In this document: piece after piece, positions 1-41,602 of the stretch
Position numbering within the stretch: the first letter of the stretch is position 1
Layout of the letters: every line of letters starts with the position of its first letter
Origin: Candidatus Omnitrophota bacterium
GTDB lineage: Bacteria; Omnitrophota; Gorgyraeia; Zapsychrales; Fredricksoniimonadaceae
Length of the DNA: 41,602 nucleotides
Direction of reading: 5' to 3'
Assembly: GCA_903901225.1 (NCBI GenBank)
Contig: CAIUQE010000016.1
Coordinates: 1 to 41,602, forward strand
Position numbers and translations under genes: made by a program
Notes under the pieces: model-generated
What the model saw: the letters and a program-made list of their open reading frames with translations, nothing else
What the model was told of the DNA's origin: nothing
Databases searched by the model: none

Positions 1-137
<137 letters not shown>

Positions 138-140
138 CTA

Positions 141-174
141 ATAAAAAAGGCCGTGATCGAATGACCACGGCCTT
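141..174 (-). terminator. Rho-independent terminator of the minus-strand tRNA unit
   Basis: The arms AAGGCCGTG (147-155) and CACGGCCTT (166-174) form a 9-bp stem with a 10-nt loop. On the minus strand it is followed by TTTTTTATT (148-140). It ends the transcript that carries the tRNA-like gene at 301-373. The group II intron begins about 3 nt after the U-tract. Confidence 0.85.
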
Positions 175-190
175 CGCAAAATGGATGATC

Positions 191-207
191 CTTCCCTCAC
201 TTAGAAG
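191..207. repeat. Inverted partner of the tRNA anticodon arm
   Basis: The plus-strand sequence CTTCCCTCACTTAGAAG matches, with one mismatch, the anticodon arm of the minus-strand tRNA at 331-347 (CTTCCCTCACTAAGAAG when read as tRNA). Because this copy is inverted, the 3' trailer of the tRNA transcript carries a stretch able to pair with its own anticodon arm. Besides this, the stretch 175-300 is AT-rich and shows no gene. Confidence 0.6.
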
Positions 208-300
208 CACACCAAATATAATATACTTGAGAAAAATGAGCAAGAACTATTGTAATATGATCTTAAAGAAGCTCCCCTCGACCAACTTTAAGATCTTTAA

Positions 301-373
301 CGCCCCGAGTCGGAGTTGAACCGGCATCGTCTTCTTAGTGAGGGAAGAGCATTATCCAGTATGCTATCGGGGC
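301..373 (-). tRNA. tRNA gene with aberrant anticodon arm (Arg-like; anticodon uncertain)
   Basis: The minus strand folds as a cloverleaf: acceptor GCCCCGA/TCGGGGC, D arm GCAT/ATGC with GG in the loop, T loop TTCAACT, discriminator G, no encoded CCA. The anticodon arm is abnormal. A 7-nt loop (CTCACTA) gives anticodon CAC (Val), but with a C-A pair closing the loop and U37. A fully paired TCTTC/GAAGA stem instead leaves a 9-nt loop. Compared with tRNA-Arg(CCU) at 11991-12063, the loop looks like CTCCTAA with one inserted A, and D-loop GGATA and G73 are also shared. It may be a diverged, expanded-loop or inactive tRNA. A 50:64 mismatch in the T stem is shared with the other tRNA. Confidence 0.6.
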
Positions 374-383
374 GTCAAATTTA

Positions 384-389
384 TATAAC
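384..389 (+). promoter_or_regulatory. -10 box of tatD, probably leaderless
   Basis: TATAAC ends 8 nt before the ATG at 398, so transcription would start at or within a few bases of the start codon. No Shine-Dalgarno sequence is visible between them. A -35 would fall inside the opposite-strand tRNA gene and is weak. Confidence 0.45.
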
Positions 390-397
390 ATTAAACC

Positions 398-1204
398 ATG
401 ATTGATGAATTGTCAACAATAATTGACACCCACGCTCATCTTTATGACGTTCCCGACGTTGCTGCCGCGTTGCGCGCGGCTTCTGACGCCGGCGTGAGCG
501 ACATCATCCTGCCGGGCGTTGACCTTGTCTCGAACCGGCGGCATTGTGAGCTTCGAGCGAAGCACACGGGTGGCCTTCAACCCCGTCTTCATCTCGCCCT
601 CGGGCTTCATCCCGGCAATATCATTCCTGACGAGATCGAACCATGTTTTTCTTTTATGCGCGCGCATGCCGGCGAGGCCGTGGCCATCGGTGAGACGGGC
701 CTGGATTTTTTCTACAAATGGGTTCGTAAGGATGACACGAAGAAAGATGAACAGCGCGCGGTGTTCGGGCGGCATCTTGAGCTGGCGCGGGAATTCAACC
801 TGCCGGTCATCGTCCATTGCCGCGGGGCGTGGCGTGAAGCCCTTGACATGGTGAAGGCTGCGGGGATCTCGGCCGCGGATTTCCACTGGTACAGCGGGCC
901 AGAGGATGTGCTCAAGGATATCCTCGACGCCGGGTTCGTGATCTCCTGTTCACCCGCCCTCGAATACAGCGCCGAAGTCCGCAAGGCGGCGCTCTACGCG
1001 CCGCTGGAGTCAATTCTTGTTGAGACTGATACCCCGGTGATGATCCCCGGCCCCGCGCGGGAACGCGTCCCGTCCACGCCCAAAGATGTCTGGCGGACCC
1101 TGCGGGCCCTGGCGGCGCTCAAAGGCGTTGACGAAGCCGTTGCCCTGAAGGGGGCCAACGCGCTGGCGCGGTCTTTTTTTCATTTGCCTGACTTCGAGGG
1201 TTGA
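398..1204 (+). CDS. tatD: TatD family metal-dependent deoxyribonuclease
   Basis: This 268-residue protein has the TatD amidohydrolase-fold signature in order: DTHAHL near the N-terminus (metal ligands H12 and H14), GLHP, GETGLDF with the bridging Glu, a VIVHCRG segment with the metal His, FHWYSG in place of the usual HxFSG, and VETDTP near the C-terminus. TatD proteins are cytosolic metal-dependent 3'-5' exonucleases/DNases; the name does not imply a role in Tat export. Length is typical. The ATG at 398 lacks a Shine-Dalgarno site but has a -10 box 8 nt upstream, consistent with a leaderless mRNA. It starts 25 nt from the 5' end of the divergent tRNA gene and is followed by the oxidoreductase pair. 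Confidence 0.93.
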   Translation: MIDELSTIIDTHAHLYDVPDVAAALRAASDAGVSDIILPGVDLVSNRRHCELRAKHTGGLQPRLHLALGLHPGNIIPDEIEPCFSFMRAHAGEAVAIGETGLDFFYKWVRKDDTKKDEQRAVFGRHLELAREFNLPVIVHCRGAWREALDMVKAAGISAADFHWYSGPEDVLKDILDAGFVISCSPALEYSAEVRKAALYAPLESILVETDTPVMIPGPARERVPSTPKDVWRTLRALAALKGVDEAVALKGANALARSFFHLPDFEG

Positions 1205-1236
1205 GGCGGGCAAGCTTTTATGATAGGATGCTCGCC

Positions 1237-2103
1237 ATGTACACCATCATCGGCAAACAGAACCTGACGGATACCGTCCGCCGGCTGGATATTAAGGCGG
1301 AAGCGCTCGTGGCACGGCTTAAACCCGGCCATTTTATCACGCTCACGCTCGACCCTGCCACGCGGCCGATCCCGTACAATATTTTCGAGATCGACTGGCG
1401 CCGCAAATGCCTGTCCATCATTTTTGAAGAAACGGACGGCGTACCGGATCGCCTGGGCGAACTGCGGATCAACGATCCTGTCTACGCGGTGGGCGGGCCT
1501 TTCGGCGTTCCCGTGCCGATGGAGAACAAGGGCATCATTGTTTGCGTCGGCGAAGGCCTGCGCATCGCCTCGCTCCTGGGGCTGGCGCGCTCGCTCAAGA
1601 ACGTGGGCAACAAGGTGATCGGTGTCGCGGGTTTTGAGATGCGAAAAACGTCCCTTTTTGAGAGTCAGTTAAGGCTCAACTGCAACAAATTTTACGTGAT
1701 GTACAAGGACGGGATGCATGACCGTAAGGGCGATGTCATCGCCCCGCTCAGGAAAGTGCTGGCCGAAGAGCGCGTGACGCGCGTTTATGCCGACACCACG
1801 CCTGAAACCTTGTCCGCGCTCAGGGTCCTGGCCGCGGAAAAAGGCGTTCCCGTCGCGGTCAATATGATGGATGTGGTGAAAGGGAACGGGGCTTTTGATG
1901 AGAACAGCCCCATTGTCATCGGCGGCTGCCGGTATTTTCCGGCGGTCGAGGGGATCATCATCGACGCGCAGCATGTCGATCTCAGGGAAGCGGGCCGTGT
2001 CATCGCGGCCCGGGGAGACTATTTCGCATGTCGGAAGAAAGAGCGCGGGTCCGCACGCCGGCACGGCGTGTTCACTCGCCTGAAGAAGTTGTTCTGGGCC
2101 TGA
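1237..2103 (+). CDS. NfnA/SudB-like FAD-NAD(P) oxidoreductase subunit with degenerate [2Fe-2S] site
   Basis: At 288 residues it resembles the small subunit of NADH-dependent ferredoxin:NADP+ oxidoreductase (NfnA; SudB of sulfide dehydrogenase). The N-terminal FAD domain has RPIPYNIFEID in place of the usual RxxPLTI motif. The nucleotide-binding segment reads VCVGEGLRIASLLGLARSL where a GGGxGIAP-like motif is expected. In the C-terminal region the canonical multi-Cys [2Fe-2S] site is reduced to one Cys (C231, IGGCRY), so cluster binding is doubtful. I chose ATG 1237 over upstream alternatives because AGGA lies 9 nt before it and it matches family N-termini. The last 76 nt overlap the next gene in another frame. 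Function as an electron bifurcating enzyme is therefore unlikely; a flavin or NAD(P) role is inference. Confidence 0.7.
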   Translation: MYTIIGKQNLTDTVRRLDIKAEALVARLKPGHFITLTLDPATRPIPYNIFEIDWRRKCLSIIFEETDGVPDRLGELRINDPVYAVGGPFGVPVPMENKGIIVCVGEGLRIASLLGLARSLKNVGNKVIGVAGFEMRKTSLFESQLRLNCNKFYVMYKDGMHDRKGDVIAPLRKVLAEERVTRVYADTTPETLSALRVLAAEKGVPVAVNMMDVVKGNGAFDENSPIVIGGCRYFPAVEGIIIDAQHVDLREAGRVIAARGDYFACRKKERGSARRHGVFTRLKKLFWA

Positions 2104-3362
2104 AGCCCGGCGCGGCAATTGAGAACGCGCGCATTTACCTTGAACGCGAGCGCGCCCTCAAGGGCCAGCCGTGCCCGCTGGGCACCGACCACATGGCCAT
2201 TGTCCGCCTGGTGGGTCGCCGGGATATGGCGGCGGCGCTGGAACTGTTGCTGAAGACCAACCCTCTGCCCGAGGTCACGGGACGCCTGTGCGCCGAAGTG
2301 TTCGAGGAAACCATCTGCCAGAACCGCCGGGGCGAGCGCGTGAGCCTGCGCGCCATCGAGCGGTTCCTCGCGGCGCACGTCCATCCCGCGAAGTCAGTTC
2401 CTCTCGATGGAAGAAAACCCCGCGTCGCGGTCATCGGTTCAGGTCCGGCGGGGCTTTCGGCCGCGTGGCTGCTGGCCCAGGGCGGCCATCGCGTGACGGT
2501 CTTTGACAGCGCGCCTTTTTTTGGCGGGACGCTGCTTACGGGCCAGGGGTCATTTGAACTGCCCGCGGAGGCTTTGCGCGCCGTGCGCCGGCGTTTTGAA
2601 TTGAACGGGATCGTGTTCGTCCCGAATTTCCTTTTTGGCCGCATTGCCGCGCCTTCGGATTTGTTCGAACAGGGGTTCGGCGCGATCCTCCTGGCGGTGG
2701 GGGCGGGGGTGCCCCGTGGCCTTGGGATCGATGGTGAAGGCGCTGGCGGGGTTATTACTTCCGAAGAACTTTTCAGGGCGGTCAATGGCCGCGGTGAAGA
2801 ACCCGCGTTGTGGCTTGGCCCGAGGGTCGTTGTGGTCGGCGAGGACGGGCCCGCGTTTTCCGCCGCGCGGCTAGCGGTCCGCGCCGGCTGTGACGCTACG
2901 GTGGTCGTTCGCGGCCCTGAAACGCACATCAGGGCCCTGCCCATGTTCGTGCGCCACGCGGTCGAGGAAGGCGTCAAGATCAAGGCGTTCTCCAGGCCTG
3001 TGAGGGTTGCGGTTGACGCCGAGGGTTGCGTGAGCGGCCTCGGTTGCCGTTATCTCGATTATCGCATGGATACCAAGGGGCGCATGGTCCTGGTCGAGGA
3101 CGAAGCCAGCGCGTTCTTGCTTGAAGCCCGGACGGTTGTTGTGGCCACAGGTGGTGATCCTGCCACGCTTTTCCTGAGCGGCATCCACGGCCTTGAATTC
3201 AATCCCGACGGAAGCCTGCGCACCAGGCCCGAGCGGGCTGAAACCTTCCTTGGGGGCGTGTTCGCGGCGGGCGGGGCGGTCGAACCCCACATGTCGCTGA
3301 CCGACGCGATGCTTTCGGGCGCGCGCGCGGCCCAGGAGATCGAAAAATTCCTGGCGGGCTAA
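2028..3362 (+). CDS. NfnB/SudA/GltD-like FAD oxidoreductase lacking most Fe-S cysteines
   Basis: At 444 residues it aligns end to end with NfnB/GltD-type flavoproteins: EVVLGLKPGAAIENARIYL matches the conserved start just before the first cluster site, then a helical linker, a GSGPAGLSAAWLLAQGG dinucleotide fold (from about residue 133), a second Rossmann segment (VVVVGEDGPAFSAARLA) and the C-terminal GGVFAAGGAVEP FAD motif. The N-terminal region that normally holds two [4Fe-4S] clusters keeps only C49, C88 and C97; the RCLxC motif has become RIYLE. The second Rossmann glycines are also altered (GEDGPA). The gene overlaps its partner by 76 nt and panB by 1 nt, so translation is coupled. The cofactor loss mirrors that of the partner subunit. 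Confidence 0.75.
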   Translation: MSEERARVRTPARRVHSPEEVVLGLKPGAAIENARIYLERERALKGQPCPLGTDHMAIVRLVGRRDMAAALELLLKTNPLPEVTGRLCAEVFEETICQNRRGERVSLRAIERFLAAHVHPAKSVPLDGRKPRVAVIGSGPAGLSAAWLLAQGGHRVTVFDSAPFFGGTLLTGQGSFELPAEALRAVRRRFELNGIVFVPNFLFGRIAAPSDLFEQGFGAILLAVGAGVPRGLGIDGEGAGGVITSEELFRAVNGRGEEPALWLGPRVVVVGEDGPAFSAARLAVRAGCDATVVVRGPETHIRALPMFVRHAVEEGVKIKAFSRPVRVAVDAEGCVSGLGCRYLDYRMDTKGRMVLVEDEASAFLLEARTVVVATGGDPATLFLSGIHGLEFNPDGSLRTRPERAETFLGGVFAAGGAVEPHMSLTDAMLSGARAAQEIEKFLAG

Positions 3363-4153
3363 TGGCAAACACTACTTCCGCGCGTTCCCTGTTCCCTAAA
3401 AATCCTTCCCGCAAGATCGTCATGCTGACGGCGTACGATTACCCTCTGGCGCGGCTTGTCGACCAGGCGGGCGTCGACATCGTGCTGGTCGGTGATTCGC
3501 TGGCCAATGTGGTGCTGGGCCTGGATTCGACGGTGGAGGTCGGCATCGATATCATGATCCATCACGCCAAGGCGGTCGCGCGCGGCGTGGAGCGCGCTTA
3601 CGTCGTGGGCGACATGCCGTTCGACGCCTATCAGGTCCCGGGGGCTGATGCCGTGGCCCATGCCCGGCGTTTTTTGGATGAAGCGGGATGCGACGCGGTC
3701 AAGGTCGAATGGTTTGATGATGCCGCGCGCGTGGTCAAAGAACTGCGGGCGGCCGGCATCGAGGTGATGGGCCATGTGGGCCTGACGCCACAGACGGCAC
3801 GTGAATTCCGGGTGCGGGGGCGTGACGCGGCTTCGGCCCGCGCGATCCTTGAACAGGCCAAAGTGTTCGAGGTTGAAGGCTGTTTTTCCGTTGTGCTCGA
3901 ATGCGTTCCCGAGGCGCTGGCGGACGAGATCACCCGTACCCTCAAGGTCCCGACCATCGGCATCGGGGCGGGGAAGTCCTGCGACGGTCAGGTTTTGGTG
4001 CTGCACGACATGCTCGGCCTCAATGACCGCAAGGTCCCGTCCTTTGTGAAAAAATACGCGGACACCTCGGCTTTGGTGCTCAACGCGGTCCGCCAGTATA
4101 AGGAAGAAGTGCAAAACGGCCTTTTTCCTGATGACGCGCATACGTTCCATTAG
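3362..4153 (+). CDS. panB: 3-methyl-2-oxobutanoate hydroxymethyltransferase
   Basis: PanB transfers a hydroxymethyl group from methylene-tetrahydrofolate to alpha-ketoisovalerate, giving ketopantoate, the first committed step of pantothenate and CoA synthesis in the cytosol. The 263-residue protein shows the family's MLTAYDYPLARLVDQAG start, the VGDSLANVVLG metal-binding segment, GDMPF, VKVEW, GHVGLTPQ, the catalytic Glu in VLECVP and PTIGIGAG followed by DGQVLVLHDMLGL. Length is normal. ATG overlaps the upstream stop (TAATG), so it is co-translated with the flavoprotein, although there is no obvious pathway link. No panC or panD is in the window. Confidence 0.97.
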   Translation: MANTTSARSLFPKNPSRKIVMLTAYDYPLARLVDQAGVDIVLVGDSLANVVLGLDSTVEVGIDIMIHHAKAVARGVERAYVVGDMPFDAYQVPGADAVAHARRFLDEAGCDAVKVEWFDDAARVVKELRAAGIEVMGHVGLTPQTAREFRVRGRDAASARAILEQAKVFEVEGCFSVVLECVPEALADEITRTLKVPTIGIGAGKSCDGQVLVLHDMLGLNDRKVPSFVKKYADTSALVLNAVRQYKEEVQNGLFPDDAHTFH

Positions 4154-4182
4154 TACCTTGGTTGCATTTCCGGACAACCCGC

Positions 4183-4210
4183 TTGCATTTTAAGACCTCT
4201 TTGTTACAAT
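4183..4210 (+). promoter_or_regulatory. Sigma-70-type promoter of glyQS
   Basis: TTGCAT (4183-4188), a 16-nt spacer and TACAAT (4205-4210) form a good promoter. The expected start site (about 4216-4218) is only 3-5 nt before the ATG at 4221, and no Shine-Dalgarno site is present, so the mRNA is probably leaderless. Confidence 0.65.
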
Positions 4211-4220
4211 ATTGCGAATT

Positions 4221-5774
4221 ATGCACAATCCTGAACTGATGGACAAGGTCGTTGCCCTTTGCAAACGGCGCGGTTTTATATTTCCCTCTTCCGAGATCTA
4301 CGGCGGGCTTAACGGCGCGTGGGATTACGGCCCCATGGGCTCCGAGCTCAAGCGCAACGTCAAGAACGCCTGGTGGAAGGCCATGATCCAGGGCCGCGAC
4401 GACATGCTCGGCCTCGACGCGGCCATCCTCATGCATCCGAAGACCTGGGAAGCGTCCGGCCATGTCAATAATTTTTCAGATCCGTTTGTAAAGTGCTCGG
4501 CTTGCGGCAAGTTTTACCGTCAAGATAAAGTTTGGGATGAAATTTGGAATTGTTCCTGGAATAAATCTTTGATCAAAACAATGGCCGGTGATAAGGATAC
4601 AAAAATTTTGTATCATTGGGCAAAGGGGCCCGGAAAAGGATTGGCACCCAATTTAGCATTGGTTAAAGAGCCAGAAGTGACGATTTCATTTCTTGTGGAT
4701 CTTCATCATTTCTACGATGGCGTGAATTTGAATTTTCAGGGTTTTATAAAGAGGATTGCCTGCGAGCAAAATGGCACTGAGCGGACGCCTTGTCCTGCGT
4801 GTGGCGGGCCGTTGCCAGAGGTAGGTGTTGCGGCGAACTTGATGTTGAAAACTGTTCTTGGTCCCGTTGAGGAATCAGGTGAAAAAGTTTATCTCCGCCC
4901 GGAAACGGCGCAGGGCATTTTTGTCAATTTCGGCAATGTTCTCGACGCGACGCACCGCAAGCTGCCCTTCGGCATCGGCCAGATCGGCAAATCATTTCGC
5001 AATGAGATCACGCCCGGTAATTTTACGTTCCGGACCCGTGAGTTCGAGCAGATGGAGATCGAATATTTTTGCCGTCCCGCGGAGGCTGAAGAGCGTTACC
5101 GCCACTGGATCGACACGCGCCTGCAATGGTACCTTGATCTGGGCATGACCAAAGAGAATCTGCGCCTGCGTGAACACGGCAAGGACGAGCTGGCGCATTA
5201 CGCGGCCGGTTGCACCGACGTTGAATACCTTTTTCCCTTTGGCTGGTCGGAGCTTGAAGGCGTCGCCAACCGCACGGATTATGACCTGAAGCAGCACGCG
5301 CAGTTCTCGGGCAAGAATTTGATGTATGATGATCCGGTCACGCACGAGAAGTTCTATCCTTATGTTATCGAGCCGTCGGGCGGCTGCGATCGCGGCACGC
5401 TGGCGTTTTTGGTCGACGCGTACCATGAGGAGCCGGTCAACGACGGCACGCGGGTCGTCATGAAATTCCACCCGAGCCTGGCGCCGTTGAAGGTGGCGAT
5501 ATTCCCGCTCCTTAAAAAGAACGCGGACCTTGTGACGCTGGCGAAGGGCATCAAGACGGACCTGAAGAAGGAATGGAATTGTGTTTACGATGACACGGGC
5601 GCTATTGGTAAGTTGTACCGCCGCCAGGACGAGATCGGGACGCCGTTCTGCGTCACGGTCGACGTGCAGTCGCTCGAGGACCGGCAGGTGACGGTGCGCG
5701 AGCGCGACACCATGCAGCAGACGCGTATCCCCGTTGATAATTTGAAAGCGTACCTGAGAGAGAAGTTGGCTTGA
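4221..5774 (+). CDS. glyQS: Glycyl-tRNA synthetase, single-chain (alpha2) type
   Basis: This class II synthetase charges tRNA-Gly. The 517-residue protein has the archaeal/Gram-positive alpha2 architecture: GGLNGAWDYGPMG near the N-terminus, motif 1 region, SGHVNNFSDP, YLRPETAQGIFVNF, motif 2 (GKSFRNEITP), the FREFEQMEIEYF-type segment, motif 3 (EPSGGCDRGTLAFL) and a C-terminal anticodon-binding domain starting around PLKVAIFPLL. Zinc-type pairs lie at C92/C95 and C191/C194 within an insertion. The stretch of about 4490-4890 covering this insertion is clearly more AT-rich with different codon use from both flanks, suggesting past gene conversion. ATG 4221 is chosen because the promoter's -10 box ends at 4210; the upstream TTG would lie before the transcript start. 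Confidence 0.96.
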   Translation: MHNPELMDKVVALCKRRGFIFPSSEIYGGLNGAWDYGPMGSELKRNVKNAWWKAMIQGRDDMLGLDAAILMHPKTWEASGHVNNFSDPFVKCSACGKFYRQDKVWDEIWNCSWNKSLIKTMAGDKDTKILYHWAKGPGKGLAPNLALVKEPEVTISFLVDLHHFYDGVNLNFQGFIKRIACEQNGTERTPCPACGGPLPEVGVAANLMLKTVLGPVEESGEKVYLRPETAQGIFVNFGNVLDATHRKLPFGIGQIGKSFRNEITPGNFTFRTREFEQMEIEYFCRPAEAEERYRHWIDTRLQWYLDLGMTKENLRLREHGKDELAHYAAGCTDVEYLFPFGWSELEGVANRTDYDLKQHAQFSGKNLMYDDPVTHEKFYPYVIEPSGGCDRGTLAFLVDAYHEEPVNDGTRVVMKFHPSLAPLKVAIFPLLKKNADLVTLAKGIKTDLKKEWNCVYDDTGAIGKLYRRQDEIGTPFCVTVDVQSLEDRQVTVRERDTMQQTRIPVDNLKAYLREKLA

Positions 5775-5776
5775 TC

Positions 5777-5822
5777 CCGGGCTATTGTGGCCCGGTAAAT
5801 ATAGTGGGCGGGTGTGCCGCCC
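5777..5822 (+). other. Two tandem hairpins between glyQS and ppdK
   Basis: CCGGGC-TATTGTG-GCCCGG (5777-5795) and GGGCGG-GTGTG-CCGCCC (5806-5822) are perfect 6-bp stems. Neither has a U-tract, so they may act as weak terminators, processing sites or mRNA-stabilising structures upstream of ppdK. No other element is evident in this gap apart from the AAGGAG site for ppdK. Confidence 0.5.
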
Positions 5823-5844
5823 CAAAACAATGAAGGAGCAGTTG

Positions 5845-8688
5845 ATGTCAACGAAACATGTTTTTTCATACGGCGCGGGTAAAGCGGAAGCCAAGGGCGC
5901 GGACCTTACCAAGAACGTCCTCGGCGGCAAGGGTATCGGGCTCATGGAGATGACCTCCATCGGCATACCGGTCCCGGCGGGATTCACGGTCACGATCCAG
6001 ACCTGCGAAGAATATTACAAGATCGGCCGCAAACTTCCCAAGGGGCTCGACAAGGAAGTCATTGACGCGGTCAAGAAGCTCGAGAAGAACACGGGCAAGA
6101 AGCTGGGCGATCCCAAAGATCCTCTGCTGGTATCCGTCCGTTCCGGCGCGGCGCGCTCCATGCCCGGCATGCTCGAGACCATCCTGAACCTCGGCCTCAA
6201 TGACGTGTCCGTCGAAGGGCTTGCCAGGGTCACCGGCAACGCGCGTTTTGCCTATGATTCCTACCGCCGTTTCATCCAGATGTTCTCATCGACGGCAATG
6301 GGCCTTTCCAAACAGCCGATGGAAGACCTCCTGCACGCCATGAAGCACGAGTTGGGCGTCAAGACGGACCCCGAGATCCCCGCCGAGAAGCTCAAGGAGC
6401 TTTGCGCGCAGTTCAAGGCGTTCTACAAGCAGAACAAGGGCGAAGATTTTCCGCAGGATCCGTATAAACAGCTCTGGGGCGCCATCATGGCCGTCTTCAA
6501 CAGCTGGGAAGCCGAGAAAGCGATCACGTACCGCCGCGTCGAGAAGATCACGGACCTCAAGGGCACCGCGGTCAACGTCGTGCAGATGGTGTTCGGCAAC
6601 AAGGGCGACCGCTCGGGCACCGGCGTGTGCTTCACGCGCGATCCCAACACCGGCGCCAACGAGTTTTACGGCGATTATCTCATCAACGCGCAGGGTGAAG
6701 ACGTTGTCGCGGGTATCCGCACGCCCCTGAAGCTCGAAACGCTCAAGGATCAGATGCCCAAGCCGTATGACCAGTTGCTGGCCGTGCGCGCGATCCTGGA
6801 GACGTATTATAAGGAAATGCAGGACCTTGAATTCACGATCGAGGACGAGAATCTTTATATGTTGCAGTGCCGCACGGGCAAGCGTTCGCCGGCCGCCGCG
6901 TTCCAGATCGCGCTCGATCACGCGACCAAGCCTTTGCTGTCCAAAGCCCAGGCCAATGACCTTGTGAAGAAGGGTTTCCTTCCCAAGAAGTGGGCCGAGC
7001 TCGCGGTCAAGCCTGTGATCACCAAGGAACAGGCGGTCAACCGCTTGACGTCGGATGATATCGAGCGCTTGTTCTATCCCGTCATTGACGGCACGAAGGT
7101 CACGGTCCAGGAGCTCAAGGGCCTGAAGATCGCCTCGGGCATCAACGCGGTCCCGGGCGCCGCGGCCGGTAAGGTCGTTTTCACCGCCGCCGAAGCTGAA
7201 GAGCAGGCCAAGGCCGGCGATAAGGTCATCCTTGTCCGCAAGGAAACATCTCCCGAGGACGTGGGCGGCATGCACGCGGCCAAGGGCATCCTCACCGCGA
7301 CGGGCGGCAAGACCTCCCACGCGGCGGTCGTCGCGCGCGGCTGGGGCAAGTGTTGCGTCGTCGGTTGCGAAGCGCTGAACATCAATTACGAGACCAAGCA
7401 GATGACGGTCGGCGGCAAGGTCGTCAAGCAGGGCGATTTCATCACGCTCGACGGGTCGGCGGGTGAAGTTTATACCGGCGATCTCGCGCTCAAGGACCCT
7501 GTCCTGCCGGCAGCGTATGAAACGGTACTTTCCTGGGCGGACGCGATCCGCACGATCAATGTCCGCACGAACGCGGATACGCCCTATGACGCCAAGAAGG
7601 CGATCGAGATGGGCGCCGAGGGCATCGGCCTGTGCCGTACCGAGCACATGTTCTTCGACACCGAGGAACGCCGCCTGGCGATCCAGGAAATGATCGTCGC
7701 GGACACGGTTGACGCGCGCAAAGCGGCGCTCGCCAAGCTCCTGCCGATCCAGCGCGAGGACTTCTACGGCATTTTCAAGGCGATGGACGGGTATCCTGTC
7801 ACCATCCGCCTGATCGATCCGCCGCTGCACGAGTTCACGCCCAAGGATGACGCGGGCATCGACAAACTCGCGAAGATCACGGGTCTGTCGCATGACAAGA
7901 TCCACCATCGTTGCGAACAGTTGCACGAATCGAATCCGATGCTCGGCCACAGGGGCTGCCGTCTGTGCATCACCTATCCCGAGATCCTGGACATGCAGGT
8001 GACCGCCATCATCGAGGCGGCCATCAAGGCGGCTCAGGAAGGGTTCAAGGTCCTGCCGGAGATCATGCATCCTCTGACGATCGACAAGAAAGAGTTCCGC
8101 ATCCTCGAGCTTCAGACCCGCCAGATCGCGGACAAGCTCATCAAGGACGCGAAGTCCAAGGTGAAGTATCTCGTCGGCACCATGATCGAGATCCCGCGCG
8201 CGGCGCTGCTGGCGAACGAGCTGGCCGAGTACGCGGAGTTCTTCTCCTTCGGTACCAACGATCTTACCCAGATGACGCTGGGCCTTTCGCGCGATGACGC
8301 CGGGCGTTTCCTGCCGGTCTATGTCGCCGCGGAAAAAGAGGGCGGCAAGGCAATATTCAAGGATGACCCGTTCCAGAGCCTCGACCAGAGCGGCGTCGGG
8401 CTCCTGGTGAAATACGGCATTGAGCGCGGCCGTTCGACCCGCAAGGATATCAAGATCGGTATCTGCGGCGAGCATGGCGGTGAAGCGGAGAGCGTCAAGT
8501 TCTGCGTGCGCGCGGGGATGAATTACGTCTCCTGCTCGCCGTACCGCGTTCCGATCGCGCGCCTGGCCGCGGCGCAGGCTGCCACGGCGGCGAAGGCATC
8601 GACGGCAACGAAAGCCGCAAAGACCGTTAAGGCAGTGAAGGCCGGTAAAAAGCCTGTCAAGAAGGCTGTCAAGAAGGGCAAGAAATAA
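5845..8688 (+). CDS. ppdK: Pyruvate, phosphate dikinase with lysine-rich C-terminal tail
   Basis: PPDK interconverts pyruvate + ATP + Pi and phosphoenolpyruvate + AMP + PPi, allowing reversible glycolysis in the cytosol. The protein of 947 residues has the N-terminal ATP-grasp domain (GGKGIGL, RSGAARSMPGMLETILNLGL), the phosphohistidine swivel domain (TGGKTSHAAVVARGWG with the catalytic His) and the PEP/pyruvate TIM barrel (GLCRTEHMFF, LGHRGCRL, GTNDLTQMTLGLSRDDAGRF, ICGEHGG). Typical PPDKs end soon after RVPIARLAAAQA. Here about 36 further residues rich in Ala, Thr and Lys follow (from about residue 912), ending KKPVKKAVKKGKK, like a histone H1 tail. Start: ATG 5845 with AAGGAG at 5833-5838; the upstream in-frame extension has no support. 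Confidence 0.97.
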   Translation: MSTKHVFSYGAGKAEAKGADLTKNVLGGKGIGLMEMTSIGIPVPAGFTVTIQTCEEYYKIGRKLPKGLDKEVIDAVKKLEKNTGKKLGDPKDPLLVSVRSGAARSMPGMLETILNLGLNDVSVEGLARVTGNARFAYDSYRRFIQMFSSTAMGLSKQPMEDLLHAMKHELGVKTDPEIPAEKLKELCAQFKAFYKQNKGEDFPQDPYKQLWGAIMAVFNSWEAEKAITYRRVEKITDLKGTAVNVVQMVFGNKGDRSGTGVCFTRDPNTGANEFYGDYLINAQGEDVVAGIRTPLKLETLKDQMPKPYDQLLAVRAILETYYKEMQDLEFTIEDENLYMLQCRTGKRSPAAAFQIALDHATKPLLSKAQANDLVKKGFLPKKWAELAVKPVITKEQAVNRLTSDDIERLFYPVIDGTKVTVQELKGLKIASGINAVPGAAAGKVVFTAAEAEEQAKAGDKVILVRKETSPEDVGGMHAAKGILTATGGKTSHAAVVARGWGKCCVVGCEALNINYETKQMTVGGKVVKQGDFITLDGSAGEVYTGDLALKDPVLPAAYETVLSWADAIRTINVRTNADTPYDAKKAIEMGAEGIGLCRTEHMFFDTEERRLAIQEMIVADTVDARKAALAKLLPIQREDFYGIFKAMDGYPVTIRLIDPPLHEFTPKDDAGIDKLAKITGLSHDKIHHRCEQLHESNPMLGHRGCRLCITYPEILDMQVTAIIEAAIKAAQEGFKVLPEIMHPLTIDKKEFRILELQTRQIADKLIKDAKSKVKYLVGTMIEIPRAALLANELAEYAEFFSFGTNDLTQMTLGLSRDDAGRFLPVYVAAEKEGGKAIFKDDPFQSLDQSGVGLLVKYGIERGRSTRKDIKIGICGEHGGEAESVKFCVRAGMNYVSCSPYRVPIARLAAAQAATAAKASTATKAAKTVKAVKAGKKPVKKAVKKGKK

Positions 8689-8715
8689 ACGGTTTAAATA
8701 ATAAGCAAGGGAACC

Positions 8716-9561
8716 ATGGATTCGATCAAAGCCTATCTTAAGGATGTGCGACCGATCCCTCTCCTGAAACCGGAAGAGGAGGTTACCCTTGCCCGGCGTG
8801 TGCAAAAAGGCGACAGGGACGCCCGCGACCAGATGGTCCGGGCGAACCTGCGCCTTGTTATTTCCATTGCCAAGCGGTATGTCAACCTGGGCATTCCCCT
8901 GGGCGACCTTATCGAAGAAGGCAATATCGGCCTGATGCGTTCCGTCGACAAGTTCGACCCCGAAAAGGGGTACCGCTTTTCGACCTACGCCGGCTGGTGG
9001 ATCAAGCAGGGCATCTCGCGTTCCATCATCGACCAGGGCAAGATGATCCGCGTCCCGGTCTACATGAACGAGGAGATCGTCCGCTACCGCAAGGCTACCG
9101 AGGCGTTGACGCACAAGCTCGGCCGCAAGCCCCAGATGGGCGAAGTGGCCAAAAAGCTGCAGCTCACCGTCGACAAGGTCAAGGACCTGGATCAGGCGAT
9201 CACCAAGATGTCGAGCCTGGACGCGCCCATCGGCGAGGACGGCGACGGCCAGATGAAGGATATCATCGAGGACGAGAGCCTGGTCGCGCCCGACGAACAG
9301 CTCGAACTTTTTCTCAACAAGGAGCGCGCCCAGGACATCCTGGGTGAACTTGATGAGCGGGAACGCAAGATCATTTCCATGCGTTACGGCCTGCTCGACG
9401 GCGAGTCCAAGACCCTCGCCGAGATCGCGGACGTGATGGGTGTTTCGCGCGAGCGCATCCGTCAACTGGAAGTGACCATCATAAAAAAATTAAGGCAGAT
9501 CGCCGAAGCTCAGGACAGCGACAAGTCCCATGAAAAAAACACCGACACGCCCGGATCGTAA
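8716..9561 (+). CDS. RNA polymerase sigma-70 family factor (group 2-like)
   Basis: This 281-residue sigma factor starts directly with region 1.2 (MDSIKAYLKDVRPIPLL) and has no region 1.1. Region 2 contains LRLVISIAKRYVNLGIPLGDLIEEGNIGLMRSVDKFD and the promoter-melting/-10 segment YRFSTYAGWWIKQGISRSI. Region 3 follows, and region 4 shows LDERERKIISMRYGLL and the HTH SLAEIADVMGVSRERIRQLE-type motif. It could be an RpoS/SigA-like alternative factor or a short primary one; nothing in the window decides. It starts 27 nt after ppdK, and its last 32 nt overlap the LacI-like gene, so the two are translationally linked. Confidence 0.92.
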   Translation: MDSIKAYLKDVRPIPLLKPEEEVTLARRVQKGDRDARDQMVRANLRLVISIAKRYVNLGIPLGDLIEEGNIGLMRSVDKFDPEKGYRFSTYAGWWIKQGISRSIIDQGKMIRVPVYMNEEIVRYRKATEALTHKLGRKPQMGEVAKKLQLTVDKVKDLDQAITKMSSLDAPIGEDGDGQMKDIIEDESLVAPDEQLELFLNKERAQDILGELDERERKIISMRYGLLDGESKTLAEIADVMGVSRERIRQLEVTIIKKLRQIAEAQDSDKSHEKNTDTPGS

Positions 9562-10411
9562 AGGCCGCAAGCCGCTTTTCGTCATCATCATCCCGCGTTT
9601 TGAGGACCTGGCCGGCGCTTTTTATGCCGGAGAAGTGATGAAGGGCGCTTCCATCGCGGCAAGCCGCCTCGACATCGATTTCCTGGTCCATTTGACCGAA
9701 CGGGGCGACCATGGCGACTGGCTTGGAGGCGATTTGCTCAATCCCAATGCCGTCGACGGGATCGTCTTCGCGGACATTGACCGCGACTGGGAGATCGTCA
9801 AACGCGCGATCAAGGCCTGCATCCCGACGATCGTCCTCAACAACCCCAGCGACGAGCCGTTCAACTGCATTTCGATCGACAACCGCGGCGCCGCGCGCGT
9901 GGCGGTGGGGCATTTGCTGGAACAGGGGCACCGCCGGATCGCCCATATTGCCGGCGACCTTAACACCCAGGCTGGGCAGGACCGTCTGGCCGGATATTAC
10001 GACGCGCTTGAGCTTGTGGGCCTGCCCCGCGAGAAGAAATTTGTGAAGAAGGGCGGCTTCCTGCGCACACCGGCACGCCAGGCCGCGGAAGTGTTGCTCA
10101 AGGATGTCAAAAAGGACGAGCGTCCGACGGCGATCTTCGCGGCGAGCGATGTGATGGCGTTCGAGGTGCTCGACGTGGCCAAAGCTCTCGGCCTGCAGGT
10201 TCCTGACGATCTTTCGGTGGTCGGTTTTGACAACAATCTTGCCGGGGCGAGCCAGACCCGCCTGGCGACGTTCGAACAGCCCATTGTGGACATGGCGCGC
10301 CTGGGCGTTGAGAGCCTCTACCAGATGACCTTGGGGCTCGCGCAGCTGCCCGTGAAGGTGAACCTGGAGGCCAGGTTCATCAAGGGCCGCACGACGGCAT
10401 CGTTGAAATAA
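9530..10411 (+). CDS. LacI-type ligand-binding protein without DNA-binding domain
   Basis: The 293 residues match the periplasmic-binding-protein-like effector domain of LacI/GalR regulators: [23 protein letters not shown] at the first strand, [74 protein letters not shown] and a C-terminal LATFEQP segment. It lacks both the N-terminal LacI helix-turn-helix and a signal peptide, beginning only with a short basic stretch, so it should be a cytosolic sensor. It overlaps the sigma-factor gene by 32 nt and precedes apt by 10 nt. A ligand-dependent partner of the sigma factor is an attractive but unproven idea; a stand-alone sugar or nucleoside sensor is the alternative. Confidence 0.85.
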
Positions 10412-10421
10412 GGAGGCTTCC

Positions 10422-10943
10422 GTGGCAACGCTCGACCTGAAAAAATTTATCCGTGATATCCCTGATTTCCCGAAGCCCGGCATCTTGTTCAAGGATGTCA
10501 CGACGCTCCTGCAGGACAAGAAAGCCCTCAAGGCGTCGGTGGATCTCCTCGCGCGCCAGTTCGCGAAAAAGGGCGTCAAGTATGTGGTGGGCATTGAGTC
10601 CCGCGGATTCATCTTTGGGACCGCGCTGGCGTACAAGCTCGGCGTCGGTTTCATCCCCGTGCGTAAAAAGGGGAAACTTCCGGCGAAAACCCGTTCGGTC
10701 ACCTATGACCTGGAATACGGCACGGACACGCTCGAGATCCATGCCGATGCCTTGAAAAAAGGCGACAAGGTCCTCATCATCGACGACCTTTTGGCCACCG
10801 GCGGCACAGTCGATGCCGTGGTGAAGCTTGTTTCCGATTCCGGCGCGAAGATCGCGGGCGTTGGGTTCATCATCGAGCTCACTTTCCTCAATGGCCGTGA
10901 CAGGCTCAAAGGGCTTCCGGTTTTCGCGGCGATCAAATATTAA
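10422..10943 (+). CDS. apt: Adenine phosphoribosyltransferase
   Basis: Apt salvages adenine with PRPP to AMP in the cytosol. The 173-residue protein has the family start ([21 protein letters not shown]), [26 protein letters not shown] and the PRPP-binding loop [13 protein letters not shown]. Length is typical. It uses a GTG start at 10422 with a strong AGGAGG site about 6 nt upstream and follows the LacI-like gene by 10 nt, so all of sigma factor, sensor and apt appear to be one operon. If the LacI-like protein binds a purine, this context would make sense, but the sequence alone does not show its ligand. Confidence 0.96.
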
Positions 10944-10946
10944 ACT

Positions 10947-11711
10947 ATGACGCGGATCATGCAGTTCCTTCACGCAGCGCGGTTTTTTATTGCGGGCGGG
11001 GTCATTCTCGTCGCCGCGCGTGTCATTCTTTTTCCGCTGGTGCCACGCGCCCAGGCCGGGCAGGTACCGGCGCGGGCAGCTGTCCCCGCCGCGGCATTGC
11101 CTGGACCTGTCGCGACACCTGTGTCCGTCGCGCCCGTTGCGTCAGCCTCGACGGTTGCCGCATACCTGGCCGACGCGGTTGAAGCCGAGCGCAAGGAAAG
11201 GGGTTCCGAGGCGGTCAGCGCGTATGAACACGCTTTGGCCCTCGACCCAAGCCTTTCCTTTGCGTATCTCAAGCTCGGGGTGATCTATTTTCGCATGGGC
11301 CTGCCCACCAAAGCGGAAGAGGCCTATCTCAATGCCATTGAACATGGCGTGAGCGACCCTGAGGTGTATCTTTACCTGGGGTATATCAAGGAAAGCCAGG
11401 ATAAACTTGACGCGGCGTTGGAGTATTACGCCAAGGCCGAGCTTGCGGGGTCGGGGAACCCGGTGTTATATTTCAACATGGGCAATGTCCAGGCCCGCCT
11501 TGCGCATAATGATAAAGCGGTTGCATATTTCAAGCGCGCTGTTACGCTCAAAGAGGATTATACGGACGCGTTCGTCAATTTGTCGATCATCCTGGCCAAT
11601 ACGGGTGAGTTTTCCGATGCCTTGTATTATTTGAACAAAGCCGAGAAGTCCGGGTACCAGGCTCCGGAGCGGTTCAAGAAGGATCTGGAAGAGAAGGCGA
11701 AGCAGAAATAA
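10947..11711 (+). CDS. Membrane-anchored TPR protein
   Basis: The 254-residue protein has an N-terminal hydrophobic segment (about residues 10-33, FFIAGGVILVAARVILFPLV) followed by an Ala/Pro/Val-rich linker, so it is anchored to or exported across the inner membrane. From about residue 69 it carries roughly four to five tetratricopeptide repeats with the usual pattern (for example DPSLSFAYLKLGVIYFRMGL and NPVLYFNMGNVQARLAHNDK), ending in a basic tail. TPRs scaffold protein-protein contacts; no partner is evident. It starts 3 nt after apt and is the last gene before a 577-nt gene-free repeat island. Confidence 0.85.
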   Translation: MTRIMQFLHAARFFIAGGVILVAARVILFPLVPRAQAGQVPARAAVPAAALPGPVATPVSVAPVASASTVAAYLADAVEAERKERGSEAVSAYEHALALDPSLSFAYLKLGVIYFRMGLPTKAEEAYLNAIEHGVSDPEVYLYLGYIKESQDKLDAALEYYAKAELAGSGNPVLYFNMGNVQARLAHNDKAVAYFKRAVTLKEDYTDAFVNLSIILANTGEFSDALYYLNKAEKSGYQAPERFKKDLEEKAKQK

Positions 11712-11770
11712 CATTGACCGAAGGATTCGGCTCAATGATGTTATAATAATTTTCTTGTTGCGTAAATTGA

Positions 11771-11832
11771 GCGTAGGGGCCGAGCTTGTCTCGGCCCGTT
11801 GCATCGGGCGGACACAAGGTCCGCCCCTACGC
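11771..11832. repeat. Palindromic mobile repeat, copy 1
   Basis: Two hairpins in inverted arrangement: GGGCCGAG-CTTGT-CTCGGCCC, a short spacer, and GGGCGGAC-ACAAG-GTCCGCCC, bounded by GCGTAGG and CCTACGC. The same design recurs at 27393-27471 and from 41562. The stems differ between copies but stay paired. It lies in the gene-free region after the TPR gene. Confidence 0.85.
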
Positions 11833-11845
11833 ATGAAGGTTATCA

Positions 11846-11989
11846 TGTCTCCGCCCTTCGGGCTTTTGGCCCTCAGGACCTGGGACAAGGATGTTCAAAA
11901 AAAGTATAGTGGTACCTTGTCCCCGCCCTTCGGGCTTTTGGCCCTCAGGACTTGGGACAAAAATGTTCTAATAGGGTATAGAGGTATTT
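11846..11989 (+). repeat. Two tandem 72-bp direct repeats abutting tRNA-Arg
   Basis: The copies start at 11846 and 11918, each with TGTCYCCGCCCTTCGGGC, then a TTTTGGCCCTCAGGAC block, GGGACAA, an ATGTTC-containing stretch and a TATAG box. The third period begins at 11990, where TGTCCCCG is the 5' end of the tRNA-Arg gene, exactly 72 nt on. Each unit thus carries a short GCCC-TTC-GGGC-TTTT terminator-like hairpin and a copy of the tRNA promoter. Confidence 0.85.
11954..11982 (+). promoter_or_regulatory. Promoter of tRNA-Arg(CCU)
   Basis: GGGACA (11954-11959), 17 nt, TATAGA (11977-11982). Transcription would start at about 11989-11991, almost at the mature tRNA 5' end. A related pair is present one repeat unit upstream. 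Confidence 0.5.
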
Positions 11990-11990
11990 T

Positions 11991-12063
11991 GTCCCCGTAG
12001 CTCAAATGGATAGAGCGCGGCTCTCCTAAGGCTGATGTGACGGTTCGATTCCGCCCGGGGACG
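11991..12063 (+). tRNA. tRNA-Arg(CCU)
   Basis: Cloverleaf: acceptor GTCCCCG/CGGGGAC, D arm GCTC/GAGC with loop AAATGGATA, anticodon loop CTCCTAA (anticodon CCU) on a stem with two G-U pairs, variable ATGT, T stem GACGG/CCGCC with one mismatch at 50:64, T loop TTCGATT, discriminator G. No CCA is encoded. It decodes AGG. A long palindromic terminator follows. Confidence 0.93.
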
Positions 12064-12073
12064 TTCTTCTACT

Positions 12074-12115
12074 ATAGGCTCAGGATGACAATTGTCATCC
12101 TGAGCCTATTTTATT
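12074..12115 (+). terminator. Terminator of tRNA-Arg: perfect 18-bp palindrome
   Basis: ATAGGCTCAGGATGACAA is followed directly by its exact reverse complement (12074-12109), then TTTTATT. A diverged second copy lies at 12195-12231, showing that this element was duplicated. Confidence 0.8.
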
Positions 12116-12125
12116 GGAAAAGAAC

Positions 12126-12177
12126 GTCCCCAGTCCTTGGCTGTCAACCCGAATGGGAGACAGCCAAGGGCGGGGAC
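12126..12177. other. Long hairpin in the tRNA-flanking island
   Basis: Nested arms GTCCCC (12126-12131) with GGGGAC (12172-12177) and CCTTGGCTGTC (12135-12145) with GACAGCCAAGG (12159-12169), loop of 13 nt. The GTCCCC/GGGGAC ends echo the tRNA acceptor stem and the 72-bp repeats. Function unknown. Confidence 0.7.
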
Positions 12178-12194
12178 AAGTAATATTGATGATC

Positions 12195-12231
12195 CCTAGG
12201 ATGACAATTGTCATCCTGGGCCTATTTTATT
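12195..12231 (+). repeat. Second copy of the terminator palindrome
   Basis: CCTAGGATGACAA followed by TTGTCATCCTGGG (one mismatch) and CCTATTTTATTTT. It duplicates the core of the palindrome at 12074-12109 and lies just upstream of the toxin-antitoxin module. Confidence 0.7.
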
Positions 12232-12288
12232 TTCGCCATTGAGTTAGTTCACCACTTATGATACACTTTGGTTCAGGAGGATAAAACT

Positions 12289-12516
12289 ATGCCGACAACA
12301 CACCCGCGTCTCAATGTTGTTATGGAGCCGGAAATTTATGCCGGGATCACGCGTTTGGCGGATCATCAGGGGATTTCGCGGTCCTTGGCCGCGCGTGACC
12401 TATTAAGAGAAGCGCTCGAATTGCACGAAGATGCTTTCTGGGTCAGGGAAGCCGAAGCCCGAGAGCAGACATTTTCTCCTGAAAAGGCCATTTCCCATAA
12501 AGAGGTCTGGGGATGA
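12289..12516 (+). CDS. Ribbon-helix-helix type antitoxin (predicted)
   Basis: This 75-residue protein begins with a short strand-like segment (PRLNVVMEPEIYAGITRLADHQG) followed by ISRSLAARDLLREALEL, the pattern of a CopG/Arc ribbon-helix-helix DNA-binding domain, then an acidic C-terminal tail likely to bind the toxin. ATG 12289 has an AGGAGG site 8 nt upstream; an earlier in-frame start is less likely. It overlaps the RelE-type gene by 4 nt (ATGA), the usual antitoxin-toxin order and coupling. It would neutralise the toxin and repress its own operon. Confidence 0.8.
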   Translation: MPTTHPRLNVVMEPEIYAGITRLADHQGISRSLAARDLLREALELHEDAFWVREAEAREQTFSPEKAISHKEVWG

Positions 12517-12809
12517 AGGGCGATCTTCGCCTTATGTACCATCCGGAGGTCCGGGAGGATGTCGCGCGCATCCCTGCCAACATCCGCAAGGTCATCCAGC
12601 GGGCTATTGAGGAGCGTTTGGGCGTTGATCCGGTAAAATTCGGGGATCCTCTCAAACGCAGCCTGCGCGGCTACCGTAAATTAAGGGTAGGCGACTACCG
12701 GGTGATCTACCGCTGTGACACGCCTGAGGTCGTTATCCTCATGATAGGGCATCGCAAGGATGTTTACGATAAGGTAGCTTCGCGGGTCATGGGAGGTGCG
12801 CAGCAGTAA
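12513..12809 (+). CDS. RelE/ParE-family toxin
   Basis: The 98-residue product has the RelE/ParE fold signature: an N-terminal YHPEVREDVARIPANIRKVIQRAI helix pair, a middle segment with GDPLKRSLRGYRKLRVGDYRVIYRC, and a last strand VVILMIGHRKDVYDKV. RelE members cut ribosome-bound mRNA and ParE members inhibit gyrase; the RxGxYRxIY plus C-terminal HRKDVY pattern favours a RelE-type ribonuclease. The ATG overlaps the antitoxin stop by 4 nt. The pair lies next to the tRNA-Arg repeat island, a typical accessory position. Confidence 0.88.
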   Translation: MKGDLRLMYHPEVREDVARIPANIRKVIQRAIEERLGVDPVKFGDPLKRSLRGYRKLRVGDYRVIYRCDTPEVVILMIGHRKDVYDKVASRVMGGAQQ

Positions 12810-12908
12810 CCTTTCTTCTTGATTTTCACCGGTGTTCGTGTTAAAAAATATTGCCTTATCCCCTTGGTCCACGCATCCCTCCTGGAATGATCTAAAAAGG
12901 AGGGCTTC

Positions 12909-13493
12909 ATGCTTCAGAAAAAGATTTTATCAAAAAGATCAGAACACGGCATTGCCATCGAACCCTTGATCCATATAGTGAGGGGGCAGCGGGTCATCCT
13001 TGATTCCGATCTGGCTGGACTTTATGGTGTTTCAACAGGCAGGTTCAATGAACAGGTAAAACGAAATTTATTGCGTTTTCCATCAGATTTTATGTTTCGT
13101 TTGACCGATCAGGAATACTGCAGTTTGATGTCGCAAATTGCGATATCAAACAACAGGCGTGGCGGTCGTCGGAAGTTGCCTTACGCTTTCACCGAGAACG
13201 GGGCCGTCATGGCGGCGAATGTCCTCAATAGCCCGGCGGCGGTCCGCATGAGCATTTTTGTGGTGCGCGCCTTTATGCGCATGAGGGATATCCTGGCAGG
13301 TGGCAGTAATATAATGAAGGATCTGGCAGAGCTCGAAAAGCGCCTTTCGGGCCGCCTGGATGCCCACGAAACAGCTATTGTGGACATTGTAAAGCGCATG
13401 ATGACGCTTTTTGAGCCTCCTGCGTCGGATCCCCAGCCACCCAAACGCCCTATTGGCTTCTATATAAGTGAAGGGAATGGGGAGGGGCCTTGA
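12909..13493 (+). CDS. ORF6N domain protein
   Basis: The 194-residue protein has an ORF6N domain in the N-terminal half: IVRGQRVILDSDLAGLYGVSTGRFNEQVKRN, RFPSDFMFRLTDQEY, GGRRKLPYAFTENGAVMAANVLNS and AVRMSIFVVRAFMRMRD, followed by a coiled-coil-like segment (DLAELEKRLSGRLDAHETAI). ORF6N is a KilA-N-related domain first described in phage DNA-binding proteins and is common in accessory regions of environmental bacteria, where its role is unclear. It has a strong AAGGAGG site before ATG 12909. Near the tRNA island and a toxin-antitoxin pair, it is probably mobile-element-derived. Confidence 0.88.
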   Translation: MLQKKILSKRSEHGIAIEPLIHIVRGQRVILDSDLAGLYGVSTGRFNEQVKRNLLRFPSDFMFRLTDQEYCSLMSQIAISNNRRGGRRKLPYAFTENGAVMAANVLNSPAAVRMSIFVVRAFMRMRDILAGGSNIMKDLAELEKRLSGRLDAHETAIVDIVKRMMTLFEPPASDPQPPKRPIGFYISEGNGEGP

Positions 13494-13525
13494 AGTTCGG
13501 GCATGTAAAATTCTTGTAAATTTTA

Positions 13526-13554
13526 TTGACACCGCACACCTGCTATGGCAGAAT
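13526..13554 (+). promoter_or_regulatory. Promoter of the porin gene
   Basis: TTGACA (13526-13531), 17 nt, CAGAAT (13549-13554) gives a strong -35 with a moderate -10. The resulting 5' UTR of about 155 nt is long. A TATAAT at 13697-13702 also precedes the gene but lies so close to the Shine-Dalgarno site that transcripts from it would lose it. Confidence 0.55.
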
Positions 13555-13718
13555 GTCCACATCTTAAACCCTAAGATGTTCCCAATCAGATCAAGAAAGG
13601 GGGTGTCGTACTTACGGTCTTATTCGATTTTGGGTCAGGGAATGTCGTTTATAGGGATCACTTGTAAATATCTAGGCTAATTCTAGTTGTTTTTTCTATA
13701 ATAATTAAGGAGAATCAA

Positions 13719-15068
13719 ATGGGTAAGAAATTAATGCTTGCGGTCGCGATGCTCGCTCTTGTAGCGGCTCCCGCGTTCGCATCTGTTCAGAACGTCAAGG
13801 TCAGCGGCGCGCTCACCACGACGTCGATCATCCGTAACAACTTTTCGTCAACAGCCGTTGGTTCGGTTGCCAAGACCAATGAAATCCTCGGCCAGACATC
13901 CCTTGATGTCTCCGCGGATCTCACGGATAATGTGTCCACAAAGGTCGGGTTGCTCAATGAGAGGTTGTGGGGCGCAACGCCGGCTACAACTGGTCCTATC
14001 ACTAACTATTCAGACAATACGGTCAAGTTAGAGACAGCCTATGTCCAGTTGAAAGAGTTGCTCTATTCGCCGTTGACGTTGACGGTTGGTCGTCAGCCGC
14101 TGGTTTATGGTAATCAGCTGATCATTGGTTCGAATGGCAATGTCGTGAATGCCGGTCAGCCCTGGGCTGACGTGACCCAGGAAGGCAACTTCGACGCGAT
14201 CAAGGCTGTCCTCAGCTATGATCCGCTCACGGTTGACCTGTTTGCTTCACGTATTGACAATAACAAGACTGCCAGCGTTACCACTACGCAGGACAACGTT
14301 AACTTGTTCGGCGTGAACGCGAACTACAAGTTCGGCGACAAGATGAGCACGGTCGTTGAAGCGTATACGTTTGCGAAGATCGATGACAAGTCAACAGTAG
14401 CGAGCAATCCTGGTGACAGCATCAAGACCCAGACCACGTATGTGCCTGGCTTGCGCGTCAGCACCAATCCCATCGAGGGCTTGAATGTCCAGTTGGAAGG
14501 TGCGTATCAGGCCGGTAAAGTTTGGAATACCACTTCTTTGGTTGCCCAGACCCGTTCGGCGTACGCGTTACAGGGCGGCGTGAACTATGCGTTGCCTGTG
14601 CTCAAGAGCATCAAGCCTGTGGTTGCCGGCCAGTATACGTATCTTTCTGGCACCACGAACAACAACACGAACAACCCTGGGAAGCTCGGCAGGGCTTGGG
14701 ATCCGTTGTACTTCAACCAGAACGTCGGCAGGATCTTCCACGCCGCTGGTTATGATAACGGCAATTCACAGCTCGTTGTTGTGAGTGGCGAAATTGTTCC
14801 GTTGCAGGACCTGACCACGAAACTTTCGTGGAATGGGTTGTGGCTTGCTGAGAAGAACCGCGACACTGGTGCTGGTGTGAACGGCAGCAAGTACCTCGGC
14901 AGTGAAATTGACCTGGACCTGACATATGCCTACACGGAAGATGTCAAGTTCGGCGTCAGCGCTGGTTCCTTCCTGACGGGCAAGGGTATCGCGCCCAACG
15001 CAGGTACGGGTTCCGCGAACAACCAGAATGCCACGCAGCTCCTCACGAGCGTCGCGGTTGCGTTCTAA
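13719..15068 (+). CDS. Outer-membrane beta-barrel porin-like protein
   Basis: This 449-residue protein has a clear signal peptide (MGKKLMLAVAMLALVAAPAFA, cleaved after AFA), then alternating amphipathic strands typical of an outer-membrane barrel (for example TLTVGRQPLVYGNQLIIGSNG, VNANYKFGDKMSTVVEAYTF) and a C-terminal strand ending in Phe (LTSVAVAF), the signal for Bam insertion. The GRQPLVYGNQ segment resembles the alginate-export/porin group. It likely forms a general or substrate-specific channel; the substrate is unknown. An AAGGAG site precedes the ATG, a strong promoter lies upstream and a terminator follows, so it is a well-expressed single-gene unit. Confidence 0.85.
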   Translation: MGKKLMLAVAMLALVAAPAFASVQNVKVSGALTTTSIIRNNFSSTAVGSVAKTNEILGQTSLDVSADLTDNVSTKVGLLNERLWGATPATTGPITNYSDNTVKLETAYVQLKELLYSPLTLTVGRQPLVYGNQLIIGSNGNVVNAGQPWADVTQEGNFDAIKAVLSYDPLTVDLFASRIDNNKTASVTTTQDNVNLFGVNANYKFGDKMSTVVEAYTFAKIDDKSTVASNPGDSIKTQTTYVPGLRVSTNPIEGLNVQLEGAYQAGKVWNTTSLVAQTRSAYALQGGVNYALPVLKSIKPVVAGQYTYLSGTTNNNTNNPGKLGRAWDPLYFNQNVGRIFHAAGYDNGNSQLVVVSGEIVPLQDLTTKLSWNGLWLAEKNRDTGAGVNGSKYLGSEIDLDLTYAYTEDVKFGVSAGSFLTGKGIAPNAGTGSANNQNATQLLTSVAVAF

Positions 15069-15090
15069 TAGTTAAAGCATCGTGATCCAA

Positions 15091-15121
15091 AAAGCCCCAA
15101 GGGAAACCTTGGGGCTTTTAT
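15091..15121 (+). terminator. Rho-independent terminator of the porin gene
   Basis: AAAGCCCCAAGG, loop GAAA, CCTTGGGGCTTT: a perfect 12-bp stem with a stable tetraloop followed by TTTATTG, 22 nt after the stop codon. Confidence 0.93.
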
Positions 15122-15220
15122 TGCCCGCATTGTTGATTTAAAATCAATAATAAGTTCAGTTTACATAAAGTTCTGAGAATGTCATCGGGTGGAAAATATG
15201 ACAAGGATTCAAGGGCAAGC

Positions 15221-15249
15221 TTGACAATACAATCTACAGGTTGTATATT
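15221..15249 (+). promoter_or_regulatory. Promoter with embedded operator for the HigBA-type module
   Basis: TTGACA (15221-15226), 17 nt, TATATT (15244-15249). The palindrome ATACAA-8 nt-TTGTAT (15227-15246) fills the spacer and overlaps the -10 box, an ideal place for autorepression by the antitoxin encoded downstream. Confidence 0.75.
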
Positions 15250-15280
15250 ATTAATGAAATGATAGATTCGGAGGTGCGCA

Positions 15281-15631
15281 TTGTGTAAGGTTTCTGCCAG
15301 ATACTATGCGACGATGACAGGGAAAAAGCCGGTTTATGATCACATTTGCTCTTTGGATGGTCGGACGCGCCAAAAGTTTTTTGATGTCATAGAGCTGTTG
15401 GAGTATAAGGGGCATATGTTGCCTGAACCGCACGCAAAATATTTGGGAAACGATATTTTTGAACTGCGGTTCTTCGGAATTGAAGGTGCGGTGAGAGTGT
15501 TGTATTTTTTCTTTCATCGTGATGCGGCTGTTTTGACGAACAGTTTTTTGAAGAAGACATCCAAAATCCCGGAGAATGAACTGGAATTGGCGATCGTTCG
15601 CAGAAAAGATTATTTGGAAAGAATAAAATAG
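15281..15631 (+). CDS. HigB/RelE-type toxin (phage-derived Gp49-like)
   Basis: The 116-residue protein matches the HigB-like Gp49 toxin family: a KKPVYDHICSLDGRTRQKFFDVIELLEYKG segment, PEPHAKYLGNDIFELRFFGIEGAVRVLYFFFHRDAAVLTNSFLKKT and a basic tail (RRKDYLERIK). Such toxins cleave translated mRNA. I accept the unusual TTG start at 15281 because GGAGG lies 6-10 nt upstream and no in-frame ATG appears until residue 12 (MTGKK). It precedes the antitoxin, the toxin-first order typical of hig operons, and both follow one promoter with a palindromic operator. Confidence 0.88.
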   Translation: MCKVSARYYATMTGKKPVYDHICSLDGRTRQKFFDVIELLEYKGHMLPEPHAKYLGNDIFELRFFGIEGAVRVLYFFFHRDAAVLTNSFLKKTSKIPENELELAIVRRKDYLERIK

Positions 15632-15640
15632 GAGATGGCC

Positions 15641-16039
15641 ATGAAATCCGACCTTGTGAAAGATCATTTAAAAGAAGAGTTAAAAGATCCTCATTTCAAG
15701 GAGCTTTACGAGCTGCATCAGCAAAAACTTGTGATCGTAAAAAAGATCATTGATTACAGGGTCAAGCAGCATTTGACCCAGGGGCAACTTGCAGATAAGG
15801 TTGGGGTTTCCCAGCAATATATTTCCAGGATCGAGACGGGAGATTTTTGCACGGTCGAGGTTCTTGAAAAAGTTTTGACGGCGATCGGGTATGCTGTGAA
15901 AATGCAGATCGTTCCTTTGAGAGGGGCGGGTTTGTCGAAGGCGGGAGCATTGCCTGTCCCAATGGCGCCGATATCGCTCCAGAAACAGTATATGAAAAGT
16001 TGCCGGATTAAGAGAGCCTTCAGTTCGCGCGCATGCTGA
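15641..16039 (+). CDS. HigA/Xre-type HTH antitoxin
   Basis: The 132-residue protein contains a helix-turn-helix (VKQHLTQGQLADKVGVSQQYISRIETGDFCTVEVLEKVLTAIG) of the Xre/HigA type, preceded by a charged helical N-terminus. It should neutralise the adjacent HigB-like toxin and bind the palindrome in their promoter. ATG 15641 is preferred to the ATG 6 nt upstream since AGGAG (15630-15634) is then properly spaced. After the usual family end (about MQIVPL) the frame continues for roughly 38 residues of low-complexity, Ala/Ser/Pro-rich sequence, which may be a 3' extension from loss of the original stop codon. Confidence 0.85.
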   Translation: MKSDLVKDHLKEELKDPHFKELYELHQQKLVIVKKIIDYRVKQHLTQGQLADKVGVSQQYISRIETGDFCTVEVLEKVLTAIGYAVKMQIVPLRGAGLSKAGALPVPMAPISLQKQYMKSCRIKRAFSSRAC

Positions 16040-16177
16040 ATTTTTTTGCCCCCGTTTTTTTCGTCCCGCCTCCTAAAATAATTCAGATATCATTTTAAAA
16101 AAGTTTTTTATTTGTTATTATTTTAATAGAGTCATCATATCCCATTTATTTCCGACGGAATATAGCAGCAGGACAGC

Positions 16178-16750
16178 GTGAACCGAGAAGAAATTTACGA
16201 TCATTTGGCCCAGGTCTACCTGGGCAAGCGCGCCCGCATTGAGGAAAAGAAACCAAAGCCCCGGCCCGGTGCCTGGTTCGTGATCAATGTCGTGATCACG
16301 GCCTTCATCCTGACGAGCGTGGTTTACGGTCTGACGGCGTTCCTCACGCAGCGCAAGGACGCGTTCCAGAGCCGGGTCATTTACGCGCTCAACAATTCGC
16401 CGATCCGCCTGACGTACACCGTCGGCGGCGCGTACCCGCAGGTGAAGAACCTGACCATCGCGGTGCCGGAAACGGACGTGTCGAAATACCGGCGGCTCAA
16501 TCTCTCGGTGCGCAGCGTCAACGGCAATCCGGGGATATTGAAAGTCATTCTCAAGAACGCCAGGGCGGAGCAGGCATCATATTATCTCAAGGGCGTGCAC
16601 GGCCGCTGGCAGGATTATTCGATCGCTTTCGACGACATGGACCTGACGGACTGGCATGCGATCCAGGACATTTCCTTCGTCATCGAGGCGTGGAACGCAC
16701 AGGACCCGACGGGCGCGGTCCTCATTGACAACATTACATTCTCCAATTGA
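16178..16750 (+). CDS. Single-span membrane protein with jelly-roll-like extracytoplasmic domain
   Basis: The 190-residue product has a charged N-terminal cytoplasmic segment (MNREEIYDHLAQVYLGKRAR), one transmembrane helix at about residues 34-56 (FVINVVITAFILTSVVYGLTAF), and an exported domain rich in strands: RRLNLSVRSVNGNPGILKVIL, WQDYSIAFDDMDLTDWHAIQDISFVI and AVLIDNITFSN. That last pattern is typical of galactose-binding-like or CIA30/CBM11-like jelly rolls, though I cannot assign a family. It uses a GTG start with GCAGGA upstream and ends 14 nt before the ParA-CBM48 gene. Together with the neighbour's glycogen-binding domain this hints at a carbohydrate-related membrane link, which is inference. 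Confidence 0.7.
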   Translation: MNREEIYDHLAQVYLGKRARIEEKKPKPRPGAWFVINVVITAFILTSVVYGLTAFLTQRKDAFQSRVIYALNNSPIRLTYTVGGAYPQVKNLTIAVPETDVSKYRRLNLSVRSVNGNPGILKVILKNARAEQASYYLKGVHGRWQDYSIAFDDMDLTDWHAIQDISFVIEAWNAQDPTGAVLIDNITFSN

Positions 16751-16764
16751 AAAGGGACACTCCT

Positions 16765-17892
16765 ATGAAGATCATTTCCATCGCGAACCAGAAGGGCGGA
16801 TGCGGCAAGACAACCACGTCCATCAACCTTGTGTCAACGCTGGCGATGAACGGCAAGAAGACCCTTCTCATTGACCTCGATCCGCAGGCCCATGCCACGC
16901 TGGGCCTCAACCGCGACGACAAATACAGCCTTTACAACGTCATTTCCAGGATCACGCCCCGCAAGCTCGCGCTCAAGGACATCATCCAGACCGTTGACAC
17001 CAACTTTGACATCGCGCCGTCGAATGTCCTTCTGGGCACGCTCGAACAGGAGCTGGCCGACGAGATCGGCCGCGAGATGAAGCTGGTGGATATCATCACG
17101 GGCCTCAAGGAGGCGTACGATTACGTCATCATCGACTGCCCGCCGAGCCTGGGCTTCCTGACGGTCAACGCGCTGCGCGCCAGCCACGAGGTGATCATCC
17201 CCGTTGAAACGAGCCGTTTTTCGGTGCAGGGCGTCGAGCATCTGATGGATATCGTCAACCTGATCCGCGACAGGCTGAACCATCCCGTCGTGGCAAGGGT
17301 CCTCATCACCATGTTCGATTCGCGCCTGCGGCATTCATTTTCAATGCTCGACAAGATCAAGGCCCAGTTCGCGGACATGATCCTCGGCACCATCGTCCAT
17401 ACCAACGTCAAGCTCAAGGAATCGGCGGTGGAAGGCAAACCGGTCATCGCTTACGATAAATATTGCCGCGGGGCCAAGGATTATTTCACGTTGGCGAAAG
17501 AGCTTATCGCCCTGGAGAGCGGCATCCGTCAGCCGGTTTCCGTCGTGGAGCTTCCCGCGCCCGCCGAGTTCTCGCCGCGGATGAAAGAACTTGTGGCGCA
17601 GGGGATGGCGGAAATGCAGGCCATCATGACGACGACGTTCCGCCTTGAGGCGCCCGAAGCCGGCTCGGTGTACGTATCGGGAAGTTTCAATGAGTGGGCG
17701 ATCGATGAGTCGTGCCGCATGACCAGGAAGGACGGCGTATGGGTCGCGCGCCTGCCGCTGGAGCAGGGGCAGTACCGCTACCAGTTTGTCGTCGACGGGC
17801 GCTGGCAGCCGGATCCCGCGCATGACCGGCGCGAACCCAACGGTTTCGGCGACATGAATTCCCTCATCGAGGTCGCCGCGCATGCCGCTTGA
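16765..17892 (+). CDS. ParA/Soj-type ATPase fused to a CBM48/AMPK glycogen-binding domain
   Basis: Residues 1-270 are a ParA/MinD-family ATPase: deviant Walker A KGGCGKTT (10-17), LLIDLDPQAHATLGL, and the switch/Walker B region DYVIIDCPPSLGFLTVNAL, with RFSVQGVEHLMDIV following. After a short linker, residues 292-372 form a complete CBM48/AMPK-beta-type E-set domain: VYVSGSFNEW, a WVARLPLEQGQYRYQFVVDG strand pair, W346 in RWQPDP, and the final PNGFGDMNSLIEV strand. W311 and W346 correspond to the glycogen-contacting tryptophans of that family. ParA proteins form gradients on the nucleoid that position plasmids, carboxysomes and other cargo; this fusion suggests glycogen or another alpha-glucan as cargo or signal. 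ATG 16765 is chosen over an upstream TTG. It overlaps the next gene by 11 nt. Confidence 0.9.
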   Translation: MKIISIANQKGGCGKTTTSINLVSTLAMNGKKTLLIDLDPQAHATLGLNRDDKYSLYNVISRITPRKLALKDIIQTVDTNFDIAPSNVLLGTLEQELADEIGREMKLVDIITGLKEAYDYVIIDCPPSLGFLTVNALRASHEVIIPVETSRFSVQGVEHLMDIVNLIRDRLNHPVVARVLITMFDSRLRHSFSMLDKIKAQFADMILGTIVHTNVKLKESAVEGKPVIAYDKYCRGAKDYFTLAKELIALESGIRQPVSVVELPAPAEFSPRMKELVAQGMAEMQAIMTTTFRLEAPEAGSVYVSGSFNEWAIDESCRMTRKDGVWVARLPLEQGQYRYQFVVDGRWQPDPAHDRREPNGFGDMNSLIEVAAHAA

Positions 17893-18193
17893 TCCCGTGG
17901 CATGCCGCGGGCGCGTGACGTTCGCGCTCCTGGCGTACTGTTTCATTTTTTGCCTCATCCCGCTGACCCTCAGGAAAAATGATAGCTTTGTCCAGTCCCA
18001 TGTCCGCCAGGGGCTGGCGCTTTGTTTGTGCGAGATGGCCGTGTTCCTGGCGAGCATTGTCCTGCCTTCTTTGATGAAGCCCGCGCTTTTTATTTTTGTC
18101 GCGGCTTCCGTGTGGGGCATGCTTCATGTGCTGCGCGGGCAGACCCCGGCTTTGCCTTTCATCAGCTCCCTGTCGCAAAAGTTTGATATTTAA
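17882..18193 (+). CDS. Small multi-span membrane protein (Tic20/DUF4870-like)
   Basis: The 103-residue protein has about three hydrophobic helices (FALLAYCFIFCLIPLTL, LALCLCEMAVFLASIVLP, LFIFVAASVWGMLHVLRG). The loop NDSFVQSHVRQGLAL resembles the conserved N-x-FVRFHxRQGL motif of small DUF4870/Tic20-like membrane proteins of unknown function. It starts inside the 3' end of the ParA-CBM48 gene (11-nt overlap), so the two are translationally coupled, and a Flp-like pilin follows. A membrane anchor or partner for the ATPase is possible but not shown. Confidence 0.65.
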   Translation: MPLDPVACRGRVTFALLAYCFIFCLIPLTLRKNDSFVQSHVRQGLALCLCEMAVFLASIVLPSLMKPALFIFVAASVWGMLHVLRGQTPALPFISSLSQKFDI

Positions 18194-18233
18194 CCTCCCG
18201 ATAATGGTATATTTATATAGTGCAAGGAGGCTT

Positions 18234-18416
18234 ATGCGAACATCGCGCCGGTCACGGGGCCAGAATATCCTGGAATACATCCTGCTGGTCATGGCCGTGG
18301 TGGTCGTGGTGATCGCGGCGATGGCCAAGAACGGTGTGTTCATGAGCACTGTTAATACCGCCTTGAAGTCAACGCAGGGCATGGTGGCTGACCGCCAGGG
18401 TGAGCTTAAATTCTGA
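18234..18416 (+). CDS. Flp/Fap-type pilin-like peptide
   Basis: The 60-residue product is a minimal type IVb pilin: basic leader MRTSRRSRG, predicted cleavage after Gly, then QNILEYILLVMAVVVVVIAA with Glu at mature position 5, and a short polar tail. This matches Flp pilins of Tad systems or related TadE-like minor pilins. AAGGAGG precedes the ATG and an AT-rich stretch (TATATTTATATAG) just upstream could hold a promoter. No tad assembly genes adjoin it; the ParA upstream is reminiscent of TadZ but carries no receiver domain. Its maturation would need a prepilin peptidase encoded elsewhere. Confidence 0.8.
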   Translation: MRTSRRSRGQNILEYILLVMAVVVVVIAAMAKNGVFMSTVNTALKSTQGMVADRQGELKF

Positions 18417-18452
18417 TGTCCTCATCGGCCCGCTGATGACTTGAACTAAGCC

Positions 18453-18481
18453 TTGACTTGAATATAGCCCGATAGTATAAT
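18453..18481 (+). promoter_or_regulatory. Promoter of rpsO-pnp
   Basis: TTGACT (18453-18458), 17 nt, TATAAT (18476-18481): near-consensus. The leader of about 58 nt before the start contains a CTCCGTGAG-like short hairpin and could serve S15 autoregulation, but I see no clear match to a known leader fold. Confidence 0.8.
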
Positions 18482-18546
18482 GCGCCCATTCTTTAAACCT
18501 TCTCCGTGAGGGTGATCACTCTAATCTGTTACAGGAGGCAGTCCAG

Positions 18547-18816
18547 TTGGTATTAGTTAAAGATAAAAAAACACAGATCGTCCAGGAGTTCAAGGTTCAC
18601 GCGAAAGATACAGGCTCTCCGGCGGTGCAGGTCGCGCTGCTGACGGGGAGGATCAATGACCTTAACGAGCATTTTAAGGACCACAAGAAGGACCACCATT
18701 CCCGCCGTGGGTTGCTTCTGATGATCGGCAAACGCCGCCGTCTTTTGGCCTACCTCAAGAAGACCGACCAGAAAAAATACGAAGAGACCCTCAGCAAGCT
18801 GGGTTTACGTAAATAA
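18547..18816 (+). CDS. rpsO: 30S ribosomal protein S15
   Basis: S15 binds 16S rRNA in the central domain and starts platform assembly. The 89-residue protein shows the family pattern [52 protein letters not shown]. Length matches the usual 88-89. The start is TTG at 18547, supported by AGGAGG 8 nt upstream and by the family's N-terminus; there is no nearby ATG. The order rpsO-pnp is conserved in many bacteria, and a near-perfect hairpin in the gap may be an RNase III processing site. Confidence 0.97.
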
Positions 18817-18839
18817 GCTCCGCGAAAATTTTCCGGAGC
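18817..18839 (+). other. rpsO-pnp intercistronic hairpin
   Basis: GCTCCG (18817-18822) pairs with CGGAGC (18834-18839) around GAAAATTTTC, itself self-complementary. No U-tract follows, so it is more likely a processing or stability element than a terminator. Confidence 0.6.
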
Positions 18840-18886
18840 GTTCCGCCCCGCGACGCGGGCGCGGGATAAAAGAAGGGGCAATACTA

Positions 18887-20995
18887 ATGAGTCAGGCTCG
18901 CGTAGAAGTTCTGTGTGGGGCGAATTCCTTATCCATCGAGACCGGCAAGCTGGCCAAGCAGGCGAGCGGTTCGGTTGTGGTCACTTCGGGCGGCACCGTC
19001 GTCCTTGTCACCGTGTGCATCGCGGGACGGATCAGGGAAGGCATCGATTTCTTCCCGCTTACCGTTGAATACCAGGAAAAAACATATTCCGCCGGAAAGA
19101 TCCCCGGAGGCTTCTTCAAGCGCGAAGGCCGCCAGACCGAAAAAGAGATATTGACCTCGCGCCTCATCGACCGTCCACTGCGCCCCTTGTTCCCGGAAGG
19201 GCTTTTGAACGAAGTCCAGGTCATCGCGACTGTCCTGAGCGCGGATGACGTGAACGATCCGGATGTCCTCGCCATTGTCGGCGCTTCCGCGGCGCTCATG
19301 GTCTCCGATATACCGTTCGACGGCCCTATCAGCGCGGTGCGCGTGGGTTTGATCGACGGGCAGTTCGTCATCAACCCGTCCTATGAGCAGCGCCGCGCGA
19401 GCGAGCTTGATTTTATCGTCGCCGGTGACGCCCAGGGCGTTGTCATGATCGAAGGCGACGGCAAACAGATCCCCGAAGCGAAGATCAAGGAACTCCTGGC
19501 GTTCGCGCACAAGGCCCTCCAGCCCGCGCGTGAGGCCCAGCTTGAGCTCCAGAAGAAAGCCGGCAAGGAAAAGACCCCGGTCAAGATCACCGCGCTTCCG
19601 GCTGAATTCATCACGAAAGTGAAGGCCGCGGGCATGGCGCGTTTGACCACGATCCTCAGTGGCACGGCCGACAAAAAGACGCGCGAAAAGGCCGTTGACG
19701 CGCTTTTCGCCGACCTCAGCACCGACCTGACCGTTTACGCCGGATTCAAGAAAGGCGATAAAGACATTACCGTTAACGACGTCAAGAGCGTTTTCGAGAT
19801 CATGCAGTACGAGGTGATGCGCAAGAACGTGTTCGAAAAACAGCTGCGCGCCGACGGCAGAGGGCTCACGGATATCCGTGCCTTGTCCGCCGAGACGGGC
19901 ATCCTCCCGCGCACGCACGGCACGGGGCTTTTCACGCGCGGCCAGACGCAGAGCCTCACGACCGTTACCTTGGGCACCAAGATCGACGAACAGCTCATCG
20001 AGGCGCTCGATGGCGTTACGTACCGCCGTTTCATGCTCCATTACAATTTTCCGCCGTTCAGCGTTGGCGAGACCAAGCCCATGCGCGGTCCCGGTCGCCG
20101 TGAGATCGGCCATGGCGCGCTGGCGCACCGTTCCCTTGAAGCGGTCATCCCTTCACCGGAAGAATTCCCCTATACCATCCGTGTCGTGTCCGAGATCCTT
20201 GAATCCAACGGCTCCTCGAGCATGGCCACCGTTTGCGCCAGCACGCTGGCGCTCATGGACGCGGGCGTGCCGCTCAAGGCGCCTGTCGCGGGGATCTCCG
20301 TCGGACTTATTTCCGACGCGGACCGCTCGGTCCTGATCACGGACATCCAGGGGCTGGAAGATCATTTTGGCGACATGGATTTCAAGGTTTCCGGGACGAC
20401 CCAGGGCATCACGGGCATCCAGCTTGACCTGAAGATCCGCCATATTACCGTCGAGCTTCTTGGCAAGGCGATCGACCAGGCCCGCGACGCGCGCCTGAAG
20501 ATCCTTGACACCATGAAAGCGGCGCTGCCCGAGCCGCGGACGACACTTTCGCCGTTCGCCCCGCGCATCTCGATCCTGCAGATCCCGCAGGACAAGATCG
20601 GCGAGGTCATAGGCCCCGGCGGCAAGACGATCCGCAAGATCATTGAGAGCACCGGCGCCACGGCCATCGACATCGATGACGAAGGCAAGGCGTTCATCTC
20701 CGCGCCCAACCAGGCCGCGCTGGATTGCGTCCTGGATTACCTGCGTTCCATGCTGGAAATGCCGGAGGTAGGCAAGACTTACCATGCCACGGTCGTCAAG
20801 ATCATGAACTTCGGCGCTTTTTGCGAGTTCATGCCCGGCCGCGACGGGTTGGTGCACGTTTCCGAACTTTCCGACAAGTTCGTCAAGGACCCCAACGAGA
20901 TCATTAAAATGGGTGATTCCTTCCCGGTCGTCCTGATGGAGATCGACAAGATGGGCCGGTATAATCTTAGCCGCAAAAAGGCCGAGAAGAAGTAA
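18887..20995 (+). CDS. pnp: Polyribonucleotide nucleotidyltransferase (PNPase)
   Basis: PNPase degrades RNA 3'-5' phosphorolytically in the cytosol. The 702-residue protein has two RNase PH-like domains separated by the helical domain (first: FFPLTVEYQEKTYSAGKIPGGFFKREGR, LIDRPLRPLF; second: GTGLFTRGQTQSLTTVTLG, NFPPFSVGE, GRREIGHGALAHRSLE), then a KH domain (IPQDKIGEVIGPGGKTIRKI) and an S1 domain (GKTYHATVVKIMNFGAFCEF, GLVHVSELSD). Length is typical. GAAGGGG lies about 8-14 nt before the ATG. It follows rpsO as in many genomes, and a GC-rich hairpin closes the unit before ftsK. Confidence 0.98.
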   Translation: MSQARVEVLCGANSLSIETGKLAKQASGSVVVTSGGTVVLVTVCIAGRIREGIDFFPLTVEYQEKTYSAGKIPGGFFKREGRQTEKEILTSRLIDRPLRPLFPEGLLNEVQVIATVLSADDVNDPDVLAIVGASAALMVSDIPFDGPISAVRVGLIDGQFVINPSYEQRRASELDFIVAGDAQGVVMIEGDGKQIPEAKIKELLAFAHKALQPAREAQLELQKKAGKEKTPVKITALPAEFITKVKAAGMARLTTILSGTADKKTREKAVDALFADLSTDLTVYAGFKKGDKDITVNDVKSVFEIMQYEVMRKNVFEKQLRADGRGLTDIRALSAETGILPRTHGTGLFTRGQTQSLTTVTLGTKIDEQLIEALDGVTYRRFMLHYNFPPFSVGETKPMRGPGRREIGHGALAHRSLEAVIPSPEEFPYTIRVVSEILESNGSSSMATVCASTLALMDAGVPLKAPVAGISVGLISDADRSVLITDIQGLEDHFGDMDFKVSGTTQGITGIQLDLKIRHITVELLGKAIDQARDARLKILDTMKAALPEPRTTLSPFAPRISILQIPQDKIGEVIGPGGKTIRKIIESTGATAIDIDDEGKAFISAPNQAALDCVLDYLRSMLEMPEVGKTYHATVVKIMNFGAFCEFMPGRDGLVHVSELSDKFVKDPNEIIKMGDSFPVVLMEIDKMGRYNLSRKKAEKK

Positions 20996-21022
20996 ATCTC
21001 ACGTTATTCGAGGAGCAGTCCT

Positions 21023-21048
21023 GTCCCGGGCCGTTCATGGCCCGGGAC
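21023..21048 (+). other. Strong GC-rich hairpin after pnp
   Basis: GTCCCGGGCC (21023-21032), loop GTTCAT, GGCCCGGGAC (21039-21048): a perfect 10-bp stem without a U-tract. It could protect the pnp 3' end or act as a weak terminator before ftsK. Confidence 0.6.
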
Positions 21049-21091
21049 ACGCTGCCCGTCGATCCGGGCGGGCCGCCTGCAACAAAAGTCC

Positions 21092-23337
<2,246 letters not shown>

Positions 23338-23341
<4 letters not shown>

Positions 23342-24234
23342 GCGAAGAACAGGTCAAGGACGTCGGTGTCCTTTTAAAGCAGGAACGGGAACGCAAGGGG
23401 ATATCCCTGGACGTGGTCCACGAGGCCACCAAAGTCCCGCTCGACGCGCTCAAGGCCATTGAAGAAGGTTACAAGGTCAGGACGCTGACGGCGTTCTATT
23501 ACAAGAGTTTCGTCAAGATCTACGCGAATTACATCGGGCTCGACGCGAATGCCATCGCGGCGCTGATCCCCACGCATCATCCCAAGCCGGAGGCTGTGGC
23601 GGCATTCATCAGGCCCGGCGCCGCGCGTTCGCCGGCAGCGTCCGGGGCAGGCCCTCACCGGGTCGAAGGGGTGCGCTCGTTCAGTCTCCTGTCGAATCCC
23701 ATTATTCTCAAGAAAAAGAAGAAGGTTTTTAAGCTAGCCATGGTCATAGCCTGCGCTGTGGCCGGGATCTTCGTGATCGGGTTTGTGGCCCGCAAGATCG
23801 CGGTGGCGGTGAGCGTGCACCGGGCTATGGACGCGGCGACAAAGCCCGCCCCCAGGTCAGCCGTTAAGAAGCCAAAACCGGGAACCGCGGCGGCAAGGGC
23901 GGAGGCTTCTGCCAGGACTGAAGAAACAAGGACGGCCAACGATAAGCAGGGGGATGCCAGGGAGGAGAGGGTTTCCCGGCGTATCTCTCTTACCGTGCGG
24001 GCCCAGGTCAATACCTGGATCGATGTCCACGTGGATGGCCAGTCGGTTTTCCGCGGGACGTTCAAGAAGGGGCTTTCATCGGCGTGGCACGGGACAAAAA
24101 AGATCGAACTTTCCGCCAAGGACCTTGGCGCTTTGGAATTCGAGGTCAATGGCCGCAATGTTGCCAAACTCACCCGGCGCGACCCCAAGGCCCGCAAGGT
24201 CATTGTGACCCCCGAAGGCCTTAACGTCGAGTGA
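23338..24234 (+). CDS. rodZ: RodZ-like cell-shape protein
   Basis: The 298-residue protein has an N-terminal HTH_25 domain (VGVLLKQERERKGISLDVVHEATKVPLDALKAIEEG, then YYKSFVKIYANYIGLD), a basic stretch (LKKKKKVFK), one transmembrane helix at about residues 131-152, a low-complexity Ala/Lys/Thr linker, and a C-terminal DUF4115-like periplasmic domain (SLTVRAQVNTWIDVHVDGQSVFRGTFKKG). This is the RodZ layout, linking MreB filaments to the cell-wall elongation machinery. It starts in the ftsK stop codon (ATGA overlap), so division and shape genes are co-expressed. The HTH part in RodZ binds MreB rather than DNA. Confidence 0.88.
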
Positions 24235-24246
24235 CCCTTTCCTGCC

Positions 24247-25572
24247 ATGCCTAGCTCAGGTCGCACCACTCAAGATCTTCATGCCCGCCGTATCCGTGAA
24301 GGCGGCGCGCGTAAAAATCCTGCCGCCGTGGCCATGGTCAACTTGGGCTGCGCCCGCAATACGGTCGATTCTCAGAACATCATCGCCGGTTTCCAGCGCA
24401 GGGGCCACACGCTTGTGCCCGTCGAGAAAGCTGATGTGGTGGTGGTCAACACCTGCGCGTTCATCGAGGACGCGAAAAAAGAGTCCATTGACGCGATCCT
24501 GGCTTTGGGCGAGCTGAAAAAGAAAGGCCGGATCAAGAAGATCATTGTGGCCGGTTGCCTGGCTCAGCGCTACGGGAATGAGCTGGCCGGGGAATTGAAG
24601 GAGGTCGACGCGTTCATCGGCGTGCCGTCGCTAGCGCCTGAAACGTCGCAGGCGCTCCCGTCCCTCACGCCGGCCCATTACGCGTATCTGAAGGTGTGTG
24701 AAAGCTGTTATAACGCGTGCAGTTTTTGCATCATCCCGAAGATCAAGGGGCGCTTCGCGTCCAGGTCCATGGAGGCTGTTGTCGCCGACGTCAAGCGCCT
24801 TAACGGGCGGGGTATCCGCGAGATCAACATCATCGGGCAGGACGTAAGCGCCTACGGGATGGACCTTTACGGGCATAAGGCCCTTGCCGGGCTTTTAAGG
24901 AAGGTGGCCGCGGCCACAGAGGCGCGCTGGGTCAGGCTGCTTTACACCCATCCGGCGCACATGACCGATGATCTGCTGGATGTGATCGCCGCCGAGCCGC
25001 GCATCTGCCGCTACCTTGATATGCCGCTACAGCACGTGAGCGACAGCATCCTCAGGCTCATGGGCCGCAACATGACCCATGCCTCGACGGTGGCGCTCGT
25101 GAAGAAGATCCGCGCCAGATTGCCCGGTGTTTTTTTGAGGACCACTTATATCGTCGGTTTTCCCGGCGAGACCGAGGCGGATTTCGAGCGCCTGCTGCGC
25201 TTTATAAAGGCACAGCCTTTTGAACGCGTGGGGGTTTTCATGTATTCGCGCGAAGAGGGAACGCGGGCGTATGATCTCCCCGGACAGGTCCCGCGGGCCG
25301 TGGCGTCGCGCCGTTACAAGGCGCTGATGCGGGCCCAGCAGAAGGTCGCGGCCGGGATCCATGAACGGCTTGTGGGGCGGGAGCTTGATGTCCTCATTGA
25401 AGAACGCGTGGCGGGTGAGCCGATGTGCTACACTGGACGCAGTGAATTCGATGCGCCTGACGTGGACGGGGTTGTCCATGTACGTTCGGCGAAGGTATTG
25501 CGTGTCGGAGAATTCGCCCGGGTGCGGGTCACGGGGGCCATGGAATATGACCTGGAGGCTGAGGCGCTATGA
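24247..25572 (+). CDS. rimO: Ribosomal protein S12 methylthiotransferase
   Basis: RimO adds a methylthio group to the conserved Asp of ribosomal protein S12 using radical SAM chemistry and two [4Fe-4S] clusters. The protein shows the UPF0004 domain with VNLGCARNTVDS, NTCAFIEDAKKES and VAGCLAQRY (three cluster Cys), the radical SAM motif CYNACSFC, INIIGQDVSAYG, LDMPLQHVS, and a C-terminal TRAM domain. The absence of an AT/tRNA-specific pattern and the IEDAKKESID sequence favour RimO over MiaB. The ATG at 24247 gives a 29-residue N-terminal extension; GTG 24328 would match the usual family start better, so the start is uncertain. It overlaps pgsA by 4 nt. Confidence 0.93.
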   Translation: MPSSGRTTQDLHARRIREGGARKNPAAVAMVNLGCARNTVDSQNIIAGFQRRGHTLVPVEKADVVVVNTCAFIEDAKKESIDAILALGELKKKGRIKKIIVAGCLAQRYGNELAGELKEVDAFIGVPSLAPETSQALPSLTPAHYAYLKVCESCYNACSFCIIPKIKGRFASRSMEAVVADVKRLNGRGIREINIIGQDVSAYGMDLYGHKALAGLLRKVAAATEARWVRLLYTHPAHMTDDLLDVIAAEPRICRYLDMPLQHVSDSILRLMGRNMTHASTVALVKKIRARLPGVFLRTTYIVGFPGETEADFERLLRFIKAQPFERVGVFMYSREEGTRAYDLPGQVPRAVASRRYKALMRAQQKVAAGIHERLVGRELDVLIEERVAGEPMCYTGRSEFDAPDVDGVVHVRSAKVLRVGEFARVRVTGAMEYDLEAEAL

Positions 25573-26117
25573 ACCTTCCCAACAGGCTGACACTGGCGCG
25601 GATATTCCTGACGTGCATTTTCATCGTGCTCGCCGTCGAGGGAAGGCCTGACGCGTGGCTGGCGCTGGCGTGTTTCATCACGGCCGCGGTCACGGATTTT
25701 GCTGACGGGTACATTGCCCGCAAGTACGGGATGGTCACGGCTTTCGGCAAGATCATGGATCCGGTGGCGGACAAATTCCTGACCCTGGCGGCTTTCTTCA
25801 TCCTGGCATTCGACGGGCTTATCCCGTTATGGATGGTCCTTGCGATCGCGGCCCGGGAGATACTGGTGACGGCGTCGCGCATCCATCGCATGACCGGCGG
25901 GCAGGTCATTCCGGCCGAGGGCAGCGGCAAGGCCAAGACTGTCGTGCAGATGGTGACCATTGTGGTGGCGCTGTTCTATCGCGCGATACCCCTGCAAGGG
26001 TTATTGGGATCTTGCTGGCAAGGCGCCATATTTGTGCTTATAATCCTTTCTGTTGTCCTGACGATCTGGTCAGGGGTTGAATATTTTCTGGGGTTATCCA
26101 AAGAAAGGGACGCGTGA
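25569..26117 (+). CDS. pgsA: CDP-diacylglycerol-glycerol-3-phosphate 3-phosphatidyltransferase
   Basis: PgsA makes phosphatidylglycerol phosphate in the inner membrane. The 182-residue multi-span protein starts with MNLPNRLTLARI and carries the CDP-alcohol phosphotransferase motif D-x2-DG-x2-AR-x8-G-x3-D-x3-D, seen here as TDFADGYIARKYGMVTAFGK followed by IMDPVADK. Length is typical. It overlaps rimO (ATGA) and pgpA (GTGA) by 4 nt each. PgpA catalyses the next step, so the two enzymes of phosphatidylglycerol synthesis are co-translated. Confidence 0.96.
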   Translation: MNLPNRLTLARIFLTCIFIVLAVEGRPDAWLALACFITAAVTDFADGYIARKYGMVTAFGKIMDPVADKFLTLAAFFILAFDGLIPLWMVLAIAAREILVTASRIHRMTGGQVIPAEGSGKAKTVVQMVTIVVALFYRAIPLQGLLGSCWQGAIFVLIILSVVLTIWSGVEYFLGLSKERDA

Positions 26118-26569
26118 ACGACAGGCTGGCGCGGTTTTGCGCGACATTCTTTCATATCGGGGATCTCCCGGTGGCGCCGGGTAGCGCGGCGAGCGCGGCG
26201 GCGCTGCTGGTGGCTTTCCTGGCAGCACCCTGGCCCTGGCTTTATATCGCCGTGGGCGTGCTTTTTACCGTTGTCGGGTTTTTGACGTCGGGACGGGTGG
26301 AAAAGTTGATCGGGAAGAAGGATCCGGGGTCGATCGTCATTGACGAGGCCGCGGGCATCATGATCTCGTTCCTTTTTTTGCCCATGACAGTGCCGGTCAT
26401 GTGGGCGGGTTTTTTCCTGTTCCGCGCGTTCGACATGTTCAAGATATTTCCCGCCAATAAATTCGAGGACATGGGCGGGGCGGCCGGTATCATGCTCGAC
26501 GATATCATGGCCGGCATTTACACGAATATCGTGCTGCAGATCGCCGTCAAGATAATTGGGATCGCTTAA
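26114..26569 (+). CDS. pgpA: Phosphatidylglycerophosphatase A
   Basis: PgpA dephosphorylates phosphatidylglycerol phosphate to phosphatidylglycerol at the inner membrane. The 151-residue protein has the family signatures FFHIGDLPVAPGSAASAAAL, DPGSIVIDEAAGIMISFLFLP, FFLFRAFDMFKIFPANKFED and GAAGIMLDDIMAGIYTNI, with the conserved acidic residues and several transmembrane helices. It begins with GTG at 26114 overlapping the pgsA stop by 4 nt, so it directly follows the preceding pathway enzyme. Confidence 0.96.
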   Translation: MNDRLARFCATFFHIGDLPVAPGSAASAAALLVAFLAAPWPWLYIAVGVLFTVVGFLTSGRVEKLIGKKDPGSIVIDEAAGIMISFLFLPMTVPVMWAGFFLFRAFDMFKIFPANKFEDMGGAAGIMLDDIMAGIYTNIVLQIAVKIIGIA

Positions 26570-26587
26570 TACAAGGAGGTCATTCCC

Positions 26588-27376
26588 ATGAGAACATCGA
26601 ATCCGGTTTTAAAAGATGACGTTTTTGCCCCTCAAGATGCCTTTACGGGCGGCGCGGTGATGACCGTTCAGGGCGCGACCAACAAGTGCCTGATCCTGCT
26701 GGGATTGCTTGTCGCGGCGGCTGTTTGGATATGGTCGAGGGCCATTCCGCAGGTCGTCCCGGGCATGAGCATGGAGGAGATCGCGGCCAAAGCCGCGGGA
26801 AGCATCGCCGCGGTCACGCCTTTCATGATCGGCGGCGGGATCCTTGGTTTTATCCTTGCCATGGTCACGGTGTTCAAGCGGGAGTGGGCGGGGTATACGG
26901 CGCCGCTTTACGCGGTGTGCGAAGGGCTTGTGCTCGGCGGTATTTCCGCGCTTTTTGAAATGCGGTATCCGGGGATCGTGACACAGGCCGTGGCGCTGAC
27001 CTTCGGCACGCTTTTTTGCCTTTTGATGGCCTACAAGACGCGGATCATCCGCGTTACCGAGAAGTTCCGCCTCGGGGTTTTTGTCGCCACCGCGGCGATC
27101 GGGCTTGTGTATCTGGTGTCGTGGATATTGAGTTTCTTCCATGTCCAGGTCCCGTTCATGGTGGGTTCCAGCCTTGTCAGCATCGGGTTCAGCCTTTTTG
27201 TCGTCGGCATCGCTTCGCTGAACCTTGTGCTGGATTTTGATTTCATTGAACGCGGGGCGGAGTCCAACGCGCCGAAGTACATGGAGTGGTATGGCGCTTT
27301 TGGCCTGATGGTCACGCTGGTCTGGCTTTATATCGAGATCCTTCAGCTCCTGGCCAAGTTGCGCAGCAGGGACTGA
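26588..27376 (+). CDS. Bax inhibitor-1/YccA-like integral membrane protein
   Basis: The 262-residue protein begins MRTSNPVLKDDVF, the characteristic start of the BaxI_1 (YccA-like) bacterial family, and contains about seven hydrophobic helices, for example CLILLGLLVAAAVWIW, PFMIGGGILGFILAMV, GTLFCLLMAYKTRIIRVTEKF and LGVFVATAAIGLVYLVSWI. The final acidic helix region (DFDFIERGAESNAPKYMEWYGAFGL) is also conserved. Members are thought to be proton- or calcium-leak channels or protease modulators; its role here is unknown. A strong AAGGAGG site precedes the ATG, and a palindromic repeat plus a terminator follow. Confidence 0.92.
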   Translation: MRTSNPVLKDDVFAPQDAFTGGAVMTVQGATNKCLILLGLLVAAAVWIWSRAIPQVVPGMSMEEIAAKAAGSIAAVTPFMIGGGILGFILAMVTVFKREWAGYTAPLYAVCEGLVLGGISALFEMRYPGIVTQAVALTFGTLFCLLMAYKTRIIRVTEKFRLGVFVATAAIGLVYLVSWILSFFHVQVPFMVGSSLVSIGFSLFVVGIASLNLVLDFDFIERGAESNAPKYMEWYGAFGLMVTLVWLYIEILQLLAKLRSRD

Positions 27377-27392
27377 GAGAAAGTGTAGATGT

Positions 27393-27471
27393 GTGTAGGG
27401 GCGGACCTTGTGTCCGCCCAGTGTAAACACGACATCCTGCCACCGGGCGGACACAAGGTCCGCCCCTACGC
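27393..27471. repeat. Palindromic mobile repeat, copy 2
   Basis: GTAGG then hairpin GGGCGGAC-CTTGT-GTCCGCCC, a spacer of about 29 nt, then the inverted hairpin GGGCGGAC-ACAAG-GTCCGCCC and CCTAC. Same architecture as 11771-11832, with a longer centre. It sits in the gap after the YccA-like gene. Confidence 0.85.
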
Positions 27472-27505
27472 TAAAGATTTTTCAAGAATATTTTTTGGTT
27501 ATAAC

Positions 27506-27546
27506 AAAGACCGACTTTTCCCGCAAAGAGAAGGCGGTCTTTTTTT
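27506..27546 (+). terminator. Rho-independent terminator
   Basis: AAAGACCG (27506-27513) pairs with CGGTCTTT (27535-27542), followed by a T-run to 27546. It ends the transcript from the core-gene cluster before the pilus operon. Confidence 0.85.
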
Positions 27547-27579
27547 GCCTGATAATTTGATTAATCATCAAAATAAAGC

Positions 27580-27607
27580 TTGCAAAAGGCAAATGTTTTG
27601 GTAATAT
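27580..27607 (+). promoter_or_regulatory. Promoter of the pilus/TraU operon
   Basis: TTGCAA (27580-27585), 16 nt, TAATAT (27602-27607), 30 nt before the ATG at 27638. No strong Shine-Dalgarno site is present in the short leader. Spacer and hexamers resemble those of glyQS. Confidence 0.6.
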
Positions 27608-27637
27608 GACAACAACATATTGCACAAGTGACAATCT

Positions 27638-29254
27638 ATGACATCTGAAAAACTTGGTTCATTGCTGTTGAAGAAAATGGAGATCACGCCGGGTGAGCTT
27701 TCTCTGGCGTTGGCCGTGCAGGGCTCCCAGGTGGAAAAGGAACGGCTTGGGACGATCCTTGGCCACTATGATCTTCTGAGCGAGGAGGCGCTGGCGCATT
27801 CTCTGGCGGAGCAATCAGGCTGGGTTGTTTTTGACGAGGAGTTGGTGGCGGATCCTGAGGCCGTCCATCATTTGGGACTGCCTTTCGCGCGGGAGCATAA
27901 TGTTGTGCCAGTCAGGAGCCTGGAAGGCTTGCGGTTCGTCCTGGGGGATCCCTTCGACATGCAGGCCACGGACCATGTCATGGCGCTCTTTGGCCCCGGC
28001 GCGGTGTTCCGGACAGGGCTACCCCGGATGATCGCTGCGGCCCTGCGTTTAATAGAGAAGGCGGCAACGGCTTTGACCGATCAGGGACGCGGGCAGGAGG
28101 TGATAGATGATGTCCAGTTACTGCTGGACGAGGCTGTCGCCAGTGACGCGACCGACATCCATATCGAGCCATCGGCGAAAGCCGTGGAGGTCCGCCTGCG
28201 CATTGACGGTGTCTTGCGGTTCCACCGGTGTTTTCCTTTGAAAGATCATGCCCGGCTGGTGAACATATTCTTTAACCGCGCCCAGATCAGCGCCGGGGAT
28301 TTCATGAAATTCCATGACGCGCGTTTTGAACATGCGGCGGGGGCCAGGAAGGTCGATGTCAGGCTGTCGCATATTCCGGCGATCAACGGACCTTCGCTTG
28401 TCCTGCGCTTGCTGGACAAGACGCGGGCGGCCCTTTCGCTGGGAAGCCTGGGCTACGCGAGGGCCCACGAGGCCGTCATTGAACGCGCGCTCCAAAAGCC
28501 GCACGGCATTATCCTGCTGACCGGCCCCACGGGCTGCGGGAAGACCACCAGCCTTTATGCCATGATCGGGCGCCTGAAGGACATCGGCGCGAAGGTCGTA
28601 TCGGTGGAGGACCCCGTCGAGGTCAGGCTGCCGCTGGTGACCCAGGTGCCGGTCGATATCCGCAAGGGGCATGATTTTCACCAGGTGACGCGCGCGTTGC
28701 TGCGCCATGACCCGGACATCATCCTGGTCGGCGAGATCCGCGACGAGAAGACCGCTGCTGAGGCGGTGCGCGCGGCCATCACGGGGCACAGGGTCTTTTC
28801 CACCCTCCATACCAGCGACGCGGCCAGTGCCATCCTGCGCCTGGGCGACCTGGGGGTTGATCACAGTTGCATTGCCAACACGCTCACGTGTGTTATCTCC
28901 CAGAGGCTTGTTCGCAAACTCTGCCCGCATTGCCGTCGGGAAGAATTTGTGACGCCGGCTTCCGTTCCCCAGGAGGAAAGGGGTTATCTTAGTTCTCCCG
29001 GGCAGATCGTGTATCGCGCCCAGAGGCAGGGTTGCGCGCGTTGCCGGGAAGGTTATAGCGGGCGCACGGTCATCGCGGAAGCGCTCTTGATCGATGACGA
29101 GATACGTTTCATGATCGAACAGCGGTTGATCCATGAGGTCTTCCTGAAAGTCAAGGAAAGGCAGGGAATGCTCAGCATGCGCCGTGACGCGGCGCGGCTT
29201 GTTGAAGAGGGGGTAACTTCGCTCGACGAGGCCGTAAGGGTGGTGGGCGGATGA
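27638..29254 (+). CDS. Type IV pilus/type II secretion assembly ATPase (GspE/PilB/PilQ family)
   Basis: The 538-residue cytoplasmic motor has an N-terminal GspE-N-like domain (residues 1-140), then ASDATDIHIEPSAKAVEVRLRIDGVL, Walker A GPTGCGKT (296-303), Asp box (VVSVEDPVE), Walker B (IILVGEIRDEKTA, 361-373), His box (TLHTSDAASAI) and a zinc-type tetracysteine (C429, C432, C466, C469). It powers pilin polymerisation from the inner-membrane platform. It is the first gene of an eight-gene operon and overlaps the platform gene by 4 nt. Context suggests the type IVb thin-pilus type rather than a full type II secretion system, since no secretin or gsp genes are present. Confidence 0.95.
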   Translation: MTSEKLGSLLLKKMEITPGELSLALAVQGSQVEKERLGTILGHYDLLSEEALAHSLAEQSGWVVFDEELVADPEAVHHLGLPFAREHNVVPVRSLEGLRFVLGDPFDMQATDHVMALFGPGAVFRTGLPRMIAAALRLIEKAATALTDQGRGQEVIDDVQLLLDEAVASDATDIHIEPSAKAVEVRLRIDGVLRFHRCFPLKDHARLVNIFFNRAQISAGDFMKFHDARFEHAAGARKVDVRLSHIPAINGPSLVLRLLDKTRAALSLGSLGYARAHEAVIERALQKPHGIILLTGPTGCGKTTSLYAMIGRLKDIGAKVVSVEDPVEVRLPLVTQVPVDIRKGHDFHQVTRALLRHDPDIILVGEIRDEKTAAEAVRAAITGHRVFSTLHTSDAASAILRLGDLGVDHSCIANTLTCVISQRLVRKLCPHCRREEFVTPASVPQEERGYLSSPGQIVYRAQRQGCARCREGYSGRTVIAEALLIDDEIRFMIEQRLIHEVFLKVKERQGMLSMRRDAARLVEEGVTSLDEAVRVVGG

Positions 29255-30447
29255 TCTGGCGATATACGGCCGTCAATGGCGTGGCGCAGGAGGTGACCGG
29301 ATCGGCTTGGGGCAGTCGGGGGCAAGCCGCGGCGCAGCTTGAAGCGCAGGGGCTGATCCCGGTGGCGCTTGAAGCCGACCTTGCGGGGACGATCAAAGCG
29401 GCTGTGACAGGCGGGATGATCCCACCGGAGAAACTGGCGTTCTTTTTCAGGGATCTTGCCAATATGCTTGGCGCCGGGCTCGCGCTCAACCATATTTTGG
29501 CCGCGTTCCATGGCTCCGCGACGGACGGGCGGATCGTGGCGGCGTGCGCGCGGATGGCCGGCGAGCTGGAAGCCGGGCAGTCCCTCGCGCAGGCGATGGA
29601 GGGTACGCGGGTCTTTCCGCGCCTGGCCGTGCAGGCTATTAACGCGGGCGAACGGGCGGGCAGTATCCCGATGGTGATGGGGCATCTGGCGGATTATTTT
29701 CATTTCATGGGCGAGTTAAAGGGGAATTGCGGGCGGGCGCTGGCCTACCCGTGCGGCGTGGTTGTTTTTCTGCTGGCGGCGCTGGTCTATGTGGCGCAGG
29801 CTGTTGTTCCCCAGATCGCGGTACTATTGCCGCCGGAAGCCATGGCAAGTCCGCTTACCCGCGGCATGCTCGCGTTGAGCCGTGTCGTGCGTGAGGACGG
29901 GGGATTGCTTCTGGCCCTGCTCTTTGTTCTGGCTGTCGGGATCGGTGCTTTCATTCGCGGCAACCGCAGAGCCTGGGAGGTTTTTTTGATGCGACTGCCG
30001 TTCATCGGGCCCGCGCGCAAGGACCTTGAGATCGCGACGTGTTTTTTTGACCTGTTCGTGCGCCTGAAGAGCGGGATCCCTCTGTATACGGCCTTGCGCG
30101 ACAGCGCCAGTGCCGCTCAAAATTTGACCGGTGAAGCGCTGGAACGTTGTGCCTTGCATCTTGCCGAGGGCCACACCTTCTCATCGGCGCTGGCACAGAC
30201 ATGTTATTTTCTACGCCTGGTCATCGAGACCATCAAGACAGGCGAGGACACGGGCTGTTATGACGGGTATTGCGAGCGGGTTTTCCGGTCGCACTACCTG
30301 TCATTCAAGGCGCGCGTGGACATGCTGGCCGCCGCCGTGCAGCCGCTGGCGTTGGGCGTGTGCGCGGCCTTCATCATGGCCATGGCTTTCGCGTTCCTTC
30401 AGCCCATTTACGCGAACCTCACGCGTATCGGGACCTTAAAACCATAA
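29251..30447 (+). CDS. Pilus assembly inner-membrane platform protein (GspF/PilC/PilR family)
   Basis: The 398-residue protein has two repeated T2SSF domains: the first shows PEKLAFFFRDLANMLGAGLALNHILAAF and AGERAGSIPMVMGHLADYF; the second KDLEIATCFFDLFVRLKSGIPLYTALRDS and ETIKTGEDTGCYDGY. Three hydrophobic segments follow the usual order (YPCGVVVFLLAALVYVAQAV, LLLALLFVLAVGIGAFI, LALGVCAAFIMAMAFAF). It anchors the ATPase and passes pilins into the growing fibre. ATG overlaps the ATPase stop (ATGA). Length is normal for the family. Confidence 0.94.
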   Translation: MIWRYTAVNGVAQEVTGSAWGSRGQAAAQLEAQGLIPVALEADLAGTIKAAVTGGMIPPEKLAFFFRDLANMLGAGLALNHILAAFHGSATDGRIVAACARMAGELEAGQSLAQAMEGTRVFPRLAVQAINAGERAGSIPMVMGHLADYFHFMGELKGNCGRALAYPCGVVVFLLAALVYVAQAVVPQIAVLLPPEAMASPLTRGMLALSRVVREDGGLLLALLFVLAVGIGAFIRGNRRAWEVFLMRLPFIGPARKDLEIATCFFDLFVRLKSGIPLYTALRDSASAAQNLTGEALERCALHLAEGHTFSSALAQTCYFLRLVIETIKTGEDTGCYDGYCERVFRSHYLSFKARVDMLAAAVQPLALGVCAAFIMAMAFAFLQPIYANLTRIGTLKP

Positions 30448-30461
30448 CAAAGGAGTCGGGT

Positions 30462-30899
30462 ATGAGAACAAGGAGCAAGGGGTTTTCGTTAATGGAGCTT
30501 GCCATTGCGGTGGGCTTGATCGCGATGCTCATGGGGGTTGTGGCCGCGGGCGGCGGCATGATGAGCAAGTGCCGTATCCAGCGTGAAGCCCAGGCCGTTG
30601 ACAGTCTGCGCGTGGCATCACAGAATTTTATTACCGGCGCGAATCTGACTTACACGGGGATCAGTGTCAGCGTTCTGAAGACCGGGGGATTTTTGCCGGG
30701 AAGTTTTGACGCGACGAAATCCAACAGTTTTGGGGGAGATTATACGGTCAGCGTCAACAAACTGGATAACGCGAAAGTTGACATTGCCCTGGCGAATGTC
30801 CCCCAAAACGCGGGGCTTGAGCTTTCGGGCATTTTCAACGCGAAGGCTGATGGCACGAATTATGACGCAGCCAGCAAGATATGGCTGGCGACCTTTTGA
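30462..30899 (+). CDS. Type IVb major pilin (PilS-like)
   Basis: The 145-residue prepilin has a short leader MRTRSKG, cleavage before Phe, and the N-methylated helix FSLMELAIAVGLIAMLMGVVA with Glu5. The globular domain resembles the PilS pilins of R64-type thin pili: a GANLTYTGISVSVLKTGGFLP segment, SNSFGGDYTVSV and VDIALANVPQNAGLEL, then the C-terminal half. It is the most likely main subunit of the fibre. AAAGGAG precedes the ATG, giving the best ribosome site in the operon, as expected for a major pilin. Overlaps the next gene at its stop (TGATG). Confidence 0.8.
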   Translation: MRTRSKGFSLMELAIAVGLIAMLMGVVAAGGGMMSKCRIQREAQAVDSLRVASQNFITGANLTYTGISVSVLKTGGFLPGSFDATKSNSFGGDYTVSVNKLDNAKVDIALANVPQNAGLELSGIFNAKADGTNYDAASKIWLATF

Positions 30900-31300
30900 T
30901 GCGTTCTCAGCGAGAGGGTTTTAGTCTCTGGGAGCTGGCCATCGGTATCCTGCTGGTCTCTACCGCGACGGGAGCGCTGACGCTGGCGGTACGGGGAAGG
31001 CTGGAGGCAATCCGCGGGGCGCGCGCGCGGCTGGAGATGGCGGCGATCCTTGAGGGGTGCCGGCAGTACGACGCGCTTAACGGGACCTGGCCCGGCTCCT
31101 GGGTGGAGTTGCGGGAAGTTTTGCGCGGGATGGATGGGCTTGATCCGTGGGGAAGAGCCTACATCCTGGCTTCGGACGAACGCCGCGCCCGGGTCACGGC
31201 GTGGACGCCGGTCGGGCCATTGACGATGTCGACAGGGCGGGTCCATGGCGGGGCAGGACGCCTGGCGTATGAGCAAAGGAATGTGTATGGCTCGCGGTGA
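30899..31300 (+). CDS. Pseudopilin/minor pilin
   Basis: The 133-residue protein has leader MRSQREG followed by FSLWELAIGILLVSTATGALTL, with Glu at mature position 5, so it is processed and assembled like a pilin. The remaining sequence (ARLEMAAILEGCRQYDALNGTWPGSWVELREVL, then MDGLDPWGRAYIL) matches the small GspG/H-like fold with a DPWGRAY segment that in GspG lies near the calcium site. It starts at the stop codon of the major pilin (1-nt overlap) and its 3' end overlaps the collar-fusion gene. It is probably a tip or initiation subunit. Confidence 0.82.
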   Translation: MRSQREGFSLWELAIGILLVSTATGALTLAVRGRLEAIRGARARLEMAAILEGCRQYDALNGTWPGSWVELREVLRGMDGLDPWGRAYILASDERRARVTAWTPVGPLTMSTGRVHGGAGRLAYEQRNVYGSR

Positions 31301-32174
31301 AAGCGCTTTTACCTTGATCGAGCTTGCGCTGGTGTTGCTTGTGATGTCGATCCTTGCCGGGGCCGTTGTGCCGGACTTTGTCCGTTCGCTGCGGATCGAG
31401 GCGGCGAAGAAAACGGCCCTGGAGATGGCGCAGATCGCCGAGGCGGGGCGGGCGTATTTCATCGAAAAACGCGGGTGGCCCGATGGGATCGCGGCGCTGG
31501 GCACGGGTGGATTCATGGACAGCGCCTGGGAGGCGCGCAACCCTTTCGGGACTGCTTACGCCATTGCTGTCAGAGGTGTGGACCTTCATGTGACAACATC
31601 CGTGCCGGCCGGGATGGCAGTGGTCGTGGCGTCCTCGCTGCCGATGGCCGTGGTTACGGGGCTGGATGTGGACATGACGGTCACGCCATCTGGCGGCAGC
31701 GCGTCAACGGTGGCCGGGACGATCATTCCCTGGCCGTCCGCCGCCATTCCCGACGGATGGTTCATCTGCGACGGGCGGCAGGTTTCCCGCGGGGCCCAGG
31801 CGGCCTTGTTCGCGGTGATCGGCACGGTTTACGGCGCGGGCAACGGCACGAGCACATTCAACCTTCCAGACCTCAGGGGCAGGACGGTCGTCGGGATGGA
31901 TGACATGGGCGCGGGCGCGGCGAATGTGATAACGGACACGCGGGCCCGTTCGCTCGGCGGGCGCCTGGGCGAGGAGAAGCATCAGCTGACAGCGGCTGAA
32001 ATGCCGTCGCATTCCCACGCCTATGGTCAGGCTTTCGCGGGAGGCGCCTACGACGGGCATTCCTCGCCGCTGTACAATGCCACGCGATCGGCGTCGACGT
32101 CCGCGGCGGGCGGTGACCAGGCGCATAACAATATCCAGCCGTCCATGGCCATGTACTGGATCATCAAGGGTTGA
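31287..32174 (+). CDS. Pilin fused to a phage tail-collar domain (PilV-like tip adhesin)
   Basis: This 295-residue fusion starts with a prepilin N-terminus (MARGES-AFTLIELALVLLVM...; Ala rather than Gly would precede the cleavage site). A pseudopilin-like part with GWPDGIAALGTGGFMDSAWEARNPFGTAY extends to about residue 140. Residues 144-295 are a phage tail-collar domain: GTIIPWPSAAIPDGWFICDG, TVYGAGNGTSTFNLPDLRG, an HSHAY metal-binding-type motif and the terminal NNIQPSMAMYWIIKG. In R64 thin pili, the minor pilin PilV combines a pilin N-terminus with a C-terminal receptor-binding region at the tip; this is the best analogy. ATG 31287 is chosen since AAAGGA lies just upstream and it gives a normal short leader. 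Confidence 0.88.
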   Translation: MARGESAFTLIELALVLLVMSILAGAVVPDFVRSLRIEAAKKTALEMAQIAEAGRAYFIEKRGWPDGIAALGTGGFMDSAWEARNPFGTAYAIAVRGVDLHVTTSVPAGMAVVVASSLPMAVVTGLDVDMTVTPSGGSASTVAGTIIPWPSAAIPDGWFICDGRQVSRGAQAALFAVIGTVYGAGNGTSTFNLPDLRGRTVVGMDDMGAGAANVITDTRARSLGGRLGEEKHQLTAAEMPSHSHAYGQAFAGGAYDGHSSPLYNATRSASTSAAGGDQAHNNIQPSMAMYWIIKG

Positions 32175-32175
32175 G

Positions 32176-33051
32176 ATGAAGATATTGATTTTTCTGTTGT
32201 GCCTGATGGGCGTGGCATCAATGGCAATGGCTGATGAGAGCCTGATGGCGCTGAGCGCCAGGGCCGAGTGGTCCTGCGCGGATTTTCGCGCCACGGGCGT
32301 ATGCCGTCGCAATACCCCTCCGTACGCAGGGGTCAGGGTGCGGTACTGGCAGCCTGTCCTGTTTGTTGAAACGATGCGGCGTTCCGGTGAGTCAGGCATC
32401 CTGGAGTATAAGGCCATGGTCCGGGAAATGTCCGTGGCTGGCGCTGACAGTGGCGCGGAGCCATCGGGATCCGGCGGCGGCGGGCAGGCTGATACCACCA
32501 TGTTGCAAATGAACGAGGCACATGTGTTCGGATTCCCTTTTTCTGACGCGTTTTCCGTGGCGGTCGAGACGCCGTGTGAAGGGCCGCCGGATATCGGAGG
32601 TGCTGTCAGTTACCTGAGCGAACAGGATAAGGAAGAGTGGCGCAGCGGGCGTTCGGAAAAGAACAATCCTTTAGCCGTTGTCGGGGAAAGGGCGGCGCCC
32701 ATGTGTGACCGTTTTGGCGGTTTGTTGCAGGGGGTGTGCCTGGGGGTGTGGGGGCCGATGTATCCGCGGACAGGCTTCACCATCCAGGCCAGCGACGTTG
32801 TCAGTTCGGCCGTCAGCGCGGTGCGCGCGGTGGATGTGGCCTCATTCAAGCCGCAGCCGCCGCACCGGGTGGTCGCCCCAGTGTTGTTCTGGCCTGACCT
32901 GCGCCAGGACAGGCTCCAACTGGTCGCGCCTGTCAAAGGGCCTTGCCTGGCGATCGGGGAGGACCCTTCTTTCTGGGAAGCGGGCAAACGTTCAACCGAC
33001 GGACGGTATGTATGGGTCTATTGGCGAAGAAAAGAATGCTGTTTGTTCTGA
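32176..33051 (+). CDS. TraU-like conjugative transfer protein
   Basis: The 291-residue protein has a signal peptide (MKILIFLLCLMGVASMAMA) and matches TraU of F-like and ICE-type transfer systems along its C-terminal half: VSYLSEQDKEEW, NPLAVVGERAAPMCDR, GVWGPMYPRTG, RLQLVAPVKGPCLAIGEDPS, WEAGKRS and the closing YVWVYWRRKECCLF, compare the WRKRNC end of TraU. Conserved cysteines suggest disulfides in the periplasm. TraU is needed for mating-pair stabilisation or DNA transfer rather than pilus formation. It follows the collar-fusion pilin by 1 nt and overlaps the next gene by 16 nt. No relaxase, VirB4 or coupling protein is in the window. Confidence 0.78.
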   Translation: MKILIFLLCLMGVASMAMADESLMALSARAEWSCADFRATGVCRRNTPPYAGVRVRYWQPVLFVETMRRSGESGILEYKAMVREMSVAGADSGAEPSGSGGGGQADTTMLQMNEAHVFGFPFSDAFSVAVETPCEGPPDIGGAVSYLSEQDKEEWRSGRSEKNNPLAVVGERAAPMCDRFGGLLQGVCLGVWGPMYPRTGFTIQASDVVSSAVSAVRAVDVASFKPQPPHRVVAPVLFWPDLRQDRLQLVAPVKGPCLAIGEDPSFWEAGKRSTDGRYVWVYWRRKECCLF

Positions 33052-33332
33052 TCCTGCTGTGGGCGGGGCCGGTTCAGGCCCAGGAGGGCCTTTATGACCT
33101 GAGCGCTGTTGATTATTTTCGCCTTAAGGGCCAGAACAAGACGGACTTGCCGTCACTATGGATAGAGGAAGAGCACATGCCCGCGCCGGTCATCGCCCTT
33201 CTGGATGATCCTGATGAGGCTACGGCCCGTCGTTATCTGGAATGGAACAGAGAACGTCTGGCCCGGGTCGCGCGTGCCCAGCAGATCGTGGATGATGTTC
33301 AACGGATGACATCTTCGGGTGACAAGCCGTGA
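33036..33332 (+). CDS. Small secreted protein resembling the N-terminal part of TraF
   Basis: The 98-residue product has a signal peptide (MLFVLILLWAGPVQA) and a helical remainder. Its core, MPAPVIALLDDPDEATARRYLEWNRERLARVARAQQIVDDV, recalls the helical segment (LLDNPTPENVRxYLxxQ type) that precedes the thioredoxin domain in TraF-like conjugation proteins, but the thioredoxin part is absent. It is nested in the operon, overlapping the TraU-like gene by 16 nt and the next gene by 4 nt. I place it in the same transfer apparatus on this basis; a different small periplasmic scaffold is possible. Confidence 0.55.
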   Translation: MLFVLILLWAGPVQAQEGLYDLSAVDYFRLKGQNKTDLPSLWIEEEHMPAPVIALLDDPDEATARRYLEWNRERLARVARAQQIVDDVQRMTSSGDKP

Positions 33333-34561
33333 GCGCTTTCGTCGGCTTTTTGCTGCTCATGTTGGTGCCGGTAAATGTTTTCGCCGACGTTTTTCAGCCC
33401 GCGCGCCCGGCGGATACGCGCCTGCGTCAGGCGCTGGCGGAGGACCGCGCGGCGTTCTATGAAAAAACGCCGGGGTTTGACCGTGCCGCCGCCAGTGAAA
33501 GCATATCAGACATCAAGAGTCTCGGCGTTGACAGCCTCGCGCGGCCGCAGGGCCTGCGAGATATGGACAAGGCGTTCGATGTGTTCCTGCTTGAAGAATT
33601 GAGCAAAGACAGGGAATACAAGGGCCTTGTGGCGCCGGGGCATCCGCTCCTTCTGCTGGAATACGCGAGCCCGGTCCTGGCGGATGTGGTCAAGCATTAC
33701 CGGGTGAGTGCCTATGAACGCCTCGCGATCGAACAGGCGCGACTTTCCGAGATAGAACGCGCGACCGAGAGCGCGCGGGACCGGTTGAGCCGCCAATCGG
33801 AACGTGCCTGCCTGGAACGTAATGAAAGCCGCGGGCTGGTCGCGGCCATGCGCCTGTGCCAGAAGGCGTCGAAGTCCTTTGATGCTTTGGTGAGCGTCGA
33901 TGGCCAGGACACGCTGGCCGACGGGCGCCGGCGTATCCATGTGCTCGCCCAGGCACTGGCGCGGCTGGGTTTGGACAAGGCCCATATTGACAATCTGGTG
34001 GACATCGCTGGTGACCAAGTGTTCTCGGATGATGGGCAGGAGGAACAATTGCCGGCCTTCACTTTTGAAGAAAAGATCGATGGTGCTCGTGAAAAACTGG
34101 CAGGCGCGTGGCGCGCGGCATTGGACAAGTTCCACGCGATGGGCAATGTCACCGCCGTGAAGCTCGAGGAGCTTTCCCTGCCCGGCGTGCCGGTGACCCA
34201 GCGCACACTGGCTGAGCTTGACCTTATGGATCCAGCTGAAAGCGGGAGCGCGCTGTTGAAACTGGCTTCGGCGCTGGCGTTCGTTAATGTCCGCCAGCAA
34301 TACCGCGACGCGGCGGGGTATATCGATCTTTGCGCGCGCGATCCTGTGCTCCCTGAAGAATTTCGGCGGATCCTTTTGATCAAGGGCGAATATTTATCCC
34401 GTGTTGCGCGTGACGCCGGTGAGAATGACGGGGGTCTGGCAGGCTATAAAACGCTCCTGGCATCTCTCGCTGACGCCGCTGACGTCGCGCGCCAGCGCCT
34501 GAGCCGTTCCAGGGAGCCCGTCCCCGCCTCTGATATTCGGGAATTGATGCTGAATTTTTGA
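33329..34561 (+). CDS. Secreted helical protein at the end of the pilus/TraU operon
   Basis: At 410 residues it has an N-terminal signal peptide (SAFVGFLLLMLVPVNVFA) and is otherwise almost wholly helical and charged (SAYERLAIEQARLSEIERATESARDRLSRQSERACLERN, then AAMRLCQKASKS with paired cysteines). I do not recognise a family. Position after TraU and the TraF-like gene recalls the third of the clustered secreted proteins in ICE-type systems, but sequence support is weak. It overlaps the previous gene by 4 nt (ATGA or GTGA type) and ends the operon 100 nt before the AbrB/PIN module. No terminator is evident right after it. Confidence 0.6.
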   Translation: MSAFVGFLLLMLVPVNVFADVFQPARPADTRLRQALAEDRAAFYEKTPGFDRAAASESISDIKSLGVDSLARPQGLRDMDKAFDVFLLEELSKDREYKGLVAPGHPLLLLEYASPVLADVVKHYRVSAYERLAIEQARLSEIERATESARDRLSRQSERACLERNESRGLVAAMRLCQKASKSFDALVSVDGQDTLADGRRRIHVLAQALARLGLDKAHIDNLVDIAGDQVFSDDGQEEQLPAFTFEEKIDGAREKLAGAWRAALDKFHAMGNVTAVKLEELSLPGVPVTQRTLAELDLMDPAESGSALLKLASALAFVNVRQQYRDAAGYIDLCARDPVLPEEFRRILLIKGEYLSRVARDAGENDGGLAGYKTLLASLADAADVARQRLSRSREPVPASDIRELMLNF

Positions 34562-34578
34562 AGGAAGGCCGTTATCCC

Positions 34579-34620
34579 TTGACTCGGTTTCAAAATATGT
34601 TATCCTTGTTCTAAGAACAA
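34579..34620 (+). promoter_or_regulatory. Promoter and palindromic operator of the AbrB/PIN module
   Basis: TTGACT (34579-34584), 16 nt, TATCCT (34601-34606), followed at once by the perfect palindrome TTGTTC-TAA-GAACAA (34606-34620) at the expected start site, a suitable autorepressor site for the AbrB-type antitoxin. Confidence 0.65.
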
Positions 34621-34660
34621 AGATTAATATTTTTTTACCTTTAATGAAGAGGAGCGAGCG

Positions 34661-34918
34661 ATGATCACGGCTGCCAAGATATCGTCCAAACGGCAGATCA
34701 CGGTGCCTTTGAAGATCATGCTGCGTTTGAAGCTCAATCCGGGTGACCAGCTTGTTTTCGAAGACAAGAACGGGCATATTGAAGTGAAATCCCAGACGGA
34801 GAAATTCACTATCAGGGATTTTGTCAATAAACACCAGGGACATATTGCGAAGAAACTTACGGATGATGAGCTCCGTCACGCGCGCATTGAGGCGTGGCAC
34901 GAGGGCGGGAACGCGTGA
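34661..34918 (+). CDS. AbrB/SpoVT-type antitoxin
   Basis: The 85-residue protein starts with a swapped-hairpin AbrB domain (AAKISSKRQITVPLKIMLRLKLNPGDQLVFEDKNGHIEV) and ends with a charged helical tail (LTDDELRHARIEAWHEGGN) that would bind the toxin. AbrB-type antitoxins of vapBC modules repress their own promoter; a palindrome lies at the promoter here. GAGGAG precedes the ATG by about 7 nt. It overlaps the PIN gene by 4 nt (GTGA). Confidence 0.9.
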   Translation: MITAAKISSKRQITVPLKIMLRLKLNPGDQLVFEDKNGHIEVKSQTEKFTIRDFVNKHQGHIAKKLTDDELRHARIEAWHEGGNA

Positions 34919-35304
34919 AGATCGCGCTGGACACCAATATTCTTGTCAGGCTGATCGCTCTTGACGATCCCTCCCGGGTCAAAAAGGCCATTGCCCTGAT
35001 CGAAAGCTGTGATCCCAGGGACATATTCGTTTGTCATGGCGTTTTGATCGAAACATATTTTGTCCTTACCAAGAAGTATGGCTTGTCTAAAGAAAAGGTA
35101 CTGGCATCGTTCGTGGAGCTTCTAAGTGTGCCGCAATTCTGCTTTGAATACGAGACGTCTGTCCGCCTTGCCATTGTCAAATGCGCGAAGGGCTACACGT
35201 TCAATGATGCTTTGTTCGGCGAGATCGGCGCGTCACGAAATCTGAAAACGTATACGTTCGACAAGGGGTTGAAAGATAACAGGAATTTCGAATACATTCA
35301 TTAA
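34915..35304 (+). CDS. vapC: PIN-domain toxin (VapC family)
   Basis: The 129-residue protein has the PIN nuclease acidic set: ALDTNILVRL (Asp6), CHGVLIETYFVL (Glu), FNDALFGEIG (Asp) and YTFDKGL (Asp). PIN toxins of VapC type cut tRNA or rRNA. The GTG start at 34915 overlaps the AbrB stop (GTGA) and matches the family N-terminus (MKIALDTN); an upstream ATG would read through the antitoxin. Its stop codon abuts the remnant of a LamG gene, so the module may have inserted there. Confidence 0.92.
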   Translation: MKIALDTNILVRLIALDDPSRVKKAIALIESCDPRDIFVCHGVLIETYFVLTKKYGLSKEKVLASFVELLSVPQFCFEYETSVRLAIVKCAKGYTFNDALFGEIGASRNLKTYTFDKGLKDNRNFEYIH

Positions 35305-35354
35305 CGGTGGTCCGACAATTTTCAGGAACATCCATATCGGCAGCGGGTGATCAA
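35305..35354 (+). pseudogene. 3'-end scar of a lost LamG paralogue
   Basis: This stretch repeats, with about 75% identity, the last part of the intact LamG gene (36058-36115). Translated in phase it reads GGPTIFRNIHIGSG then a stop, against GGPTVVRNGHVGSGVIK in the intact gene. A missing G shifts the end. It begins immediately after the vapC stop. Confidence 0.75.
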
Positions 35355-36113
35355 ATGAACAATAAACAACGTTTTCAGCTCTTCCGTTCAGCACTCCCAT
35401 TGATCGCATTTTTCCTCTTCTTGGCCACTCCCGCCCGCGCGGCGGATATCACGACGGGGTTGGTGGGGTGGTGGAAGCTTGACGGCAATGGCAAGGATAG
35501 CAGCGGCAGAGGTAATGACGGCACTGTGACCGGCGCGACAGCGACGGCCGACAGATTTGGCAGGGCGAGTACGGCAATGAACTTTGATCTTTCAAGTTAT
35601 GTAACGATCAATGCAACGCTTGGGAATTTCGGGACTTCTGATTTTTCGGTCACAGGTTGGTATAACACCACTACCCTTACGCGTGGCTATATGTTTTCTA
35701 AACGTGAAATTTGTGGTATTGGTTCTTTTTGGAATATAAAGTTTGATCCTCCCAATTTGGGCGCAGAGGTCTATGATTATAGTTCCGGAGCGCATTGGAT
35801 TGCTTTGTGGGATACGCAACCTTCTAGCGACGGGATATGGCATTTATTCGTGCTGACACGCAGCGGGTCGAACATTGTTCTTTACAGGGATAATAATGCT
35901 GTGGACAGTACCAGTACGGCATATTTATTCGATCTTGCGAATACTGCCGATCTCTACGTTGGCAAAAACCCTTGTGATATGTATAATGGTTTGGTCGACG
36001 ATGTTCGCATCTATAACCGTGCTTTAACTGCTGCCGATGTCACGCAACTTTATAATAACGGCGGCCCGACGGTCGTCAGGAACGGACACGTCGGCAGCGG
36101 GGTGATCAAATAA
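35355..36113 (+). CDS. Secreted LamG/concanavalin A-like jelly-roll protein
   Basis: The 252-residue protein has a signal peptide (about residues 1-30, ...ALPLIAFFLFLATPARA) and a single LamG-type lectin/laminin-like fold: GLVGWWKLDGNGKDSSGRGNDGTVTG, FSVTGWYNTTTLTRG, DGIWHLFVLTRSGSNIVLYRDN, YVGKNP and DDVRIYNRALTAADVTQLYNNG. Such domains bind glycans or cell surfaces. ATG 35355 is chosen because the upstream in-frame stretch is the scar of another copy. Codon use in the middle is visibly more AT-rich than in neighbours. Its 3' end is duplicated upstream, implying an array or past recombination. Confidence 0.88.
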   Translation: MNNKQRFQLFRSALPLIAFFLFLATPARAADITTGLVGWWKLDGNGKDSSGRGNDGTVTGATATADRFGRASTAMNFDLSSYVTINATLGNFGTSDFSVTGWYNTTTLTRGYMFSKREICGIGSFWNIKFDPPNLGAEVYDYSSGAHWIALWDTQPSSDGIWHLFVLTRSGSNIVLYRDNNAVDSTSTAYLFDLANTADLYVGKNPCDMYNGLVDDVRIYNRALTAADVTQLYNNGGPTVVRNGHVGSGVIK

Positions 36114-36141
36114 GCAAAAAACAGTATGTCCCGGTTTCCCG

Positions 36142-36150
36142 TGTTATAAT
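36142..36150 (+). promoter_or_regulatory. Extended -10 promoter of tatAC
   Basis: TGT followed by TATAAT (36145-36150) is an extended -10 box. No good -35 is present. The tatA start follows 47 nt downstream. Confidence 0.6.
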
Positions 36151-36197
36151 GCGCGCATCGTTCAACGTTCATAGCACAACCTTCCAGGAGACATCGT

Positions 36198-36371
36198 ATG
36201 GGCCGTATCGGATTCGGGGAACTGGTTCTCATTTTAGCCGTGGCGTTGCTTTTCTTCGGCGCCCAGCGTTTGCCGGAGATCGGGAGCGCCTTGGGCAAGG
36301 CGATCCGCGAGTTTAACGCCGCGCTCAAGGGCGAAGCGAAAGATGACAAGGATGCCGCCGGCAAAAACTGA
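36198..36371 (+). CDS. tatA: Sec-independent protein translocase TatA/E
   Basis: The 57-residue protein is a short TatA: GFGELVLILAVALLFFGAQRLPEIGSALGKAIREF contains the single transmembrane helix, the F-G-A-Q-R-LPE hinge and the amphipathic helix, then a charged tail. TatA oligomers form the pore that passes folded proteins across the inner membrane with TatC. CCAGGAG precedes ATG 36198. It is shorter than 60 residues and overlaps tatC by 20 nt in another frame, so the pair is translated together. No tatB is visible; single TatA-type components are common outside proteobacteria. Confidence 0.93.
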   Translation: MGRIGFGELVLILAVALLFFGAQRLPEIGSALGKAIREFNAALKGEAKDDKDAAGKN

Positions 36372-37071
36372 GCTTTCGTTCTGGGGACACCTTGACGATA
36401 TCCGCACCCGCCTGATCAAATGCCTGGTCGTCTATGTCCTTGCCTGCGCCGGTTTTTATCCGTGCGCCACGGCGGTCCTTGACGTCATCACGGCGCCCGC
36501 CGGGCCTCTTTTTTTTACGGCGCCCGCTGACGCGTTCATGGCCTACTGGAACGTCGTGATGTGGGGTGGGTTCGTGTTCGCCCTGCCGTATATCCTGTAC
36601 CATTTCTGGGATTTTATCGGCGAGGGGCTCCTGCCCGCCGAGAAGAAGATCGTCATGCTTTACGCGCCGATGTCATTCTTCTTGTTTATCATCGGATGCG
36701 TTTTTTCTTTTTATGTCGTTTTGCCCATGTCCTTCCAGTTCTTCCTGAGTTATGCCGGCCCGCACCTGCGCCCTTTGATCACCCTTGATAAATATATTTC
36801 CTACGCCACCGGCGTTGTGTTCTCCTTCGCCGCGGCGTTCGAACTGCCGCTGATCATCTTTGTACTGGCGAAGCTCGGCCTGGTGACGCCCGAGTGGCTG
36901 GCGGGTAACCGCAGGTTCGCGATCCTCGGCATCCTGATCGTGGCCGCGATATTGACGCCCCCCGACGTGGCCTCGCAGCTCATGCTAGCGGGGCCGATGC
37001 TCATCCTCTACGAAGTGGGGATATGGTGCGCCCGCCACGCGGGCGCAGCGGGCGATGTGGACGTAAAATGA
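36352..37071 (+). CDS. tatC: Sec-independent protein translocase TatC
   Basis: TatC is the twin-arginine signal receptor of the inner membrane. The 239-residue protein has the family start LSFWGHLDDIRTRLIKCL, six transmembrane helices, FIGEGLLPAEKK, the periplasmic-loop and core motif FAAAFELPLIIFVLAKLG, and LTPPDVASQLMLAGPMLILYEVGI near the end. ATG 36352 is preferred over one 9 nt upstream because it gives MPPAKTELSFWGHL. It overlaps tatA by 20 nt. A bidirectional hairpin follows the stop. Confidence 0.96.
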   Translation: MPPAKTELSFWGHLDDIRTRLIKCLVVYVLACAGFYPCATAVLDVITAPAGPLFFTAPADAFMAYWNVVMWGGFVFALPYILYHFWDFIGEGLLPAEKKIVMLYAPMSFFLFIIGCVFSFYVVLPMSFQFFLSYAGPHLRPLITLDKYISYATGVVFSFAAAFELPLIIFVLAKLGLVTPEWLAGNRRFAILGILIVAAILTPPDVASQLMLAGPMLILYEVGIWCARHAGAAGDVDVK

Positions 37072-37102
37072 GAAACCCCCTGGCATGAACACAGAGGGTC
37101 TC
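37072..37102 (-). terminator. Terminator hairpin after microgene 1 (facing tatC)
   Basis: On the minus strand CCCTCTG pairs with CAGGGGG around TGTTCATGC, with weaker outer pairs, followed by ATTTTACG. The loop and inner stem copy those of the terminator at 37325-37367, showing the two units are duplicates. It also lies right at the tatC stop and may serve both strands. Confidence 0.6.
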
Positions 37103-37135
37103 AAAACTGCTTGCGCTTCTGGCACAAGAACGAAG

Positions 37136-37213
37136 TTACTTCTTCTTCGCTTTCTTGGCAGGAGCCTTTTTCGACGCGGGTTTGGCGCATGATTTTGATG
37201 TGCAGCAAGACAT
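37136..37213 (-). CDS. Lysine-rich microprotein 1 with Cys cluster (25 aa)
   Basis: An ATG on the minus strand at 37213 gives 25 residues: MSCCTSKSC, then a Lys/Ala/Pro-rich tail ending KKAPAKKAKKK. It has a good AAGGAG site 6 nt upstream, its own promoter (37256-37283) and a downstream hairpin. The tail resembles histone H1-like or ribosomal-extension sequences that bind nucleic acid; three cysteines in nine residues suggest metal or redox chemistry. It is a tandem homologue of the 18-residue gene at 37391-37447. It could also be a regulatory peptide or a leftover coding tail; I rate reality as likely because all expression signals are present. Confidence 0.65.
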   Translation of the reverse strand: MSCCTSKSCAKPASKKAPAKKAKKK

Positions 37214-37255
37214 AATGTTTCTCCTTTCATAAGTTAAACCGTTAAAAACAGATTT

Positions 37256-37283
37256 ATTTTAACATGCGCGCGCGAAGTTTCAA
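37256..37283 (-). promoter_or_regulatory. Promoter of microgene 1
   Basis: On the minus strand TTGAAA (37283-37278), 16 nt, TAAAAT (37261-37256), about 43 nt before the ATG at 37213. Confidence 0.55.
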
Positions 37284-37324
37284 AAATATTTTTTATTTGT
37301 TATTGGAAGGGGAGAAGCGCGGAA

Positions 37325-37367
37325 GGACAAAAAATAAGAAACCCTCCGCATGAACACAGAGGGTTTC
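37325..37367 (-). terminator. Rho-independent terminator of microgene 2
   Basis: Minus-strand GAAACCCTC (37367-37359) pairs with GAGGGTTTC (37346-37338) over the loop TGTGTTCATGCG, followed by TTATTTTTTG. Perfect 9-bp stem with U-tract. Confidence 0.85.
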
Positions 37368-37390
37368 CCAAGATAAACAAAAAAAGAATT

Positions 37391-37447
37391 TTACTTCTTC
37401 TTCTTCGCGACTTTCTTTACCGGTTTCTTGGCAGGCTTCTTAGCCAT
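37391..37447 (-). CDS. Lysine-rich microprotein 2 (18 aa)
   Basis: The minus-strand ATG at 37447 encodes MAKKPAKKPVKKVAKKKK, ten of 18 residues being Lys. AAAGGAG lies 7-8 nt upstream, a TTGCAT-16-TATTAT promoter is at 37518-37491 and a strong terminator follows, so this is a complete transcription unit. The sequence is nearly the same as the KKPVKKAVKKGKK end of the ppdK tail and is typical of nucleic-acid-binding or histone H1-like tails. It shares leader and terminator sequence with the neighbouring 25-residue gene, so the two arose by duplication. Such short genes are usually missed by annotation. Confidence 0.7.
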   Translation of the reverse strand: MAKKPAKKPVKKVAKKKK

Positions 37448-37490
37448 AGAGGATTTCTCCTTTCCTGATTTAATGTTTCAACTTGATTTA

Positions 37491-37518
37491 ATAATAACAC
37501 TCCTGGCGCTGGATGCAA
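37491..37518 (-). promoter_or_regulatory. Promoter of microgene 2
   Basis: Minus strand TTGCAT (37518-37513), 16 nt, TATTAT (37496-37491). The hexamer pair and spacer match the glyQS promoter closely. It faces away from hemW. Confidence 0.65.
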
Positions 37519-37545
37519 AAAAAATCTCAAAAATTTTCACATCAA

Positions 37546-38646
37546 ATGAAGCCGTCACTTTATATCCATATCCCGTTCTGTAAAGCCAAGTGCCCGTATT
37601 GTTCTTTTCCAGTTGTCGTCGGACAGGATGAGCGCCGGTGGGCGTATCTCGTCGAGCTTGGCCGTGAAATGGCGCGTCATGCCACAACGGCTGTGGCCAC
37701 GGTTCACGTAGGCGGGGGGACGCCGTCGTTCTTGTCCGATGCGGACATTGCCGGGTTGGCCGCCATGGTCCGAAAAAATTTTGTTGCCGAAGAGCACGCA
37801 TGGGCGTGCGAACTTAATCCTGAAAGCGTTACGCGTGCCAAAGCCGAAGCGCTGAAGGCCGCGGGGTTCACGCGCGTGAGTCTGGGCGTGCAGTCATTCC
37901 AGGAAAAATATCTGAGGCTGCTGGGACGGCTTCATGGCCGCGCTGATGCTTTGAGGGCTTTTGAATTATTGCGCGCGGCGGGCTTTAAGAATATCAACGT
38001 GGATGTGATGTTTGGTTTTCCGGGGCAGGCCACGGAAGAGCTCGACGCGGATATCGACGCGCTGGTGGCATTGGGCAGTGAGCACGTTTCTCTTTACGCG
38101 CTGACGGTTGATGAAAAAAGCCTTTTTCACGCGCGCGGGGTCAAGGTCTGCGATGAGCAGCAGGCCGATGGTTACCGCCGGGCCTGCGCGCGGCTCAATG
38201 ACGCGGGGCTGGTGCAGTATGAGGTGAGCAATTTCGCGCGCGAGGGTTTTATGTCGGCACACAATCTCAATTACTGGCAGGGCGGTGATTATATCGGCGT
38301 GGGGATGGGGGCGCATTCCCATATCGACGGCGTCAGGTCGTGGAATGCCGACACCTTCCCCCGTTACATGGCCATGATGCAGGCGTCCGGCTCGGCCGAA
38401 ACGGGGCGGGAACAACTTGACGCGGCACGGAAAATGATGGAGACTTTTCTTTTTGCCCTGCGCATGGTTGCCGGTGTTGACATGGCCGTGTTGCAGCAAC
38501 GGTTCGGATGTGAATTTCCCAGGGGTTGTCGCGACGAGCTCGACGCGCTGGCGGCTGAGGGTTTTATTTTCAAAGAAGGGACGCGCGTGCGCGTGACCGA
38601 CAAGGGCCGCCTGGTCCTTGACGAGATAGCGGCGAGATTGATATGA
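37546..38646 (+). CDS. hemW: HemW-type radical SAM protein (coproporphyrinogen III oxidase-like)
   Basis: The 366-residue protein begins SLYIHIPFCKAKCPYCSF, with the radical SAM Cys-x3-Cys-x2-Cys motif, then TVHVGGGTPSFL, ACELNPESV, RVSLGVQSFQEKYLRLLGRLH, INVDVMFGFPGQ, HVSLYALTV and the C-terminal NLNYWQGGDYIGVGMGAHS signature. These are marks of HemW, now regarded as a heme chaperone for membrane-linked respiratory enzymes; older annotations call it oxygen-independent coproporphyrinogen oxidase. It has the family Cys-x2-Cys-free extension absent from true HemN. ATG 37546 gives the family N-terminus; an upstream ATG at 37513 gives an extra 11 residues. Confidence 0.93.
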   Translation: MKPSLYIHIPFCKAKCPYCSFPVVVGQDERRWAYLVELGREMARHATTAVATVHVGGGTPSFLSDADIAGLAAMVRKNFVAEEHAWACELNPESVTRAKAEALKAAGFTRVSLGVQSFQEKYLRLLGRLHGRADALRAFELLRAAGFKNINVDVMFGFPGQATEELDADIDALVALGSEHVSLYALTVDEKSLFHARGVKVCDEQQADGYRRACARLNDAGLVQYEVSNFAREGFMSAHNLNYWQGGDYIGVGMGAHSHIDGVRSWNADTFPRYMAMMQASGSAETGREQLDAARKMMETFLFALRMVAGVDMAVLQQRFGCEFPRGCRDELDALAAEGFIFKEGTRVRVTDKGRLVLDEIAARLI

Positions 38647-38667
38647 CACATTTACAAAGGACTTTCG

Positions 38668-39663
38668 GTGAAAAATAGATCATGGTTACTGCCGGCACTC
38701 GCGGCGGGGTTGGTGATTGCTGCCGCAGCCGCGGTCAATGCGCCGGTCCTTTCTGAGGTTGTCATTCGGCACGCGCTTGCGGCGCAGAAGGGCGTCATTA
38801 TCAGGGATGTCCATATCGCGCGCCAGAAGTTTTCCTGGCCCGGTCGATTGGCATGGCAGGATGTCAGGCTGGTGTTCGAGATCAACGCGAAGAAGGCTGT
38901 TGTGCAAATGCCATTGGTGACGTTGAGCGGCCTTGAAAGCACATTGTCGTCCCGGCGTCTTGTGCGGGTTGACGCGCAGGGAGTCCGGCTTGAGTATGAC
39001 ACGGGCAAGGCCGTGGATGCCACGCTGGCGCTGGCCCTTGAACGCGACGAGATCAGCGGTCCGGTCACCATGGGAACGCTGGCCTGGGAAAAGTGGCAGG
39101 CACGGGATGTTTCTTTTGTCCTTGCCGTGAACGCGGCCGGTATCGCGGCGCGGGATGTGAAATTGCGTGCGTATGACGGTAGTGTTAGCGGTAAGGTTGT
39201 TGTGGGCTTGGGACATGTCCCGGTTTACGCGCTGGAGCTTTTTATCGATGGCCTTGATTTGGCGCGGATGGCTCCGGTGAACGCGGGGCTGGCGGACCAG
39301 TTGAGCGGCCGCGTGAAAGGTTCGCTGAAACTTGAAGGGAGCGCGACAGCGTTGCGGGCGATGGACGCGGACCTTCGCATGCCCGAAGGCGGGAAGATCA
39401 GCGCGGTGTTCCTGGCCGCGCTGACGCGCTACCTGCCCCGGTCGCCCGAAAGGGAGCGGTTGGAGCTGCTTGTCAATAACGGCGGGAAGCTTGCCATGGA
39501 AGGTTTTTCATTTACAATGAAGAGCGGCCGTGAGGGTCGGTTCTCGGGTGAAGTCCACCTCAGGAGTCGCGCGGTGAACCTTGAACTGAACCTAACGCAC
39601 GAGATCCATACGGACGGGACGCTGGCGTCGTTGCTGGCGTATGCGCAGAGGGTTTTAAGATAG
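38668..39663 (+). CDS. Compact YdbH-like envelope protein
   Basis: The 331-residue protein has a signal anchor (LLPALAAGLVIAAAAAVNA) followed by beta-rich repeated segments typical of the AsmA/YdbH/TamB repeating-beta-groove superfamily (VRLEYDTGKAVDATLALALE, ISGPVTMGTLAWEKWQARDV, LKLEGSATALRAMDADLRMP). The downstream ynbE and ydbL partners show it is YdbH-like, a protein that in Escherichia coli helps carry phospholipids between membranes. The E. coli protein is much longer (nearly 900 residues), so this is a minimal form. It starts with GTG at 38668 with AAAGGA upstream and is followed by ynbE after 8 nt. Confidence 0.75.
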   Translation: MKNRSWLLPALAAGLVIAAAAAVNAPVLSEVVIRHALAAQKGVIIRDVHIARQKFSWPGRLAWQDVRLVFEINAKKAVVQMPLVTLSGLESTLSSRRLVRVDAQGVRLEYDTGKAVDATLALALERDEISGPVTMGTLAWEKWQARDVSFVLAVNAAGIAARDVKLRAYDGSVSGKVVVGLGHVPVYALELFIDGLDLARMAPVNAGLADQLSGRVKGSLKLEGSATALRAMDADLRMPEGGKISAVFLAALTRYLPRSPERERLELLVNNGGKLAMEGFSFTMKSGREGRFSGEVHLRSRAVNLELNLTHEIHTDGTLASLLAYAQRVLR

Positions 39664-39671
39664 GAGGAAGC

Positions 39672-39860
39672 ATGGGACGATCAAGGCAGGGATGGTGGCT
39701 GGCCGCGGGGATCTTTTTTATGGCCGGATGCACGGTAAAAGCGATCGGCGACCCGAATCAGCCGATCACGATCAACGCGCACATCACGGTCGATATCAGG
39801 GGCCTGGAGAAGGCGGCGTCCAGCATTGAGGACATGGTCAGCAGCGGGCAAACAAAATAA
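39672..39860 (+). CDS. ynbE: YnbE-like lipoprotein
   Basis: The 62-residue precursor has a lipoprotein signal with lipobox FMAGC, then the conserved NQPITINAHITVDIRGLEKAASSIEDM segment of YnbE, which has the PITIN motif. In E. coli, YnbE is an outer-membrane lipoprotein that binds the C-terminus of YdbH. It lies in the same order, YdbH-YnbE-YdbL, with AGGAGG before the ATG. Confidence 0.88.
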   Translation: MGRSRQGWWLAAGIFFMAGCTVKAIGDPNQPITINAHITVDIRGLEKAASSIEDMVSSGQTK

Positions 39861-39873
39861 TTCCGGAGGTCGT

Positions 39874-40281
39874 ATGAAAAAGTTTTTTTATCCAGTTTTG
39901 ACGGTCCTGCTCGTTGTCTTAGTGGCGGGGGCGGTGGCGGCCCAGAATTACGAGATCAAGGTCATGACGCCGGGCGTCCAGGCCGCGGTGGCCGCGCGCA
40001 AGGGGCGGTTTGGCGCGCTGAAGACGTTCAAGGCCGATGGCCTTGTCGGTGAGAATAATCGCGGTTACGTGGCGGCCCTGGGCGGGGGCGCGGATGTGGG
40101 CGACCTGGTCAATGCCGAGAACAGTGACCGCAAGGCCATTTACAAGGCGATCGTGGCGCAGAACGAGCTTGGCGCCGCGGCCCTCGCAACGGTTGAAAGC
40201 GTGTTTGCCGGGGTCCAGCGCGACAAGGCTTCCGCTGGGGAGAAGATCCAGGATGCCGACGGGAACTGGACAACAAAGTGA
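39874..40281 (+). CDS. ydbL: YdbL-like (DUF1318) periplasmic protein
   Basis: The 135-residue protein has a signal peptide (FFYPVLTVLLVVLVAGAVAA) and the DUF1318 fold: a MTPGVQAAVAARKGRFGALKTFKADGLVGENNRGYV segment, NAENSDRKAIYKAIVAQN and VESVFAGVQRDKASAGEKIQ, ending DADGNW. YdbL modulates the YdbH-YnbE bridge in E. coli. CCGGAGG precedes the ATG, 13 nt after ynbE. It converges on the polyprenyl synthetase, ending only 6 nt from it, with no terminator between. Confidence 0.9.
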   Translation: MKKFFYPVLTVLLVVLVAGAVAAQNYEIKVMTPGVQAAVAARKGRFGALKTFKADGLVGENNRGYVAALGGGADVGDLVNAENSDRKAIYKAIVAQNELGAAALATVESVFAGVQRDKASAGEKIQDADGNWTTK

Positions 40282-40287
40282 TCGCGG

Positions 40288-41388
40288 TCAGAAATTCAGG
40301 GTTATTTCTACGGGGACGTTCCAGGCATTGGCCACGGTACGGGACTGCTGGAAGAGCTGGAAGAGTGATGTCGCGATGAGCTTGCGGTAGTGGGGGTTCA
40401 TGGTCAGGCGCTTGAGGAGGCTGTCGGCCTTGACGATGCGCGCGCGTATCGCTTCGAGCGCGTAAGCCAGGGAACCGGCGTCGACAAGGATCTTTTTGAT
40501 GGCTTCGAGGTCGGCAAGGTCCTTGTTGCGTTTGAGGAATATGCGCAGGAAGCCGTCGTGCGCCTGGCCTTTGAGGATCTTATAAGCATGGACGGTGAGC
40601 AGTGTTTTTTTCTGTTCTTCAAGATCGCTGAGGATCGACTTGCCGATCGTTTTTTCCGTCTCGAAGACGCCGATGATGTCGTCCTGGATCTGGAAGGCCT
40701 GGCCGATCAGCAGGCCGAATTCAGCGAGCAGCCTGATCTCGCGTTTCGGGGCGCCGGCCAGGATCGCCCCGGTCACGAGCGGGCAGTCGAAGGTGTAGCG
40801 CGCCGTTTTCAGCGAGTAATTCAGGAAAACATCTTTTTCCTCCACGTTGGCGAGCGTGTCAGCCCCGCTGATCGTATCGACGAATTCGCCCATGGCCGTG
40901 AACGCCGCGGTCTGGATAAAATATTTGAGCGCTTGTTCCTTGCGCGCCGGCGCTTCCTTGATGGCGATGAAGGCGTCGATGGCGAGCGCGTAGACGATGT
41001 CGCCGGCGATGATCGCCAGGTCACGGCCCAGCTTGTCCGGGTCGGCGGAGGGGATTGTCGCGCTCAGCATCCGGTGCATCGTGGGCTTGCCCCGCCGCAG
41101 GTCGGAACAGTCGATGATGTCGTCGTGAATGAGCATGAACGTGTGCAGGAACTCGGTGCACGTCGAGGCCAGGTACAAAGAGGACGGGGTCCTTTTCCCC
41201 TTGGGCAGATAACCTTTGTAGCTGAGGATGACCAAGAGCGGCCGTATGCGTTTTCCCTCGCGCAGGGAGAACTCCTGGATCGCTTCATGCAGGATGGGGT
41301 TGATCAGGTGGAGCTTGTAGTCTTTCTCGACGCGCGTCAGGAAAGATGCCATGCTCCGGTCAATTTTTTTGCGCAGGGAATTCAACAT
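40288..41388 (-). CDS. Polyprenyl (farnesyl/geranylgeranyl-type) diphosphate synthase
   Basis: The 366-residue enzyme condenses isopentenyl diphosphate to a C15-C20 or longer prenyl chain. It shows GKRIRPLLVILSY, the first aspartate-rich motif HDDIIDCSD with RRGKPTMHR behind it, KTARYTFDCPLVTGA, and the second motif FQIQDDIIGVFE followed by GKSILSDLEEQKKTLL. A phenyl/Leu-rich region before the first DDxxD (STCTEFLHTFMLIHDD) governs chain length, but the product cannot be told by eye. The N-terminal start at ATG 41388 gives a normal length; upstream in-frame sequence lies before a leaderless-type promoter. The GC-rich antisense strand holds a long open frame that I reject. Confidence 0.94.
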   Translation of the reverse strand: MLNSLRKKIDRSMASFLTRVEKDYKLHLINPILHEAIQEFSLREGKRIRPLLVILSYKGYLPKGKRTPSSLYLASTCTEFLHTFMLIHDDIIDCSDLRRGKPTMHRMLSATIPSADPDKLGRDLAIIAGDIVYALAIDAFIAIKEAPARKEQALKYFIQTAAFTAMGEFVDTISGADTLANVEEKDVFLNYSLKTARYTFDCPLVTGAILAGAPKREIRLLAEFGLLIGQAFQIQDDIIGVFETEKTIGKSILSDLEEQKKTLLTVHAYKILKGQAHDGFLRIFLKRNKDLADLEAIKKILVDAGSLAYALEAIRARIVKADSLLKRLTMNPHYRKLIATSLFQLFQQSRTVANAWNVPVEITLNF

Positions 41389-41395
41389 GAGGCGT

Positions 41396-41423
41396 ATGTT
41401 AGCACAAAATCGATTGACGTGAA
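41396..41423 (-). promoter_or_regulatory. Promoter of the polyprenyl synthase gene, leaderless type
   Basis: Minus-strand TTCACG (41423-41418), 16 nt, TAACAT (41401-41396), 7 nt before the ATG at 41388. The transcript would start at the start codon. Confidence 0.5.
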
Positions 41424-41561
41424 CTGAAAAGTTTCTACAATCGGAAGTATCTTTCACCGGTTTGATAGTGTCAAAAGTTCTATGAAGAATGAGCGTGAAT
41501 AAAGATGGTTCGTATGAAGAATCTGGATGTGTTGGGCTTTTAAGATTGGGTTAGTTTAGGA

Positions 41562-41602
41562 GCGTAGGGGCCGACCTTGTGTCGGCCCGAATGAGGCAAA
41601 AG
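41562..41602. repeat. Palindromic mobile repeat, copy 3 (truncated by window end)
   Basis: GCGTAGG and the hairpin GGGCCGAC-CTTGT-GTCGGCCC, then the window ends before the second half. The stem variant (C/G swaps) again preserves pairing relative to copies 1 and 2. Confidence 0.8.

Follow-up and report, generated by a model that had tools for sequence, protein, structure and literature searches.

The window, that is, the whole stretch of DNA that was analyzed (41,602 nucleotides from a Candidatus Omnitrophota bacterium), encodes at positions 16765–17892 one protein in which a flexible linker joins a Soj-like ParA ATPase (residues 1–251) to an AMPK-type CBM48 domain (residues 289–372). As judged from its sequence, the protein combines a complete ParA nucleotide site with a CBM48 sugar-binding face that carries both tryptophans. 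We tentatively favor the reading that the ParA-CBM48 family serves to position, tether or distribute alpha-glucan (glycogen) in the cytoplasm, and that products of neighboring genes, by prediction, dock via a ParB-like peptide. The features are listed in Table 1.

Table 1. Features of the fusion locus, with positions counted from the first nucleotide of the window.
Feature	Position	Strand	Details
Outer-membrane porin-like protein, cluster c1	13719..15068	+	Alginate_exp PF13372 62.7 bits, cut-off 25.2
Partner candidate, cluster c2	16178..16750	+	Helix at the N-terminus, then a single TM helix (32-63) and an exported jelly roll of CBM11/CBM30 type (65-190)
Docking-motif region (putative), EEIYDHLAQVYLGKR	16187..16231	+	Upstream gene, residues 4-18; helix predicted at 3-14
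ParA/Soj-like ATPase domain	16765..17517	+	Residues 1-251; Walker A NQKGGCGKTT, D37, D39, D124
Linker	17518..17628	+	Residues 252-288; flexible ~255-270, helix 271-287
AMPK-type CBM48	17629..17880	+	Residues 289-372; PF16561 profile match; W311, W347
Small DUF4870-like membrane protein, cluster c4	17882..18193	+	Overlaps fusion end by 11 bases
Flp/class-III-signal-like small pilin ORF	18234..18416	+	60 aa; Class_IIIsignal 23.3 bits, cut-off 23.7

The initial annotation had postulated a ParA-CBM48 fusion, for which the score of the C-terminal domain was set beforehand as the refuting test; this domain scores 52.4 bits against PF16561, above the curated threshold (26.8), and in the Pfam scan the fusion scores over both CBM cut-offs. 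Using phmmer, the CBM48 part aligned to AMPK (1z0n, E 5e-11) and also matched SEX4 (3nme, E 2e-5). Residues W311 and W347, which align with the two AMPK beta-1 tryptophans that stack on the sugar, are both present in 73/73 copies examined, as are the Walker A lysine, D37, D39 and D124, so that the retention of the two glycan-contact tryptophans and the complete Walker A motif, both noted earlier, are borne out. The position of the AMPK lysine is occupied by glutamine in the window copy and in 21/59 Omnitrophota copies. The residue table was compiled without L090 (ParA start not found), and L127, a Soj protein, was kept out of all fusion counts. Other hallmarks of the ParA/MinD superfamily are present as well, namely a two-lysine deviant Walker A, the catalytic and Walker B aspartates and a Soj-type fold. 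Residues 187, 189, 216 and 218 are basic and mostly kept across the fusion copies; from Soj work, we presume that these positions bind DNA.

The AF2 model of the fusion, a check proposed in the initial annotation, has a mean pLDDT of 92.0 and consists of a Soj fold plus a separate, confidently predicted CBM, with values below 50 confined to linker residues 259–267. The nearest solved structures, among the matches listed in the structure search, are Soj proteins; that list is filled by ParA folds, and the CBM assignment rests instead on the sequence match to 1z0n. Both the length and the sequence of the linker are highly variable in the fusion alignment, which comprises 46 of 60 fusions.

The fusion had been regarded as a one-off, and is instead a widespread family. 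It is present in at least 47 of 55 genomes of the window's order, its own genome included (full length in 42 of the copies listed, and in two segments of one frame in 5), which rules out a unique chimera or an assembly artifact. Across Omnitrophota, at least 51 of 80 sampled genomes carry it; these 80 were hand-picked from 384, and 16 of them were chosen for having no PF16561 match. A first protein search returned 33 matches, and all named ones were from Omnitrophota. An invention restricted to this phylum is nevertheless ruled out by full-length fusions found later in records titled Rokuibacteriota, Gemmatimonadales, Myxococcales, Gammaproteobacteria, Phycisphaerae and others, these names being the titles of metagenome bins. 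PF16561 scored above its cut-off in 13/14 non-Omnitrophota genomes searched; at one locus (L189) the PF16561 match is absent, yet the peptide-bearing partner is kept. Of five Rokubacteria-class fusions, all but L268 were read, and L267 and L257 denote one and the same gene. All open reading frames were called with a custom program, and start codons and small genes are accordingly uncertain.

The gene upstream of the fusion had been described as a membrane protein with an exported jelly-roll domain, and this description held: the product has a single TM helix, and its jelly-roll fold matches CBM11/CBM30 structures. A MAM domain considered for the same gene remained below threshold, and the CBM11-like assignment took its place.

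More telling, and new beyond the initial annotation, is a ParB-like peptide that recurs on changing partner proteins. The gene adjoining the fusion carries an N-terminal motif (LAQVYLG in the window, LGKGLEDISYLFLS elsewhere; pattern [ILV][SAG]xx[FY][LFM][SGP]) similar to the peptide with which ParB contacts ParA, and from this similarity docking on the ATPase is predicted. In some lineages LG[KR]GL lies ahead of the motif, as in ParB: it accompanies the conserved core on partners of clusters c17 and c20 and of Rokubacteria, and the core stands alone on c2 and n31. In 41/56 loci the gene at -1 has the motif and is encoded on the same strand, versus 12/522 genes located 2–6 positions away; in non-Omnitrophota loci the motif is found at +1 in 9/11, versus 4/134 genes farther off and none (0/11) at -1. 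These ratios are not probabilities, because the loci share ancestry (most of the 41 genes at -1 belong to one family, c2) and the pattern applied outside Omnitrophota was written after some of those loci had been seen. Five of the 12 distant motif genes encode DUF4912 proteins. The peptide was also observed in L263 (by eye) and in three more Rokubacteria-class loci (L269–L271). It is missing at +1 in 4/14 non-Omnitrophota loci (L253, L258, L259, L265), and no adjoining gene bears it in the f8 loci L098, L111 and L112, nor in some other Omnitrophota loci.

Four types of scaffold bear the peptide: the TM jelly roll, a pseudo-ParA, DUF4912 and a NucS_C-like protein. In hhalign comparisons, the Rokubacteria partner aligned to cluster c18 over 147 columns (99.4); with two pseudo-ParA partners the alignments surround the peptide and span 56 and 30 columns (91.8 and 93.9). 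In family f36 the peptide is also present on a DUF4912 protein (5/6 members of the cluster) encoded near a branching-enzyme-type GH57 gene. DUF4912 as a universal bearer was rejected, as LGKGL occurs in one (L140, also of f36) of the 18 read among 30 DUF4912 loci. As judged by eye, the peptide partners of f36, f54, f59 and most non-Omnitrophota loci have no obvious TM segment.

The genome of the window encodes a Soj-ParB pair elsewhere (contig C15 of G000; Soj at 29168–29920, ParB at 30070–30339), and the fusion is therefore a second ParA. In a phylogenetic tree with 30 of 59 Omnitrophota fusions (every second row), 60/61 non-fusion ParA proteins group in one branch (support 100/99), apart from the fusions. 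No ParB domain was found in the partner genes scanned; in the window's genome ParB lies instead beside the other ParA, on C15. The N-termini of 7 of 15 ParB_N loci were read. Chromosomal ParB shows LG[KR]GLxALI in six genomes (L164–L169), that of the window included, and L172, a second, weakly matching ParB_N protein, is without it.

A link to alpha-glucan enzymes is present in part of the relatives. GH57 genes lie 0.6–4.7 kb from the fusion in 15/60 Omnitrophota loci, with none nearby in the other 45, and at least 64 of 80 Omnitrophota genomes have 2–4 GH57 matches. The gene order in f36 is fusion, pseudo-ParA, c18, YfiH-type, DUF4912 and GH57; the GH57 protein of L085 has a branching-enzyme C-terminal domain, and in L181 a GH77 4-alpha-glucanotransferase adjoins the fusion on the opposite strand. 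The glycogen-positioning role suggested in the initial annotation gains from these relatives, but the window's own genome speaks against it: there no GH57 stands beside the fusion, the only GH57 match among those listed is weak (E 3.3e-15), and the DUF4912 search of 80 Omnitrophota genomes found none in this one. This genome does contain a GlgA-type synthase. GlgA-type (GT5) matches occur in at least 76/80 genomes, whether or not these carry the fusion, and among the matches listed no strong one comes from four fusion-bearing genomes (G015, G039, G165, G186), so that co-occurrence with GlgA is uninformative on function.

The four-gene cluster noted at the outset is conserved in part: the upstream c2 gene recurs in 36/60 loci and the DUF4870-like gene in 27/60 (at +1 in 22/41), but a Flp-like pilin is encoded within 4 kb downstream in 11/60 Omnitrophota loci, a weak association. 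The L089 homolog of the DUF4870-like gene scores 18.9 bits against PF09685, under the cut-off of 25. The porin-like cluster c1 recurs near the fusion in 33/60 loci, CNNM-type membrane genes precede it in L108, L109 and L091 (Pfam run on L109 only), and among the first 41 loci, 6 show at -1 a cluster with a type IV pilin as its L085 member. Outside Omnitrophota, six non-partner neighbors scanned with Pfam comprise a GalT-type protein, a phosphoglucomutase/phosphomannomutase, a glutamine synthetase, a GT4 transferase and two P-loop proteins; no glycogen enzyme is among these six, nor among the rest as judged by eye.

The N-termini of ParB and McdB trigger hydrolysis and release by ParA-type ATPases. 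On this model, the ATP-bound fusion dimer would bind the nucleoid, as other ParA proteins do, its two flexibly tethered CBM48 domains would hold a glucan particle, presumably the cargo, and the partner peptide would engage the ATP dimer to cause hydrolysis and release. In the lineage of the window, the peptide-bearing partner is a membrane protein whose exported domain is CBM11-like, and the inner membrane may thus be the site where glucan is anchored or released. The bearers in f36 are a pseudo-ParA and a DUF4912 protein whose gene immediately precedes a branching-enzyme-type GH57, and there the peptide may mark the glucan cargo itself. It is possible, then, that a dedicated ATP-driven ParA with its own glycogen-binding domain places and partitions a polysaccharide, and that it is switched by interchangeable adaptors (a membrane sugar-binding protein, a pseudo-ParA, a nuclease-fold protein or, from the branching-enzyme locus, the DUF4912 protein) which have a single ParB-like docking peptide in common.

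The main alternative, which we consider unlikely, is that glycogen serves as signal and not as cargo: CBM48 would read cytoplasmic alpha-glucan and gate the ParA cycle, and ParA would organize an envelope structure that involves the TM/jelly-roll protein and the outer-membrane porin. AMPK uses its CBM48 domain as a sensor, the window's lineage has a membrane-bound partner whose exported jelly roll is sugar-binding-like, and the porin-like and CNNM-type genes fit such an output. However, many peptide partners show no obvious TM segment, and an envelope output therefore need not be the ancestral role. Less probable still is a CBM48 that has become protein-binding or purely structural in a system that positions some protein as its cargo. 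The glutamine at the AMPK lysine position in the window's lineage, the lack of glycogen enzymes among the neighbors surveyed outside Omnitrophota, the failure of GlgA to track the fusion and the retained partner of L189 would all agree with this; yet both tryptophans are invariant over great divergence with a linker free to vary, and GH57 neighbors recur in Omnitrophota.

A role in positioning a pilus, in the manner of CpaE/TadZ and with the downstream Flp-like pilin as its object, was also raised in the initial annotation. The pilin ORF in the window and the pilin genes of other loci point in this direction, but most loci lack pilins, inspection by eye revealed neither a secretin nor a pilus assembly ATPase beside the fusion, and the closest structures listed are Soj proteins, which makes this reading very improbable. 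That same structural proximity to Soj would suit a conventional ParA for chromosome partition whose C-terminal domain is mere decoration, an explanation to which we give hardly any credence: it is disfavored by the separate Soj-ParB pair, by the position of the fusions outside the Soj branch and by partner genes that, where scanned, are without ParB domains.

If a ParA switched by interchangeable adaptors does place and partition glucan, it would be the first of its kind to have carbohydrate as cargo, and one motor could be plugged to membrane or granule through adaptors. DNA and carboxysomes are among the cargos that ParA/MinD ATPases place; no polysaccharide cargo was found among the matches listed in our literature searches, nor, in agreement with the initial annotation, a described system with such a layout. 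Through a ParA with a built-in glucan-binding domain, storage carbohydrate would gain a mechanism of inheritance, and the recurring peptide suggests a way to spot partners of orphan ParA proteins, by a ParB-like core on the adjoining gene. Recent work in E. coli reports that the phase separation of glycogen rearranges the cell interior (PMC12706056).

The job proposed here, linking a storage granule to the nucleoid, resembles that of the granule tethers PhaM/PhaF and AlgP for PHB and polyphosphate; according to a review that covers such tethers and does not mention glycogen, PhaM and PhaF have histone-like domains and no homology to ParA (PMC13052382). Compared with Soj-Spo0J (ParABS), the fusion differs by its extra CBM48, by scanned partners without a ParB domain and by its separate branch in the tree, with the orthodox pair elsewhere in the genome; the likeness to ParABS lies, at the level of sequence, in the ParB-like N-terminal peptide on the partner. 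CpaE/TadZ pilus ATPases have a receiver-like domain N-terminal to the ATPase, unlike the fusion, in which AAA_31 begins at residue 1 without an N-terminal extension. The CBM48 domain is like the AMPK beta glycogen-binding domain and that of SEX4 in its sequence match and in both tryptophans, but there it is attached to a kinase subunit or a phosphatase and here to a ParA ATPase, with the lysine contact replaced by glutamine in the window. In the McdA-McdB system for carboxysome positioning, McdA has, to our knowledge, no carbohydrate-binding domain; in the fusion, the ATPase itself carries the putative module for cargo binding, and different lineages have different partner scaffolds.

The fusion of a ParA/Soj-like ATPase with an AMPK-type CBM48 domain (PF16561), proposed in the initial annotation, was confirmed. 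Throughout 59 Omnitrophota and 14 other fusions, residues K10, C13, K15, D37, D39 and D124 are invariant, as are F308, W311, Y339, D344, W347 and D350 in the CBM part (numbering of the window's protein). In alignment with the AMPK beta-1 domain, W311 and W347 match its two sugar-stacking tryptophans. Where AMPK has a lysine, 38 of the 59 Omnitrophota copies and all 14 others carry K or R, and 21 of the 59 and the window's fusion carry Q. The sequence KGGCGKTT is characteristic of the group, as collected with a scan pattern that favoured it.

Among the matches listed, 47 of 55 genomes of the window's order, its own included, carry the fusion, as a single full-length match (42 genomes) or as two segments within one open frame (5 genomes). 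The same reading criterion identified it in at least 51 of 80 genomes with a completeness of ≥90%, 16 of the 80 having been picked for having no PF16561 match. A profile search of the phylum found PF16561 in 316 of 384 Omnitrophota genomes; most of the matches listed are either ParA fusions or short stand-alone proteins. A third architecture, also among the matches listed, places an AMPK-type CBM within open frames of approximately 1300 codons (G283:C76, G275:C15, G344:C18). Protein searches with the CBM region returned 33 proteins for the window's fusion and 120 for a fusion of family f54, all organism-labelled entries being Omnitrophota. Outside the phylum, scanning a single genome from each species gave full-length matches with record titles naming Phycisphaerae, Sedimentisphaerales, Myxococcales, Deltaproteobacteria, Gammaproteobacteria (including Thiogranum), Rokuibacteriota, Gemmatimonadales and Auribacter fodinae, together with unplaced bins; PF16561 exceeded the cut-off in 13 of 14 such genomes. 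Five of 80 genomes of the class containing the Rokuibacteriota genome have the fusion, and its occurrence outside Omnitrophota is therefore patchy. The CBM region of the Rokuibacteriota fusion as query matched 554 proteins at E ≤ 0.001, of which the best 120 were listed.

When 105 ParA domains were placed in a tree, 60 of the 61 non-fusion ParA proteins form one branch (support 100/99). The sole exception, from locus L189 of a Nitrospirae bin, groups with the fusions. The deep forks are weak, and the fusion family may have a single origin.

Coordinates of the fusion, its neighbors and related genes at other loci
Feature	Location	Strand	Remarks
Gp49-like/HTH_3 pair	window 15281-16039		Directly upstream of the cluster; PF05973, 71.8 bits, and HTH_3, 44.0 bits; likely a HigBA-type toxin-antitoxin
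TM/jelly-roll protein (cluster c2)	window 16178-16750		
ParA-CBM48 fusion	window 16765-17892	+	
Lys-rich protein (cluster c3)	L070:5255-5869		Very basic histone-H1-like tail
Lys-rich protein (cluster c3)	L089:6885-7373		Very basic histone-H1-like tail
ParA grouping with the fusions	L189:3001-4817		PF16561 not found

The family of the protein encoded next to the fusion varies by lineage, and its N-terminus recurs. For the Omnitrophota we searched the first 70 residues of neighboring proteins for the pattern [LIVM][AS]x[LIVT][YF][LFIMQ]. Directly before the fusion it occurs in 41 of 56 genes on the same strand and in the single gene on the other strand; directly after, it occurs in 9 of 55 on the same strand, one of these matches being in a TM segment, and in none of 5 on the other. 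At a distance of two to six genes the pattern is present in 12 of 522, five of the 12 being DUF4912 proteins of fusion family f36. Since most upstream matches belong to the single family c2, this enrichment partly reflects inheritance, and it is the recurrence of the peptide, as read from sequence, on families other than c2 that counts. With a looser pattern, composed after some of the non-Omnitrophota loci had been viewed, the peptide was found there in 9 of 11 genes directly after the fusion, 0 of 11 directly before and 4 of 134 far genes. The corresponding Omnitrophota values are 8 of 55, 37 of 55 and 29 of 686 (4 of the 29 being f36 DUF4912 proteins). Inspection by eye added a further non-Omnitrophota case (L263), giving 10 of 14 loci; the motif was not found at the other four (L253, L258, L259, L265). 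Three additional loci of the Rokubacteria class (L269-L271) read LGRGL[EQ]DVSHLFL[ST].

This peptide is carried by four scaffolds: a TM protein with a CBM11-like jelly roll (c2 and n31, profile match 97), a degenerate ParA (c17 and n56, profile match 95; the L255 partner matches CbiA with 32.9 bits), DUF4912 (c20), and a NucS_C-like protein (c18, a sub-threshold assignment). In profile comparisons the Rokubacteria partner matches c18 with 99.4 over 147 columns, and its alignments with two pseudo-ParA partners span 56 and 30 columns in the region of the peptide. The motif resembles the N-terminus of ParB, which reads LGKGIASLI and LGKGLSALI directly after ParA in two plain ParA-ParB loci from the same scan and LG[KR]GLxALI in six chromosomal ParB proteins, that of the window's genome included. 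In a structure model of the window's upstream protein the peptide lies within the helix formed by residues 3-14; for McdB, the available text describes the N-terminal 20 residues, predicted to be helical, as enough for McdA binding (PMC12204374).

We compared 60 Omnitrophota fusions, the window and 59 loci with a mean length of 12.7 kb. Near the fusion lie c2 (36 loci), a porin-like gene (33), c3 (30) and a DUF4870-like gene (27). The c3 protein is Lys-rich with a U32-C/EF-Tu-D2-like end (a sub-threshold match), and may act as a tether to the nucleoid or to a polyanion. A GH57 gene is located 0.6-0.8 kb from the fusion, directly upstream of the TM gene, at 10 loci, and 4.1-4.7 kb downstream, after a DUF4912 gene, at 5 loci of family f36; the one GH57 tested (L085) has a branching-enzyme C-terminal domain. 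At L181 the neighbor is a GH77 4-alpha-glucanotransferase. Among the matches listed, GH57 is represented 2-4 times in each of 64 of 80 genomes, so that by rough estimate a few per cent of loci would have a GH57 gene no more than 5 kb from whichever gene is taken; because the loci share ancestry, the proximity figures do not translate into a probability.

Elsewhere in the phylum, stand-alone AMPK-type CBM genes adjoin GT5-like, GH57 or DUF4912 genes at five places (G037:C43, G053:C25, G047:C11, G034:C4, G080:C26). These form a recurring locus of glycogen type in which the glucan-binding protein is free-standing. DUF4912 adjoins GH57 in many Omnitrophota genomes (L128-L157, among the matches listed), and many DUF4912 proteins of the phylum have a Lys/Arg-rich N-terminus. 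Sugar-enzyme profile matches also occur, among the matches listed, inside open frames of 37,731-70,450 codons (G157:C2, G152:C6, G144:C3); giant genes have been reported from Omnitrophota.

The suggestion that the cluster positions glycogen or another alpha-glucan is upheld in part, by the conserved sites and by the GH57/DUF4912 neighborhood in some Omnitrophota, and is extended by the partner peptide. The strongest single pointer to a glycogen cargo is family f36, in which the ParB-like peptide lies on a DUF4912 protein encoded before the GH57 gene. The window's genome has a GlgA-type synthase (G000:C31), and glycogen synthesis enzymes are reported for Omnitrophota MAGs in the available text of one study (PMC8542988). 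The strongest evidence against such a cargo is the neighborhood elsewhere: profile searches found no DUF4912 anywhere in the window's genome and no GH57 beside its fusion, 45 of the 60 Omnitrophota loci have no GH57 nearby, and no glycogen gene was seen among the neighbors scanned or viewed outside Omnitrophota. To this is added L189, which seems to have lost the sugar domain but retained the partner: its next gene bears the motif LGKSLDDISHFFLS.

Among the matches listed in the open-licence PMC literature, we found no description of ParA fused with CBM48, an AMPK1 CBM, or a glycogen- or carbohydrate-binding module; among the papers of this literature, one, on cotton callus, names DUF4912. Likewise, the accessible text of a 2025 review on the positioning of bacterial organelles (PMC13052382) and of a study of multiple ParA/MinD ATPases per cell (PMC10241942) does not mention glycogen, nor does that of a paper on E. 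coli glycogen phase separation contain ParA as a whole word (PMC12706056).

In the arrangement that we propose, the fusion would dimerize and bind the nucleoid, the glucan would be its cargo, the partner peptide would activate it, and the TM partner would anchor the system at the membrane. This would be a ParA system with the glucan-binding domain on the ATPase itself and the switch on an adaptor protein. A new family with its own partner code within ParA-type positioning is well supported, with glucan as its putative cargo.
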